A stretch of 64,000 nucleotides of DNA from Chitinophagaceae bacterium (GTDB taxonomy: Bacteria > Bacteroidota > Bacteroidia > Chitinophagales > Chitinophagaceae). The notes under the pieces were generated by a model that made no database searches, was not told where the DNA came from, and saw only the letters and a program-made list of their open reading frames with translations. Position numbers and translations under genes: made by a program. This document shows positions 1 to 64,000 of the stretch, in pieces; position 1 is the first letter of the stretch, and every line of letters begins with the position of its first letter. Location of the stretch: contig JALHRP010000014.1 in the NCBI GenBank assembly GCA_022841365.1, positions 1-64,000 on the forward strand. Reading direction: 5' to 3'.

Positions 1-623
1 TTGGTTACAAACTTTGTTTTCATCTGAAATAACTGTGGTGCGACATCCCCTCCAAAGAAAATCGTTTCGTTATTTTCTTTGATCCGGAAAGCCTGATGCC
101 ATGGACTGTGTGCACCTGTCCACTCATAGTAAATATAGTCATCTATAACTCCGCTGCTTTCTACCAGTTGTACGTTGTTTGATTCGGTAAGTATACTCAC
201 ATCATCTATCTGATACGATTTGGAGAGTTTGCTCACCGCAATTTCGAGTTCCTGTTTGTTAACGATATAAGTGGCGTTGGGAAAGCTCAGAAATCGCTGT
301 TGCAACACGGCATCCTCTTTACTGATTCCGCCTGCATGATCTTTATGTAAATGACTCATTAAAACTTTGGTAACATCCAACGGATTAATGCCCGCATTGA
401 TTAAGTTGGCATGTATCTGTAACGTTCCATCGGGCTGAGAAAAACCCAGACCCGTATCCAATACTAAAATATCTTTTGAAGTGATGATGGCAAAGGGCTG
501 TACTTCTACCAGTAAACTGCCGGCTGGTCGTTCACTCATGCGATCTCTTGTATGATCGAATGGAATAAATTTTTTTGATGCATCAACTGTAAAGCTCCCT
601 TCTGAAAGCGGAATAATTTTCAT
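1..623 (-). CDS. MBL-fold metallo-hydrolase, C-terminus truncated by window edge
   Basis: Minus-strand reading from ATG at 623: MKIIPLSEGSFTVDASKKFIPFDHT...ILVLDTGLGF...VLMSHLHKDHAGG; HxHxDH-type metal motif. Not in the ORF track because it runs off the edge. Confidence 0.8.
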   Translation of the reverse strand, partial: MKIIPLSEGSFTVDASKKFIPFDHTRDRMSERPAGSLLVEVQPFAIITSKDILVLDTGLGFSQPDGTLQIHANLINAGINPLDVTKVLMSHLHKDHAGGISKEDAVLQQRFLSFPNATYIVNKQELEIAVSKLSKSYQIDDVSILTESNNVQLVESSGVIDDYIYYEWTGAHSPWHQAFRIKENNETIFFGGDVAPQLFQMKTKFVT

Positions 624-659
624 GCTGCAAAGATACAGGCTGCAGAGTGCGGAGCGAAA

Positions 660-953
660 TCAGTTCATAACCAGTTTGGGTGCTCCAATCATGGAATCAA
701 AAATAAACAGCTCATCCATTTCATAATGAAAAAAACGGCGGATAGGGAAACGGTCAATCAATTCTGCAGCTTCCATTTCAGAAGCCGCATTTATCACCAC
801 CCATCCTTTACTGCGGTTACCATTAACAGCATACGTAATAATCACTTCTTCACGCATCAGGTTGTTGATGTAGTTTCTGTGGCGGGGTATCAATTCCCAG
901 AACTCGTTGCTTAAATCGGCTTGCAGATAAAACGTACAGAGAAATTTTTTCAT
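660..953 (-). CDS. small conserved hypothetical protein (YciI/muconolactone isomerase-like size and pattern)
   Basis: ORF 660..1052; likely start at M34 (MKKFLCTFYLQADLSNEFWELIPRHRNYINNLMREE). Start by inference. Confidence 0.5.
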   Translation of the reverse strand: MKKFLCTFYLQADLSNEFWELIPRHRNYINNLMREEVIITYAVNGNRSKGWVVINAASEMEAAELIDRFPIRRFFHYEMDELFIFDSMIGAPKLVMN

Positions 954-1058
954 TTGCTTCGCTTGATGTGTGATAACGGATAACTGTCTTTCAGAAAACG
1001 AATGCATTGCCTTTAACAAACTGCAACAAAGGTTACTAAAAAAAACTGACAAAATATA

Positions 1059-2402
1059 CTACCGTAAAACCATTTGCCGGTCTGCATCCAAACGGATCAT
1101 AATAAAAATAAGCGCAGTAAAGGTTATCAGAGAAGATCCGCCATAGCTTAACAAAGGCAGTGTAATACCAATTACCGGCATTAAACCAATGGTCATGCAG
1201 ATATTAATAAACACATGAAAAAACAGGATGGCAGCAACGCTGTATGCATACACCCGGGAAAAAGTACTTCGTTGACGCTCTGCCAGTGTTATAATGCGGA
1301 ACAATAATAAAAAATATAAACCCAGTAAAAGGGCACTGCCCCAAAAGCCAAAGCTTTCTGCAATGGCAGTGAAAATAAAATCGGTATGCTGTGCAGGCAC
1401 AAAATCGCCCTGCGTAGTTACTCCCTGTAAAAAACCTTTTCCCAGCAAACCACCCGATCCGATTGCAATTTTTGATTGTTTTACATTGTAGCTGTAATCC
1501 TTTTTCTTACCCTTTGCCATTTCATTTTCAAGCTGGGCAATCCGTTCCGGATCTTTAGGTGTATAGCTTTTGCCAAACATACTTAATACACGCTCTGATT
1601 GATAAGGCTTTAATATTTTATCAAACACAACATAATCTACAAAGTACTTAAACAGAATACAACTGCCGGCAATCAGTACAAGCAGGAGTAAAATGAAAAA
1701 ATTACGTTTTACTTTTCGCCAAAGGAAATAAACAGCAATCAATAAACCAATACCCATCATAATGCTGTATAGCTGAAACGAAAGTACAATTGCCGTAATA
1801 AATAAGATAATGATTGAAAAACCAACAATAAGATAAATCACCGGCAACCCTTCTCTGTACATCACCAGAAAAAATGATAAGTATACCAGTGCAAGACCGG
1901 TTTCTTTTTGTGCAATAGATAATACAGCCGGTGTTAAGGTTACAACAAACGCTATGATTTGAGATCTGATTGTATGGAACTCAGTTTCCTGCCTGCTGAG
2001 ATACTTGGCCAGCGCCAGTGCTGTAAAGATTTTACATAATTCTGCAGCCTGCAGGTTAAAACCGCCACCAAGCGCTATCCATGATCTGGAACCACCAATG
2101 TCTTTACCAATTACAAATGTTAACAGCATCAGTAAGATTCCTGCCATGTAAAGTAAATTGGCAGTAGTGGTAAAAAATTTACTGTCGGTTAACAATATCA
2201 ATACGGCAACAAGAGAACTGATGCCGATAAACAACACCTGCTTTGAATAATTTTTTTTGAGCTCAAGCAAAGACTGAAAAAATGAATCGCCGGTTCTGTA
2301 CTCAACCGAAAAAATGGCAATAAAACCAACCAGCACCAGTGCATAATAAAGCAACAGCATTGTTGTATCAATTCCCTTTCCTATACCTGCTTGTTTTTCC
2401 AT
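1059..2402 (-). CDS. rodA: RodA, SEDS-family peptidoglycan glycosyltransferase
   Basis: Multi-TM protein with SEDS motifs (AELCKIF, PAQHTDFIFTAIAESFGFWG, LPLLSYGGSSL); start at M25 of track ORF avoids overlap with PBP2. Confidence 0.93.
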   Translation of the reverse strand: MEKQAGIGKGIDTTMLLLYYALVLVGFIAIFSVEYRTGDSFFQSLLELKKNYSKQVLFIGISSLVAVLILLTDSKFFTTTANLLYMAGILLMLLTFVIGKDIGGSRSWIALGGGFNLQAAELCKIFTALALAKYLSRQETEFHTIRSQIIAFVVTLTPAVLSIAQKETGLALVYLSFFLVMYREGLPVIYLIVGFSIIILFITAIVLSFQLYSIMMGIGLLIAVYFLWRKVKRNFFILLLLVLIAGSCILFKYFVDYVVFDKILKPYQSERVLSMFGKSYTPKDPERIAQLENEMAKGKKKDYSYNVKQSKIAIGSGGLLGKGFLQGVTTQGDFVPAQHTDFIFTAIAESFGFWGSALLLGLYFLLLFRIITLAERQRSTFSRVYAYSVAAILFFHVFINICMTIGLMPVIGITLPLLSYGGSSLITFTALIFIMIRLDADRQMVLR

Positions 2403-2415
2403 ACCGGTTGTACGA

Positions 2416-4515
2416 TTATATGTTTGGGTGATGGAATTTTTTATATTGATAACGTTGGCCGGGTAATACAGCAATCAAACTGTTTGTTTTTTCTTTTTTC
2501 TTTTCGGGCAGACTTACCGGATCGCTGAAGTCCTTTTCTGCAACAGCCAGATCAGTTGAATCAATTCTGGCTTTTTGTTCCCGTTCCAAACGCATACGCA
2601 GCAGGGAGTCTTTTACCTGTTTAATAGAGTCACGTACATACCGTTCATGTTTAATTTTTGCAGGTATAATGGTTACATTACTGATGCGTTCAATCTCTGC
2701 CTTCCGTTTAGGTCCCGCAATAGAATCGGTTAAATATTTTTCCATAAGTAAAGAGGCAATGGGTGCTGCCCAAGTTGCACCATAACCTGCGTTTTCCACC
2801 ACCACACAAATGGCAATCTTTGGATTCTCTTTGGGAGCAAAGGCAACAAAAAAGGAATGGTTCTGCTGCTTCTTTTTTCTGAAGTAGTTTTCTACTGTTC
2901 CTGTTTTGGCACACACGGCAAATCCGTCAATATGTGCATTACGAGCTGTACCATTGGTTACCACCATCTCCATACCATCAATTACTGCCTGATAATAATC
3001 ATTGGGTATACGCAATGGCGATATTTTCTCTCTGTATTTTTTCAGTAAGGTGTCTTCTGCTGTTTCACCCTCAATGTTTTTTACAAAGTGCGGAGTATAA
3101 TACCAGCCACGGTTGGCAATTAAACAAATAGCATTGGCCATTTGCAAAGGAGTGGCCTGTATTTCGCCCTGCCCTATTCCTAATGAAGCAATGGTGCAGG
3201 AACTCCATCCGCCCCGGCGAAACTCTTTATTAAACCTTGCTGTATCGGGAATAAATCCTGCGTACTCTCCCGGCAAATCAATACCCAGTTTATGTCCTAA
3301 TCCAAAACCCGTCATATAACTCTTCCACTTCAGCAATCCTTTCTCCACATTATTGTAGGAAGGGTTATCAATGGCCATACGAAATACATGTGCATAGTAA
3401 GAGTTGCATGAGTTGGCGATGGATAAACTCAGGTTAGCGGCATGACCTGCATTACTGTGTGTACATGCAGGACGACCGCAGGGACCGTATCGTCCAAAAC
3501 ATCCATATCCAAAATCGGGTGTAATCAACCCTTCATCTAAAGCAACCAATGCACCCAATGGTTTAAACGTAGAGCCGGGCGGATACACACCTTGCATACC
3601 CCGGTTCAGCAATGGTGATGCTGGATCTAAAAACAACCGGCTGAAATTTTTGCGTGATTCTGATCCGGTTAATTCGTTGGGATCATATGTTGGGCCCGAT
3701 GTCATGGCTATAATGCCGCCTGTTTGCGGTTCAATAGCAACCACACTTCCAACTTTTCCATTCATCAGCTTTTCAGCAAGCTGCTGCACTTCAATATCAA
3801 TATAGGTGTTGAGATGACGACCTGCTACAGAAGCCGTATCAAATTCTCCTTTTTCATACGGTCCAATAGGACGGTTAAAATTATCACGCATGATATATTG
3901 AATACCCCGCTGTCCCATCAACACTTTTTCATAATAGTTTTCTAATCCGCTGCGGCCGGCAAAGTCGCCCATTTGATAAAAATAGTTCGACCGTTTGAGC
4001 ATGGATGAATCTACTTCGCCAACATAACCTAAAATATGAGCTGCTGCTTTAAACGGATAACTGCGTATGGGGCGTTCCTGTAAAAAGAAAGCCGGCTGAA
4101 ACCGAAAAAGATTCTCATTAATCTTCGCATACTTTTCTGCAGAGAGTAAAGGCTCAAAAACTGAAGGCCTGTTTCTTGAATTTTTAATGATGGAAGTAAG
4201 AATGCGTTTTTTAAACTCAGCTGTATCAACACCTAGTATACGGCAAAGCGAAAACGTATCAACACCTTTTAACTGCGATGGTGTAACCATGAGATCATAC
4301 ATGGTGATATTATCAAGAATGGCTTTGCCTTTGCGATCGAAGATAATGCCACGGCTGGGATATACAACCTTACGCAAAATGGCCTGATCGTTTGCAAGCT
4401 TTGCATATTTAGATGAAAACAACTGCAGCGTCATTAACCTTACTAAAATAATAGCGAACACTGCCGCAATAATGATACGGATGGTGGTTTGTCTTGTTTG
4501 ATTAAATTCGGCCAT
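2416..4515 (-). CDS. mrdA: penicillin-binding protein 2 (transpeptidase)
   Basis: N-terminal TM, PBP dimer domain, transpeptidase SxxK (PPGSTFKPL), SCN (ANSCNSYY), KTGT (CAKTGTVEN). Confidence 0.94.
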   Translation of the reverse strand: MAEFNQTRQTTIRIIIAAVFAIILVRLMTLQLFSSKYAKLANDQAILRKVVYPSRGIIFDRKGKAILDNITMYDLMVTPSQLKGVDTFSLCRILGVDTAEFKKRILTSIIKNSRNRPSVFEPLLSAEKYAKINENLFRFQPAFFLQERPIRSYPFKAAAHILGYVGEVDSSMLKRSNYFYQMGDFAGRSGLENYYEKVLMGQRGIQYIMRDNFNRPIGPYEKGEFDTASVAGRHLNTYIDIEVQQLAEKLMNGKVGSVVAIEPQTGGIIAMTSGPTYDPNELTGSESRKNFSRLFLDPASPLLNRGMQGVYPPGSTFKPLGALVALDEGLITPDFGYGCFGRYGPCGRPACTHSNAGHAANLSLSIANSCNSYYAHVFRMAIDNPSYNNVEKGLLKWKSYMTGFGLGHKLGIDLPGEYAGFIPDTARFNKEFRRGGWSSCTIASLGIGQGEIQATPLQMANAICLIANRGWYYTPHFVKNIEGETAEDTLLKKYREKISPLRIPNDYYQAVIDGMEMVVTNGTARNAHIDGFAVCAKTGTVENYFRKKKQQNHSFFVAFAPKENPKIAICVVVENAGYGATWAAPIASLLMEKYLTDSIAGPKRKAEIERISNVTIIPAKIKHERYVRDSIKQVKDSLLRMRLEREQKARIDSTDLAVAEKDFSDPVSLPEKKKEKTNSLIAVLPGQRYQYKKFHHPNI

Positions 4516-4546
4516 AGCCTGTTACTGGTTTTTCAGCTTTTGCTGA

Positions 4547-5077
4547 TCAGGTGTTAGTAAGAAATTTCTGTTTGCGTATAAAAATAATTTCAATCACTGT
4601 TACCAGTAATAAACTGATGACAGTGGATCCGAGTGTTTTTAAAACGAGATAAAAAATATTTCCGAATTGAAACGCCTGGATTGTAAACAGAAAGGTATGA
4701 TGCACAACAGTAAGTACAGAAACATACGTAACATATTGTGTAAAGCCTAAGCTTGTTGCAGAGGGCTCCCGGTAATTAAACTCAGCTCCCTGTTGGGGCA
4801 TGAGTAAGTTTATGAGAAACGGACGCAGGTAACCAATAGCAACACATGCAGCTGCATGCAGACCTGGCGATTTTGTAAAGAAATCAAGACAAAGCCCTGT
4901 AAGGAATGAAACAATCAGCAAACTGCTTCTGCCCATGCTGAAGGGAAGCCACAATATAAACAGATAATAAATGTAGGGTGTAATGTACTGGTGCAACGGT
5001 GGTATTTTATTGAGCACAAACACCTGCACCAGAATGAACATGATTAAACGAATGATATTGCGTAACAGACTGCTCAT
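4547..5077 (-). CDS. mreD: rod shape-determining protein MreD
   Basis: Small multi-TM protein directly after mreC with 4 bp overlap. Confidence 0.85.
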   Translation of the reverse strand: MSSLLRNIIRLIMFILVQVFVLNKIPPLHQYITPYIYYLFILWLPFSMGRSSLLIVSFLTGLCLDFFTKSPGLHAAACVAIGYLRPFLINLLMPQQGAEFNYREPSATSLGFTQYVTYVSVLTVVHHTFLFTIQAFQFGNIFYLVLKTLGSTVISLLLVTVIEIIFIRKQKFLTNT

Positions 5078-5922
5078 TTTTTCTTTTTCAATTTATTCTC
5101 CAGTTCCAGCTGTTCATTTCGCTGGAGATTGCTGATCACAAAAACATTCTGTAAACGACTGAAGTCGTTCGAAGGTCTTACCTGCAGTAAATAATTATTG
5201 CTGCTTTTTTCAAGAATTACTTTTTCAATAATACCCACCATGATGCCCGGAGGAAAATCGGAATAACGGCTTGTTATAACGGTATCGCCTTTTTGAACCT
5301 TTACACTTTTAGGTATATCTCTCAACTGCACCAGTCTTGGGTTTACTCCATCCCACTCTATCCGTCCACTCTCGCCTGTCTTTTTTAAACTGGCGCTGAT
5401 GCGGCTTTGCTTGTTGAGCATACTCATCACCGTTGAAAAATTATCCGTTACATCCAGCACGACACCTGCCACTCCGTTTGCCGAAATAACCACCATACCC
5501 GGTTGCACATTTTGTTTACTTCCACGGTGTAACGTAAAATAATTGTTGGGCTGCGATACAGAATTGTTCACCACCTCTGCATCCATGTACAAAAACTTTC
5601 TTCTTTCTCCACTTGTATCTGCAGCAGTAGTGTCTGTTACCAATCGTTGTGAAGAATCAGGCGATGAAAAATTTTGTTTTAACTGATTCTGTACTTCGTT
5701 GAGCCTGCGCCGCAGTTCATCGTTCTCTTTTTTAAGATGGAAGTAATCATTTACTTTTTTGTACTGCGCTTCAATACTGCCGGTAATTTCTCCGGCAGTA
5801 TCCATATATGCTGCCTGATGAAAGCGGTTATAGCGGAAAAGAAGTGTCAGGCTGATGATTTCCAGCAGGAGGAAAAACAGCAACACCGAAAATCGTCTGA
5901 TAAAAGCGAAAATATTCCGCAC
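5074..5922 (-). CDS. mreC: rod shape-determining protein MreC
   Basis: N-terminal TM + coiled coil + beta domain (GVAGVVLDVTDNFSTVMSMLNKQSRISASLKKTGE); position in operon. Confidence 0.9.
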   Translation of the reverse strand: MRNIFAFIRRFSVLLFFLLLEIISLTLLFRYNRFHQAAYMDTAGEITGSIEAQYKKVNDYFHLKKENDELRRRLNEVQNQLKQNFSSPDSSQRLVTDTTAADTSGERRKFLYMDAEVVNNSVSQPNNYFTLHRGSKQNVQPGMVVISANGVAGVVLDVTDNFSTVMSMLNKQSRISASLKKTGESGRIEWDGVNPRLVQLRDIPKSVKVQKGDTVITSRYSDFPPGIMVGIIEKVILEKSSNNYLLQVRPSNDFSRLQNVFVISNLQRNEQLELENKLKKKK

Positions 5923-5966
5923 AGAAGGGTGGATGATTTAAAAGTTCCACCGTTTGAATGCATCAT

Positions 5967-6995
5967 TTAGTTACGCATGACAAACGGATAGCGATTGTAA
6001 TTTTTTAATGCAATACCTGTGCCTCTTACAACGCTTTTTAACGGATCATCGGCAATATGCACAGGCAATTTAATTTTCTGGTTCAGTCGTTTATCAAGAC
6101 CACGAAGCAATGCACCGCCACCGGTAATATAAATACCACGGCGGTAAATATCTGCCGCCAGCTCAGGAGGCGTCATTTCCAATGCTTTTAAAATAGCTTC
6201 TTCAATTTTGAAAATACTTTTATCAAGTGCTTCAGCAATTTCCTGATAGCTTACCATAATCTGTTTTGGAATACCTGTTACAAGATCACGGCCGTTTACA
6301 GGAATATCATCGGGCGGGTTGTCTAAATCTTTCATAGCAGCACCGATCTGTATTTTAATTTGCTCGGCTGTGCGTTCACCAATCAACAAACTATGATAAC
6401 GGCGAAGGGCTTCCATAATATCGGCTGTAAATTCATCGCCTGCAATACGGATACTCTGATCGCACACAATACCGGCAAGTGCAATAACAGTAATACCAGT
6501 TGTACCACCGCCAATGTCTACAATCATGTTTCCTACAGGTTCTTCCACATCAATACCAATTCCCAATGCAGCAGCCATTGGCTCGTGCAAGAGATAGACT
6601 TCCTGTGCACCGGCTTGCTCGGCACTGTCACGTACCGCTCTTTTTTCAACTTCAGTAATACTGCTTGGTATACAAATCATCATCCGCCATTTAGGGGCAA
6701 ACAATGGCTTTTTGGTTAATACTAATTTGATGAGTTCACGAATCATCAGCTCTGCAGCGTTGAAATCGGCAATTACACCATCTTTCAACGGGCGAACAGT
6801 GCGTATACTTTCGTGGGTTTTTTCGTGCATCATCAGGGCCTTTTTCCCAACTGCCAGAACATTTTTTGGATTATTACGGTCGAGTGCAACGATCGAGGGT
6901 TCATTCACCACAATTTCATCGTTGTGAATGATGAGGGTATTGGCAGTTCCCAGGTCAATCGCAATTTCCTGGATAAAAAAGTTAAAGAGTCCCAT
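5967..6995 (-). CDS. mreB: rod shape-determining protein MreB (actin-like)
   Basis: EIAIDLGTANTLI, VDIGGGTTGITVIAL, ITGGGALLRGLDKRL. Confidence 0.97.
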   Translation of the reverse strand: MGLFNFFIQEIAIDLGTANTLIIHNDEIVVNEPSIVALDRNNPKNVLAVGKKALMMHEKTHESIRTVRPLKDGVIADFNAAELMIRELIKLVLTKKPLFAPKWRMMICIPSSITEVEKRAVRDSAEQAGAQEVYLLHEPMAAALGIGIDVEEPVGNMIVDIGGGTTGITVIALAGIVCDQSIRIAGDEFTADIMEALRRYHSLLIGERTAEQIKIQIGAAMKDLDNPPDDIPVNGRDLVTGIPKQIMVSYQEIAEALDKSIFKIEEAILKALEMTPPELAADIYRRGIYITGGGALLRGLDKRLNQKIKLPVHIADDPLKSVVRGTGIALKNYNRYPFVMRN

Positions 6996-7199
6996 ATTGG
7001 TTTGTGGATATTATAAAGTTGCTGATGGCTACAAATTTGAGAGAAAAATTTGGATTTACAACGCTAAAACCGTGCCCATACATGAATTTTACAGATTTTT
7101 TTTATCAGCATTTTATTTCCCGGCAACTGAATGTTGAAATCCAGCAGCAGAAAGGACTACGGAACGAATTTATATTTTCGGCTATACGACGCTGTTAGT

Positions 7200-8498
7200 T
7201 CAAACAAATTCGTACCCGATATCCTGACGGAAGTACATATTTCTGAAACGAAGACCTTCAAGAATTTTTTTAGAACGGGCAACTGCATCTGCAGTTGTTG
7301 ATCCGTATGATGTAACAGCAAGGACCCGCCCGCCATTGGTAACTACCTGTCCGTTTTCTTCTTTTGTTCCGGCATGAAAGACGAACGATCCGGTTTCAAC
7401 CGGTTGCTGCAGACCCTCAATCTCATATCCTTTCAGAAAATCGCCGGGGTATCCGCCGCTTACAGCCATCATGGTGATGGCCACACGTGGATCCTGCTCA
7501 ATTTCAACAGTATGGATCTGTTCAAGGGAGGTAGCACGGAGCAGTTCAACCAGGTCGTTTTTTAAACGGGGAATTACCACCTCTGTTTCCGGATCGCCCA
7601 TGCGGCAATTGTATTCAATCACAAAAGGCTCATCGTTTACTTTAATCACTCCGATAAACACAAATCCTTTGTAGACCATGTTTTCTGAAGAGATGCCCTG
7701 AATGGTAGGCTTAATAATCCGCTCTTCAACTTTTTGCATAAATACGTTATCTGCAAACGGAACGGGGCTTACAGCGCCCATGCCACCGGTGTTTAAGCCG
7801 GTGTCGCCTTCACCAATCCGTTTATAATCTTTTGCTTCGGGTAAAATGCAATAGCTTTTCCCATCGGTTAAAACAAACACACTTACTTCAATGCCATTTA
7901 AAAACTCTTCAATCACCACCCGCTTTCCTGCATCTCCAAATTTGTGCTGGTGAATCATCATGTCAAACTCAGCAACTGCTTCCAGATGATTATTACAGAT
8001 AATCACCCCTTTTCCTGCTGCCAAACCATCGGCTTTTAATACAACCGGTAAAGTATGATGCAGAAGGTACTCCCTTCCTTCATCAAAATTATCATTCGTG
8101 AATTCTCTGTAAGATGCGGTTGGAATCTGATGCCGATCCATAAATGCTTTTGCAAATGCTTTACTGCCTTCGAGTTGCGCAGCAAATGCGGAGGGACCTA
8201 TTACTCCCAGCCATCCATCTGCAAACGGCCTGTTTTGATGTGCTGAAACAAAGTAATCATAGATGCCATGTACCAGCGGATCTTCGGGACCTACTAAGAT
8301 TAAATGAATTTGCTGTTCTCTGCAAAACTGCTCTGCTTCAGCAAATTCTGAACCCACACGGAGATTAATATTTGTGCCGCAGGCTGCCGTACCTGCATTT
8401 CCGGGAGCAATGTATAAATTGCTGCACAGAGGACTTTGAGACAGTTTAAGGGCCAGTGCATGTTCACGGCCACCAGAGCCAAGCAGTAGAATGTTCAT
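7200..8498 (-). CDS. purD: phosphoribosylamine--glycine ligase
   Basis: MNILLLGSGGREHALALKL..., ATP-grasp motifs, EYNCRMGDPETEVV. Confidence 0.97.
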   Translation of the reverse strand: MNILLLGSGGREHALALKLSQSPLCSNLYIAPGNAGTAACGTNINLRVGSEFAEAEQFCREQQIHLILVGPEDPLVHGIYDYFVSAHQNRPFADGWLGVIGPSAFAAQLEGSKAFAKAFMDRHQIPTASYREFTNDNFDEGREYLLHHTLPVVLKADGLAAGKGVIICNNHLEAVAEFDMMIHQHKFGDAGKRVVIEEFLNGIEVSVFVLTDGKSYCILPEAKDYKRIGEGDTGLNTGGMGAVSPVPFADNVFMQKVEERIIKPTIQGISSENMVYKGFVFIGVIKVNDEPFVIEYNCRMGDPETEVVIPRLKNDLVELLRATSLEQIHTVEIEQDPRVAITMMAVSGGYPGDFLKGYEIEGLQQPVETGSFVFHAGTKEENGQVVTNGGRVLAVTSYGSTTADAVARSKKILEGLRFRNMYFRQDIGYEFV

Positions 8499-8641
8499 CT
8501 CTTGATCTTTATTCGCCTAAATTAATTGTTAGTACCCGAAATGCAGCACCATTTATCAAATGCGAAATTATGAAACTAATAGACGTTTACATTTATTTCT
8601 TACTTTCGGAATCTTACTTACAATAATACAAACGAACTTGC

Positions 8642-10198
8642 ATGAATCAATCAGTTAGCCAAACAGGGCATCCGAAAGGACTTTGGGTTTTATTTGCAAC
8701 AGAAATGTGGGAGCGGTTTAATTACTATGGTATGCGGGCCATTCTAACGTACTTTATGACCCAGGCCCTATTGTTTAATACTGAATTTTCGAATGGTTTA
8801 TATGGCAGCTACATCAGCTTATTGTATCTCACTCCTCTTGTTGGCGGATATATTGCCGATAGGTATTGGGGAAACAAACGTTCCATTCTTGTGGGTGGTT
8901 TGGTCATGGCTTTAGGAGAACTGATTCTTTTTGTTTGCGCCTCCATTTATGATTCATCCCGAGATATGGCAAACATCCTGTTTTTCTCAGGTCTGGGATT
9001 TATGATTGCTGGTAATGGCTTTTTCAAAGCCAACATATCTTCTTTAGTCGGGCAACTTTATCCAAAGGGAGATCTGCGTGTAGATCCGGCTTATACCATT
9101 TTTTACATGGGAATTAATGTTGGTGCCACACTTGGCCCGATTCTTTGCGGATATTTCGGCGATACAGGAGACCCCTCAGATTTCAAATGGGCATTTCTTG
9201 TTGCTGGCATTGGAATGTTGTTTAGCGTGTTGATACAGAAACTATTTCATGACAAATATGTTCGTACACCTGAAGGTGAAATCTTAGGATTAACTCCCGG
9301 TACTGATAACCCGTCAAATAACCCTTTAATTCCGGCTTCATCATTTGTAAAAGCTCCATCAAAAATTTGGGCAAACCCTGTTTTTATTATTGTAGGACTG
9401 TTAGCATTTTCAGCTCTTATGATTGGTGTTATTTATTTGGATACAAGGATTAACTACCTGTTTTACCTTTTAACTGCCAGCTTTGTATTCATCGTTTATC
9501 TCATTCAATCGGATAAAAGTCTGAACAAGGAAGAAAAACAAAGAGTTTGGGTAATGGTCATTATCGCCTTCTTTGTTATGTTTTTTTGGGGAGCGTATGA
9601 ACAAACCGGTTCTACACTTGCTTTATTTGCAAGAGATCAAACAGATCGTACCATTTTCGGATGGGAAATGCCTGCAAGCTTTTTCCAATCTTTCAATGCT
9701 GCTTTCATCATCATCTTTGCCCCTGCTTTTGCATGGTTGTGGCTCAAGATGGGTAAAAGTCAACCAGCAACTCCCACAAAAATGGGTATTGGTTTAATAT
9801 TATTAGCTTTTGGATTTCTATGGATTGCTATAGGTGCAAAATCAGGAGAAACAAAAACTGTTAGCATGATCTGGCTTACCGGTTTGTATCTGTTACATAC
9901 CTGGGGAGAATTATGTCTCTCACCCATCGGTCTATCTCTTTTTAATAAATTATCTCCTTTAAAGTTTGCATCATTGTTAATGGCTGTTTGGTTTTTGGGT
10001 AATGCAGGCGGAAATAAGTTGGTAGGTGTATTAGGTGCTTTGTATCCAAAAGATGGGAATACCACCAACTTTCTTGGATATCAAATGAACAATCTCTATG
10101 ACTTCTTTATGTTATTTGTTTTCATGGGAGGTACAGCCGGTGTGATTCTTTTGTTGCTTTCAAAAAAGCTTCAGAAAATGATGCATGGAATAGTTTAA
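8642..10198 (+). CDS. POT/PTR family peptide MFS transporter
   Basis: GLWVLFATEMWERFNYYGMRAIL; ExxER POT motif; 12+ TM. Confidence 0.93.
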   Translation: MNQSVSQTGHPKGLWVLFATEMWERFNYYGMRAILTYFMTQALLFNTEFSNGLYGSYISLLYLTPLVGGYIADRYWGNKRSILVGGLVMALGELILFVCASIYDSSRDMANILFFSGLGFMIAGNGFFKANISSLVGQLYPKGDLRVDPAYTIFYMGINVGATLGPILCGYFGDTGDPSDFKWAFLVAGIGMLFSVLIQKLFHDKYVRTPEGEILGLTPGTDNPSNNPLIPASSFVKAPSKIWANPVFIIVGLLAFSALMIGVIYLDTRINYLFYLLTASFVFIVYLIQSDKSLNKEEKQRVWVMVIIAFFVMFFWGAYEQTGSTLALFARDQTDRTIFGWEMPASFFQSFNAAFIIIFAPAFAWLWLKMGKSQPATPTKMGIGLILLAFGFLWIAIGAKSGETKTVSMIWLTGLYLLHTWGELCLSPIGLSLFNKLSPLKFASLLMAVWFLGNAGGNKLVGVLGALYPKDGNTTNFLGYQMNNLYDFFMLFVFMGGTAGVILLLLSKKLQKMMHGIV

Positions 10199-10248
10199 TG
10201 AAAACACTTTTCATTCATTTGTAATTTTTCTCTTTTAAACCAAGCCAT

Positions 10249-12306
10249 ATGTCTGATCAAAAATTTCAACCCTTTGTTCCTGATGAAAGTAAGATGGCCG
10301 AGTTCACTGTTAAAAGTGTACTGGTAGGTGCTGCTTTCGGAATCATCTTTGGGGCAGCAACCGTTTATCTTGCATTGAAAGCAGGTTTAACCGTCAGTGC
10401 TTCCATTCCCATTGCTGTACTGGCCATTACATTGGGCAGGCGATTGCTTAAAACAACCATTCTCGAAAACAACATCATTCAAACAACAGGCAGTGCCGGC
10501 GAAAGCATTGCAGCCGGTGTTGTATTTACATTGCCCGGCTTTTTGTTTTTGAGTGAAAAAGACAGTTCGCAGTTCTTCAACTATTTCACCATTCTTACAC
10601 TGGCCATTTTTGGCGGCATTCTCGGTACACTCATGATGATTCCTTTAAGAAGGTCGTTGATTGTAAAAGAACATGGCACCTTGCCCTATCCTGAAGGGAC
10701 AGCATGTGCCAGTGTATTAAAAGCAGGTGAACGTGGCGGAGATTTTGCCAAGACTGCATTCATGGGTTTAGGATTTGCATTTGGCTATGCCATCTTACAA
10801 AAGATCTTTCATGTAATTGCTGAAACACCTTTCTGGATGACCAAACAGGTGAATAAATTTTTTCCATCTGCAAAAGTGAGTGGAGAAATTACACCTGAGT
10901 ACCTGGGTGTTGGTTATATCATTGGACCAAAGATCAGCGGTGTGTTGGTTGCCGGCGGTGTAATTGCATGGTTTGCTTTTACACCTTTGCTTGCATCATT
11001 GGTTCCTCCTGATACCATTGCTGCTCAATTAGTGAAACTGGGTTATTTAGGCGGATTGGATAAAACAGGCGGACCTGGCGGATGGGATCCGGTTGCTCAT
11101 TCATTTGCAGATTATTCAACCGCAATTTACCGTGCATACATCAGGCAGATTGGTGCCGGTGCTGTAGCTGCTGGTGGATTTATTACACTCATCAAAACCA
11201 TTCCAACCATTGTATCTTCTTTTAAAAGCAGTCTTGGTTCAATGAAGAAAACAGATGGCGAACCGGTTGCAGTAAAAAGAACTGAGAGAGATTTGAATAT
11301 CAAGATTGTTGGTTTTGGAAGTCTGGCCCTGATTATATTAATGGCTGTACTTCCGCAAGTTCCCGGAGACAGCATTGGCAGTAAATTGTTATTGGGTTTA
11401 CTCGTTGTGATCTTTGGTGCTTTCTTTGTAACCGTGTCATCAAGAATTGTTGGTTTGATTGGCTCTTCCAATAACCCCATCAGCGGTATGACCATTGCAA
11501 CACTCATGGGCACCTGTTTAATTTTTATTGCAGTGGGTTGGACGGGTAAAGTATTTGAACCCATGGCGCTTGTTGTTGGTGGTATGATTTGTATTGCAGC
11601 AGCCAATGCAGGTGCAACATCTCAAGATCTGAAGACAGGATACATTGTTGGTGCTACACCAAAATATCAACAGATTGCTTTGTTTGTTGGCGCTGTTGTT
11701 TCTTCTATCGCTATTGGTGCTACCATAAAAATTTTAGATACACCAACTGCTGATATGCTTTCACAAGGCATTACACATGCCATTGGTACAGATAAATATC
11801 CTGCACCACAGGGTACATTAATGGCTACATTAATCAAAGGAATTTTATCATTTAATCTCGATTGGCAGTTTGTATTAGTGGGTGTGTTCATTGCTATTAC
11901 GATGGAGCTGTGTGGTATTAAATCGCTGAGCTTTGCAGTTGGTTTATACTTACCATTGTCTACTACTCTCCCCATTTTTGCAGGTGGTGCAATTCGTGGT
12001 TTGGTTGATTTAAAGAAAAAGAAATCGGGCGAAGTGCTTACTGCAGAAGAAGAAGACCTCGGCAAAGGAAATTTATTTGCAACCGGTTTGGTAGCAGGTG
12101 GAGCATTGGCAGGTGTGGTTGTAGCTATTCTTTCGGTGAATGATAATGTTACAAAAGCGTTGGGTAATGTAAATGCAGAGCATGGCTTATCTGAAGCCTT
12201 AAGTACTAACGGATATTATCTGTTGGGCACAGCGTTCTTTGTATTCATGGGTTATACGCTGTACCGTATTGGTATTAAGAAAACAGAAAAGCTGAAAGAT
12301 TCATAA
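10249..12306 (+). CDS. OPT family oligopeptide transporter
   Basis: VYLALKAGLTVSASIPIAVLAITLGRR; NNIIQTTGSAGESIAAGVVFTLPG; TLPYPEGTACASVLKAGE. Confidence 0.93.
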   Translation: MSDQKFQPFVPDESKMAEFTVKSVLVGAAFGIIFGAATVYLALKAGLTVSASIPIAVLAITLGRRLLKTTILENNIIQTTGSAGESIAAGVVFTLPGFLFLSEKDSSQFFNYFTILTLAIFGGILGTLMMIPLRRSLIVKEHGTLPYPEGTACASVLKAGERGGDFAKTAFMGLGFAFGYAILQKIFHVIAETPFWMTKQVNKFFPSAKVSGEITPEYLGVGYIIGPKISGVLVAGGVIAWFAFTPLLASLVPPDTIAAQLVKLGYLGGLDKTGGPGGWDPVAHSFADYSTAIYRAYIRQIGAGAVAAGGFITLIKTIPTIVSSFKSSLGSMKKTDGEPVAVKRTERDLNIKIVGFGSLALIILMAVLPQVPGDSIGSKLLLGLLVVIFGAFFVTVSSRIVGLIGSSNNPISGMTIATLMGTCLIFIAVGWTGKVFEPMALVVGGMICIAAANAGATSQDLKTGYIVGATPKYQQIALFVGAVVSSIAIGATIKILDTPTADMLSQGITHAIGTDKYPAPQGTLMATLIKGILSFNLDWQFVLVGVFIAITMELCGIKSLSFAVGLYLPLSTTLPIFAGGAIRGLVDLKKKKSGEVLTAEEEDLGKGNLFATGLVAGGALAGVVVAILSVNDNVTKALGNVNAEHGLSEALSTNGYYLLGTAFFVFMGYTLYRIGIKKTEKLKDS

Positions 12307-12340
12307 CAGAACCGATAAACATCAACCTCATTAAAACAAC

Positions 12341-12371
12341 AAAGCCTCTGAAAAGAGGCTTTATTTTTTAA
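12341..12371 (+). terminator. Rho-independent terminator after OPT transporter
   Basis: AAAGCCTCT-gaaa-AGAGGCTTT perfect 9 bp stem followed by atttttta. Confidence 0.85.
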
Positions 12372-12406
12372 ACAACAACTATAAAAACGGGTTGGTAAGT
12401 ACATGG

Positions 12407-13459
12407 TTAAACTAATCCGATAAATGAAGCGGCTGCTTTTGCCTGACGAAGCAGAAAAAATTCTGTTGCGGGTTGTGCTGCTACCTGCTCATACAGATCA
12501 GTGTATTTTTCAGTGATGTTATTGATGCTGTATTTGTAACGCATCTTCCAGCCATTATTGATCAGCTGATCACGGTAGGTTTCATTTTCAATTACATTTA
12601 AAATACCACGGCGTATATCCAGCACATTGTACGGATTTACTTTACATGCAGCATCATCTGCAATTTCATCCATGGGAGAAATGCGGCTGGTCACTAACGG
12701 ACGGCCCACAGCACATGCTTCTAAAATAGGTAATCCAAAACCTTCGTAAGTTGATGCGAAGACCACCATATCACACAGTTCGTACTGTTGTTTCAATTCA
12801 TCAAACGACAAATTGGTATGTGTTTTAAAATCAATTTTATTTTCCTGTAATACCAGCTGTGTATCTACATCCAGACTGCCAATGATATGCAGTTCACAAT
12901 TCAATCCTTTTAATGCAACAGCAAGATTCTGGATATTTTTATTGTCTTTTGTTCCAATCTGCAGAATGCGTGGTTTTTCAGCATTAAACTTCTTTGGAGC
13001 AAATTCAAAACGTGGATCAAAAAAATTAGGAACAACCTGTACTTTATCTGCATTTACTCCGGTGAGTTTCACTAATTCTCTTTTTGTTTTTTCGCTGATC
13101 ACTGTTACTGTATTGGCACGCCACATGGGTAACTGATACCAGAAAAATTTAAACATCCAGTATTTTAAATTCCATTTGTTGTATTTGGTTAAAAACACAC
13201 AATCATGAATGGTGAGAATGGTATTGCGTTTTTTCATACCCAGCGATACATAATGGATATCACCGGTGATATGATTGATGGTTCCCTGATTGGCACCTGA
13301 AGCAAAAATATTGGCAAACACATTGCGGATGGAAGGAACTTCGATTTTCCTGGCTTTTACATCACTTTGAGTAGAAATCTGTGCATGCACATTTTCAAAA
13401 AGTGATTCAATACTGAAGGCATGGAGCCTTCTTTTGCGAAAGAAGTAAGATACTTCCAT
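12407..13459 (-). CDS. glycosyltransferase family 4/group 1
   Basis: GTGT-type C-terminal domain (ILQIGTKDNKNIQNLAVAL...ASTYEGFGLPILEACAVGRPLVTSRISPMDEIADDAA); start at M21 supported by promoter position. Confidence 0.88.
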   Translation of the reverse strand: MEVSYFFRKRRLHAFSIESLFENVHAQISTQSDVKARKIEVPSIRNVFANIFASGANQGTINHITGDIHYVSLGMKKRNTILTIHDCVFLTKYNKWNLKYWMFKFFWYQLPMWRANTVTVISEKTKRELVKLTGVNADKVQVVPNFFDPRFEFAPKKFNAEKPRILQIGTKDNKNIQNLAVALKGLNCELHIIGSLDVDTQLVLQENKIDFKTHTNLSFDELKQQYELCDMVVFASTYEGFGLPILEACAVGRPLVTSRISPMDEIADDAACKVNPYNVLDIRRGILNVIENETYRDQLINNGWKMRYKYSINNITEKYTDLYEQVAAQPATEFFLLRQAKAAASFIGLV

Positions 13460-13501
13460 AAGAATTGGACGATGTTTAGTTTCTCTTGATATTGGACCAT
13501 A

Positions 13502-13533
13502 CAAATATAGAGGCAGCAAACGGCCTGAACAAT
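13502..13533 (-). promoter_or_regulatory. Bacteroidota-type promoter for glycosyltransferase gene (-33 ATTG, N20, TATATTTG)
   Basis: Minus-strand TATATTTG (plus caaatata 13502..13509) preceded by 20 nt and ATTG (plus caat 13530..13533); matches the TAnnTTTG consensus. Confidence 0.5.
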
Positions 13534-13608
13534 AGGAGTTTTCACCTAATCTTTGTACGGTAATTTTACGAACTGAAGCCCTCGCTAAACATCACAACCC
13601 TGCTGTTC

Positions 13609-14808
13609 TTAAATAAAATCCAGTGGCTGAATCTGCTGTTTCAGTACAGCTCCTGCATCAGCACCCAGCCATTTATTCAATACAGTGGCATACACCTGCT
13701 TAAAATCAAGCTGAAATTTTACATCCCCATCATCCAAATTACTTAGGTCGGGCAAGGGGTTATAAATTCCCTGTTGTTTTAACCCACCCCCGATAAAGAA
13801 CATGTTGTTTGCTTTACCATGATCGGTTCCGTTGCTGGCGTTTTGCGCTACCCTTCTTCCAAATTCGGAGAAGGTAAACAACAACACATCATCAAAACGG
13901 TTATTGGCTTTCAAATCTTTTACAAATGCTTTTACTGCATTGTTCAATTCAGTAAACAAACGTTTTTGCTGTGCTTCCTGGTTAATATGTGTATCAAAAC
14001 TACCCAGAGAAATGTAATACACTTTGGTATTGATTTCACTAAAGATGAGTGATGCAATTGTTTTTAATCCTTTACCCAGTTCAGTATCAGGATACGTTTC
14101 AGATGATGGACGTTGTTTACTTTGTTTAAAAATATAATCGGCACTTGAAATGGTTTCGGCCATGGTCTTATATAAATAATCAACCGGCTGTTCGTGTGCA
14201 TCTTGTTTATGTTGTGCAAGCAGTTCTTTAAAATACCTTTCCTGACTTGTATTGTATAATCTGCGTGGATCTTCCAATGCCAATCCTTTTATCTGTTCAC
14301 CTTTTAATGCAAGACTCAATACATCATCAATCTCCAATGCCTGTGTGGGTTTATCACAACCTTTGCATTGCGCATCTAAATATCTGCCCAGCCAACCTGT
14401 GTTCCAGTAATCTCTGCTGTCGCTGGCTGTATGCCAGATGTCCATACTTCTGAAATGACTTTTATCCGGATTGGGATAACCCACACTGTTGAAAATGCCC
14501 AGACTTCCTTCATCATACAATTCTTTAAATGCGGTAAGGGAAGGATGTAATCCTGCCTCATCTGTTAATGATAAGGCAGCATTTCGCTGAATACCCAAAC
14601 GTGGACGATTGCTGTAATACAAATCGTTCCGGTAGGGGATCACTGTATTCAATCCATCATTTCCACCGCTGAACTGAATGATCACAGTTACTTTATTTCC
14701 CGGTGGAACCAGTTTGCCCGATTCAAATGCTTTTAAAAACTGCGGCATCAGTAACGATGCTGTTGCCAATGAACCGAGCTGGATGAAATCTTTACGTTGT
14801 ATATACAT
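13609..14808 (-). CDS. DUF1501 domain-containing protein
   Basis: IIQFSGGNDGLNTVIPY, SHFRSMDIWHTAS, SEFGRRVAQNASNGTDHGKANNMFFIGGG. Confidence 0.9.
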   Translation of the reverse strand: MYIQRKDFIQLGSLATASLLMPQFLKAFESGKLVPPGNKVTVIIQFSGGNDGLNTVIPYRNDLYYSNRPRLGIQRNAALSLTDEAGLHPSLTAFKELYDEGSLGIFNSVGYPNPDKSHFRSMDIWHTASDSRDYWNTGWLGRYLDAQCKGCDKPTQALEIDDVLSLALKGEQIKGLALEDPRRLYNTSQERYFKELLAQHKQDAHEQPVDYLYKTMAETISSADYIFKQSKQRPSSETYPDTELGKGLKTIASLIFSEINTKVYYISLGSFDTHINQEAQQKRLFTELNNAVKAFVKDLKANNRFDDVLLFTFSEFGRRVAQNASNGTDHGKANNMFFIGGGLKQQGIYNPLPDLSNLDDGDVKFQLDFKQVYATVLNKWLGADAGAVLKQQIQPLDFI

Positions 14809-14869
14809 TCGATCAATTTTAGATTTTAGAATAACGATTGCAGATTTAAATCCGACATCAGAAATTTGT

Positions 14870-16306
14870 TTAGCACATTTGATATTCCGGTGTACACATT
14901 AACTGGATGATGGATGTTTGAACATACCGTTCCCTGCTTCCTGCATCTGCAAACTTTTCAAGCATGGGTTTATTGATGGCCGATGCATTGGTTTGCCACA
15001 AGATTGTTGCTATAGACGACAGCAAATTTTCTCTGCCAACTTTTTCAAGTTGTTTCATGGCCGGCTCCCAACGGATGGTTGTCTTTACTATTCTGCCACC
15101 CATTTTACCCGCTGCCTGCTGCATACGACCCATCTCCTGATCATCATCTGATTTTGCACGAATCATAAATGCTTCTTTATATGCAATGAGTTGAGGTATG
15201 CGCATTCGAAACATGAGCGATGAACTGTCTATCCAGTTAAGACCACCCGGCCAACCTGCCACATTTGGCGGATAAAACAAAATCTGACCCAAGATTTTTT
15301 GCAGGTACAGCTGTGCATCTTCATTCTCAATCTGCATGGGCATGGAACGGCGGATACCAACCAACAGTTCAACAGGCGATTTTACTCTGGTACCAATATT
15401 TTTTTCATCATAAAACCAATCACTGGTAAACATATCTTTCAGCAACCCTGCAATTTCATAACCCGATTGATAGAAACGATCTGCCAGCCATTTTAATTTT
15501 TGCTGATCTACTTCTTCATTTACAAAAAAACGATAGAGCTTGGTAGTTATATAAGTGGCTGTTTGTTTTTGTTCAAGCAAAATATCGAGTACATCATCCC
15601 CATCAAAACTTCCTGTTTGTCCCAGTACTGTTTTTACTCCGTTATCATGCAGGTTCTTTCGAAAAACAAATTCGCCATTTAACTGAAACTGCCAGCCGGT
15701 AAATGCACGGGCTGCTTCTTTAATATCTTTCTCTGTATAATTGCCACGGCCCATCGTAAAGAGTTCCATTACTTCACGGGCAAAATTCTCGTTGGGCTTT
15801 TGTTTGCGGTTTTGCTGATTATTTAAAAAAGCAAGCATCGCAGCACTGCGGCTTACTTCTTTTAACATGGTTCCAAAATTGCCCAATGCATTTTTGCGGA
15901 TGATATTGATAATATCCTGCTGATACAATGCATTGAGGTTGCGACAGGCAAAATGTCCATGCCAGAAGAAAGCCAGTTTTTCACGGAGCTGCTGTTCACT
16001 GTTCACCATTTCATCTAACCACTCAAGATTCAGGTTGCGGATTTCTTCTCTTGATTTTTTCTGCATCTCCTGTCTCTGTTCTTTGCTTATTTCTGTGCGT
16101 CTAACACCATCAACGCCATTCATCAAGCCTTCCATGAAATTGCTTACAATCTTTAAAGGCATGGGTTCTTTACGGGATGCTTTTTCAAGTGCCTCATACA
16201 ATTTGGATGGAGATACTTTAGCAAGATCGTTCCATTGTTCAACAGCGGGGCCAAAGCCTGCCCGCCATAATAAATGTTGATTTTTCAGTTGTACTGATGC
16301 CGGCAT
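14870..16306 (-). CDS. DUF1800 domain-containing protein
   Basis: EKLAFFWHGHF, NENFAREVMELFTMGRGNYTEKDIKEAARAFTGW, FYPPNVAGWPGG. Confidence 0.9.
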   Translation of the reverse strand: MPASVQLKNQHLLWRAGFGPAVEQWNDLAKVSPSKLYEALEKASRKEPMPLKIVSNFMEGLMNGVDGVRRTEISKEQRQEMQKKSREEIRNLNLEWLDEMVNSEQQLREKLAFFWHGHFACRNLNALYQQDIINIIRKNALGNFGTMLKEVSRSAAMLAFLNNQQNRKQKPNENFAREVMELFTMGRGNYTEKDIKEAARAFTGWQFQLNGEFVFRKNLHDNGVKTVLGQTGSFDGDDVLDILLEQKQTATYITTKLYRFFVNEEVDQQKLKWLADRFYQSGYEIAGLLKDMFTSDWFYDEKNIGTRVKSPVELLVGIRRSMPMQIENEDAQLYLQKILGQILFYPPNVAGWPGGLNWIDSSSLMFRMRIPQLIAYKEAFMIRAKSDDDQEMGRMQQAAGKMGGRIVKTTIRWEPAMKQLEKVGRENLLSSIATILWQTNASAINKPMLEKFADAGSRERYVQTSIIQLMCTPEYQMC

Positions 16307-16413
16307 GTATACGTTTTAAGTTGTTGAGACTATTGCAAACACATATGGTTTAATCCTAAAACGAAAGAAATGAAAAAATCGTTTATCGGCTGCTTCTTTC
16401 TTATTTTTAAAGC

Positions 16414-17490
16414 ATGAAGATTGGCCCATATAAATATCTCAGTCCGCTGATTGTTTTTATACTCAGCTGGATTTCGTTTACCCAAACAGGATGGATTACC
16501 TATTTACCGGTACTCTATGCATTTGTTCTGATTCCTTTTTTAGAGTTATTCATTAAACCGGATAGCGGTAACCTCAGCCAGGCAGAAGAAGAACTGGCGA
16601 AAGCAGACAGGGTGTATGATTACATTCTTTACTTGATAGTACCCTTGCAGTATTTTTTACTGATCACATTTTTATTTTCGCTTAAAGATGCTTCACTTAC
16701 TGCTGTTGATCTGTCGGGCCGCATTATCAGCATGGGTATTTTATGTGGTGTATTTGGAATTAATGTGGCACATGAACTTGGTCATCGTATTCGTAAAGAA
16801 GAACAACTCATGGCCAAAGCGTTATTGCTCACATCACTCTACACACATTTTTTTATTGAACACAATAAAGGTCATCATAAAAATGTAGCTACACATGAAG
16901 ATCCTTCAAGTGCAAGGTTGAATGAAATGGTTTTTCTGTTTTACCCCCGCACATTGTTATTTACTTATCTCCATGCATGGAAAATTGCAGGCAAAGAAGT
17001 TAAAAAGAAAGGTAAACCTGTGTTTAGTCTTTATAATGAAATGCTGCAATTACAATTACTGCAACTTGCTTTTGTTACTATTGTGTTTATTGTGTTTGGT
17101 ATAAAAATCCTGATCGCATTTTTGCTGGCTGCGTTTATCGGCATGCTGTTGCTTGAATGTGTGAACTATATTGAACATTATGGCTTAAGCCGCAATCAAA
17201 CAGCTACAGGTCAATACGAACGTACACTGCCGCATCATAGCTGGAACAGCAATCATCTTGTTGGGCGTTTGATGTTGTTTGAATTAAGCAGGCACAGCGA
17301 CCATCATTATCTCGCCAGTAGGAAATACCAGGTACTCCGTCATCACAATCATTCCATGCAAATGCCAACCGGTTATCCCGGCATGATGATTCTTGCACAT
17401 ATGCCGCCTTTATGGTTTTACATTATGAATAAACGCATAAAAAAAGAGGCATCTTTTGAGATGCCCCCTGATGAACAGGTGCCCTTATAA
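16414..17490 (+). CDS. alkB: alkane 1-monooxygenase / AlkB-type membrane di-iron hydroxylase
   Basis: His boxes HELGH, EHNKGHHKNVATHEDPSSAR, NYIEHYGLSR, SRHSDHHYLASRKYQVLRHH. Confidence 0.87.
   Translation: MKIGPYKYLSPLIVFILSWISFTQTGWITYLPVLYAFVLIPFLELFIKPDSGNLSQAEEELAKADRVYDYILYLIVPLQYFLLITFLFSLKDASLTAVDLSGRIISMGILCGVFGINVAHELGHRIRKEEQLMAKALLLTSLYTHFFIEHNKGHHKNVATHEDPSSARLNEMVFLFYPRTLLFTYLHAWKIAGKEVKKKGKPVFSLYNEMLQLQLLQLAFVTIVFIVFGIKILIAFLLAAFIGMLLLECVNYIEHYGLSRNQTATGQYERTLPHHSWNSNHLVGRLMLFELSRHSDHHYLASRKYQVLRHHNHSMQMPTGYPGMMILAHMPPLWFYIMNKRIKKEASFEMPPDEQVPL
17436..17465 (-). terminator. Rho-independent terminator for the downstream-facing minus-strand gene, embedded in alkB 3' coding end
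   Basis: Minus strand reads GGCATCT-caaa-AGATGCC-TCTTTTTTTATG. Confidence 0.75.
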
Positions 17491-17495
17491 TCTGT

Positions 17496-18164
17496 TTACT
17501 TAATAATCCATCTTGCTCCAATGCCAATATTGTTGAAATAACCAAGACCTAAGCTGGTGCCGAAAGAAGCAGAACGATTGATGCTTTTGTCTCCCGGATT
17601 ATTAACAGACTCTCCATATTGAAAATAGATATTGGCAAAATCTGCGAAGCGTATTTCAAATAAAAAACGATCATTCCACTTGTAAGCAATACCCGGATAA
17701 ACTGAAATACCTGTATAAACATTGGTTTGCCTGTTACTGCTGGAGGGGTTATAATATATATTTTGGCGTGCATACCCTACATTAGCTGCCCCTTCTCCAA
17801 ATACATAAAATTTATTGACGATAGATTTATACTTACGGATAAAATAACCTGCATGATGAGAATAGCTTTCATTGTAACTGTCGTTTACATTTGAATTCAA
17901 ATAATCATTTTTATTTTTACCGTAAGAGCTACTGATAAAAAATCCATTCAATCGTGTTTCAGATGTTGCTTTAGCCATAGAGAGTGACAGTGAAGTACTT
18001 AAACCTTGAAAAGTAGATGCGTTTGCAGGCGAATAAATACTTCCGCTGTTGGTTTGGTTATTAAAAGACAACCCAAAGCCCAGCACTTTATTTCCTTTTT
18101 TAAATTGTGCATTAGTAGCGGATGTAATTATTAACAGTAGAGCGAGTGTAAAGATTTTGTGCAT
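17496..18164 (-). CDS. outer-membrane beta-barrel-like hypothetical protein
   Basis: Signal peptide MHKIFTLALLLIITSATNAQ; alternating aromatic beta-strand pattern to C-terminus GIGARWIIK. Confidence 0.65.
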   Translation of the reverse strand: MHKIFTLALLLIITSATNAQFKKGNKVLGFGLSFNNQTNSGSIYSPANASTFQGLSTSLSLSMAKATSETRLNGFFISSSYGKNKNDYLNSNVNDSYNESYSHHAGYFIRKYKSIVNKFYVFGEGAANVGYARQNIYYNPSSSNRQTNVYTGISVYPGIAYKWNDRFLFEIRFADFANIYFQYGESVNNPGDKSINRSASFGTSLGLGYFNNIGIGARWIIK

Positions 18165-18410
18165 GGTTAATTGGTTTATTGAATTGCAAGTTTAGGATAG
18201 AACTTTCTTCGTACATCCTGACCGTTTATTCTTAAGAAAATTTTTACTTGCTGTTAAAAGCTCCGGGGCTTTTTAACAATCGTATCATTTCTACGTAAAA
18301 CCACCTTTGCAGCTTTGTTTCAAAAATAAAATCAACACCTGCCTTACATCTGTTAGTAAAAACCGATAAATTCATGGATCATTTTTTAACTCTAAACCAA
18401 CTAAGAAAGA

Positions 18411-19388
18411 ATGAAAAGAATTTCATTGATTGCTTCGCTTGCTGTTGTTGTTTTTGCAGCATGTAAAAAAAACATGAACGACAAAGAAGTAAACGTACCC
18501 GCCCCCGATGCTGCAGAGGCAGCCGTTACACAAAGACATTGTGCTTCGTATGAAGTGTTAGAAGAACAATTAAAAGCAGACCCCCGTTTAAGAGACCGGA
18601 TGGAAGCCATTGAAAACTTCACCAGAGAGTTTCAAAAAAACCCGGAAGCTTACCGTTTACTGCCTGATGGCACCATGGAAATTCCGGTTGTGTTTAATGT
18701 ACTCTACAGAACCGCTGCACAAAATGTTTCACTGGCACAATTACAATCACAGATTGATGTGTTGAATGAAGATTTTGCCGCAACCAATGCAGATTACAAC
18801 CTTACCTCTACTTACAACAGTGTAAAGGCCGGTAACACCGGTATCCGTTTTGTACTTGAAACAGTAAATCGCAGAAGCACCAGTACTGTTAGCTGGAGCA
18901 CCAACGATGCCATGAAGAAAAGTGCAAAGGGCATTGCACCAACAAGCCCTACAACAAAACTCAATATCTGGGTTTGTAATATGGGCGGTGGTATTTTAGG
19001 CTATGCACAATTCCCCGGTGGCAGCTCTGCTACTGATGGTGTTGTGTTAGATGATAATGCAACCGGAAGAACAGGAACTGCAGCAGCTCCATTTAACAAA
19101 GGAAGAACAGCAACTCATGAAGTGGGTCATTGGCTCAATCTGCGTCATATCTGGGGCGATGCAACTTGCGGTAACGATCAGGTTGCTGATACACCTCCGC
19201 ACAATACAGCCAACTATGGTTGTCCTGCTGCAGGACATATGAGCACCTGCTCTCCTGCACAGGTTGAAATGACCATGAACTATATGGATTATACGGATGA
19301 CGCCTGTATGTATATGTTCAGCATTGGACAAAAAACACGTATGCAGGCAACATATGCTGTTGGTGGACCAAGAGCAAGTTTCCGTTAA
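18411..19388 (+). CDS. zinc metalloprotease, M43 (pappalysin-like) family, lipoprotein
   Basis: Lipobox VVFAAC; HEVGHWLNLRHIWGD metzincin motif; Met-turn MNYMDYTDDACMYMFS. Confidence 0.9.
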   Translation: MKRISLIASLAVVVFAACKKNMNDKEVNVPAPDAAEAAVTQRHCASYEVLEEQLKADPRLRDRMEAIENFTREFQKNPEAYRLLPDGTMEIPVVFNVLYRTAAQNVSLAQLQSQIDVLNEDFAATNADYNLTSTYNSVKAGNTGIRFVLETVNRRSTSTVSWSTNDAMKKSAKGIAPTSPTTKLNIWVCNMGGGILGYAQFPGGSSATDGVVLDDNATGRTGTAAAPFNKGRTATHEVGHWLNLRHIWGDATCGNDQVADTPPHNTANYGCPAAGHMSTCSPAQVEMTMNYMDYTDDACMYMFSIGQKTRMQATYAVGGPRASFR

Positions 19389-19414
19389 TTGAAACCAAGC
19401 CAATTGCTATAATA

Positions 19415-19446
19415 AAGCCCCCGACTTTTCGGGGGCTTACTTTTTA
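19415..19446. terminator. Bidirectional terminator between M43 protease and serS
   Basis: AAGCCCCCG-actttt-CGGGGGCTT stem followed by acttttt. Confidence 0.85.
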
Positions 19447-19449
19447 AAT

Positions 19450-20721
19450 TCAGTTGAGTTTATCTGCACCAAAATAAGGTTGCAGTACCGTTGGAATATT
19501 GATCCCGTTTTCTGTTTGATTATTTTCCAGCAAGGCTGCAAGGATTCGTGGTAAGGCCAATGAACTTCCGTTGAGTGAATGTACTAATTGCATTTTACCT
19601 TCTGCATCTTTAAACCGGATCTTCATACGGTTGGTTTGATAGTTTTCAAAATTGCTGACACTGCTGCACTCCAGCCATTTCTTTTGCGCAGCACTCCATA
19701 CTTCAAAGTCATAAGTTAGTGCAGAAGTAAAACCCATATCACCACCACATAAACGGAGAATGCGGTATTTCAATCCTAAGTTTTGCAAAAGCGTTTCAAC
19801 ATGTGCTACCATTTCATCCAGCACTTCATAACTTTTATCAGGATGCACTAATTGAATGATCTCTACTTTATCGAACTGATGTACACGATTGAGTCCACGC
19901 ACATCGGCACCAAAACTTCCGGCTTCTCTGCGGAAACAAGGTGTATAAGCTGTCATCTTAATGGGCAGCTCATTTTCTTTTACAATCTCATCACGATAAA
20001 CATTTGTAACCGGCACTTCCGCTGTTGGAATCATATAAAAATTATCTGCCGGCATATAATACATCTGTCCTTCTTTATCGGGCAGTTGTCCGGTACCGTA
20101 AGCAGATGCTTCATTCACCATATAAGGTGGTATGTATTCGGTATAACCAGCAGCTGTATTATAATCTAAAAAATAACTGATGAGTGCACGTTGCAGTCTG
20201 GCGCCTTTTCCTTTGTACACAGGAAAACCACTGCCGGTAAGCTTTACACCCAATTCAAAATTGACGATATCATATTGTTTAATGAGATCCCAGTGCGGAA
20301 CAGCATTGGCAGGCAAGACAGGATCCATACCGCTTTCTTTAACGTTCACATTATCTTCAGGCGTTTTACCAACAGGTACCAATGCAGATGGTAGATTAGG
20401 CAAACGAACCAACAGCTCATTTACCTGTTTCTCTAATTCAGCAAGCGCTTCTGCAATTTGCTTTGCTGATTCTTTATACTGTGTTACTTGTGATTTTTTT
20501 TCTTCCGCTGCTTCTTTTTCACCTTTGCCCATGAGCATTCCAATTTCTTTGGACGCTGCATTTACTTTTGCTGCAAGATCATCGTTCTCTAATTGCTTTT
20601 TGCGACGCTGCTCATCCAGTTCAATGATCTCATCAACAACATTGAGATCACGAAAGTTTTTTACTGTGAGCCGTTCTTTCACCAAATCCCTGTTCTGGCG
20701 GATAAATGCCAATTGTAACAT
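19450..20721 (-). CDS. serS: seryl-tRNA synthetase
   Basis: MLQLAFIRQNRDLVKERLTVKNF... coiled-coil arm; TAEVPVTNVYRDEI; PCFRREAGSFGADVRGLNRVHQFDKVE. Start trimmed to M37 of track ORF. Confidence 0.96.
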   Translation of the reverse strand: MLQLAFIRQNRDLVKERLTVKNFRDLNVVDEIIELDEQRRKKQLENDDLAAKVNAASKEIGMLMGKGEKEAAEEKKSQVTQYKESAKQIAEALAELEKQVNELLVRLPNLPSALVPVGKTPEDNVNVKESGMDPVLPANAVPHWDLIKQYDIVNFELGVKLTGSGFPVYKGKGARLQRALISYFLDYNTAAGYTEYIPPYMVNEASAYGTGQLPDKEGQMYYMPADNFYMIPTAEVPVTNVYRDEIVKENELPIKMTAYTPCFRREAGSFGADVRGLNRVHQFDKVEIIQLVHPDKSYEVLDEMVAHVETLLQNLGLKYRILRLCGGDMGFTSALTYDFEVWSAAQKKWLECSSVSNFENYQTNRMKIRFKDAEGKMQLVHSLNGSSLALPRILAALLENNQTENGINIPTVLQPYFGADKLN

Positions 20722-20737
20722 AACACAAAATTTGCGG

Positions 20738-20745
20738 CAAAGATA
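20738..20745 (-). promoter_or_regulatory. TAnnTTTG -7 element candidate for serS
   Basis: Minus strand TATCTTTG just upstream of the trimmed serS start; -33 not convincing. Confidence 0.35.
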
Positions 20746-20825
20746 AGGTTGAAGTACGAGGTAAGAAGTATGAAACAGAGGGGCAATTACCGGTGAGCCA
20801 CCCTTTGGGGTGACCCACCCCAGAA

Positions 20826-22508
20826 TCAACTCAAATACTTTCCAACAATCGGCATTCGTCTGCCAACTCCAAATGCTTTAGGTGATACACGGATTATTGG
20901 ACAGAACTGATTGCGTTTGTATTCATTTACATTCACCAGTTTCAAAATGCGATCCACCAATGCGGCATCATAGCCCATGGCTTTAATTTCGTTGGGCCCT
21001 TGACGACGTTCGATGTATTGATACAATACTTTGTCAAGAATGGCATAGTCAGGCAATGAATCAGAATCTTTTTGTCCGGGTCTTAACTCTGCACTCGGCG
21101 CTTTCATAATGATATTTGTTGGAATAATTTCTTTGTTTCGGTTGATATACTTCGCCAGTTCATACACCTGCAGTTTGTAACAATCGCCCAGCACGCCGAT
21201 TCCACCGGCCATATCGCCGTACAAGGTTCCGTAACCTGTTGCCAGTTCGCTCTTGTTAGATGTGTTGAGTAAGATGTATCCAAATTTGTTTGCAATTGCC
21301 ATCAATACATTTCCACGGCTGCGGCTTTGAATATTTTCTTCTGCTAATGAAAAAGGCAGGTCGTTAAAGATCGGTTTCAACTCGGTTAAGAATGCATCGT
21401 AAATGTTTTTGATGGGCACAATATCATAAGGGTTGCCCAGATTTTTACTCAACTGTTCGGCATCGTTTACACTATGATCAGTTGAATATTGTGATGGCAA
21501 CAAGATAGCTCTCACATTTTCTTTACCAAGTGCAGTACAGGCAAGTGCTAATGTTACAGCACTGTCAATACCACCGCTGCTGCCGAGAATAGCTTTACTG
21601 AAACCCATCTTTTTGAAATAATCACGAATGCCAAGTACAATGGCATCGTGTATTTCAGCAATGCACAAGGTTTCAGCTAAATGTGCAGGACTGAATTCTT
21701 CGTTTGGCAATGTATCAGCAGTTGCAACAACCGGTTCTGCAAAGCTGCCGTCATCATTTAATTCAAACCCCACCAGTTCCTCATCAAACAAGGATAAATG
21801 TTTGATCATGTTTGCATGCTTATCAAATACCAATGAACCGCCGTCAAATACAATTTCAGTTTGACTGCCAACACAATTACAATACAGCATCGGCAATTTG
21901 TATTTCTGCACATTCAGTTTTACAATTGCTTTGCGGTCTTCTACATGTGTGTAATCAAATGGTGATGCAGAAATATTGAGCATCACATCGGGCTTATATT
22001 TCATCAGTTCATCCATGGGGCAGGTGCGATACAACGGATTATCGCCCAGGTTCCAGATATCTTCACATATCGTGATGGCTAATTTCTTTCCTTTAAATTC
22101 CACAATGTTCCAATCGTATGCCGGTTCAAAATAACGATACTCATCAAACACATCGTAATTGGGTAAACAGGTTTTATGAACGATTGCTTTTACTTCCTTT
22201 TCGTACAGAAAATAAGCAGCATTGTGCAGATCCTTTCCTTCAACCCGTTTATTCTTATCCGGGGCACCAATAATCACTGCAATGCCATCAGCATGCTGTT
22301 TGATTTTCTCAACGGCTTCATTGCATTTATTCAAAAAATCGTTGAACTCTAAAAAATCTCTGGGAGGATAGCCGCACACACTTAACTCACTAAATAAAAT
22401 CAACTCACCACCCTCTGCTTTTGCAGCTTCTATTGCTTCAATAATTTTTCGGGTATTGCTTTCAAAATTGCCAATATGATAATTTTGCTGCGCTATGAAT
22501 ATCTTCAT
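20826..22508 (-). CDS. nadE: glutamine-dependent NAD+ synthase
   Basis: Nitrilase-type N-domain (MKIFIAQQNYHIGNF), ILGSSGGIDSAVTLALA, KSELATGYGTLYGDMAGG; start at M10. Confidence 0.95.
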   Translation of the reverse strand: MKIFIAQQNYHIGNFESNTRKIIEAIEAAKAEGGELILFSELSVCGYPPRDFLEFNDFLNKCNEAVEKIKQHADGIAVIIGAPDKNKRVEGKDLHNAAYFLYEKEVKAIVHKTCLPNYDVFDEYRYFEPAYDWNIVEFKGKKLAITICEDIWNLGDNPLYRTCPMDELMKYKPDVMLNISASPFDYTHVEDRKAIVKLNVQKYKLPMLYCNCVGSQTEIVFDGGSLVFDKHANMIKHLSLFDEELVGFELNDDGSFAEPVVATADTLPNEEFSPAHLAETLCIAEIHDAIVLGIRDYFKKMGFSKAILGSSGGIDSAVTLALACTALGKENVRAILLPSQYSTDHSVNDAEQLSKNLGNPYDIVPIKNIYDAFLTELKPIFNDLPFSLAEENIQSRSRGNVLMAIANKFGYILLNTSNKSELATGYGTLYGDMAGGIGVLGDCYKLQVYELAKYINRNKEIIPTNIIMKAPSAELRPGQKDSDSLPDYAILDKVLYQYIERRQGPNEIKAMGYDAALVDRILKLVNVNEYKRNQFCPIIRVSPKAFGVGRRMPIVGKYLS

Positions 22509-22578
22509 TGTACAAATTTCACGAATTTCAGCCACAGAACCTCACAACAATCAAATGAATATTCCGTTAATGCACTGC

Positions 22579-23622
22579 ATGAAAAACTTAGTCTGCTTTA
22601 TCCTTATTGCATCGTTTATTGCCTGTAACAATGAAACCAATGCACCGGATGTTTCAGCCATTCAGGTGAATTTAAAAGTGGAGCGCTTTGAGCAGGATTT
22701 TTTTGCCATTGACAGCAACAACACAAAAGCCGGATTGGCACAGGTACAACAGAAGTATCCGCAATTTCTGCCGCTGTTTGTGAATCATGTGTTGGGGTTG
22801 GGGCCGCTTACAGACAGCAATGAATTAATACAAGAAGGCAGCAAACGTTTCTTACATCTCAACCAACCTGTATACCAAGCTTCACAAAAGCTGTATAAAA
22901 ACTTCAGCAGTACAAAAGAAGCATTAACAAAAGGTTTCCAGTATGTGAAATATTATTTCCCTTCTTATCAGCTTCCTTCCATTATTACCACTGTTGGGCC
23001 CATGGATGCATTGGCACCTATGAGTAACAATGAGCCAAGCCCCAATTATCTGGGCGAAAATTTTTTAGCTATTGGCTTGCAATTTTATTTAGGAAAAGAT
23101 TTTGCAATTTATAATGATCCCGGCTATATCAGCAGCATTGCACCACAATACCGCAGCCGCAGATTCTCAAAAGAATTTATTGCTGCCGATGTTTTTAAAC
23201 TGGTGATTGATGATTTGTATCCCGACAGCAGCAACCGCTATCCGCTCATTGAACGCTTTGTGGAGAAAGGAAAGCGGCTGTACCTTTTACAACAATTCTT
23301 ACCTGCAACAAACGATACATTACTGATTGGCTATACAGCCAAGCAACTCGACTGGTGTAAAGAAAACGAACGCAGCATTTATAATTATTTTATTCAGCAG
23401 AATTTGTTGTTTGAAGTAGATCCTGCTTTAACGCAGAATTTTACCACCGACGGGCCATCTACGCAAGGCATGCCCGAAGACAGTCCAGGAAACATTGGCG
23501 CTTACCTCGGTTGGGAAATTGTAAAAGCATACATGAAAAAAAATCCGGCAGTTATGCCGGATCGTTTGATGTTATTGTCGAATAAGAAAATTTTTGATGA
23601 ATCAGCTTACAAGCCCCATTGA
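22579..23622 (+). CDS. gldB: gliding motility lipoprotein GldB
   Basis: MKNLVCFILIASFIACNNE lipobox; VERFEQDFFAIDSNN...YPQFLPLFVNHVLGLG; C-terminal MPEDSPGNIGAYLGWEIVKAYMKKNP. Confidence 0.87.
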   Translation: MKNLVCFILIASFIACNNETNAPDVSAIQVNLKVERFEQDFFAIDSNNTKAGLAQVQQKYPQFLPLFVNHVLGLGPLTDSNELIQEGSKRFLHLNQPVYQASQKLYKNFSSTKEALTKGFQYVKYYFPSYQLPSIITTVGPMDALAPMSNNEPSPNYLGENFLAIGLQFYLGKDFAIYNDPGYISSIAPQYRSRRFSKEFIAADVFKLVIDDLYPDSSNRYPLIERFVEKGKRLYLLQQFLPATNDTLLIGYTAKQLDWCKENERSIYNYFIQQNLLFEVDPALTQNFTTDGPSTQGMPEDSPGNIGAYLGWEIVKAYMKKNPAVMPDRLMLLSNKKIFDESAYKPH

Positions 23623-24693
23623 TAAGGGCGGCTGCCCCATTTGCCGCATCATTCTGAAATGCGATGCAACAGCTGCACGCATGGTAGCAATGGAATTGTA
23701 AGGAAGCTTATGCTCTTTGCATTTCTCTTCTACAATTTTACTCAGCTCAGGATAATGTACATGGCTGATGCGTGGAAACAGATGATGCTCTACCTGATAG
23801 TTTAAACCACCTACCAGCCATGAAAGCAATTTATTTTTTGGTGCAAAGTTCGATGTTGTTTTTACCTGATGTGCAGCCCACTCACTTTCAATCAACACGG
23901 GCTCAACTCCTGCATGTTCAAATTCTGTTTCTTCCACCACATGTGCTAATTGAAAAACAATAGCCAGCACAAACCCTAATACAATTTCCATTGTTAAATA
24001 ACCAATGGCCCATTTGCCAACACCTAATATCCAGATAGGTAAAGCGATGTAAAAGAATGCGTACAACAACTTACTCGACCAGAATAACACATGTTCTTTT
24101 ACATCCATCTTCTGCATCGTTGTTGTGTTTACTTTTTGCTTAAAATATTTATCAAAATCGAGATAAGCCACCCATGCCAAAGAAGAGATGGCATACAGAA
24201 ACACCACATAAATATGTTGAAAGCGATGAGCAGGTTTCCATATTTGTGTTCTGCACTGGCGAAGCAACGGACTTCTTGCTATATCATCATCTACACCATC
24301 CACATTGGTATATGTATGATGAATAATATTGTGTTTAAATTTCCAGATAAAGGCATTGCCGCCTAATGCGTTAATAGAATAACCGAATAATTCATTTACC
24401 CATTTTTTACTGCTGTAACTGCCGTGGCAGGCATCGTGCATTACATTAAAACCAATGCTGGCCAACACAACACCCATCACCGCACAAATTAATAAGGCAA
24501 CCCATGCAGGCATACTCACTGTTAACAGCAAAACATACATCAGCACGGCTGCAGGCACCAGTACAACTGTTTTTACATACAGCTTTATGTTACCTGTTTT
24601 TTTTAACCGCTTTCCGGCAAAATAATGTTCAACAGCCTGTTTAAGATCCTGAAAGAAAACGCTGTTGCTGTTATTGAATGTTACTTTAGACAT
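23602..24693 (-). CDS. fatty acid / acyl-CoA desaturase (front-end type third His box)
   Basis: HDACHG, HNIIHHTYTN, QVEHHLFPRISHVHYPELSKIV. Confidence 0.9.
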   Translation of the reverse strand: MSKVTFNNSNSVFFQDLKQAVEHYFAGKRLKKTGNIKLYVKTVVLVPAAVLMYVLLLTVSMPAWVALLICAVMGVVLASIGFNVMHDACHGSYSSKKWVNELFGYSINALGGNAFIWKFKHNIIHHTYTNVDGVDDDIARSPLLRQCRTQIWKPAHRFQHIYVVFLYAISSLAWVAYLDFDKYFKQKVNTTTMQKMDVKEHVLFWSSKLLYAFFYIALPIWILGVGKWAIGYLTMEIVLGFVLAIVFQLAHVVEETEFEHAGVEPVLIESEWAAHQVKTTSNFAPKNKLLSWLVGGLNYQVEHHLFPRISHVHYPELSKIVEEKCKEHKLPYNSIATMRAAVASHFRMMRQMGQPPLSMGLVS

Positions 24694-24823
24694 GGGTAAA
24701 TTTTAACCGCCGTTTATACGTTTTTAAAACGGCAATGGCAATTGACAAAGATACAGCAAATGAGAGAGAGGGTATGTCCGAAACACAACCCGTTAAGCCA
24801 ATTTGCTGTTAACAGAAAGAACT

Positions 24824-25210
24824 TTAGTTGTTTTTAAAAGGCGCAATCATTTCAAAAGAAGGGATATTGGCTTTAAACGTTTTTTTATTATGAAGGTTCT
24901 CCATGTTATAGCTTCCTTCCATTTTTCCCATATCGGTTTTTAAATTACAACCGCTCACATATTGATACTGATCTCCGGGCTGAATCACCGGTTGAATACC
25001 TACTACTCCTTCGCCATCAATTTGTTTATACGAACCATGACTGTCGAAAATATGCCAGTACCTGTGTAAAAGCTTTACAGGAAATGTATTGTTGTTTTCA
25101 ATAGTTATACGGTAGGCAAACATATATTCGCCAGCCACCGGATTGCTGTACTCGGGCTGGTAAAATGTTTCCACGCTGATGGTGACTCCTTCTGATATTT
25201 TGGATACCAT
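24824..25210 (-). CDS. apaG: ApaG family protein
   Basis: VSVETFYQPEYSNPVAGEYMFAYRITIENN...VQLLHRYWHI-like; DGEGVVGIQPVIQPGDQYQYVSGC. Confidence 0.92.
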   Translation of the reverse strand: MVSKISEGVTISVETFYQPEYSNPVAGEYMFAYRITIENNNTFPVKLLHRYWHIFDSHGSYKQIDGEGVVGIQPVIQPGDQYQYVSGCNLKTDMGKMEGSYNMENLHNKKTFKANIPSFEMIAPFKNN

Positions 25211-25290
25211 GCTCTAATTTGTTATAAAAATAATCGAAATTTACAGAATTGCATCCTTATTGTTTAACGTTGCTTAAAACACAAACTGTT

Positions 25291-25536
25291 ATGCCTGTAA
25301 CAACACACAAATACAGCACAGATGAAATTACCATTATCTGGAAACCGGATGTATGTATTCATTCTACTCTATGCTGGAAAGGTTTGCGTGAAGTGTTTAA
25401 TCCTGCTGCCCGTCCGTGGATTACAGCCAACGGAGCAACAACTGAAAAAATAATGGAACAGATTCAGAAATGCCCGAGTGGTGCATTAAGCTACATGCTT
25501 CATGATGGATCACAAGATGAATCGAAAGCTGAATAA
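25291..25536 (+). CDS. (4Fe-4S) mono-cluster protein, YjdI family
   Basis: ITIIWKPDVCIHSTLCWKGLREVFNPAARPWI...IMEQIQKCPSGALSYML. Confidence 0.85.
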   Translation: MPVTTHKYSTDEITIIWKPDVCIHSTLCWKGLREVFNPAARPWITANGATTEKIMEQIQKCPSGALSYMLHDGSQDESKAE

Positions 25537-25581
25537 CTGCAGGAAATTTTTATGTCTGATGATCAGTATTAACCTGCGTAC

Positions 25582-25827
25582 TTATTTATCAAACCACCAG
25601 CCGATATTTGTTTTACTCAGCAGCCAGATTACTGACATGGTTGCAACAGCAACAGATGAAAAAACCATTAAGATAACAGCTCTTCTCTTTTTTCTTTTAC
25701 GGCTGTTTGACCCCGAACTGTCGTAGTATAAAAAACAACTCCAGATCAGAAGCCCGAATGCTAGAAAAAAGAGGAACTTAAATAATTCAAGTCTGGCAGT
25801 ATATGCTCCAAGAAGAATAATGGACAT
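25582..25827 (-). CDS. small two-TM membrane protein
   Basis: 81 aa ORF with two hydrophobic stretches separated by SRKRKKRR. Confidence 0.5.
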   Translation of the reverse strand: MSIILLGAYTARLELFKFLFFLAFGLLIWSCFLYYDSSGSNSRKRKKRRAVILMVFSSVAVATMSVIWLLSKTNIGWWFDK

Positions 25828-25906
25828 AAAGAGTTTGTTGGTTTAATCTTACAGATAACAGCAGAACGTAAAAGTAATTAAAAAAAACTACCACCGGCGG
25901 TTGCGG

Positions 25907-26254
25907 CTACCCTGATTTTTTGGTTTTGATATAACCGTTTTTTAATAAGTATTGCAACACTTTATCACGCTGATCGCCTTGTACAATAATTTCATTTCCT
26001 TTTACAGAACCTCCGGTGCCGCATACATTCTTTAGTTGTTTGCCCAGTTTTTCTGCATCTTCATCTGTTCCTGTAAAACCATCTATCAGTGTTACCGTTT
26101 TACCAGCACGGTGTTTGGTTTCTAATTTCACCCGCAGGTTTTGTTGTGCCGGTGGCAATGTTTCCTGTGGCTGACTTTCTTCTTCTTCAAATCGAAAGGA
26201 TGGATCTGTACTGAAAACAAATCCTCTGCTGTCTGGTTTATTTTTCTTTGACAT
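25907..26254 (-). CDS. SUI1/eIF1-like translation initiation factor family protein (YciH-like)
   Basis: GKTVTLIDGFTGTDEDAEKLGKQLKNVCGTGGSVKGNEIIVQGDQRDKVLQYL. Confidence 0.92.
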   Translation of the reverse strand: MSKKNKPDSRGFVFSTDPSFRFEEEESQPQETLPPAQQNLRVKLETKHRAGKTVTLIDGFTGTDEDAEKLGKQLKNVCGTGGSVKGNEIIVQGDQRDKVLQYLLKNGYIKTKKSG

Positions 26255-26275
26255 GATGATGAATGTTTGAACAAC

Positions 26276-27133
26276 TCAAATAAGTTTGGCCTTTAAACTC
26301 AGATCAAGACTTCGTGCCTGGTGAATTAAAGCGCCAACGCTGATGTAATCTACTCCTGCTTTTGCATATGCCTCAATATTATCCAGATTAATACCGCCGC
26401 TTGCTTCTGTTTCAAACCTGTCGCCAATAATTGCTGTTGCTTCTGCAATTTGCTCAACAGTAAAATTATCTAACATAATCCGGTTTACTTTACCAACTGC
26501 CAGTACACGTTTTACATCATCAATGGATCTTGTTTCCACTTCAATCTTTAATCCCGGTTTTACTGTTTGCACATAGTGAGCTGCTTTTTCAATAGCTGCT
26601 TCAATACCGCCGCAGTAATCAATATGATTGTCTTTGAGCATAATCATATCATACAACGCAAAGCGATGATTCTGTCCGCCACCAATAACTACCGCTTCTT
26701 TTTCGAGCAAGCGAAAGTTGGGTGTTGTTTTTCGTGTATCGAGAATTTTTGTTTTATAGCCTTTGAGTTTGTCTGTGTATTTTTTGGTAAGTGTAGCAAT
26801 ACCGCTCATGCGTTGCATACAGTTGAGCACAAGTCGTTCACATTGTAAAATGGTATGTACAGTTGCTTCTACTTCAAAAGCAGTTTCGCCAAACTGCATC
26901 AGCTCCCGGTCTTTTTTATATGCAGTAAACACAACATCAGGTTGCTGATAACGAAAGATGGCTTCAGCCACCTTCATACCTGCAAGTACACCTTCTTCTT
27001 TTATTTTAAGTACTGCTTTACCTTTTGCATCTGCAGCAATACAACTGAGGGTTGAATGATCTCCTTCGCCGATATCTTCCTGCAATGCATTTGAAATGAG
27101 GTGTTGCAGCAGTTCATCATAATTCGCTGTCAT
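26276..27133 (-). CDS. nadC: nicotinate-nucleotide pyrophosphorylase (carboxylating)
   Basis: ILDTRKTTPNFRLLEKEAVVIGGGQNHRFALYDMIMLKDNH; EASGGINLDNIEAYAKAGVDYISVGAL. Confidence 0.96.
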   Translation of the reverse strand: MTANYDELLQHLISNALQEDIGEGDHSTLSCIAADAKGKAVLKIKEEGVLAGMKVAEAIFRYQQPDVVFTAYKKDRELMQFGETAFEVEATVHTILQCERLVLNCMQRMSGIATLTKKYTDKLKGYKTKILDTRKTTPNFRLLEKEAVVIGGGQNHRFALYDMIMLKDNHIDYCGGIEAAIEKAAHYVQTVKPGLKIEVETRSIDDVKRVLAVGKVNRIMLDNFTVEQIAEATAIIGDRFETEASGGINLDNIEAYAKAGVDYISVGALIHQARSLDLSLKAKLI

Positions 27134-27171
27134 GCTGCAAAACTAAAGGAAACTGTTTTCACTCATTCATA

Positions 27172-27202
27172 ACAAAAAACCCCGGTGTATATTACCGGGG
27201 TT
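27172..27202 (-). terminator. Terminator after DUF4783 gene
   Basis: AACCCCGGT-n7-ACCGGGGTT perfect stem; minus-strand T tract (tttttgtt). Confidence 0.8.
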
Positions 27203-27226
27203 CAGGATGTATTGTTATTGTTCACT

Positions 27227-27613
27227 TTATTTCAACTCAAATTCTATACCCTGCATTAATTGCTTGTCTCCTTTTGTACGCATGTAAACGGTTGTTCTGT
27301 AATTACCACCGCCGGTTGTTAATGTGCCGATAATAAAATTAGATGAAGGATTACTGCCCGAGTGCTGTATCTCAAAATTTCGTACACGGTTGAGAGCAAA
27401 GAAATCTTTCAATACCATTTCTGCCTGTCCTTTGCTGAACGTATTGCTCTTACCAGGCACACTTACATCTACCATATTATCAAAATACTTTGCCATTTTT
27501 TCAACGCTTCCGGTTTTAAGAGCTGCTATAATATCTTCTTTTTGAGTAAAAGAGGATATTACCACAGAGAGTGAAACCAGCAGGAAAAATGAATAGAGGT
27601 GTCTTACGTTCAT
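27227..27613 (-). CDS. DUF4783-like secreted protein
   Basis: Signal peptide; IIAALKTGSVEKMAKYFDNMVDVSVPGKSNTFSKGQAEMVLKDFF. Confidence 0.75.
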   Translation of the reverse strand: MNVRHLYSFFLLVSLSVVISSFTQKEDIIAALKTGSVEKMAKYFDNMVDVSVPGKSNTFSKGQAEMVLKDFFALNRVRNFEIQHSGSNPSSNFIIGTLTTGGGNYRTTVYMRTKGDKQLMQGIEFELK

Positions 27614-27750
27614 ACTCTTGTTTTTAGTTACTTAATAAATACGAAAAACATGCCAAATACACGATTACACAGACAGATAAAACTACTCAATAGTTGCAGA
27701 TTATTCCACTAAGGGAATGATTTTGACCCAAATAAAGTAGTTTTGAGCCT

Positions 27751-29271
27751 ATGGAAAAGAGAAAAGTTATATTGGTGATCATGGATGGATGGGGACTTGG
27801 CGAGGTAAAAACAGCCGATGCAATTCAACAGGCAAATGTTCCTTTTGTTACAGGACTTTACGGGAAATACCCGCACACTACTTTAACAACCTGTGGTGAG
27901 GTGGTTGGTTTACCCGACGGGCAAATGGGGAATAGTGAGGTAGGGCACCTGAATCTTGGTGCAGGAAGAATTGTGTACCAGGAGTTGCAACGCATTCATG
28001 TAGCTGTTCGTGATGGAGAGTTTGCTGCTAATCCCGTGATGAACGGAAGCATTGATTATGCTATCAACAATAACAAAACACTGCACATTATTGGTTTGGT
28101 GAGTGATGGTGGCGTGCATTCACATACCAGCCATCTCAAAGCCATTACTTCCTTATGTAAAGCCAAAGGGTTAACCAATGTATTGATTCATGCTTTTACC
28201 GATGGCAGAGATACAGATCCTAAAAGCGGACTTGGTTACTTAACCGATCTGCAAAATCATTTAAACAACAGCGTTGGTGCCATTGCGTCTGTTACCGGCC
28301 GTTATTATGCAATGGACCGTGATAAAAGATGGGAACGTGTAAAACTTGCTTACGATGCACTGGTGCACGGCAAAGGTGAAAAAGCTACGGATGTGTTGAA
28401 AGCTGTAGCCGGCTCTTATGCAAATAATGTAACCGACGAATTCTTACAGCCAATCATTAATGCAACTCTTGATAACACAACAATAAAAAGTGGTGATGCG
28501 GTGATCTGTTTCAACTTCCGTACAGATCGTTGTCGTGAAATAACACAGGTGTTAACGCAAATGGATATGCCCGAGCACGGCATGCAAAAACTTGACCTGC
28601 ATTATACCACTATGACGGAGTATGATAAAACATACAAGAATGTTCATGTAATTTTTGAAACAGATAATCTCAATCAAACGCTGGGTGAAGTGTTGGCACA
28701 ACATGGTAAAACACAAATCCGTATTGCGGAAACAGAAAAATATCCGCATGTAAGTTTTTTCTTTAGCGGAGGAAGAGAATTGCCGTTTGAAGGAGAAAAG
28801 CGAATCATGATTCCATCTCCCAAAGTAGCAACCTACGATCTGCAGCCGGAAATGAGTGCAAAAGAAGTGACCGATGCTATTGTACCTGAAATAGAAAATG
28901 AAACAGCCGATTTTATTTGTCTGAACTATGCGAATGCAGACATGGTTGGCCACACCGGTGTTTTCAGTGCAGCCATTAAAGCAGTTGAAACCGTTGATCA
29001 TTGCGTAAGCCGTGTGGTACATGCAGCTTTAAATCATGGATATACAGTCTTTTTAACAGCCGATCATGGCAATGCAGATTTTATGATCAATGCAGATGGC
29101 ACACCCAATACTGCTCATACATTAAATCCGGTTCTGCTGTTTGTGATCAGCCGTTCATGGAATGGAACATTAAAACCCGGAAAGTTGGGCGATATTGCTC
29201 CTACCATTTTACATTTAATGAACCTGCCGGTTCCTGAACAAATGACCGGTTCTGTTTTGACTGATAACTGA
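27751..29271 (+). CDS. gpmI: 2,3-bisphosphoglycerate-independent phosphoglycerate mutase
   Basis: VILVIMDGWGLGE, GQMGNSEVGHLNLGAGRIVYQ, LTADHGNADFM. Confidence 0.97.
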   Translation: MEKRKVILVIMDGWGLGEVKTADAIQQANVPFVTGLYGKYPHTTLTTCGEVVGLPDGQMGNSEVGHLNLGAGRIVYQELQRIHVAVRDGEFAANPVMNGSIDYAINNNKTLHIIGLVSDGGVHSHTSHLKAITSLCKAKGLTNVLIHAFTDGRDTDPKSGLGYLTDLQNHLNNSVGAIASVTGRYYAMDRDKRWERVKLAYDALVHGKGEKATDVLKAVAGSYANNVTDEFLQPIINATLDNTTIKSGDAVICFNFRTDRCREITQVLTQMDMPEHGMQKLDLHYTTMTEYDKTYKNVHVIFETDNLNQTLGEVLAQHGKTQIRIAETEKYPHVSFFFSGGRELPFEGEKRIMIPSPKVATYDLQPEMSAKEVTDAIVPEIENETADFICLNYANADMVGHTGVFSAAIKAVETVDHCVSRVVHAALNHGYTVFLTADHGNADFMINADGTPNTAHTLNPVLLFVISRSWNGTLKPGKLGDIAPTILHLMNLPVPEQMTGSVLTDN

Positions 29272-29774
29272 TGAATTGTTTCAAACATATTACAACTGTT
29301 TTTTTACTGTCGGCCTTCAGCATTCCCCTGCTGATGCCTGCTGTATGGCAATTGAAACAAACCTATGTTCAATGGGAAATGCTGGAGAAGATGGAAAAAG
29401 AAGAATTGGTACAAATTAAAATAAAAGCAGCTGGTGTAAACTGGGTGAAGTATAAAAAGGAATGCATCATCAACGGCGAAATGTTTGATGTAAAACAACT
29501 GAAAGTAACGGGAAATGAGCTGCTTTTAACCGGGTTATTTGATGAGAAAGAAAAAGAGATCAAAAAACAGCTTGAAGATTTTACAAAAAATCAGCAGCAA
29601 GCTGATGCGATGCAACATTTTGTAAAATTGTTTTCCATTTTATTTTACAACACTTCACAAATTAAAACGCCTGCTCCTGTTTACGTGCTGATGAATCAAC
29701 CTGCAACATTTGTTCCTTCAATTTATACATCTCCTTATCTGGGATATACAACACCTCCTCCTAAGTTCAGTTAA
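29271..29774 (+). CDS. hypothetical secreted/membrane protein upstream of TonB receptor
   Basis: N-terminal hydrophobic signal; ATG overlaps gpmI stop (TGATG), suggesting translational coupling. Confidence 0.65.
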   Translation: MNCFKHITTVFLLSAFSIPLLMPAVWQLKQTYVQWEMLEKMEKEELVQIKIKAAGVNWVKYKKECIINGEMFDVKQLKVTGNELLLTGLFDEKEKEIKKQLEDFTKNQQQADAMQHFVKLFSILFYNTSQIKTPAPVYVLMNQPATFVPSIYTSPYLGYTTPPPKFS

Positions 29775-29876
29775 GCATTTTTTATTTACATGTGTCGTGC
29801 AATTCTGATCTGCAGTTAAACTGTTGTGCTTTTGAATTGCATGATGGATTTTTTCTACCATCAGCTTAACAAAAAA

Positions 29877-32174
29877 ATGAGAAGGATCTTTTTAATCATT
29901 ATTACAGTGAGTGCCGTTTTATTTACACAGGCGCAAAACGAAAAGCAGGACAGCTCTGCAAAGGAGCTGGAAGAAGTAGTGATCAGTGCAAGTAAGTTTC
30001 CTGAAAAGAAATTAAATATTGCACAACGCATTGATGTCATCAGTTCGAAATTCATTAACCGTGTCAATGCACAAAACACAGGTGATCTGCTCATCAATAC
30101 CGGAAATGTATTTGTACAAAAAAGTCAGCAGGGAGGCAGCAGCCCCGTTATTCGTGGTTTTGAAGCCAGCCGTGTATTATTGGTGGTAGATGGTGTGCGG
30201 ATGAATAATCTCATCTACCGTTCGGGTCATTTGCAAAATGCAATTACAGTTGATCAGAACATGCTGGAAAGTATGGAAGTACTCTATGGCCCTGCATCTA
30301 CTATTTATGGCAGTGATGCATTGGGAGGTGTTGTTCATTTCAGAACCAAAGCACCAAAACTATCAACCGGAAAATCAATGTTGGTGAGTGGCAATGGTTT
30401 TGCACGATACAGTTCTGTGAACAATGAACAATCAATTCATGCTGATCTTAATCTCGGTTGGAAAAAATTTGCCTGGCTGCAGTCATATACATTCAGCAAT
30501 TTTGGCGATGTAAAAATGGGAAGCAACTATCCGGAAAAATATAAAGGCTTTGGCAGCAGAGATTCGTTTGTTGCATACATCAACGGAACAGATACTGTGT
30601 TAAAAAATGCAGATAACAGGGTACAGAAATTTTCTGGTTACAAGCAATGGGATATGTTGCAGAAATTTTTGTACAAACAAAATGAACGCATCAGTCATGT
30701 GCTGAATATTCAATACTCAAATACAACCAATGTACCCCGTTACGACCGCTTACAGGACAAACGTGATTTTGGAGGAGCTATCGGGAACACATTTCGTTTT
30801 GCAGAATGGTATTACGGCCCGCAAACAAGATTTTTCAGTTCTTACGATCTCACTATTCTAAAAGCAGGTTTTTTTGATGCGGTTTCTCTTAATCTGAATT
30901 ACCAGGATCTCACTGAAAGCCGCTACACCAGAGAGTTTAAACAGTACGACCGGTTAGACAGGAGAATAGAAAAAGTAAAAGTGGGCGGTTTTGTTTTTGA
31001 TACACGTAAAGTTTGGAAATCGCATGAATTAACTGTTGGTGTTGACGGGCAACTGAATGATCTTACATCAACTGCATCAAGAGTGAACATTAAAACAGGC
31101 GCTGCTTCAAAGTTAGATACACGTTATCCTGATGGAGATAACAGGATGTATAATCTGGGATTTTTTGCGCAGCATACGTATAAATTTAAAAACAGAAAAT
31201 TTGTGTTGAATGATGGCATCCGGTTTCAACAGATTTCATTGCGTTCAACTTTAGTTGATACCGCTTTGTTATTACAGCTGCCATATACAGAAATCAAACA
31301 AAATAATTTTACCGTTACAGGTAATGCAGGAATTATTTACATCCCGAAATCAGGCTCAAAATTTTCCATGAATTTTGCAACAGGTTTCAGAGCTCCAAAT
31401 GTTGACGACCTGTCTAAAATTTTTGAATCAAGCACCACTGCTCAGCAATTAGTGGTACCAAATCCAAACATCAAACCAGAAAAAACATTCAATATTGATT
31501 TGGGGTTAAGTCAGAATTTTGGAAAAGATATTCGTTTTGAAATCAGCGGATTTTACACCTGGTTCAGAGATGCGTTGGTGAAAGCTCCTTTCAGGTTAAA
31601 CGGTCAGGACTCGGTTAATTACAATGGAGTAAGAAGCCAGGTACTTGCAAACAGCAATGCCAACAAAGCATTTTTATATGGCTTCTCTGCAGCAGTTTAT
31701 TTAAGCTTTGCAAAACACTTTACGTTCAGCAGCACGTTTACATATACAGAAGGAAAATTTGAAACTGATCCAAATAAAAATACGCTGGTATATGAAAAGC
31801 AAAGCAACGGAACCTATCGTTTGGTGAGTAAAAAAGTGAACGTAAAACCGCTGGATCATATTCCGCCGGCATTTGGTAAAACAAGTCTGTTGTTTCAAAA
31901 GAAGAATATATCTGCAGAACTGTTTGCCCTGTACAATGGCTGGAAGCGTTTAGATGAATTTAATCCGGATGGAGAAGATAACGCACAATACGCCACTGCA
32001 GATGGAATGCCCGGGTGGGCTACATTCAACTTCCGTTCATCCATCAGTATTAAAAAGAAGCTCACACTTCAGTTCTCTGTTGAAAATATGTTGGACAGGA
32101 ATTACCGGTACTTTGCTTCCGGTTTTTCTGCACCCGGCAGAAACGTTATTGTTGCAGCAAGAGTAGCATTTTAA
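29877..32174 (+). CDS. TonB-dependent receptor (heme/hemoglobin-receptor-like plug region)
   Basis: Signal peptide MRRIFLIIITVSAVLFTQAQ; LLVVDGVRMNNLIYRSGHLQNAITVDQNMLESMEVLYGPASTIYGSDALGGVVHF; C-terminal barrel ending VAARVAF. Confidence 0.88.
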   Translation: MRRIFLIIITVSAVLFTQAQNEKQDSSAKELEEVVISASKFPEKKLNIAQRIDVISSKFINRVNAQNTGDLLINTGNVFVQKSQQGGSSPVIRGFEASRVLLVVDGVRMNNLIYRSGHLQNAITVDQNMLESMEVLYGPASTIYGSDALGGVVHFRTKAPKLSTGKSMLVSGNGFARYSSVNNEQSIHADLNLGWKKFAWLQSYTFSNFGDVKMGSNYPEKYKGFGSRDSFVAYINGTDTVLKNADNRVQKFSGYKQWDMLQKFLYKQNERISHVLNIQYSNTTNVPRYDRLQDKRDFGGAIGNTFRFAEWYYGPQTRFFSSYDLTILKAGFFDAVSLNLNYQDLTESRYTREFKQYDRLDRRIEKVKVGGFVFDTRKVWKSHELTVGVDGQLNDLTSTASRVNIKTGAASKLDTRYPDGDNRMYNLGFFAQHTYKFKNRKFVLNDGIRFQQISLRSTLVDTALLLQLPYTEIKQNNFTVTGNAGIIYIPKSGSKFSMNFATGFRAPNVDDLSKIFESSTTAQQLVVPNPNIKPEKTFNIDLGLSQNFGKDIRFEISGFYTWFRDALVKAPFRLNGQDSVNYNGVRSQVLANSNANKAFLYGFSAAVYLSFAKHFTFSSTFTYTEGKFETDPNKNTLVYEKQSNGTYRLVSKKVNVKPLDHIPPAFGKTSLLFQKKNISAELFALYNGWKRLDEFNPDGEDNAQYATADGMPGWATFNFRSSISIKKKLTLQFSVENMLDRNYRYFASGFSAPGRNVIVAARVAF

Positions 32175-32194
32175 GCGGTTTCTTACAACAATTT

Positions 32195-32245
32195 ATGCCG
32201 CTGTTTTCCTGTATTATTTTTAACCGGAAAGCAGCGGCATTTTCA
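32195..32245 (+). terminator. Terminator after TonB receptor
   Basis: ATGCCGCTGTTTTCC ... GGAAAGCAGCGGCAT (15 bp arms, one G-T position) followed by tttcattt. Confidence 0.75.
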
Positions 32246-32285
32246 TTTAAATTGTCTAAATTGAGGGTTGCAAACCCATCTGTGA

Positions 32286-32870
32286 ATGACTGAGGAAGCA
32301 ATCTTACTGGGATGTCTTAAAAATCAGCCGGTGGCACAACAGGAACTGTACAGCAGGTACAGCCCCAAAATGCTATCTGTCTGTTACAGGTTTGGCCGTA
32401 ACAGAGAAGATGCAGAAGACATGCTGCAGGAAGGTTTCATCAGGGTGTTCACACAAATTCATCAGTTTCAAAGTAAAGGCTCTTTTGAAGGCTGGATCAG
32501 GCGAATCATTGTGCATACCTGCATTAATCATCTGAAGAAACACAAGAAGTTTAATGACAGTGTAGATATTGCACAGGCTCAAACCCTGCAGGTAAGAGAA
32601 GACAGTGTGCCGTCAATCATTCAGGCAAAACAGGTGATTGAATGCATCAGAACATTACCGGTTGGTTACAGAACAGTTTTGAATCTGTTTGCCATTGAGG
32701 GTTATTCGCATCGTGAAATTTCAACGATGCTGGATATTGAAGAAAGCACAAGCCGTTCGCAGTACACTAGAGCCAAAGCAATGCTGGAGCAGATTTTAGT
32801 TCAGAAGAAAATCATACTCCGGCCTCAGAGACAGGATGAATGGGTTGCAGCAGCCCATCCTCGGTTTTAA
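32286..32870 (+). CDS. ECF-type RNA polymerase sigma-70 family factor
   Basis: Region 2 (EDAEDMLQEGFIRVFTQIHQFQSKGSFEGWIRRI) and region 4 (LPVGYRTVLNLFAIEGYSHREISTMLDIEESTSRSQYTRAKAML). Confidence 0.93.
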   Translation: MTEEAILLGCLKNQPVAQQELYSRYSPKMLSVCYRFGRNREDAEDMLQEGFIRVFTQIHQFQSKGSFEGWIRRIIVHTCINHLKKHKKFNDSVDIAQAQTLQVREDSVPSIIQAKQVIECIRTLPVGYRTVLNLFAIEGYSHREISTMLDIEESTSRSQYTRAKAMLEQILVQKKIILRPQRQDEWVAAAHPRF

Positions 32871-32900
32871 CAAGATCCGTACAACCAAACAAAACTGATT

Positions 32901-34268
32901 ATGGAGCGCTACATGTACAATGATGATTCTTTTGAAAAAATGCTGAAGCAAAAAGCTGATGAGTACCGTATGTACCCTTCCGGTAACACATGGGATAAAA
33001 TTCAGCAGCGGGTGCAAAAAAAGAATCAGCTCCTGAATATAAAATCTGTTGGCTTAACCATTGTACTCCTCTCTTTCTTTTCTCTTTACTTATCCAACAA
33101 TCAGGTAATAACTACCAAACATACACTAGTACTGATTCCTGAAAATACAGAACAGAACTCAACCAGCACTACAGGAACAATTGCAGCAAACAAACCTTCT
33201 GCCGCAAGAGGTTTGCAAAAGAAATTGATTCAAACATCAGCTCCTGCAAATACATTGGCTGTTGTGAAAAAAGAAGTTGAACAACAGTCAACTACTGTTC
33301 CAATAACAATACCGGCTCCTGAAACCAATGCCGTAAATGAGAAGACTTCCCCTGCTGCTGTTACTGAACAAGAGATAGTTGATCAACAGATCGAAATGGC
33401 GACAAACAATACATTGCTGTTCTCATTGAAACCGCAGCCGGGCACAATAAGTCCCGAACAACGTTTACCTGTATTGGCTAAAGCACCCGATGCAGCTGCT
33501 GTACCGGAATCACCAGCACTTAAAACAGATGCTGAATTAAACTATGAAGTGAATATTCCTGTTATTACTAAACCAAAAGATGTAAGGAAAGTACAACACT
33601 ATATTACTCCATCAGCAAGTTACCGTGTGTTGTTTGCCGACAATAAATTTACGTTTGGCAATATTCAGCAGCAGGATCCGGAGAGTCAGGTAACACATAA
33701 AACAGCCATTGGATTTGAAGCAGGTTCGGCCATTATTTTCCCATTAACCAAACGAATTGCATTCAGAACAGGAGTACAGTTTAACTATACACGTTATACA
33801 GTAAATGCGTTTAAAGCAACCCCACAATTAACAACGGTTCGTCTCAACTACACCAGCATCCAGCGTGTAACAACCCTCAACAATGATTATGGCACCTTTT
33901 CAAAAGATGTGTCGAATGAAACATATCAGGTTTCAATACCGCTTGGTATAGAAATGAAATTAGCAGGTAAAAAGAAAGTGCAGTGGAGTATGGCGGCCAA
34001 CGTTCAGCCAACCTATCTCATCAAAGCATCGGGCTACCTGCCTACAAATGATTTTAAAAAATACATAAAAGCTCCTGATTTACTTTCCAATCTTAATCTG
34101 AACACAGCAATTGAAACGTTTATCCGTTGGGATGCAAAGAAGTTTCAGTTACAGGCCGGACCACAAATCCGTTATCAGTTGTTTTCAAATGCAAGGGATG
34201 TATACCCCATACGTGAACACCTGATAGATTATGGTTTCCGTATAGGTATTGTTAAACCGCTGAGATAA
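32901..34268 (+). CDS. membrane protein: N-terminal cytoplasmic segment + TM + long linker + C-terminal beta-barrel-like domain
   Basis: About 49 aa before TM SVGLTIVLLSFFSLYLSN; T/P/A-rich linker; C-terminal HYITPSASYRVLF...RIGIVKPLR with beta-strand pattern. Confidence 0.65.
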   Translation: MERYMYNDDSFEKMLKQKADEYRMYPSGNTWDKIQQRVQKKNQLLNIKSVGLTIVLLSFFSLYLSNNQVITTKHTLVLIPENTEQNSTSTTGTIAANKPSAARGLQKKLIQTSAPANTLAVVKKEVEQQSTTVPITIPAPETNAVNEKTSPAAVTEQEIVDQQIEMATNNTLLFSLKPQPGTISPEQRLPVLAKAPDAAAVPESPALKTDAELNYEVNIPVITKPKDVRKVQHYITPSASYRVLFADNKFTFGNIQQQDPESQVTHKTAIGFEAGSAIIFPLTKRIAFRTGVQFNYTRYTVNAFKATPQLTTVRLNYTSIQRVTTLNNDYGTFSKDVSNETYQVSIPLGIEMKLAGKKKVQWSMAANVQPTYLIKASGYLPTNDFKKYIKAPDLLSNLNLNTAIETFIRWDAKKFQLQAGPQIRYQLFSNARDVYPIREHLIDYGFRIGIVKPLR

Positions 34269-34325
34269 TAAAATTCATCTCCCGCCTTTTTCGCAACAGT
34301 CTGCAGTTTTCAATATTTTTACAGC

Positions 34326-34895
34326 ATGAGATACTACATGTTGTGCGTAACAGCCATTTTATCATTGGCTGCTTTTACAGGTTGCAAAAACAGCAAAAAG
34401 GAACCAAAAGATTATATAGATATCAGTTCTTACTTAAAAGGACAGCTGCGTTATATTGACAGTGTACCTTTTGCTTTTTTAAAAGTGGTGGAGAAAGACA
34501 GCCTGTTCACCGACTCACAGTTCATTTCAAAAGAACAGGTAAAACATATTGCCGGGCAATTTCTCGTAGAAGAACTTGAAAAGAAAAATTTTGAACAAAA
34601 TTTTCAGGAAACCTCTTTTGCAGATGCCACTATTCATACCATCACCATCACGTATGAAGCAACAAATAAACAATCCCCGGTTTCAAGGGTTGATGTATAT
34701 GTAAATCCCGAGAAAGAACAAATCAGTCAACTGTACATGATCCGCACAAGTGAACAGGGCGATTCTTCAGTAACACAACAGATGCTCTGGAAACATAACA
34801 AAAGCTTTGTTCTGATTACCTCGGTAACAAAAAAAGATATGCCCGAACGGACAATTACAGAACGGGTCATTTGGGACGACCGGGAGGATAATTGA
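34326..34895 (+). CDS. hypothetical lipoprotein
   Basis: Lipobox LAAFTGC at N-terminus. Confidence 0.7.
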   Translation: MRYYMLCVTAILSLAAFTGCKNSKKEPKDYIDISSYLKGQLRYIDSVPFAFLKVVEKDSLFTDSQFISKEQVKHIAGQFLVEELEKKNFEQNFQETSFADATIHTITITYEATNKQSPVSRVDVYVNPEKEQISQLYMIRTSEQGDSSVTQQMLWKHNKSFVLITSVTKKDMPERTITERVIWDDREDN

Positions 34896-34897
34896 TT

Positions 34898-36706
34898 ATG
34901 ACGGAAACAGAATTAAAAAAAGTTTTACCAGGCATACCTGCACAACCCGGCATTTATAAATATTTTGATGCGGATAAAAAATTACTTTATGTAGGCAAGG
35001 CCAAACACCTGCGAAAGAGAGTTTCTTCTTACTTCACTAAAACACTGCAGTCGTATAAAACACAGGAACTCGTAAGGCGGATTGAACACATTGAGTTTAC
35101 CGTTGTAAACTCAGAGCAGGATGCTTTTTTTCTGGAGAATTCGCTGATTAAACAATTTCAGCCGGTATTTAATATTGATCTGAAAGATGACAAGAGTTAC
35201 CCTTTTATCGTCATTAAAAACGAGCCCTTCCCCAGAGTGTTTTTAACCCGCAGAAGAATACAGGACGGATCGCAATACATGGGACCGTTTACATCTGTTG
35301 CCAAAGTAAGAGACCTGATTGATTTTATTCGACAGCATATCCCCATCAGAAACTGCAAACTCAATCTGAGTGAAAGCAATATTAAAAAAGGAAAATTTAA
35401 AGTTTGTCTTGAATATCATTTGGGCAACTGCAAAGGTCCCTGTGAAGGCTTGCAAACACTTGAAGACTATCAGGCAAATCTGGAACAGGTAAAAAATTTA
35501 CTGAAAGGCAATCTCTCTCCCGTTATCAGGCATTTAAAAGAAGAGATGAAGCAGTTTGCAGCTGAGTTAAGTTTTGAAAAAGCAGAAATCAACAGAAAGA
35601 AAATTGAGCATCTTGAAAATTATAAAGCAACTTCTACCGTAGTAAACCCAAGGTTGGGGGATGCAGATGTGTTTTCAATTATTATACATGGCGAACATGC
35701 TTTTCTCAACTACATGATGGTACAGAATGGAAGCATTATCCAAACCGAAAACGTACAGCTCCAGTCGCATTTAGGAGAAACAGAAAAAGAGATCCTTGAG
35801 TTTGCTGTAAGTTATATCCGGAATAAGTTTGAAAGCATATCGCCTGAAATTATTGTACCGGTTGATATTGAACTGTTAGATGAGCAGTTAAAAATAACCT
35901 TACCAAAAGCAGGTGAAAAGAAAAAACTGCTTGAACTGTCACAAAAAAATGTGCGCTATTTTTTTGATGAACATCAACGCAAGTTGTCGTTACACCTGGT
36001 TGATAAGAAAAAACAAAAGCAGCAGGACCTGCTTTTACAATTGCAAAAAGATTTACAACTGCCGCAAGTGCCGTTGCATATTGAATGCTTTGATAATTCG
36101 AACTTTCAGGGAAGCTACCCGGTTGCTGCAATGGTGTGTTTTAAAAACGGTGAGCCGAGTAAAAAAGATTACCGCCGGTTTAATATAAAAACAGTAAGCG
36201 GCATCAACGATTTTGCATCAATGAAAGAAATTGTTTTCCGCAGATACAAACGATTAACTGATGAAAAGGAACCGCTTCCTCAATTAGTGATTATTGATGG
36301 AGGCAAAGGACAGTTATCTTCTGCAATGGAAAGTATTAAAGAGTTGAAACTTGAAAAAGAAATGACGGTTGTAGGGCTTGCAAAAAATGTAGAAGAGCTT
36401 TTCTTCACCAGTGATCAGCAGTCATTAAAACTATCTTACAACAGTGAATCACTGAACCTGATAAGAACAATTCGTGATGAAGTTCACCGCTTTGGCATCA
36501 GTTTTCACAGGCAGAAAAGAAGTAAGGGAGCGTTTACCACACAATTAAACGGTATTGAAGGTATAGGCGAGGCAACAATAGAGTTGTTGTTGAAAGAATA
36601 CAAATCTCTTGCAAATATTCGTGCAGCCTCAACAGAAGAGATTACAGCTTTAATCGGGGCGAAAAAAGAAAGGCTGCTGCGTTCGGTACTGGAAAAAGAG
36701 AAATAA
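34898..36706 (+). CDS. uvrC: excinuclease ABC subunit C
   Basis: GIY-YIG-like N-domain (PGIYKYFDADKKLLYVGKAKHLRKRVSSYF), UVR region, IECFDNSNFQGSYPVAAMVCFKNGEPSKKDYRRFNIKTV, LVIIDGGKGQL, HhH end. Confidence 0.96.
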   Translation: MTETELKKVLPGIPAQPGIYKYFDADKKLLYVGKAKHLRKRVSSYFTKTLQSYKTQELVRRIEHIEFTVVNSEQDAFFLENSLIKQFQPVFNIDLKDDKSYPFIVIKNEPFPRVFLTRRRIQDGSQYMGPFTSVAKVRDLIDFIRQHIPIRNCKLNLSESNIKKGKFKVCLEYHLGNCKGPCEGLQTLEDYQANLEQVKNLLKGNLSPVIRHLKEEMKQFAAELSFEKAEINRKKIEHLENYKATSTVVNPRLGDADVFSIIIHGEHAFLNYMMVQNGSIIQTENVQLQSHLGETEKEILEFAVSYIRNKFESISPEIIVPVDIELLDEQLKITLPKAGEKKKLLELSQKNVRYFFDEHQRKLSLHLVDKKKQKQQDLLLQLQKDLQLPQVPLHIECFDNSNFQGSYPVAAMVCFKNGEPSKKDYRRFNIKTVSGINDFASMKEIVFRRYKRLTDEKEPLPQLVIIDGGKGQLSSAMESIKELKLEKEMTVVGLAKNVEELFFTSDQQSLKLSYNSESLNLIRTIRDEVHRFGISFHRQKRSKGAFTTQLNGIEGIGEATIELLLKEYKSLANIRAASTEEITALIGAKKERLLRSVLEKEK

Positions 36707-36719
36707 GGGCAAAAAAAAT

Positions 36720-36750
36720 GGGGCCAGGATAGAAATCCAGCCCCGTCTTT
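36720..36750 (+). terminator. Probable terminator after uvrC
   Basis: GGGGC/GCCCC with inner GGAT/ATCC stem, short T run (gtcttt). Confidence 0.5.
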
Positions 36751-36913
36751 AAAATCCAATATCCTATGAAAAACCGAGACGAAGATACAAACACTTAGTA
36801 GAATAGCAATACTTCAAAGCGGGTATTTTCATACTATTTTTCAATTTTTTTTCGAAGATTTTTTGGCTTTACAGCCTGATTATCAATAAATACAACGAAA
36901 AAAATCGCACATA

Positions 36914-36947
36914 AAAAAACCACCCAAAAAGGGTGGTTTTTTATTTT
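36914..36947. terminator. Bidirectional terminator between uvrC and gldN
   Basis: aaaaaaCCACCC-aaaaa-GGGTGGtttttt. Confidence 0.85.
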
Positions 36948-36961
36948 AATGTTTTCTGTAA

Positions 36962-38032
36962 TTAATATGACCAGAGGTCCTGCTCGTAGTTAAAGATCTT
37001 GTCTTTAATATTTTCACCTTCCAGTAAACGGAGGATCGGATCCTTGATGTAATCCTTTAACCTTCTGTCATACGGATTATCCATGGTTGATTTGGTGATA
37101 TAGCTGCTGAACATCCGGTTTTCGAATAGTTCTTCCCATGTCATACGTGCACCAAAGTTTTTACCATTAAAGGCCTCATACTTTGCTAACAACGGACGGC
37201 AATCGGGATAGTACACCCAAAACAAAGGAACCATGCCAACAAATATTCCAGTGGTAGTATAAAGTGGCTTTACAGGAGCAATGCCCAATATCCGCACAAA
37301 CATTCTGGATGATTCTTTATCAAACACCCACTCTTCTTTGATACGAAACTGATAAATACTATCCGGATCAAACTCACGGGTTCTTACTTCGTACCGGCTG
37401 ATATTTCCCTGCATGTCGTATGAAGGAACCGTATCAACACCGCCTGCAAATGACTCGAGCACTTTAGCCGGAGTAAGAGGGGTTGTGAAACGATCGTCCA
37501 CTACATCAAACGCAGTGATTTCTCTGTCACGGATTGCTTTTAAAAGGATGGAGATAAAACGCTGATTCCCGTTATCTTCATCTGCCGCATAACGGAAAGG
37601 AAGATTCATTTTTTCACGGGTATCAATTTCACGCCATACACGCTGGCGGTATACCGCATCATCTTCACGAATATGTTCATAAGCCAACGGCTGACGATCT
37701 TTAATGAGATTACGTTCAATAGACGCATCATTCCTTAAAGATGGCTTTACAGAATCCATTGCAACGTTTCCTGTAGAAGGAACAACAACAATGGGAATAC
37801 TATCCTGTGGCTTATTGGATTGTTGTGGCTGGTTATTATTACCATAGCTCGAAGGCTGGTTACCATAACTTGATGGCTGATTGCCATAGCTGGATGGCTG
37901 GTTGCCGTAGCTTGATGTTGGTGTACGTTGTGATTTTGTTCTGGTAGACTTTTTCTTTGTCTGCGCAGAAACATTCACCGTAACCATCAGGCAACTAAGC
38001 AAAAGGCCAATTCCAAGGTTTTTCATTTTCAT
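36962..38032 (-). CDS. gldN: type IX secretion / gliding motility protein GldN (PorN)
   Basis: Last gene of gldKLMN set; REDDAVYRQRVWREIDTREKMNLPFRY; KEEWVFDKESSRMFVRILGIAP; MTWEELFENRMFSSYITKSTMDNP. Confidence 0.93.
   Translation of the reverse strand: MKMKNLGIGLLLSCLMVTVNVSAQTKKKSTRTKSQRTPTSSYGNQPSSYGNQPSSYGNQPSSYGNNNQPQQSNKPQDSIPIVVVPSTGNVAMDSVKPSLRNDASIERNLIKDRQPLAYEHIREDDAVYRQRVWREIDTREKMNLPFRYAADEDNGNQRFISILLKAIRDREITAFDVVDDRFTTPLTPAKVLESFAGGVDTVPSYDMQGNISRYEVRTREFDPDSIYQFRIKEEWVFDKESSRMFVRILGIAPVKPLYTTTGIFVGMVPLFWVYYPDCRPLLAKYEAFNGKNFGARMTWEELFENRMFSSYITKSTMDNPYDRRLKDYIKDPILRLLEGENIKDKIFNYEQDLWSY
37841..37924 (-). repeat. 21-bp in-frame tandem repeat in gldN (SSYGNQP x ~4)
   Basis: Repeat starts at 37841, 37862, 37883, 37904 (21 bp period). 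Confidence 0.9.
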
Positions 38033-38091
38033 CTTGCCGGTTTTTAGTATAAACGCAATTTTTCTTAAAATAATATAGTTTAGATTCAGAA

Positions 38092-39615
38092 TTATCTCAG
38101 GTTAAAAAATATTCCCGGAATTCTTCTGCTTCCACCTGGTCCGCTTGCACGGATTTCATCGAGCGTAATGGTTGTTCCGGGTTTTGCTTTGTTAATTAAA
38201 TCCTGAACGGGTGCAAAACTGTTGCCGGAAACCTGTCTGAACTGAGGATCAGGGAAACCTGCTCCGGTTAAGTAAATCACATAACCTGTTACGGTAAATG
38301 TAACTCCTTCAAACACGAAGTTTTCTAATTCTGCACGTACACCCTGCTGTGCTTTAAACACATTCGACTGCATTACACCGCCTTTGCTTGCACCAACCAT
38401 AGCAACAGGATCAGGTACATTTTTTACCCGGAATTCAAAGCTGCTGGTTCTACCATCTGCATTTACTGTTACAGTTGCTTTACCGGGAGAACTTGGTTTG
38501 GAGATATAACGGCCGGGAGCAATTTTGCTTAAAGATCCATTATTGATACTTACAGTTACTTTTTCATCACCAACACTTCCGCCACTTACTGCCAGTTCGT
38601 TTTCCAGTCCAATGTAAAGCACTTTCACTTTTTCAGCACTTACAAAGGCTCCGGTAGCTGTACCAACAGTATAATTAATGGTTGTTGTTTTTGATTGAGG
38701 ATTACCATCCTGATCGGTATAGTTTACTACAACGTTTACTGATCCGCTGGTGCTGCCCACTTTAATTTTACGTACAGCCAATCCTTTTTCATTTAACGAA
38801 ACGGGACTGCCTGCAATAGAAACTGTAGGGAGTTTTGTTTTGCTGAACGCACCCAAACCAGCTGTTACTTCCAGTTCCTGACCGGGGAATAAATACGTTG
38901 TGCTTGCACCCACAATTGGTTCAAACGCATCAAAACGAACAACTACCTGACCAACACGGTTGTGAAATTCATTCACCATCCGGTTCTCGGTTGTCTTTAC
39001 ATCGTTTTGAAATTTGCTGAGCATGGTTAATGCAGCAACGGTTGGAGTCATATGAAAATAAGCCGAAGCCCAGGTTACTTTACCCATTTGACGGGTATTT
39101 GACTTTGGAATTTCAGTATTGATGGGCAGATTGTTTTCAAACATCTTGGCTACTTCAGGATCAATAGCAAGCATGGCTTTTTTAAATTCGGCCAACTTGA
39201 TACGCAGCTTTTCACCTTCGCCCTGCTTATCCATGATACGTGTAGAGATATCAATATTATCTTCTTTAAATGTAGAGTTAGGATCTGCCGGATTAAAACC
39301 TGCTTCAGTTTTAATTTTGGTTTTAATGGCTTCAATATAATCGTACATTTCTTTTGTTAAACGGGTAGCTGTTTCAGCCTTTGGCATCCATACTTCAGCT
39401 TTTGCTTTTGATTCGGGTGCCTGCAGTTTTAATTTAAACGATTCCATGATCGTTCCGGTTGATCTGTCAACAACTGTATTGGTTGAGGTGAGACTGTTAT
39501 CTACAACTTTAAAAGCATTGATGATTTCTGCTGATACGTTCAGTGCTAACAAGGCTGTTAACACCAGATACATCAGGTTAATCATCTTCTGCCGGGGCTC
39601 TTTAGGTAGTGCCAT
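38092..39615 (-). CDS. gldM: type IX secretion / gliding motility protein GldM (PorM)
   Basis: MALPKEPRQKMINLMYLVLTALLALNVSAEIINAFKVVDNSL. Confidence 0.97.
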   Translation of the reverse strand: MALPKEPRQKMINLMYLVLTALLALNVSAEIINAFKVVDNSLTSTNTVVDRSTGTIMESFKLKLQAPESKAKAEVWMPKAETATRLTKEMYDYIEAIKTKIKTEAGFNPADPNSTFKEDNIDISTRIMDKQGEGEKLRIKLAEFKKAMLAIDPEVAKMFENNLPINTEIPKSNTRQMGKVTWASAYFHMTPTVAALTMLSKFQNDVKTTENRMVNEFHNRVGQVVVRFDAFEPIVGASTTYLFPGQELEVTAGLGAFSKTKLPTVSIAGSPVSLNEKGLAVRKIKVGSTSGSVNVVVNYTDQDGNPQSKTTTINYTVGTATGAFVSAEKVKVLYIGLENELAVSGGSVGDEKVTVSINNGSLSKIAPGRYISKPSSPGKATVTVNADGRTSSFEFRVKNVPDPVAMVGASKGGVMQSNVFKAQQGVRAELENFVFEGVTFTVTGYVIYLTGAGFPDPQFRQVSGNSFAPVQDLINKAKPGTTITLDEIRASGPGGSRRIPGIFFNLR

Positions 39616-39670
39616 GATGTTTCGGATTTTGGTTTTAAGTCAGGTAATAGTTTGGTTCGTCTGTTGTTAA

Positions 39671-40414
39671 TTAACGTCCTTGCATCGCATTGATCATGTT
39701 ACCGTAAATATTATTCAGGGTACCCAGGTTTTTAGCGAGTGATGAAATTTGATCATGTGCTCTCTTTGCATCTTCAACACTTCCCTGCATGGCTTCGCCG
39801 GCCTGTGCCAGATTACCATAGAACTTGTTCATTGTTTTAAGATGATTATTGGTATCCTGTAATTCCAATTCGTAGATGGTATTTAAAGACCCGAGATTTT
39901 TTGTCATTACCTGTACCTGCTCATGATACGCTTTTGTACCTTCTGCAGCGAGGTTAAAAGAAGATACCGTTGCAGCTGCCTGCTGATATGCATCTTTCAT
40001 ACTGCCTAAAACAGTTGCGGCTTCTTTTGATTTTGCACTCAGTTCGCCGGTTGATGCAACCACATCGCTTACATCTTTAATACCGCCAACAGTTGAGTTT
40101 AATTTAGAAAAGTTTTCGCCCAGGCTGCGGAGGCTTGATGGAGTAATTTCAGCATCCTGCATCATTTTATCTAATGAAGCAAGTGCAGGTGTTCCTTTAG
40201 CAGCAACAGGACCGTGATCACTTAAACCATAGCCTTGCGTTGCCAGATAAGCGTACACTAAGAAAATACCTGCTTCAGTTAAAAGGCCTATCGTTAACAT
40301 CATATCTGCAATGGGTAAGTGAAGAATTTTTGCCCATGCGCCAAAGATTACAACTGCAGCACCTGCAGAAACGATGATGTTCGTGATTTTTTCGGTTGAT
40401 TTTGAAACTGCCAT
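39671..40414 (-). CDS. gldL: type IX secretion / gliding motility protein GldL (PorL)
   Basis: VVIFGAWAKILHLPIADMMLTIGLLTEAGIFLVYA two-TM motor protein N-terminus. Confidence 0.95.
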   Translation of the reverse strand: MAVSKSTEKITNIIVSAGAAVVIFGAWAKILHLPIADMMLTIGLLTEAGIFLVYAYLATQGYGLSDHGPVAAKGTPALASLDKMMQDAEITPSSLRSLGENFSKLNSTVGGIKDVSDVVASTGELSAKSKEAATVLGSMKDAYQQAAATVSSFNLAAEGTKAYHEQVQVMTKNLGSLNTIYELELQDTNNHLKTMNKFYGNLAQAGEAMQGSVEDAKRAHDQISSLAKNLGTLNNIYGNMINAMQGR

Positions 40415-40527
40415 AAGAGTTGGTTTTAAAAAGATGATTCGAAAATGGTGGTGATTAGGTTCAAAAGCTTTGCTTTTGGTCTATTATTAATTGGGTTTAC
40501 AAAAAAAATGAATGGTTACGGGATTAC

Positions 40528-41796
40528 TTAACGTTTGCGCATTACAGCCGGTAAGTCAATAACACAACGGAAGCCTACATAAGACTTTGCAGTGTCCTGA
40601 TACTCGTAATTACGGGTACTGGTTTGCAGGAAATAACCTACACTCTGCCAGCTTCCGCCACGTACTACTTTACGTTTCATACGGGGAGGATCGCTATCCT
40701 TTGCGTTGTAACGGATATCCGGATTCATGTCATGTGCAAAGTTGTAGCCGCCTTCATAGTAAAGAGAGCTGGTCCACTCAGCAACATTCCCTGCCATGTT
40801 ATACAAACCAAAATCATTTGGCCAGTATGCATCAGCACGTACGGTATAAAAACCTCCGTCTTCAGGATAGTTACCACGGCCGGGTTTAAAGTTGGCCATT
40901 AAACATCCTTTTTTGTTACGGAGATAATAGTTACCCCATGGGAACATAGATTGTGAACGACCGCCACGTGCAGCATATTCCCACTCTGCTTCTGTGGGTA
41001 AACGGAAGTTTGATTCGGTGGCTTTATTCTTACTTTCTAAAAAGTTATTGAGATATCTTGAACGCCAGTTACAGAATGCAGCAGCCTGTTTCCAGGTAAC
41101 ACCAACTACAGGATAATTTGCAAATGCAGGATGTGCAAAGTAGCGCTGACTCATTGGTTCGTTATAGCTGTAAGAGAAATCACGTACCCAAACCAATGTA
41201 TCAGGATAAACCTTGATTGGATTTTTGATAATGAATTTTGAACGGGGTTCATTGGGTTTACGGTAAGCAGCGGCTTTATAGTCCACATACTCTTCCTGGT
41301 AAACTAATTTATCAGGATCTATTTCCATTTTACCGAAGATACGGTCGTCCGGAGCCATCATCATAGAACCGAGTTTTTCATACACGTTCTTTTCTTTCCA
41401 GATGCCATTGGCTTTTTTCCAGTCAATACCGTTTGTCTTTGGATCAATATAACCCAATACAGTAGCTGCAATTGAATCTCTTACCCAAAATACAAACTGC
41501 TTGTATTCGCTGTTGGTAATTTCAGTTGCATCCATCCAGAAGCCACTGATTGAAACCTGACGGTTACGGGCGGTGTAAGCATAGTTGATATCCTCATCAC
41601 TCGGGCCCATGTGAAACGTTCCCTGCGGAATGTGTACCATACCAATAGGTTTGGTAAGACCGGCAGGTGCGCCATAACTGGCACCAACCAACTGACCATT
41701 GTTTGCAGACTTGGTAGACGATTTAGATTTCCCGCAACTTGCAGCAAGTACGGTTAGGGCGGCGATTGTAAGGCAACTTAACAGTTGGTTCTTCAT
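40528..41796 (-). CDS. gldK: type IX secretion lipoprotein GldK (PorK), SUMF1/FGE-like
   Basis: Lipobox LAASCGK; FHMGPSDEDINYAYTARNRQVSISGFWMDATEITNSEYKQFV; VVRGGSWQSV. Confidence 0.95.
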   Translation of the reverse strand: MKNQLLSCLTIAALTVLAASCGKSKSSTKSANNGQLVGASYGAPAGLTKPIGMVHIPQGTFHMGPSDEDINYAYTARNRQVSISGFWMDATEITNSEYKQFVFWVRDSIAATVLGYIDPKTNGIDWKKANGIWKEKNVYEKLGSMMMAPDDRIFGKMEIDPDKLVYQEEYVDYKAAAYRKPNEPRSKFIIKNPIKVYPDTLVWVRDFSYSYNEPMSQRYFAHPAFANYPVVGVTWKQAAAFCNWRSRYLNNFLESKNKATESNFRLPTEAEWEYAARGGRSQSMFPWGNYYLRNKKGCLMANFKPGRGNYPEDGGFYTVRADAYWPNDFGLYNMAGNVAEWTSSLYYEGGYNFAHDMNPDIRYNAKDSDPPRMKRKVVRGGSWQSVGYFLQTSTRNYEYQDTAKSYVGFRCVIDLPAVMRKR

Positions 41797-41830
41797 TGTT
41801 AAGAATTTAATTTTCTTATTAGGTATTGGA

Positions 41831-41838
41831 CAAATGTA
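41831..41838 (-). promoter_or_regulatory. TAnnTTTG -7 element candidate upstream of gldK
   Basis: Minus strand TACATTTG; 34 nt upstream of ATG. -33 element not clear. Confidence 0.4.
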
Positions 41839-41925
41839 AGAATTCCCTGAGGGAGATTCTTCACAATTTATCGCAATGCTAATATTATTTTTTTAAAGTT
41901 CAAAATGATTTGAGCGTACTTTTTC

Positions 41926-44019
41926 TTAACGATTTGTGATCTCTTTTATTGTATTATAAGCCATTTCACTTAGAAGTTGCTGTATTATCAAGGGGTTGGC
42001 GGTTGGAGCCATACATTCATATTCCTTACAGAGAAAAAAGCAGGTTTCATCATTTTTAGTACTTTTCTCTATCAATAACGGGAAATTACGGTTGCTTTCT
42101 GCAGCAGCCTGAATAACCAGATTGGGCACATACAGTGCAAGCAAAAGATCCCTTGCTTTTCCGTATCCTTTTCCAACAATTGCCAGCTCATAATATCCTT
42201 TGATGAAATTTAATACCTGAGATGCCCAAACCCCAAAAGAACCGGGATAGCGAACAATGGCCTCCTGCATGCCTGCAATCATTTGAATGCTTTGCTCTTT
42301 CCAGCTTTTTTCATCAAATACAATACCGAGGTAGTTTAAATTAAATGCCATAACTGCATTACCGGAAGGCACTGCCCCATCATACACTTCTTTTTTACGA
42401 ACAATGACATCTTGCTGACCCACAGGGTTAAAGAAAAAATAGCCTGTTTCTTCCTCACTGAAATGAAGCAGAACATATTTGGTAAGCTGTTTTGCTTTTT
42501 CTAGCCACGCTGTATCAGATGTTATTTCCTGTAAAGCAATCAACGCCTGTATTACGTAAGCATAATCATCCAGAAAGGCCGGATACCTTGCAACGCCTTC
42601 TTTATATACATGTGCCATGGACCCGTTCATGTGACTGAATTTTTCCAAAAGAAAATTCATATTGTTAACTGCGGCCGACCTGTATGCTTCAATACCCAAA
42701 GCTGCAAAGGCTTTACAGTAAGCTGTATTCATCAACGCATTCCAGCTTAAAATAATTTTATCATCGAGCAACGGAGCAATTCGTGTTGTTCTTTTTTCAA
42801 GTAACATGCTTAAGCAATGTTGCATGCGCTTTTCAAATGCAGCAAGATCCAGTTGGTTTCTGCTGCATAACTCTTCTTTGCTTCGTAATGTTCTGAGGAT
42901 GTTGACGCCCTCCCAGTTGCCTTCTTCAGATACATCGTAATAGCTGCAGAACAGATCAGCATCTTCTTTCAGCAGCTCATCTATTTCCTGTTTAGACCAG
43001 GTGTAATATTTTCCTTCCACTCCTTCACTGTCTGCATCCAATGCTGAATAGAATCCATTTTCTGGAGAGGTCATTTCCCGATTGATAAATTGCAATGTTT
43101 CAATAATCGTTTTACGGTAAATTTCTTTTTTGGTGATTTGATACGCTTCACTCAATGTTGTTACCAGCAGGGCATTATCGTACAGCATTTTTTCAAAGTG
43201 AGGTGCAAGCCATTCCCTGTCTGTACTGTAACGTGCAAATCCTCCGCCTGCATGATCATAAATACCTCCTTCTATCATTTTATCCAGACTTAAACAAGCC
43301 TGCACAAGTGCTTCCTCATTTTTGGTGTAATGATGATACTGCAGTAAACAACGGATGGTAAAAGTTTGCGGAAATTTCGGAGCCTGACCAAAACCTCCCC
43401 ATTCTTTATCAGCAGACTTCATGATGTTTGCTGCTATTTCATCTGCATGATGTTTTAAAAACAACTCTTCGTTGGGAATATTAACAGAAGTAATTTTCTT
43501 GGTGCCGAAAGCATTTGCATTTTGAAGATGAGCTGTTAATTCATTTGCCTGTTCTTCAATTTCTGAACGTCTTTCCCTAAAAGCATTGGCAACACCATAC
43601 AACACTTCTTTCCATGATGCACGGTTATAAGCTTTCACCGGTGGAAAATAAGTGCCGCCGTAAAAAGGTTTTAAATCAGGTGTAAGAAAAATATTGAGCG
43701 GCCATCCTCCGCTGCCCGTCATGGCCTGCAAAGCGTCCATATACAAATGATCCAGATCAGGGCGCTCTTCACGGTCTACTTTAATATTAATAAAGTGTTT
43801 GTTCATGATGGCGGCCGTTGCTTCATCTTCAAAACTTTCACGTTCCATTACATGACACCAATGGCAGGATGAATAGCCAATACTTAACAGAACAGGTTTG
43901 TCTTCTGCTTTGGCTTTTTCCAAAACCTCACTGTTCCATGCATACCAATCAACAGGGTTGTGTGCATGCTGTAATAAATAAGGACTGGTTTCTTTAGCAA
44001 GATGATTTGTATGCTGCAT
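41926..44019 (-). CDS. thioredoxin domain-containing protein, YyaL/DUF255 (spermatogenesis-associated 20-like)
   Basis: [68 protein letters not shown]. Confidence 0.96.
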
Positions 44020-44091
44020 AGAATAAACGCTGTAAAACAGCTGCAACAAACCTACATCGTTTCATGAATAAAACGGTAGACGTAAACAGGT

Positions 44092-44877
44092 TTACTTGTT
44101 TTGCTGTGCAAGAAATTTGTCTAAAGCAGATACCATGCTTGGAGCCTGTGGATCGGGTGCTTTGATTTCTAATTTGAGTCCGGCTTCTTCAACAGCTTTA
44201 AACGTGTTAACACCAAAAGCGCCAATGAACGTTCCGTTTTGTTTATACTTGGGGAGGTTTTCAAACAAACTGCGTACACCGCTGGGGGTAAAAAAACAAA
44301 TCACATCAAAATCACCTGAAGTGATCAGATCCTTTACATCATTGCTGATGGTTTTATACAAAATAGGTGTTGCAAATTCACAATGATTGTGTCTCAGCCA
44401 ACCCATAATTTCATTGTCCAGATTTTCACTGCAGGGATAAAGAAATTTTTCGTTGCTTTTGTGTTTGTTTACTACATCAAACAAACTTTTATTGGTTCCG
44501 TCTGCACCGTAAAACACCTTTCGCTTACGATATAAAATAAATTTCTGAAGGTATAGCGCAACGGCTTCGGTTATACAGAAATATTTTGTTTCCTGCGAAA
44601 CGGCAATCCGCATTTCTTCACATACTCTGAAAAAATGATCAATGGCGTTGCGGCTGGTGAAAATAACTGCAGTGTATGAAGGAATATCAATCTTTTGTTT
44701 CCGGAATTCTTTGGAGGAGATCCCTTCAATACGGATAAAAGGCTGGAACGACAATTCAAGATTGTACTTCCGGGCAAGATCGTAATAGGGCGATTTTTCA
44801 GATTCTGGCCTCGGTTGGGTAATAAGAATATTTTTGATAGCCTTGTCTTTGGTTGCCTTTGGGCCGTTTTTTTCCAT
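44092..44877 (-). CDS. hemD: uroporphyrinogen-III synthase
   Basis: ILITQPRPESEKSPYYDLARKY; AVIFTSRNAIDHFF; DVICFFTPSGVRSLFEN; FIGAFGVNTFKAVEEAGL. Confidence 0.88.
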   Translation of the reverse strand: MEKNGPKATKDKAIKNILITQPRPESEKSPYYDLARKYNLELSFQPFIRIEGISSKEFRKQKIDIPSYTAVIFTSRNAIDHFFRVCEEMRIAVSQETKYFCITEAVALYLQKFILYRKRKVFYGADGTNKSLFDVVNKHKSNEKFLYPCSENLDNEIMGWLRHNHCEFATPILYKTISNDVKDLITSGDFDVICFFTPSGVRSLFENLPKYKQNGTFIGAFGVNTFKAVEEAGLKLEIKAPDPQAPSMVSALDKFLAQQNK

Positions 44878-44918
44878 ACGTGTTTTTGGAAAATTTCTGC
44901 AAAGGTAAGTACAAATCT

Positions 44919-45818
44919 TTATAAAAACTGAAGGAAGACCTTATACAATATCAGCAAAGGAGCAATTTCAAAGGCCAGAAAAAAGATAAAAAAATGAAAC
45001 CTCCCCACCTTTAAATCAGAATGCACAGGATTATATGCCCGTAAAAAACGATACATAAAAAGCCCTGTTATAATAGAAAGCGATATCGTAACAGCAATTG
45101 CTGCCAACTCTTTTCCTGCAAATGCAATGATTACGATAAATGGAAGTAACAGGACCCCTATTAACTTATTAATTAAAAAAACAATAAATGAATAGGTTTC
45201 GGTTGCATTTCGCATACCAAACAACCAGCCGCTTACACGAAGAAAAAGGTACTTACCCAGATATAAAATTCCAATAATTACACTCGCCAAAAAAGGAATA
45301 AAAAGTTCGGGCACCTGAATAGAAACCTGAAAAAAGGCACACAGCAAATACACATATGTACCGGCAGACACTGCAAAAAAGATATTAAACAGGAGTGATT
45401 GAAGTCCGGATTGCACCAGTTGCTCACGGATTTGATTGACTCTTAATGAAGTTCTGAAAAACACTCTGAACAAATCATTAAAATACCGCTGGTAAGAAAG
45501 CCTCAACAAACCAAACAATAACACCAAACCCAGAACATAATAAAACAACCACTCCTTTCGATTGAGTTCTTTTTCTTTTTCAATAAAAAATTCAGGTGCA
45601 GAAAATAAATTGAGCTGTACCCGTTTTTGTAATACATACCTGCGGCTCGAGTCAAATGAAAGTGCGTTCCTGGTTGATACTGCTTTTGCTGAGTCCGGAT
45701 TTAATGCGGTTGTTTGTAATGCATTTAAACTGTCAGTCTGTTTTTGAATAACAGCCGAATCCTGTGTAAACCCATTGAAACAAGCCAGTAACAGAAGAAT
45801 AAATAAGTTTAAACGCAT
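44919..45818 (-). CDS. DUF4271-like multi-TM membrane protein
   Basis: Signal-like N-terminus, EWLFYYVLGLVLLFGLLRLSYQRYFNDLFRVFFRTSLRVNQIREQL, several TMs; position beside hemD. Confidence 0.75.
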   Translation of the reverse strand: MRLNLFILLLLACFNGFTQDSAVIQKQTDSLNALQTTALNPDSAKAVSTRNALSFDSSRRYVLQKRVQLNLFSAPEFFIEKEKELNRKEWLFYYVLGLVLLFGLLRLSYQRYFNDLFRVFFRTSLRVNQIREQLVQSGLQSLLFNIFFAVSAGTYVYLLCAFFQVSIQVPELFIPFLASVIIGILYLGKYLFLRVSGWLFGMRNATETYSFIVFLINKLIGVLLLPFIVIIAFAGKELAAIAVTISLSIITGLFMYRFLRAYNPVHSDLKVGRFHFFIFFLAFEIAPLLILYKVFLQFL

Positions 45819-45853
45819 GTGGTGATGCAAAAATATGCAAGCAAGTCCATCAC

Positions 45854-47650
45854 TCAGAAAAAATTCACATAGCCGAAATGAATTTTACTTTGGCGCAGAT
45901 TAAAAGACAGATCATTTCGTTTACCGGCCGCAAAAGCAATATTAAAAATACCCGCTTTGGTTTCAAAAGCAAGACCAAGACCACTACCAAGAAAAGTATT
46001 GCTTGTATTTGCAAACTGACTGTTGTTACGTACAGCAGCGGCATCGGTAAACGCATACAGATAGCTGTTTAATCCAATGAGAATGCGGTACTCGGCTGTA
46101 AACACTGCATAGGCCGAAGCGAAAATACTTTCTTCATCAAATCCACGCAGCAACCGAAACCCGCCAATCTGGTACAATTCATTTCTGAAAATACGAGGGC
46201 TCTGCACAAATCCTGCATTAACAGCCGTTTTAAAACTGGTTTGCTTTCCTGTTTTAAAAAATTTTGCAGCATTTACTTTTAACCGGAAAGTGTACGCTTT
46301 TGTACCGAGTGAATCATAGAGTGATTGAAAATTGAAAGCGGGGTTCATCGGGTCTTTGATACCGGTAATATTGCTGTTGGGCTTTATTCTTCTGATACCT
46401 GCTGAAGCTGTAAACTTGAGATCAACCCCTTTTCTTGGATTAAACCGGTAATCGGTATTGTACCATTCGTATTCGATGCCGATATTGGATGTGCGTTGAT
46501 CTACCTGATCGGGTAAGCGTTTACTGGAAAGGATGGCATTGGTATCAATCGAAATTAAATTAGAAACAAACTGCTGGTAAAAAACCTTTCCACTTTTATT
46601 TCCTCCAAAGGAATATTGTACACCGAGTTGCAGATTAATATTCAGGAAGCTGCTGTCTTTCTTAAATCCATCAAACGCAAAATCAACTCCAAAAGCCGAG
46701 CCCAGTAAAAAAGGCTGCTGGTATGCCAGTTGCAATCTGGGCGACTGCACCTGAATTTGCTGAAAAATAATTCCCAGTGTTTCTCCCAAACCAAAGCCGT
46801 TACGCAGGTTCAGATTAAAATCACCCGTTACCAGTAACTTATTATTACCTGCAGGATCGGTGGTTGGTAAAAAGCCAACCAGCCCGTTAATCTGACTGCT
46901 TTTTTTATCCTTTAAATACAGATTTACAATGGAGCCTGTTCCTAAAAAACTCATGTTCCACTTTTGTTCTTCGGATATATAGGGCAGCAGCAAGAGTTTG
47001 GGACTTATTTTTAATAAGGCTTGTTTTTGATAAAGGGCACCTTGCGGCAATTCTAAAAACCGCTGCAGAAAACGGTTGCTGATTTTAGCATCGCCATATA
47101 CTCTGATGCTGTCAATTTTATACAATGGCCCTTTATCAATTTTAAGCTGTGCATGAACAGAATCGTTTCGCAAATCAAAACTGTCGAGAAAAACATTGGC
47201 AAACGGATAGCCTGTGTTTTCAAGTTTATCTAACAAACGTTGCTGCAGCAGTTGTACTGCTGCAAAATCAAGCGGCTGTTGTTGAAAATTTTTTGCCCTG
47301 TAACCGGAGGCAGATAATAATTCGGGAGAGATGGAAGAAATGTCAAGCTTCGTCCATAAATATCTTCTGCCCAAAAACAGAAGCACCTCCGCCATGGATG
47401 AATCCATTTTAATTGAATCGACTGAAGCTGTTATAAATCCTTTCTTCTGAAGAAAGCCGGTTAACTGAAAAATATATTGCGTGCATACAATTTTGTCTTC
47501 GAAGCCGGTTTCAAGTCCGAGTGAAGTTGCCACATCAACCGTATCGGCAAACCGATACTTCAACTGATATTTTTTTTCCTGTGCATGACTGATGAACAGC
47601 AAACCACTGCAAATACAGAACAGAAGAACAGTTTTACAGTTTGCTTTCAT
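45854..47650 (-). CDS. BamA/TamA (Omp85) family outer membrane protein
   Basis: POTRA-like N-terminal half, barrel with NAGFVQSPRIFRNELYQIGGFRLLRGFDEESIFASAYAVFTAEYR (RGF-type motif), terminal KIHFGYVNFF. Confidence 0.85.
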   Translation of the reverse strand: MKANCKTVLLFCICSGLLFISHAQEKKYQLKYRFADTVDVATSLGLETGFEDKIVCTQYIFQLTGFLQKKGFITASVDSIKMDSSMAEVLLFLGRRYLWTKLDISSISPELLSASGYRAKNFQQQPLDFAAVQLLQQRLLDKLENTGYPFANVFLDSFDLRNDSVHAQLKIDKGPLYKIDSIRVYGDAKISNRFLQRFLELPQGALYQKQALLKISPKLLLLPYISEEQKWNMSFLGTGSIVNLYLKDKKSSQINGLVGFLPTTDPAGNNKLLVTGDFNLNLRNGFGLGETLGIIFQQIQVQSPRLQLAYQQPFLLGSAFGVDFAFDGFKKDSSFLNINLQLGVQYSFGGNKSGKVFYQQFVSNLISIDTNAILSSKRLPDQVDQRTSNIGIEYEWYNTDYRFNPRKGVDLKFTASAGIRRIKPNSNITGIKDPMNPAFNFQSLYDSLGTKAYTFRLKVNAAKFFKTGKQTSFKTAVNAGFVQSPRIFRNELYQIGGFRLLRGFDEESIFASAYAVFTAEYRILIGLNSYLYAFTDAAAVRNNSQFANTSNTFLGSGLGLAFETKAGIFNIAFAAGKRNDLSFNLRQSKIHFGYVNFF

Positions 47651-47702
47651 TTTTTGATACACGAACAGTTAGTTTTGCAGATTCAATTAATAAAATTAAG
47701 CT

Positions 47703-47755
47703 TTGGCAGGCATTTGTATACACATTCCGCTTTACAGACAGGTTTACCTGCCGAA
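47703..47755 (+). repeat. Degenerate upstream copy of the hemW start region
   Basis: TTGGCAGGCATTTGTATACACATTCCGCTTTACAGACAGG vs hemW ATGGCAGGCATTTACATTCATATTCCGTTTTGCAGGCAGG (47784..); 81 bp apart, same frame. Confidence 0.8.
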
Positions 47756-47783
47756 AAATAAAACACACATTATTTAATATCGA

Positions 47784-48920
47784 ATGGCAGGCATTTACAT
47801 TCATATTCCGTTTTGCAGGCAGGCCTGTACTTACTGCAATTTTCATTTCAGTACAAGTCTGCACTATAAAAACGATTTTCTTGTTGCTTTATTGAAGGAG
47901 ATTGAAATACAAGCGCAACCATCAAGCAGTTATCTGCACAATCAGCCCATAGAAACCATTTACTTTGGTGGCGGAACCCCCAGCCTGCTTTCTACTGAAG
48001 AAGTAAAAACAATTCTTGATACCATCCATTCATTGTATCAGGTAAATCCCAATGCAGAAATCACATTAGAAGCTAATCCCGATGATGTAACAGATGAAAA
48101 ACTGTACGGATGGAAAACAGGCGGCATTAACCGGTTAAGCATCGGTATTCAATCGTTATTTGACGATGACCTGCAGTGGATGAACCGTGCACATACAGCA
48201 ACAGAGGCCAAACAAGTGATTCAGAAAGCAAGAAATGCAGGTTTTGAAACATTTACTGTTGACTTGATTTACGGAACTCCCGGTTTAAGCGATGAAAAAT
48301 GGAAACAAAATCTTGACTGGGTGATTGAACAGCAGATAACACATCTCTCCTGCTACGCATTAACAGTTGAAGAAAAAACTCCGTTAGATAAACAAATCCG
48401 TCTGCACCAAAAAAAAGATATTGATGCTGAGCAACAAAGCAGACAGTTTCTTTTTTTAATGGACTATATGCAACAGGCGGGCTTTGAACATTATGAAATT
48501 TCAAATTTTGCACAGCCCGGTCACCGGGGTAAACATAACAGCAGTTACTGGCATGGCGCACATTATCTGGGACTGGGACCATCGGCACATTCTTACAACG
48601 GCAGCAGCAGACAATGGAATGTAGCAAACAACCAACAGTATATTCAATCTCTTTCACAAAATAGTATTCCGTTTGAAAAAGAAGAGCTCACCAAAAAACA
48701 GCAGTTGAATGAATATGTAATGACGAGTCTGCGTTTATTAGAAGGTTGTGACCTGCATCTGGTGCAGAAACAATTTGGAGAAACAGGAGCAAGCCGATTG
48801 AAAGCCGCATCCAATGCATTTCAACAAATCAAGTGGCTTACTGAAATAAACAATCATCTCATTTTAACAAGAGAAGGAAAATTATTTGCAGACAGGATTG
48901 CGTCGGAGTTGTTTGTATAA
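47784..48920 (+). CDS. hemW: radical SAM family heme chaperone HemW
   Basis: MAGIYIHIPFCRQACTYCNFHFS; IETIYFGGGTPSLL; GPSAHSY. Confidence 0.95.
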   Translation: MAGIYIHIPFCRQACTYCNFHFSTSLHYKNDFLVALLKEIEIQAQPSSSYLHNQPIETIYFGGGTPSLLSTEEVKTILDTIHSLYQVNPNAEITLEANPDDVTDEKLYGWKTGGINRLSIGIQSLFDDDLQWMNRAHTATEAKQVIQKARNAGFETFTVDLIYGTPGLSDEKWKQNLDWVIEQQITHLSCYALTVEEKTPLDKQIRLHQKKDIDAEQQSRQFLFLMDYMQQAGFEHYEISNFAQPGHRGKHNSSYWHGAHYLGLGPSAHSYNGSSRQWNVANNQQYIQSLSQNSIPFEKEELTKKQQLNEYVMTSLRLLEGCDLHLVQKQFGETGASRLKAASNAFQQIKWLTEINNHLILTREGKLFADRIASELFV

Positions 48921-49033
48921 TCATCTTCCAAAAGCAAATACAAAACATGCTGCATCAATCAAAAATTGTATGCTGTAAATCTACCCGTGAATAATCTGAT
49001 TTGAGAATGAAAAGAAACCTGAGAAAATAAAAT

Positions 49034-49147
49034 TTACTCTGCCAGATGCTTCCTGGCTTTGTGTTGCGAAAGCAAATGATGCACAATACCAGCCAGCAGC
49101 ATCAGCAAAAGTGCCCAACCACCAAAACCTGTAAATGAAACCGGCAT
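49034..49147 (-). CDS. candidate 37 aa small membrane protein
   Basis: Minus-strand reading MPVSFTGFGGWALLLMLLAGIVHHLLSQHKARKHLAE*; too short for the ORF track; single TM + basic tail. Confidence 0.4.
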   Translation of the reverse strand: MPVSFTGFGGWALLLMLLAGIVHHLLSQHKARKHLAE

Positions 49148-49220
49148 TGAAATTATTTTTACAAAGGTACACATCCTTTTCTTCCGCAGTATTGAGGAGA
49201 GAAGATTTAACAGGATTACA

Positions 49221-50291
49221 TCAAATCAACTCATTCTCCAGTTGTTCAAATGCCACCGCAGGCGGCACATCTTCCCACAGAATTTTGTAAACCGTTGTCG
49301 CAATTGGCATATCGGCTCCTACTTCTTTATTAATAGAGAAAAAACTTTTACTGGCGTTGTATCCCTCAGCAACCATGTTCATTTCAAGCTGTGCTGCTTT
49401 AACAGTAAAGCCTTTACCAATCATGTTTCCGAATGTACGGTTGCGGCTGTACATGGAATAACAGGTTACCAGCAAATCGCCCATGTAAACACTGGCGGCG
49501 TAATTGGCCGATTTACGAAACGATTTTTTTAACAGCTGCACACCGGGGATGGGTTCTTTGTGTACACCCACTTCAATATTTCGGATACCTACTTTGCGCA
49601 GAAAGCCCGCCATTTCATCGGCTGCATTGGCAATGAGCACACTTAAAAAATTATCGCCGTACTCCAGCCCATGTGCAATACCACTGCCCAATGCATAAAT
49701 ATTTTTTAAGATGGCCGCAAACTGCACTCCATATACATCATCATTAATAACGGTATTGATGTAATGATTTTTAAACTGATCTGCAATCCACTGTGTTGTT
49801 TTATCGTGCAGTCCGGTAAAAGTGAGGTAAGATAATTTTTCAGATGCCACCTCTTCTGCATGACAGGGACCCATGATGGTGTAATAATCATTGGTATCAA
49901 ACTCAAACTCTGCTTTCAGATAATCGTTCAGCAATTGATTGGTGTTGGGCAAAATACCTTTGATGGCCGAAATCACTTTCTTCCCCTCAAAAATAGTTGA
50001 AGGCAGTTCCTTCAACACCGCTTCTGTGTAAGCAGACGGAATGGCAAGGATAATATATTCTGTTGCCTGAATGGTTGCTGCAATATCTGTACTGAGCTCC
50101 AGCAATTCCGTTTTAAAAGAAGCCGAGCGAAGATAACTGGGATTGTGCCTGTATTTTTTAACATGGTCAATAATGTGCTGGTTACGCACACACCAATGCA
50201 GAGGCACTTTGTTGCCGTTTAAGATTTTTGCCAATGCCGTTGCAAAACTTCCGCTGCCGATAATGGCGAATTTATTTGTTAAGTCTTCCAA
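49221..50291 (-). CDS. gpsA: NAD(P)H-dependent glycerol-3-phosphate dehydrogenase
   Basis: FAIIGSGSFATALAKILNGN; VISAIKGILPNTNQ; AAILKNIYALGSGIAHGLEYGDNFLSVLIANAADEMAGF. Confidence 0.95.
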   Translation of the reverse strand: MEDLTNKFAIIGSGSFATALAKILNGNKVPLHWCVRNQHIIDHVKKYRHNPSYLRSASFKTELLELSTDIAATIQATEYIILAIPSAYTEAVLKELPSTIFEGKKVISAIKGILPNTNQLLNDYLKAEFEFDTNDYYTIMGPCHAEEVASEKLSYLTFTGLHDKTTQWIADQFKNHYINTVINDDVYGVQFAAILKNIYALGSGIAHGLEYGDNFLSVLIANAADEMAGFLRKVGIRNIEVGVHKEPIPGVQLLKKSFRKSANYAASVYMGDLLVTCYSMYSRNRTFGNMIGKGFTVKAAQLEMNMVAEGYNASKSFFSINKEVGADMPIATTVYKILWEDVPPAVAFEQLENELI

Positions 50292-50313
50292 GTATGCTGT
50301 TTAAGAACATCTA

Positions 50314-50352
50314 AAATAAAAAGAATCCCGCCGGTTGGCAGGATTCTTTTCT
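50314..50352 (-). terminator. Terminator after periplasmic adaptor gene
   Basis: AAGAATCC..GCC-ggtt-GGC..GGATTCTT with T/A tracts both sides. Confidence 0.8.
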
Positions 50353-50365
50353 GATTTTTCGCATT

Positions 50366-51742
50366 TTATTTTTCTTCGTACACTTTATCCTTTGGTACTA
50401 CTTTTACTTTCAGTCCGTCTTTTAATGTTTTACTGATGGTATTGTAAGGTGCACTTACCACCATATCGCCTTCTTTTAATCCGCTCAGCACTTCAATGTA
50501 TTCATTGTCCTGTATACTGGTACGGATGGCTGCTTTTTTTACAGTGCCATCTGCCGCAACAATAAATACCACTTCTTCCATATCATCCGTCATCACTGCA
50601 TTTTCTACAGATACTTCCTGGCCCTGTGCTTTTTTCTTATCATCGGCTTCTTTGGCTTTTGCTTTAGATTCCTTTTCGTTTTTATCTCTTGTTGTTACTG
50701 CAAGAATTGGAACAGCCAGAATATTTTCATGAATGGTTGTCATAATATCGGCACTGGCGCTCATACCCGGGCGGAACGGAAGATTTTTTCCTTTTGAAGG
50801 ATCAATGAGATCGCTGTATGAAGCAGGATCAATACGGATGTACACTTTATAATTGGTTACATCACTTGTTGCATTGCTGATGGCAGTTGCTGAAGTGCTG
50901 CTGCTTGAAATTTTTGTAACAACACCTTTAAATTTACGGTCGTTATACGCATCAACTTCAATGATGGCACTGTCGCCGATTTTTACTTTGGGAATATCGT
51001 TTTCACCCACATCCACTCTTACTTCAATCTTACTCATATCTGCCACACGCATGATTTCTGTACCAAGGCTAAAGCTGTTTCCTGCAACACGTTCGCCTTT
51101 TTTCACTGCAAGTAAAGAAACAATACCGTCCATAGGTGAAAGCACAGATGTACGTGAAAGATTTTTATTGGCTTCGGTTAAACTCGCCTGTGCACTCTGT
51201 ACACTTGCTTTACCACTGCGTATAGTTTGTTTTGCTGCATTAAGATCGGCCTTTGCAGTGAAGTACTGACTTTCGGCCTGCTCAAATTCTGCACGTGAAA
51301 TCACTTTATCATCAAACAGTTTTTTCTGACGGTCGTAATTGAGCTTTGCCTGATTTAATCGTGCTTCAAACGCTTCCAATGATGCTTCGGTATTGCCCAC
51401 CTGCGCCTGCTGCTGGTTTACAACAGATGATGCACGGTCTCTTGCAGAAGTTAACACATCTGCAAATACTCTTGCAAGCACCTGGCCTTTGCGTACGCTG
51501 TCCCCCTCTTCTACATTCATCTCCACCACTTCACCACTTACATCACTGCTCACCTTCCGTTCGTCTTCAGGATATACTTTGCCACTGGCACTTACTGTTT
51601 CAATAATTGTTCGTTTGGTAATTTTTTCAGTAGCTACTTTAATGCCCTCTTCTTTACCAAGTGCTCCTGTTTTTTTTAATGCAACTAAGGTTACGATTGC
51701 TGCAACCAGTATACCGATAACCCACCATAATTTCTTGTTCAT
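50366..51742 (-). CDS. efflux periplasmic adaptor (HlyD/MacA-like membrane fusion protein)
   Basis: SASGKVYPEDERKVSSDVSGEVVEMNVEEGDSVRKGQVLARV; long coiled-coil hairpin; DGIVSLLAVKKGERVAG. Confidence 0.93.
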   Translation of the reverse strand: MNKKLWWVIGILVAAIVTLVALKKTGALGKEEGIKVATEKITKRTIIETVSASGKVYPEDERKVSSDVSGEVVEMNVEEGDSVRKGQVLARVFADVLTSARDRASSVVNQQQAQVGNTEASLEAFEARLNQAKLNYDRQKKLFDDKVISRAEFEQAESQYFTAKADLNAAKQTIRSGKASVQSAQASLTEANKNLSRTSVLSPMDGIVSLLAVKKGERVAGNSFSLGTEIMRVADMSKIEVRVDVGENDIPKVKIGDSAIIEVDAYNDRKFKGVVTKISSSSTSATAISNATSDVTNYKVYIRIDPASYSDLIDPSKGKNLPFRPGMSASADIMTTIHENILAVPILAVTTRDKNEKESKAKAKEADDKKKAQGQEVSVENAVMTDDMEEVVFIVAADGTVKKAAIRTSIQDNEYIEVLSGLKEGDMVVSAPYNTISKTLKDGLKVKVVPKDKVYEEK

Positions 51743-51774
51743 ATGCGCTTATTGTTCATTTAATAAATAGTTGT

Positions 51775-53220
51775 TTATAATCGTAAGCCAAGTCCTTTAT
51801 AAAATTCCAGCACTTTCATGCGGAACACATAATCAAACTGGTTCGAAATTTTTTCAAGTCGTACTCTGAATAAATTATTTTGATTGGTGATGAGATCAAT
51901 GGTTCTTAACAACCCTGCTTCGTACCGCTTTCTTGAAAGTTCATACGAATACTCCGCTGTTTTCACGCTTTTAACGGATGCCTGATAACGCTGAAAAGCA
52001 GCTGTAGCATCATTATACGCTCTGTAAATATCCTGTTTCAGTGTTTGATTATCACGCTCTACTTGCAACTGCTGATTTTGATAATTCAGTTTACTTCTCA
52101 ACCAGGCCGTTTTTGCCTGTCCGCCATTAAAAATAGGAACGGTAATACTTACACCAACAGACTGACGGAAGTTAAAATCTAACTGACGGATAAAATTTGC
52201 TTTTTGTGAACCTGATGGTATAAATGTTTGCGTAAACACATCGGGATTAGATGGTGAACCTGCAGGTGTAAATCCAATAGGTATAGTTACCGGAACATTT
52301 GTTCCCTTGGGCAAATTTTTTAATGCACTTGAATACGCAGAGTTAAGATTACCGAATGCACCAATACTTGGATACATGCTTCCTCTGGCTGCTTTCTGAA
52401 ATTTTTCCAGCGATTGTAACCGCAACTTATTTACCCGTTGTAAAGGCATATTGGCAATGGCCAGTTGATACACCACATCGGGCTGCAGGTCTGCAAATGT
52501 TTCAACAGGAATCATATCAACAGGAGGTGTATCCAGCTCAAACGAAACAGCCGGATCAATATTCATCCATGTTTTTAACGCCAGCAAATTAGTTTGGTAG
52601 CCTGCAAATGCTGTAATATAAGAACTGCTGTCTCTTGCGAGCTGAGCATCTAATTCTGCAGCACTCAATTCAGGTAAACTTCCTGCATCAACCAACTTTC
52701 TTGTATTCACCAGTTGATCTCTGGTTTGATTAATCTGAACTACTGTAATATTTACCTGCTCTCTTGAAAGCAATGCCTGCAGGTATGCCGCTGCTACATT
52801 TAATGAGATATCGTTTTTCCAGCGTTCAACCGTTGCTGTTTGTGCCTGCAGTTCCAGCTCATTTCCAAGGATGGTATTTTTTTGCGAATGGAAATTGAAG
52901 AGTGTAACACTGCTTGAGAATCCAAACTGTGAAAAAGAAATCTGCTGATTGGTAAATCCGTTGGTGGCAGGATCAATGGAACGGCCAAACTGAAAACCAT
53001 TGCTGTTTTGAAAATTGGCATTTGGCCAACGTTGCAGTTTACTTTGATCTAAAGCAAGAGCCGCAGACCTTGCCTGAATATCTGCCTGCTTAACATTAAT
53101 ATTGTTGGCAATAGCATACTCTACACAACGACGTAAATCCCATTTGTCCTGTGCCTGCAATCCGGAAACAATCAAAACCACTAAAATAGAACAGGAAATC
53201 TGCGGTAAAAGTTTTTTCAT
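51775..53220 (-). CDS. TolC family outer membrane efflux protein
   Basis: WDLRRCVEYAIANNINVKQADIQARSAALALDQSKLQRWPNANF; ELSRKRYEAGLLRTIDLITNQNNLFRVRLE. Confidence 0.93.
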   Translation of the reverse strand: MKKLLPQISCSILVVLIVSGLQAQDKWDLRRCVEYAIANNINVKQADIQARSAALALDQSKLQRWPNANFQNSNGFQFGRSIDPATNGFTNQQISFSQFGFSSSVTLFNFHSQKNTILGNELELQAQTATVERWKNDISLNVAAAYLQALLSREQVNITVVQINQTRDQLVNTRKLVDAGSLPELSAAELDAQLARDSSSYITAFAGYQTNLLALKTWMNIDPAVSFELDTPPVDMIPVETFADLQPDVVYQLAIANMPLQRVNKLRLQSLEKFQKAARGSMYPSIGAFGNLNSAYSSALKNLPKGTNVPVTIPIGFTPAGSPSNPDVFTQTFIPSGSQKANFIRQLDFNFRQSVGVSITVPIFNGGQAKTAWLRSKLNYQNQQLQVERDNQTLKQDIYRAYNDATAAFQRYQASVKSVKTAEYSYELSRKRYEAGLLRTIDLITNQNNLFRVRLEKISNQFDYVFRMKVLEFYKGLGLRL

Positions 53221-53315
53221 AAATTGAAATAATGACAAAGTAATGACTTTCGGGCGACGAAAATATTGATTTTTGATCAGCGGGGCAGTGATTGTACGAA
53301 TTTTATCTTAGTTTT

Positions 53316-54491
53316 TTACGAACGTCCCAACTCTGCCTTTTCAAAAGCCTGTTTCAAATCATTGATCAGATAGGCCGCTTCTTCTAAACCAACATACAAC
53401 CGCACAAGCTGATGTTCAGGATTTGAAGCATCAAACTCTTCGTTTTTGATGCCGGCACACTTAGGAAGCAATAAACTTTCGTGCCCTCCCCAGCTAACGG
53501 CCATCTGTATATGTTGCAAACTTTCGCAAAACGTTACAATCTGCTGTCTTGAATTTGCTTTGAGATAAAAAGAAAATAAGCCCGGCGCTTCTTTCATTTG
53601 TTTTTTTGCTAATGCATATTGTTCAAACCCTTCATCAAACGGATAAATGATCCGGCTTACTGCAGGGTGTTGCTTTACAAACTCCACCACTTGTTTGGTT
53701 GTTTGATTGATGCGTTCGAGTCTTACAGGCAACGTTCGCAAACCACGAATAAGCAGCCATGCATTGAAGGGTTGAATGCCGCTGCCGATGTTGAGATACT
53801 CACTGTCGAATATTTTTTTAATCATTGCATGCGTGCTGCATAAAACACCGCCCAGTGTATCGCTATGTCCGCCAATATATTTTGTTGCTGTTTGCATCGT
53901 CATATCAATACCCATCTTTAATGGTTGCTGATAGAGTGGTGTGCAATAGCTGTTATCAATTAAAGTGATGATGTTTTTTGTTTTAGCATAGGATGCAACT
54001 GCTTTAATATCCTGCATTGCAAAATCCCAGCTGTTGGGGCTTTCGAGATAGTAGAATGTGGTGTTTGGTTTTGTTGCTGCAATATAGTTTTCAGTTTTTC
54101 TTCCATCCACATAAGTAGTTGTAATTCCAAAACGTGGAAGAATAACATCGAACATCCGCTGCACCCATGAATACGGTTTGCTTACACTCACAATATGATC
54201 GCCGGTTTTTACATTGGCCAATACGGCGGCAAAGATGGCAGCAGCACCGTTATTAAAAACAAGGCAATCTTCTGCCTCATCTAATGCCGCTAATTTTTTC
54301 CTGAGAATATCAACGGTTGGGTTTAAGCCACGGCTGTAAAGATAGGTGCTCATTTCATCGGCAAAAGCAGCACGCAACTCATCTACTTTATTAAAACGGA
54401 AATTGCTTGTTTGTATGATGGGCGGAGCAATAGCATTGAAATAATGCTCACGGTCTTCGCCCAGTTCGTTAATGATATATGAAAGGTCCAT
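53316..54491 (-). CDS. Cys/Met metabolism PLP-dependent enzyme (cystathionine gamma-synthase/lyase-like)
   Basis: YLYSRGLNPTVDILRKKLAALDEAEDCLVFNNGAAAIFAAVLA; DNSYCTPLYQQPLKMGIDMTMQTATKYIGGHSDTLGGVL. Start trimmed to M73 (MDLSYIINELGED). Confidence 0.92.
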   Translation of the reverse strand: MDLSYIINELGEDREHYFNAIAPPIIQTSNFRFNKVDELRAAFADEMSTYLYSRGLNPTVDILRKKLAALDEAEDCLVFNNGAAAIFAAVLANVKTGDHIVSVSKPYSWVQRMFDVILPRFGITTTYVDGRKTENYIAATKPNTTFYYLESPNSWDFAMQDIKAVASYAKTKNIITLIDNSYCTPLYQQPLKMGIDMTMQTATKYIGGHSDTLGGVLCSTHAMIKKIFDSEYLNIGSGIQPFNAWLLIRGLRTLPVRLERINQTTKQVVEFVKQHPAVSRIIYPFDEGFEQYALAKKQMKEAPGLFSFYLKANSRQQIVTFCESLQHIQMAVSWGGHESLLLPKCAGIKNEEFDASNPEHQLVRLYVGLEEAAYLINDLKQAFEKAELGRS

Positions 54492-54520
54492 TGCAGAATT
54501 AAAAAATTGATGTAAGATAT

Positions 54521-54760
54521 GTTCTATTTTTTTTACCGCAGAGAAAGAAGAAAATAGAGTTTTCGCAGAGGAGAATGCATCACTCTGCGCCGAACTCTGC
54601 ATCTCTTTTCTCTGCGCCGAAACTGATTCATCAGTAATTAATTTGAGTGTTATTCTTTTATCGCAGAGAAAGAAGGAAAAGAGTTTTCGTAGAGGAGAAT
54701 GCATCACTCTGCGCCGAACCCTGCATCTCTTTTCTCTGCGCCGAAACAGATGTATTAATT
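54521..54760. repeat. Two-copy ~125 bp-period tandem repeat with internal hairpins (CTCTGCG/CGCAGAG)
   Basis: Units 54537..54627 and 54662..54751 nearly identical (about 5 differences); inverted CGCAGAGAAA/TTTCTCTGCG ends and CGCAGAG/CTCTGCG inner arms. Confidence 0.9.
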
Positions 54761-54785
54761 TATTGTACCCAATAAACCGACACCC

Positions 54786-56114
54786 TTACTTCGCATAACT
54801 CTTCGTGTGTAAAATAAAATAGATCACTACAAATGCAGCAAGTACAGCCACACCGGTTAATGCTGCTGAAGGATCAGCAATGGCAATGCTGGTGCCCACA
54901 AATAAATAGGCAGCAATAAAAATGAGTGGCATCAACGGAAACAGTTTCATTTTATAAATACCCGTTCCATCCAGATGTTTTGTTTTTTTACGAAACCAGA
55001 AGATGGTTGCACTGCTCAGCACCATACCAAAGCAATCAAGAAAAATGGTGAAGGCTAATATTTTTTCAAACTCCTGTGCAAAAAACAAGATGATGATACA
55101 TACAGCCGCAAACACAGTTAATGAAAACGTAAGCACATTGGTTTTTTCGTTTTGTTTTGCAAAAACTTTCGGCAAGCTTCCATCGTCGCCCATGGCATAC
55201 ATCACCCGTGGATTACTCATCAACAAACCATTTACATACGCCAGTACACCTAAAAACAAAAACGCCGAAAACACAGTGGCACCGGTTGTTCCAAAGATCT
55301 TATCAATCACCACGTATGCAATTTCCCGTTCGCCTTTCATCTGTTCAAAACCCACCAGTTTATAATAACTCATGTTCACCAGTAAATACAACCCAATGAT
55401 GATGGCAATACCCATAAAAATTCCACGGGGGATATTTTTTGTGGGGTTTTGTACTTCGTTTCCAAAATTGATGGTTTGCTGATAACCGCCGTACGTAAAG
55501 GATACAGCAATTAAACTGATACCAAGACTTTTGATCCAATCCATATTGCTGAAAGTTGTTACAGCAGTTGTTGTTTGCTGCACTGCATATTTATCTGGAA
55601 AGATCAACGCAGCAATCAAGACCACGATCATTCCTATTTTAATCATCATTAAAATATTCTGCGCCATGGAGCTCATCTTTAATCCACGCAGATTAATGAA
55701 ATAAAATACAGCAATCGCCACACAACTCAGCAACGCTTTATGTATATCCGTCCACTCACCGGGAAATAATTTTAATAAATAACCGCTGCCAATTAATGCC
55801 ACTCCACTTAAACTGGCAGCATTGCTTACAAGAATTAAACAGTTAATAGCAAATGCAATGCTGGGATGATAGGCCTGTGCAAACACTTTATAATAACCAC
55901 CGGTTACAGGAAAGCGGCTGCCGATCTCCGCATACGTTAACGCACCACATAGAGCAACCAAACCGCCAATGAGCCATGCACTGAAGTAAACGGAAGGATC
56001 AATGGCATCTTTAGCACTGGTGGCAGCAGTTCTAAAAATACCCATGCCGATCACCAGACCCACAACGATCATGGTAAAAGAAAACAAATTGAGTTTATTG
56101 ACTGAGGTTTTCAT
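54786..56114 (-). CDS. APC superfamily amino acid permease
   Basis: FTMIVVGLVIGMGIFRTAA; GGLVALCGALTYAEIGSRFPVTGGYYKVF; 12 TM. Confidence 0.92.
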   Translation of the reverse strand: MKTSVNKLNLFSFTMIVVGLVIGMGIFRTAATSAKDAIDPSVYFSAWLIGGLVALCGALTYAEIGSRFPVTGGYYKVFAQAYHPSIAFAINCLILVSNAASLSGVALIGSGYLLKLFPGEWTDIHKALLSCVAIAVFYFINLRGLKMSSMAQNILMMIKIGMIVVLIAALIFPDKYAVQQTTTAVTTFSNMDWIKSLGISLIAVSFTYGGYQQTINFGNEVQNPTKNIPRGIFMGIAIIIGLYLLVNMSYYKLVGFEQMKGEREIAYVVIDKIFGTTGATVFSAFLFLGVLAYVNGLLMSNPRVMYAMGDDGSLPKVFAKQNEKTNVLTFSLTVFAAVCIIILFFAQEFEKILAFTIFLDCFGMVLSSATIFWFRKKTKHLDGTGIYKMKLFPLMPLIFIAAYLFVGTSIAIADPSAALTGVAVLAAFVVIYFILHTKSYAK

Positions 56115-56265
56115 GCGTTCATTTAAAAAATCAATGTTTATCTGTTCATTCCAACAAATGAATTTTATTCATTCGTTTAACAATGCGATGAAGATAGTTT
56201 TTTCTTTCTCATCAACTTCTAAAAAAACTAAAAGCAAATCAAGATAGTATTATAACTTTATTGCA

Positions 56266-58338
56266 ATGAAGAGCCCATTACTAACGCTCCTGTCAGTTAC
56301 CTTATTCACTTTCAGCACAGCTGCACAAGACCAGCCCGACTCCACATCAAAAGAATTAAACGAAGTCATCATCAGGGCATTTGAACAGAACCGCAAACTC
56401 ATGGATGTACCTGCGGCAGTGAGTACCATTACACAAAAACAGTTGGCACGTTTCGGCAATACATCGTTGGTGCCGGCTTTGAACGCAGCGCCGGGTGTGC
56501 GTATGGAAGAACGCAGCCCCGGCAGTTATCGTTTAAATATTCGAGGCAGCTCTTTACGTTCTCCGTTTGGTGTACGTAATGTAAAAGTGTATGTAAATGA
56601 TATTCCGTTTACAGAACCCGGCGGATCAACGTATTTAAATCAATTGGGTTTTTACAATATACAATCGGTTGAAATTTTAAAAGGACCTGCTTCCAGTTTA
56701 TACGGTGCAGGCACAGGCGGTACCGTGTTGTTAAAAACATCCGGCAACGATAAACCAAATGGCGTGGGTGTTGATTATTCGTTCGGCAGTTTTGGTTTGC
56801 ACAATACAAACATCACTGCAAGAATTGGTGATGGCAACACACAACAAACCATCAGCTTCAGTAAATTAAAAAGTGATGGCTTTCGTGCATGGACCAAATT
56901 AAAACGGGATGTGTTTAGCTGGGAAACAAAAATGAACCTGAACCAGAAACAATCCTTGCAAACATTTTTGATGTATGCCGATCTCTCTTATCAAACACCC
57001 GGCGGATTAACTGCTGCTGAGTTTGCTGCCAATCCAAAACAGGCAAGACCGGCTGCCGGACCTAATCCCGGCAGTGCACAAGCCAATGCATCGGTGAATC
57101 AAAAAACATTTTTTGCGGGCATCAGTCATCTGTTTGAAATAACAAAGATTTTAAAAAACACAACTACTTTGTATGGTGCGTTTTCAAGATTCGCCAATCC
57201 AACCATCCGCAATTTTGAACGCCGGAGCGAACCACATACAGGCGGACGATCAGTTTTTTCTTACAGTCCTGCTATTGGTTTAGGCGAATTGAAATTGATT
57301 GCCGGTGCAGAGTTGCAACGTGGCTGGTATAATATCCGAGTGTACAGAAATCGTTTTGGTGTAAGCGACAGTTTGCAAACAGAAAATGAAGTAAATCCAT
57401 TTACATTGAGTGCGTTTGTGCAGGCCGATTGGAAACTGCCGCACAACTGGATCATTACTGCAGGTGTAAGCAGTAACTATAATACCATTGAAATTATTCG
57501 GTTGAATAAATTTCCGATTAGTCCGCAGAAAAGAAACTACGATAATGAACTTGCACCAAGAATTTCTATATTAAAAAAAATAGGGAACGATTTTTCAATG
57601 TATGCTTCTGTTGCCAAAGGTTTTTCCCCACCTACTTCTGCCGAAGTGTTGCCATCAACCGGTGTAATTACTACTGATCTCAATGCAGAAGAAGGTTGGA
57701 ACTATGAAGCAGGTATCCGTTACAACTGGAAAGAAAAGCTGTTTGTTGATCTCAATGGATTTTATTTTAACCTGAACAATACCATTGTACAACGCAGAGA
57801 CCAGGGCGGTGCTGATTTTTTTACCAATGCAGGATCAACCAAACAACTGGGTTTTGAATCCTATTCAAAATATAAACTCACCGACGATCCCAAAAAGTTT
57901 CTGTCGCAATCGGCCATCTGGATCAGTTATACCCGCAACGATTTTACTTATAAAGAGTTTAAACAACTTACCAATGATTTTAGTGGCAAGCAATTACCAA
58001 GCGTACCCAAAACCATTGTGGCGGCAGGGATTGATTTGTTACTACAGCCGGGAGTATATCTCAACATCACTTATACATACAACGACAAAACACCGTTGAA
58101 CGATGCCAATACTTTTTATGGTGGTGATTTTCATTTACTGGCTATGCGTCTTGGTTACAGACTTCTGTTCTTTGGTAAACTGCAGACTGAATTTTTTGTT
58201 GGGGGCGACAATCTCTTTAATGAAACTTACAGTTTAGGAAATGATATCAATGCAGCGTTCTTTCGTTATTACAATGTAGCGCCGGGGAGGAATTATTATG
58301 CGGGGGTTTCGTTGTTTCAGGTGTGTAAGAAGAAGTAG
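56266..58338 (+). CDS. TonB-dependent receptor (FecA-like)
   Basis: Signal peptide; NEVIIRAFEQNRKLMDVPAAVSTITQKQLARFG; VEILKGPASSLYGAGTGGTVLLKT; barrel. Confidence 0.92.
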   Translation: MKSPLLTLLSVTLFTFSTAAQDQPDSTSKELNEVIIRAFEQNRKLMDVPAAVSTITQKQLARFGNTSLVPALNAAPGVRMEERSPGSYRLNIRGSSLRSPFGVRNVKVYVNDIPFTEPGGSTYLNQLGFYNIQSVEILKGPASSLYGAGTGGTVLLKTSGNDKPNGVGVDYSFGSFGLHNTNITARIGDGNTQQTISFSKLKSDGFRAWTKLKRDVFSWETKMNLNQKQSLQTFLMYADLSYQTPGGLTAAEFAANPKQARPAAGPNPGSAQANASVNQKTFFAGISHLFEITKILKNTTTLYGAFSRFANPTIRNFERRSEPHTGGRSVFSYSPAIGLGELKLIAGAELQRGWYNIRVYRNRFGVSDSLQTENEVNPFTLSAFVQADWKLPHNWIITAGVSSNYNTIEIIRLNKFPISPQKRNYDNELAPRISILKKIGNDFSMYASVAKGFSPPTSAEVLPSTGVITTDLNAEEGWNYEAGIRYNWKEKLFVDLNGFYFNLNNTIVQRRDQGGADFFTNAGSTKQLGFESYSKYKLTDDPKKFLSQSAIWISYTRNDFTYKEFKQLTNDFSGKQLPSVPKTIVAAGIDLLLQPGVYLNITYTYNDKTPLNDANTFYGGDFHLLAMRLGYRLLFFGKLQTEFFVGGDNLFNETYSLGNDINAAFFRYYNVAPGRNYYAGVSLFQVCKKK

Positions 58339-58371
58339 TTGATTCTAATTTTAAAACAGTATGAAATATTA

Positions 58372-58470
58372 GAGATTTCTCCTTCGTCGAAATGACGAGA
58401 CTCCAAAATTTCGAAATTTCTGAGTTTACTTCATCTGTTTAAATCGTCATATCGAGGAACGAGATATCTC
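58372..58470. repeat. Inverted-repeat element (REP/MITE-like)
   Basis: Arms gagatttctccttcgtcgaaatgacg (58372..58397) and cgtcatatcgaggaacgagatatctc (58445..58470), 22/26 complementary; central perfect palindrome AAATTTCGAAATTT (58406..58419). Confidence 0.8.
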
Positions 58471-58642
58471 TTAGATCAAAGTGTGTGTTCTATGGAAAGC
58501 AATACGAAGTGAATAGTGCTGTTTGTAGTTTGCAACTATAGACAGGTTTAATTAATTAAATAGCTTTATCGTTATCAATGCCTGCGTTATCAACTCAGCA
58601 TAGTACGGATAGCTTCCCAAAATAAATCAGCAACAAAATTTA

Positions 58643-59380
58643 TTACCTAACCGGCGGGCAATCCCAACTGTTCTTTTTACCAAAGCGGTAGATTGCTCCA
58701 ACTGAAATACTGAAGAAATGATCTTTACGTGCAGGATTGGCGGCACGGCTAAACCCATCGAGATAATCTGTAAACGTAGTGCGGTAATTTAATTCGGCAT
58801 TCAATACAATTTGCGGCGATACAGCATAACGGATCCCTGCACCAACAGGCAACACAGGTAATAAAACAGGTGTGCGGCGTGCTATATCCTGTGCAATACG
58901 TTGCGGTAAATTTTCATTCAACCCAAAATGACCGGGATTGAAATTACTCCAGTCTCTCCTTATGCGTGTAAAGCCCAAACCTGCGCCTGCAAAGGCATAC
59001 GGCGTTATTCTGGGACCAACTTCACTCCAACCCATGGGGCTCCATACAATTTGCGGACTTAATTCTATTAGTGGTGTACGAAAATTAAAATTGCGTTGCC
59101 GGTGATAATCGGGTGTGCTGTACTTCGCATCGTTCCCGCTTAAAGAAGCCCATGTAAAATTCAAACGAACAGCTAAAGTTGAATTGAGTTTTCTTGATCC
59201 GTGTAAGATCAAACCCGGCCGGATGGTTTTCCAGGAACCAAAACGGCTGGGAGCAAGATCGCCCTGGTAAACAAATGCTCCAACGGCTGCACCCACTTCG
59301 TACTTAGAATTTTTATTTTGTGCATTTACCTGCACATACGTACAGGTGATAATAAGCATACAACTGATTATACGGATCAT
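58643..59380 (-). CDS. outer-membrane beta-barrel protein (DUF6089-like)
   Basis: Signal MIRIISCMLIITCTYVQVNAQ; KYEVGAAVGAFVYQGDLAPSRFG; GAGLGFTRIRRDW; ends SVGAIYRFGKKNSWDCPPVR. Confidence 0.75.
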   Translation of the reverse strand: MIRIISCMLIITCTYVQVNAQNKNSKYEVGAAVGAFVYQGDLAPSRFGSWKTIRPGLILHGSRKLNSTLAVRLNFTWASLSGNDAKYSTPDYHRQRNFNFRTPLIELSPQIVWSPMGWSEVGPRITPYAFAGAGLGFTRIRRDWSNFNPGHFGLNENLPQRIAQDIARRTPVLLPVLPVGAGIRYAVSPQIVLNAELNYRTTFTDYLDGFSRAANPARKDHFFSISVGAIYRFGKKNSWDCPPVR

Positions 59381-59599
59381 ACAAATTGAATTTAAGATTG
59401 CAATCAATGGTTCTGATAAGCAGCGTAAAGAATAGAACAAAGTGGAGATTCAAGCGGTTATTGTATTAACGGGCTGCCAAGAGCATGCGTATATGCCAAT
59501 TGTTAAATTGAAGCCAAGAGCAGCTTTTCATTGCAGTGCAATATGTGAACAATTCAACATAAACAAATTTGTAACTGCACAACTGCTCCCCTACATTTG

Positions 59600-59795
59600 C
59601 GATGTAACGGTTCCTGATGTTCATAGTCGGGATTAAAAGGGAAGTCCGGTGTAAATCCGGCGCTATCCCCGTAGCTGTAAAGCGAAGCCCCAACCCCTAA
59701 AGGGGAGTAAGGCAACATCTCAATCTACTTTGCCACTGAATCATATTCGGGAAGGCACATTGAGTTGGTCGTTAAGCCAGAAGACCTGCCGGTAT
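59600..59795 (+). promoter_or_regulatory. Cobalamin (adenosylcobalamin-class) riboswitch
   Basis: Conserved elements gggaagtccggtgtaaatccggcgctatccccgtagctgt, B12 box tgccactg...tcgggaaggca, aagccagaagacctgcc; upstream of btuB-like gene. Confidence 0.93.
59685..59719 (+). repeat. GC-rich palindromic repeat copy A (inside riboswitch)
   Basis: aagccccaaCCCCTAAAGGGGagtaaggcaacatc; 31/35 identical to reverse complement of copy B. Confidence 0.85.
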
Positions 59796-59912
59796 TATTT
59801 CATTAATCATTTGCTTTCGGGTGAAAGGCAGGAGATGTAACGGCTCACAGGCTTTTATATTTTCTATTTCTTTTTCTGGAAGCAGTCACAACAAAACCAT
59901 TTTTCAAAAAAA

Positions 59913-61847
59913 ATGAAAAAGAATTTATTTGTAGTGGCTGCCGGATTATTTTTCAGCAGTCAACTAAATGCACAGACAGACAGCAGTACAAAATCACTGG
60001 AAGAAGTGATTGTAACCGCCAATCGTTTACCACAAAAACAGGCACAAACCGGCAAAGTAATCACTGTAATTGGTCGGGATGTGTTGGAGAAAAGTGCCGG
60101 CCAAACCGTTGCACAGGTGTTAAACACTCAGGCAGGTATCACCATTAACGGAGCATTAAATAATACAGGCACGGTGCAAACAACGTATATGCGTGGAGCC
60201 AACAGCGGACGTACATTGATTTTGCTTGATGGTATTCCGGTGAGTGATCCATCACAGATCAACAATGAATTTGATTTAAACCTCTTGCTGGTGAATGATA
60301 TTGAGCGTATTGAAATTGCCCGTGGTGCACAATCTACTTTATATGGCAGTGATGCGGTTGCAGGTGTCATCAACATCATTACCACAAAAACCAATGTAAC
60401 CAAACCGTTTAATTTCAAAGGATCAGTTGTTGCAGGAAGTTTCAATACTTTTCGAGGGAGTATACAATTATATGGTAAGGCAGATAAATGGAATTACGCT
60501 GTGCGTTCTTCAACCTTCAGCAGCAAAGGATTTTCAACTGCAAAAGATACGGCCGGTAACAAAGGGTTTGATAAAGATGGCTTTCTTGGTTTAACAAACA
60601 GTGCAACGGTGGCATACCAGGCAACTGAACAACTGCAACTGCGCAGTTTTGTACAATACTATCAATACAAAACAAGTCTGGATGAAGGTGGCTTTCGTGA
60701 TGACCGTGACTTTACACAACGCAGCCGCACATTCAATACAGGTACCGGATTTCGTTTTAAAAACAAAGCGGTTGCTTTTACCGGTAACTATATGTACAGC
60801 GAGAGCTATCGGAACTTTTTAAACGACAGTACGCATGCTCCCGGTTTTTCGAAATATGCACAAGATGATTATGCCGGTAAAAATCAGTTTGTAGAATTGT
60901 TTGCAAGTATTGAGTTAGGAAAAGGCTTTACGTTATTGCAGGGAGCTGATTACCGTTACAATTCTTTTAATAATCAGTTTTTATCCATCAGTTCATTTGG
61001 CCCGTTCCGCAGCCGCTTTCGTGATACCAGCATCAGTCAGCAATCCATGTATGCATCGTTGTTATACAATGGACTGAACGAAAAACTGAATGTTGAAATC
61101 GGAGGACGTTTAAATGTACACAGCCGTTACGGAAGCAATTATACATACACATTCAATCCTTCTTATGCGCTTATAAAACAGCTTCGTGTATTTGGAAGTG
61201 TTGCAACGGGTTTTAAAGCGCCGAGTTTGTATCAATTGTATTCATCTGCAGGCAATGCTGATCTGCAGGCAGAAAAAAGCATCAACTACGAAGCAGGTTT
61301 GCAGCATACAGGAAAAAAAATACAGCAGCGTTTGGTTTATTTCTATCGTGAAATAAAAACAGGACTTGAGTTTGATTACATCAATTTCGTGTATTACAAT
61401 ATTCCTAATCAGATTGTGCGTGGTGCAGAGTATGAAGTAAGTGTAACGCCTGTAACCAACCTCAACATTACCGGTAATTACACCTATCTCAATGGAAATG
61501 ATTTTATTCAAAGCCGCACCACTACAAAAGATACGGCTTACAGTTATCTGCTTCGCCGGCCAAAGCATCATCTGAATGTGAACATTGGTTACCGGTTTAA
61601 TAACGGAATATATGTTGCATTAAATGGAAAATACCTCAGTAACCGAAATGATGTGGGTGGTTATCTCAAACCGGATGTACTGCTGAATGCTTACTTTCTT
61701 GCAGGCGCCTATGCCGAATACAAATGGAAAAATCAGCTGCGGTTTTTTATTGATGCACGAAACATCACAAACAAAAAATTCACCGACTTAAACGGGTTTA
61801 ACAGTATTCCCTTTGCTATTTATGCAGGCGCAACAATTGAACTGTAA
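59913..61847 (+). CDS. btuB: TonB-dependent vitamin B12 receptor BtuB-like
   Basis: SLEEVIVTANRLPQKQAQTGKVITVIGRDVLEKSAGQTVAQVLNTQAGITING; downstream of cobalamin riboswitch. Confidence 0.9.
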   Translation: MKKNLFVVAAGLFFSSQLNAQTDSSTKSLEEVIVTANRLPQKQAQTGKVITVIGRDVLEKSAGQTVAQVLNTQAGITINGALNNTGTVQTTYMRGANSGRTLILLDGIPVSDPSQINNEFDLNLLLVNDIERIEIARGAQSTLYGSDAVAGVINIITTKTNVTKPFNFKGSVVAGSFNTFRGSIQLYGKADKWNYAVRSSTFSSKGFSTAKDTAGNKGFDKDGFLGLTNSATVAYQATEQLQLRSFVQYYQYKTSLDEGGFRDDRDFTQRSRTFNTGTGFRFKNKAVAFTGNYMYSESYRNFLNDSTHAPGFSKYAQDDYAGKNQFVELFASIELGKGFTLLQGADYRYNSFNNQFLSISSFGPFRSRFRDTSISQQSMYASLLYNGLNEKLNVEIGGRLNVHSRYGSNYTYTFNPSYALIKQLRVFGSVATGFKAPSLYQLYSSAGNADLQAEKSINYEAGLQHTGKKIQQRLVYFYREIKTGLEFDYINFVYYNIPNQIVRGAEYEVSVTPVTNLNITGNYTYLNGNDFIQSRTTTKDTAYSYLLRRPKHHLNVNIGYRFNNGIYVALNGKYLSNRNDVGGYLKPDVLLNAYFLAGAYAEYKWKNQLRFFIDARNITNKKFTDLNGFNSIPFAIYAGATIEL

Positions 61848-61856
61848 AATAAAAAC

Positions 61857-61886
61857 AACCCGCTGTTGATAACAGCGGGTTTTCAT
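61857..61886 (+). terminator. Hairpin terminator after btuB, directly before the CWC gene
   Basis: AACCCGCTGTT-gat-AACAGCGGGTT perfect 11 bp stem, ttcatt; 7 nt before next ATG. Confidence 0.75.
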
Positions 61887-61887
61887 T

Positions 61888-62106
61888 ATGAGTAAACACG
61901 AAGAAAAAATATGCGACCGTTGTAAAACCGGCTTTGAATGTAAGCCCGGCGATGTAATCAATTGCCAGTGCTATGGCATTACACTGAGTACAGATGCCGA
62001 AACATATATTCAACTGCGTTACAACGATTGTCTTTGCCGCAACTGTCTGCTTCAAATACAACAAACGGATATCAACTTACTGTCGAAAAAAGATTCACAA
62101 CTATAA
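61888..62106 (+). CDS. cysteine-rich CWC family protein
   Basis: KICDRCKTGFECKPGDVINCQCYGI...YNDCLCRNCLLQIQ (9 Cys in 72 aa). Confidence 0.85.
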   Translation: MSKHEEKICDRCKTGFECKPGDVINCQCYGITLSTDAETYIQLRYNDCLCRNCLLQIQQTDINLLSKKDSQL

Positions 62107-62118
62107 TCAACTGATTTC

Positions 62119-63159
62119 ATGACACTGCAAGAACAACTGCAACACAAAATCAACAATAAAACAAAACCATTAGGTGCGTTGGGTATGCTGGAGGATCTGG
62201 CATTGAAGATTGGTATTATTCAAAACAGTTTAACGCCTTCAATCAATAAACCACATATCGTTGTGTTTGCAGGTGATCATGGTATTGCAGCAACAGGAAA
62301 AGTAAACCCCTATCCGCAGGCGGTAACTGCACAAATGGTTTTAAATTTTGTACAGGGTGGAGCGGCCATTAATGTATTTACCAAACAAAACAACATAGGC
62401 TTAACAGTAGTTGATGCCGGTGTGAACGTTGATTTTGATGCTTCGTTGCCGATAGTACATGCAAAGATCAATCATGGTACTGAAGACTACAGTGTATCGC
62501 ATGCTATGACGATAGATGAAGTACATGCGGCAATTGAAAAAGGTGGTGCTATTGTGCAGCAAATTTTTAACAGTGGATGCAATACGATCGGCTTTGGCGA
62601 AATGGGTATTGGTAATACTTCTTCAGCAGCACTCATTATGCATCATGTATTGCAGCTTCCGTTGAATGAATGTGTAGGCAGAGGTACGGGCGCTAACGAC
62701 GAGCAGCTTCAAAAAAAATTATCTGTGCTGGAAGATGTAAGTCGTTTACATCAACTGAATAATACTGATCTCAGTCCACATGAATTACTTAGCCGCATTG
62801 GTGGTTTTGAAATAGCCATGATGGCGGGTGCGTACTTAAAAGCAGCAGAAATGAACATGGTTATTGTTGTTGATGGATTTATCAGTACAGCCGCTTTATT
62901 TGTTGCAGAAAAAATAGCATTACATGATGCTGCCTTACCCCCCTTTAGGGGATGGGGGTTAATATTCGCTCATTGTTCAGATGAAAACGGTCATCGAAAA
63001 ATGTTAGATCATCTGATAGCAAAACCAGTTTTACAATTAGGTATGCGTTTGGGTGAAGGCACAGGCGCAGCATTGGCTATTCCCTTATTGCAAAGTGCAG
63101 TTGCATTCCTGAATGAAATGGCTAGTTTTGAAACTGCGGGTGTGAGTGGTAAAGAATAA
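62119..63159 (+). CDS. cobT: nicotinate-nucleotide--dimethylbenzimidazole phosphoribosyltransferase
   Basis: NNKTKPLGALGMLEDLALKIG; VVFAGDHGIAATGKVNPYPQAVTAQMVLNFVQGGAAINVF; GEMGIGNTSSAALI; GMRLGEGTGAALAIPLLQSAVAFLNEMASFE. Confidence 0.96.
   Translation: MTLQEQLQHKINNKTKPLGALGMLEDLALKIGIIQNSLTPSINKPHIVVFAGDHGIAATGKVNPYPQAVTAQMVLNFVQGGAAINVFTKQNNIGLTVVDAGVNVDFDASLPIVHAKINHGTEDYSVSHAMTIDEVHAAIEKGGAIVQQIFNSGCNTIGFGEMGIGNTSSAALIMHHVLQLPLNECVGRGTGANDEQLQKKLSVLEDVSRLHQLNNTDLSPHELLSRIGGFEIAMMAGAYLKAAEMNMVIVVDGFISTAALFVAEKIALHDAALPPFRGWGLIFAHCSDENGHRKMLDHLIAKPVLQLGMRLGEGTGAALAIPLLQSAVAFLNEMASFETAGVSGKE
62926..62960 (-). repeat. GC-rich palindromic repeat copy B (in frame inside cobT)
   Basis: gatgctgccttacccCCCTTTAGGGGatgggggtt; encodes AALPPFRGWGL. 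Confidence 0.85.
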
Positions 63160-63278
63160 TTTTTGCCGGGAAGAAAAGAAGACCGGAAGAAATCTATTAA
63201 CACGAAGTCACTTCCCGCCTTACCGTTTTGCCCGCATTTCTTTTACCAAAGCAGTTCAAACATTTAACTTGCAAGAAC

Positions 63279-64000
63279 ATGAATACTGATACAACGAATC
63301 ATACTGCTGCTAAGCCCCCTTCAGGGGGTTTGGTGGTACAAATCGAGATATTTTTAACAGCCATCATGTTTTACACCAGAATTCCCTGTCCGAAATGGGT
63401 TACACATGATCCGGAATATCTAAACAAAGCCACACGCTACTTTCCGTTAATGGGTTGGATTGTTGGCGGCATTTGTGCGTTGGTATACACCGGCACTGAA
63501 TTTTTTCTCGGCGCACCCATTGCTATTTTGTTATCAATGATTGCAGGAATACTTACAACAGGCGCTTTTCATGAAGATGGTTTTGCTGATGTGTGTGATG
63601 CGTTTGGTGGTGGCTGGACCAAAGAAAAAATTCTCGACATCATGAAAGACAGCAGGGTTGGTGCATACGGCGCCATCGGTATTTTTCTGATGTTGCTGTT
63701 GAAGTTTACTGCATTAAGTGCTATTCCGTTTAATCAGATGTGGATGGTTTTACTTGCTGCACATAGTTTTTCCCGATTGTGTGCGGTTCTTTTGATTGCA
63801 ACAAGCCGTTATGTTCGGGAGAATGATGATGCAAAAGCAAAACCATTGGCCAAATCAATAACTGCCTATGAAATTATCCCGGCTGTGTTGTTTGGCTTGG
63901 CGCCATTGCTGTTTTTTCAACGTGTAGAAATGCTGTTTGTGTTGATTCTTCCGGTAGCAGGTACTTTTTTGTTGAGAAGATATTTTCATAAATGGATCGG
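63279..64000 (+). CDS. cobS: adenosylcobinamide-GDP ribazoletransferase, C-terminus truncated by window edge
   Basis: Reading from ATG 63279: MNTDTTNHTAAKPPSGGLVVQIEIFLTAIMFYTRIPCPKWV...TGAFHEDGFADVCDAFGGGWTKEKILDIMKDSRVGAYGA. Confidence 0.93.
   Translation, partial: MNTDTTNHTAAKPPSGGLVVQIEIFLTAIMFYTRIPCPKWVTHDPEYLNKATRYFPLMGWIVGGICALVYTGTEFFLGAPIAILLSMIAGILTTGAFHEDGFADVCDAFGGGWTKEKILDIMKDSRVGAYGAIGIFLMLLLKFTALSAIPFNQMWMVLLAAHSFSRLCAVLLIATSRYVRENDDAKAKPLAKSITAYEIIPAVLFGLAPLLFFQRVEMLFVLILPVAGTFLLRRYFHKWI
63306..63338 (-). repeat. GC-rich palindromic repeat copy C (in frame near cobS N-terminus)
   Basis: tgctgctaagCCCCCttcaGGGGGtttggtgg; encodes AAKPPSGGLVV; same frame and layout as copy B but more diverged. 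Confidence 0.65.

Follow-up and report, generated by a model that had tools for sequence, protein, structure and literature searches.

Why does one cobalamin locus carry three copies of the same short palindromic sequence, one within a riboswitch and two within coding sequences? The first-pass annotation of the window (the whole 64,000-nt stretch of DNA analysed here) had proposed a spreading palindromic element tolerated in both RNA and proteins, and had offered chance, local spreading or an RNA hairpin shared across the cob transcript as reasons for the clustering. The features of the locus are as follows.

59591..59807, plus strand: cobalamin riboswitch aptamer (RF00174; Rfam 100.5 bits, E 8.6e-25), carrying copy A in its variable arm
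59685..59719, minus strand (G-tail on the minus strand): copy A, a hairpin plus G-tail repeat, core 59694-59705
59913..61847, plus strand: TonB-dependent outer-membrane receptor gene (ORF of 644 aa), downstream of the riboswitch and given for context
62119..63159, plus strand: cobT (ORF of 346 aa), hosting copy B, with orthologs in 12 relatives
62926..62960, plus strand: copy B, an in-frame CobT insert, net +7 aa relative to empty relatives
63279..64000, plus strand: cobS (ORF with start codon at 63279, continuing past the window end), hosting copy C
63282..63338, plus strand: in-frame 57-bp segment of cobS immediately after the start codon, made of a 33-nt leader and copy C and replacing 6 bp of the empty site
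63306..63338, plus strand: copy C, core 63316-63327, 37 nt after the start codon

A BtuB-like role of the TonB-dependent receptor is inferred from the riboswitch and the gene position.

Copy A matches the reverse complement of copy B at 31 of 35 positions, exactly as first claimed; among 400 random 35-mers of the window, the closest partner elsewhere usually agreed at 21-23 positions, and at 26 or more for only 3. The core CCCYTNNARGGG is present three times in the window, where 0.14 occurrences are expected and none of 100 shuffles contained three. The initial observations that the core is found nowhere else in the window, that copy C has the same layout, and that copies B and C encode AALPPFRGWGL and AAKPPSGGLVV also held. 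Two others were modified. The supposed palindrome is an asymmetric unit of ~23 bp, ACTCCCCTTTAGGGGNTGGGGGC, consisting of a hairpin and a G-tail (foot consensus GCCCCCAN, without a GT[AG]G foot), and the shared stretch beyond the core, GTAAGGCA[A/G]CATC, is common to A and B and only weakly conserved across the whole family. Depending on frame and strand, the conserved ~23 bp are translated as PPFRGWG, PPSGG, PLGDGG or PPSPKGE.

The host genome was surveyed by a pattern search for the core and by inspection of individual genome stretches. It is Lacibacter-like and contains 44 scattered copies of this 23-letter mobile-type hairpin (core CCCCTNNAGGGG), while the control, the pattern read backwards, gave 0. 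A neighbour within 4 kb was found for 22 of the 44 copies, compared with ~3 expected; thus local spreading is favoured over chance as the reason for the clustering. Some copies form inverted tail-out pairs separated by a short, ORF-free spacer (L039:3001/3035, L032:13895/13936). Most are single ends, and so are copies A, B and C.

Comparison with Lacibacter relatives demonstrates that the cobT and cobS sites are empty in most of them. At the cobT site, relatives have AKQYNQTITDHCVFAH where the window has AEKIALHDAALPPFRGWGLIFAH, and G537 and G544 carry other hairpin variants at the same position. The cobS N-terminus reads ATG AGAAAG CAAATTGAA in relatives versus ATG, the 57-bp segment and CAAATCGAG in the host genome and G544. 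Copies B and C are both in sense orientation, with the hairpin followed by the G-tail. Copy A falls in the part of the riboswitch aligned as a 30-nt insert, and the same variable arm holds other, unrelated repeats in relatives. When the riboswitch RNA was folded with copy A in place, the small hairpin was visible (z -1.1), and the prediction was otherwise uninformative. A clean 23-bp insertion in every case could be rejected, given the 33-nt leader in cobS, the replaced residues in cobT and the already variable riboswitch arm.

These results support the spreading element proposed at the outset, with its 44 copies, its empty cobT and cobS sites and unrelated repeats in the riboswitch arm of relatives. 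Orthologs carrying the same residues in the absence of a repeat family, which would have refuted it, are not what the comparison shows. The suggestion of a functional RNA hairpin shared across the cob transcript is not supported, since the family extends over the whole genome and the copies are missing from relatives. The first-pass annotation did not foresee three further findings described below: a linked nuclease gene, a strict polarity relative to genes, and solo copies that share a site with full nuclease units.

No DUF559 gene is present in the 64,000-nt window. Elsewhere in the genomes, small units that encode a DUF559 (PF04480) nuclease have the repeat as their terminal inverted repeat. 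A full unit spans ~0.45-0.5 kb and consists of an outward-facing tail and hairpin, the DUF559 gene, and an inverted hairpin and tail. Inverted repeats of the type of copies A, B and C enclose DUF559 in L248 of Flavipsychrobacter, in L324, L132 and L134, in L029 and L032 of the host genome, and in L334 of G525; in one DUF559 subfamily, repeats of this type lie on both sides in 10 of 19 members. Overall, tail-out hairpins flank both sides of 18/61 DUF559 genes (upstream 24, downstream 28), compared with 0/26 Y1 loci and 0/3000 random windows. Hairpins could be recognised on both sides at only about a third of DUF559 loci. On the DUF559 tree, hairpin type clusters (16 changes versus 36 when shuffled).

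The nuclease and the repeat are also associated across genomes. At least 8 cores are found in 17/19 genomes with the cognate DUF559 subfamily and in 26/131 of the others (OR 34, p 4e-9), and any DUF559 is present in 38/43 high-copy genomes versus 40/107 others (p 7e-9). These cross-genome tests were not corrected for phylogeny. The association is incomplete: 5 of the 43 high-copy genomes lack any DUF559 and 26 lack the cognate subfamily, and within-genus contrasts are mixed (~5/8 in favour). The predicted DUF559 model resembles 3r3p (I-Bth0305I; E 8.8e-4, TM 0.76 by target length) and 3hrl (E 2.8e-5), and a profile match to 3r3p gave an E of 0.003. The nuclease is thus predicted to adopt the fold of the homing endonuclease I-Bth0305I (EDxHD, Vsr-like).

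Related DUF559 units reside in frame within chorismate synthase (AroC), LeuRS, MetRS, MetH and other proteins. A Pfam scan of 13 host proteins detected the host domains together with DUF559, and no splicing domain in any of the 13. The AroC site is empty in most Lacibacter, and the AroC and HisA sites filled by units are empty and hairpin-free in most relatives. A single LeuRS linker is empty, occupied by a solo repeat or occupied by a full nuclease unit in different species. The in-protein units mostly bear longer CTCTCC-type hairpins, not the exact repeat of copies A, B and C. AroC and cobS show short replacements and no visible target-site duplication.

The repeat copies follow a strict polarity at gene edges. 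With orientation assigned by a positional tail score, N-terminal copies are sense in 31/31 cases and C-terminal copies antisense in 15/15, and the modal distance of the core from the start codon is 37 nt in the family, the value seen for copy C. Copies also occur in the middle of enzymes. In-frame repeat insertions are found in CobT, CobS, HisH and others whose orthologs are empty, the copies of the his operon likewise correspond to empty sites in relatives, and repeat positions vary between close relatives.

We then propose that copies A, B and C probably represent either solo ends or miniature derivatives of homing-type elements that reside in frame, do not splice and carry a DUF559 nuclease. 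The unit anatomy, the in-frame units in host proteins and the empty sites in relatives are shown by our data, as are the occupation of a single LeuRS site by either solo repeats or full units and the association of hairpin type with nuclease phylogeny. That DUF559 drives the movement of the repeats is inferred, since no movement was observed and no cleavage data exist. In this model, the nuclease would cut empty alleles or hairpins, and repair would then copy the unit or the unit ends. Insertions would persist where both ends are translated through as short Pro/Gly-rich linkers, or where the ends supply the start or stop codon of a gene. The copies in cobT, cobS and the riboswitch are probably solo insertions of this tolerated kind, with no role specific to B12.

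One possible alternative is that the hairpins came first, spreading by some unidentified process (recombination, replication error or a transposase since lost), and that DUF559 units later landed in or between them as targets. Solo repeats indeed far outnumber nuclease genes (44 cores versus 7 DUF559 in the host genome), the cognate nuclease is missing from some high-copy genomes, and the shared LeuRS site is compatible with either order. However, the hairpin-free empty AroC and HisA sites, the agreement of hairpin type with nuclease phylogeny, and the inverted, tail-outward arrangement expected of element ends make this order unlikely. Chance similarity of GC-rich palindromes, for which only the 12-bp length of the core speaks, is refuted by the window count, the genome count and the empty orthologous sites.

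Mobilisation of REP-like repeats by a Y1 (HUH) RAYT transposase would explain the foot and hairpin layout, the dispersal at gene edges and the tail-out pairs, which resemble REPs and REPINs, and atypical hairpins are known from the subclass 2.6 RAYTs of Bacteroidetes (PMC6006769). We nevertheless reject it as largely refuted: the host's own Y1 genes bear other hairpins, the repeat flanks 0/30 Y1 loci of relatives and adjoins none of 5 own Y1 loci, Y1 genes are absent from genomes with 86, 46, 40 and 35 cores, and the GT[AG]G foot is missing. Also unlikely is the view that the repeats are selected regulatory or structural elements acting at gene edges in translation, RNA stability or attenuation, where their function would account for their being moved or retained, possibly as a shared B12-transcript hairpin. 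The strong polarity, the modal spacing and the closeness to start and stop codons speak for it, but positions are not conserved among close relatives, some copies lie mid-enzyme, the cob locus holds only 3 of the 44 copies, and copy A sits in an arm of free sequence.

Under the homing-type reading, a repeat family found across much of Bacteroidota, where it leaves peptides such as PPSPKGE or PPLGDGG at many protein ends, gains a likely enzymatic partner and a mechanism that can be tested. The reading makes DUF559, of 'unknown function' in Pfam, directly testable for cutting of empty alleles or of its own hairpins. It further points to mobile DNA as a possible source of internal loops and of N- and C-terminal tails in housekeeping enzymes, with no splicing involved, and it cautions that annotated starts, stops and insertions near such repeats can be element-derived. 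Since related units lie in frame in essential enzymes, little-studied selfish DNA may lengthen proteins across Bacteroidota. It is tempting to speculate further on a Bacteroidota-wide class of selfish elements distinct from inteins, introns and REPtrons, in which a Vsr-like nuclease between inverted coding-linker hairpins invades essential proteins in frame without splicing while solo ends spread through genomes, extend proteins and create new starts and stops; we consider this broader proposal as likely to fail as to hold. In the open-access literature searched on CCCCTTTAGGGG, DUF559 and coding palindromic repeats, no paper ties DUF559 to hairpin repeats or in-frame insertion, and an earlier report elsewhere is not excluded.

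Among known systems, inteins differ in carrying the protein-splicing domain that the 13 scanned DUF559 hosts lack. MITEs resemble only the paired copies, with tail-out inverted ends around a non-coding spacer, whereas most copies here are single ends, without the usual transposase partner or a visible target duplication. Rickettsia palindromic elements (Ogata 2000 and 2002, reviewed in PMC10969869), the comparison made initially, are likewise in-frame palindromic repeats tolerated in unrelated proteins. The likeness holds in principle only: those are units of ~150 bp coding a conserved peptide, which the present family does not match, with only ~23 bp conserved, two open frames per strand, gene polarity and a linked nuclease gene. 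REP/RAYT systems (REPtrons) share a single-copy nuclease gene between inverted foot and hairpin repeats, cognate hairpin diversity and many solo copies at gene edges, but the DUF559 nuclease is PD-(D/E)XK-like, not HUH/Y1, the GT[AG]G foot is absent, and the repeats often lie in frame within proteins. The EDxHD/Vsr-like homing endonucleases (I-Bth0305I, PDB 3r3p), to which a DUF559 gene has already been assigned (PMC9403480), match the predicted fold, the patchy filled and empty alleles at conserved sites (AroC, LeuRS, HisA) and the in-frame residence in essential genes. Unlike them, DUF559 units have no intron or intein, end in hairpin repeats read as linkers in the protein, and have repeats that are also dispersed alone.

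The repeat represented by copies A, B and C, a ~23-bp element made of a hairpin and a G-tail, lies at three sites in the B12 locus:

59591-59807, cobalamin riboswitch, hosting copy A
62119-63159, cobT, hosting copy B
from 63279, cobS, hosting copy C

The first-pass annotation had reported that copy A matches the reverse complement of copy B at 31/35 positions, which was confirmed on recomputation. The 12-bp core of the repeat occurs three times in the window versus 0.14 expected. A genome-wide search for it, which that annotation had proposed, returned 44 copies, while a control pattern returned 0. Alignment of 41 copies from this genome with 81 from GTDB genomes gave the consensus ACTCCCCTTTAGGGGNTGGGGGC, conserved over ~23 bp, in which a small hairpin (C4-TTTA-G4) carries a G-tail at a single side. 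The GTDB copies were selected by a 20-bp pattern, so among them independence is limited to the flanks. The exact 20-bp form is present in >100 stretches of GTDB genomes from Chitinophagaceae, Saprospiraceae, Sphingobacteriaceae, Cytophagales, Flavobacteriales, Bacteroidales and one MAG labelled Thiotrichaceae, and the core was found in 94/150 family genomes, at 0 to 106 copies and patchily even inside genera. In the Thiotrichaceae-labelled MAG (Gammaproteobacteria), the exact repeats lie on large contigs (loci L172, L192 and L220); they could reflect inter-phylum transfer or equally a mislabelled bin.

All three copies had been read as insertions. Alignment with relatives supports this for cobT and cobS, both of which show an insert; the riboswitch arm is variable anyway. 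At the CobT site, most genus relatives have AKQYNQTITDHCVFAH or a near variant, and our genome has AEKIALHDAALPPFRGWGLIFAH. Relatives G537 and G544, whose CobTs are among the most similar to ours, carry other hairpin variants at the same position. In the G544 CobT (L103), a second palindrome, CCTGCCCGAATGCATCTTTCAGGCGGG, is apparently nested within the first repeat with the frame kept. In cobS of our genome and G544, 57 bp immediately 3' of the start codon replace 6 bp. Copy A sits in a variable riboswitch arm that in relatives is made of unrelated repeats, and the aptamer containing it still scores 100.5 bits (Rfam). In most Lacibacter relatives (L115-L120), this arm is a long stem of AT-rich repeats, e.g. 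AATGAGTAATCAGTAATGAATGATGAGTAA. The arm thereby has the look of a repeat sink.

The repeat has a fixed polarity towards genes, as judged from gene calls made with a simple hexamer model. Every copy at an N-terminus is sense (9/9 in our genome, 22/22 in the GTDB set), with the core mostly 31-49 nt past the start codon (mode 37) in both sets. This mode may keep the hairpin clear of the initiating ribosome, or the leader may belong to the right end of the element. At C-termini, every copy is antisense (3/3 and 12/12), frequently providing the stop codon. For intergenic copies, the median tail-to-gene distance is 11-13 nt and the head-to-gene distance ~100 nt (sign tests, p 3e-4 and 3e-12), and several spacers are bounded by pairs with G-tails facing outward (tail-out). 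Part of this adjacency arises because the repeat itself provides starts and stops.

One candidate partner of the repeat is a REP-associated transposase (RAYT/Y1). Our genome has five Y1 genes, each flanked by hairpins other than the type of copies A-C, and Y1 is absent from genomes with 86, 46, 40 and 35 cores. The repeat flanked 0/30 Y1 loci in relatives. On these three grounds, RAYT/Y1 was rejected. The five Y1 loci (L056-L060, on contigs C27, C8, C2, C18 and C25) have one hairpin type per gene, e.g. CCCCGACTTTTAAGTCGGGG and GCACAAGCGAGACGCTTGTGC, as in classical REPtrons.

Our results instead link the repeat to the putative nuclease DUF559 (PF04480). In the his operon, HisA begins with a copy of the repeat that forms the 3' end of an inserted DUF559, and in G543 the DUF559 frame continues directly into HisA. 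Among 150 family genomes, DUF559 is present in 38/43 with >=8 cores versus 40/107 with fewer. Tail-out hairpins lie upstream of 24, downstream of 28 and on both sides of 18 of 61 DUF559 domains; at random windows the figures are 0.2%, 0.3% and 0/3000. Hairpin type tracks the DUF559 tree (16 changes versus 36 with shuffled labels), a test that rests on few columns and is inflated by near-copies. The repeat type of copies A-C flanks chiefly one subfamily (MFYxASPLIF), found in 19/150 genomes, 17 of them with >=13 cores, and lies at both sides of 10/19 members. G525, with 35 cores and no Y1, has a single DUF559 flanked by CCCCTTAATCCCCTAAAGGGG and CCCCCTTCAGGGGGTTAGGGGG. In our genome, 2/7 DUF559 genes lie <=100 bp from a core (0.04 expected). 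Some high-copy genomes have no cognate nuclease (lost, or never had), and within-genus contrasts of core number and DUF559 are mixed (~5/8 favourable). The umuD/umuC junction holds a DUF559 unit, that is DUF559 between inverted hairpins, or its repeats in three genera (L029 here, L334 in G525, L382 in G459), a pattern suggestive of a recurrent site.

Such units also occur inside host proteins. Of the 61 domains, 29 are in frame with >=100 residues of other protein on either side. Hosts identified by Pfam are chorismate synthase, adenine deaminase, AMP-binding enzyme, LeuRS (two sites), MetH, type I restriction R subunit, MetRS, CinA and homocysteine S-methyltransferase; the Pfam scan found no splicing domain in them. 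In-protein hairpins are mostly of a longer CTCTCC type or other types, and the type of copies A-C occurs mainly at stand-alone units, plus fusions to HisA and ArgB. AroC is filled solely in our genome, G537 and G542: the empty allele reads AKKLMTGVSIHAEV and the filled one AKKLMKY[LTPNPSLKER..DUF559..SPSPLGRELEGG]VSIHAEV. That solo repeats and nuclease units form one class is best supported by one LeuRS linker, which depending on the relative is empty (L305, L316, L389), holds a solo repeat (L211, type of copies A-C; L390, another type) or holds a full unit (L291, L293, L295, L306, L307). In L291 (G510) and L293 (G407), a single LeuRS frame carries two DUF559 units at different sites, and a type I restriction R subunit (L287, G439) has GIY-YIG and DUF559 domains inserted in a single frame.

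One DUF559 gene has been placed in the EDxHD family (PMC9403480), and DUF559 has been tied to Vsr-like nucleases (PMC12907096). A predicted structure of one DUF559 (L248, pLDDT 84) matches 3hrl (E 2.8e-5) and 3r3p, the catalytic domain of the homing endonuclease I-Bth0305I (E 8.8e-4, TM 0.76 by target length); a profile search also reaches 3r3p, at E 0.003.

We propose, as the simplest and a likely account, a homing-type element with coding-compatible hairpin ends, in which cleavage and copying, and whether solo repeats or units came first, are matters of inference. Solo ends or miniature forms would spread, frequently locally, and would be retained where harmless. The element does not meet the tested defining features of RAYT systems, inteins or Rickettsia palindromic elements. 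The cleavage step needed for a strict homing element is inferred, without cleavage data, and in its working the element resembles both a homing element and a REPtron.
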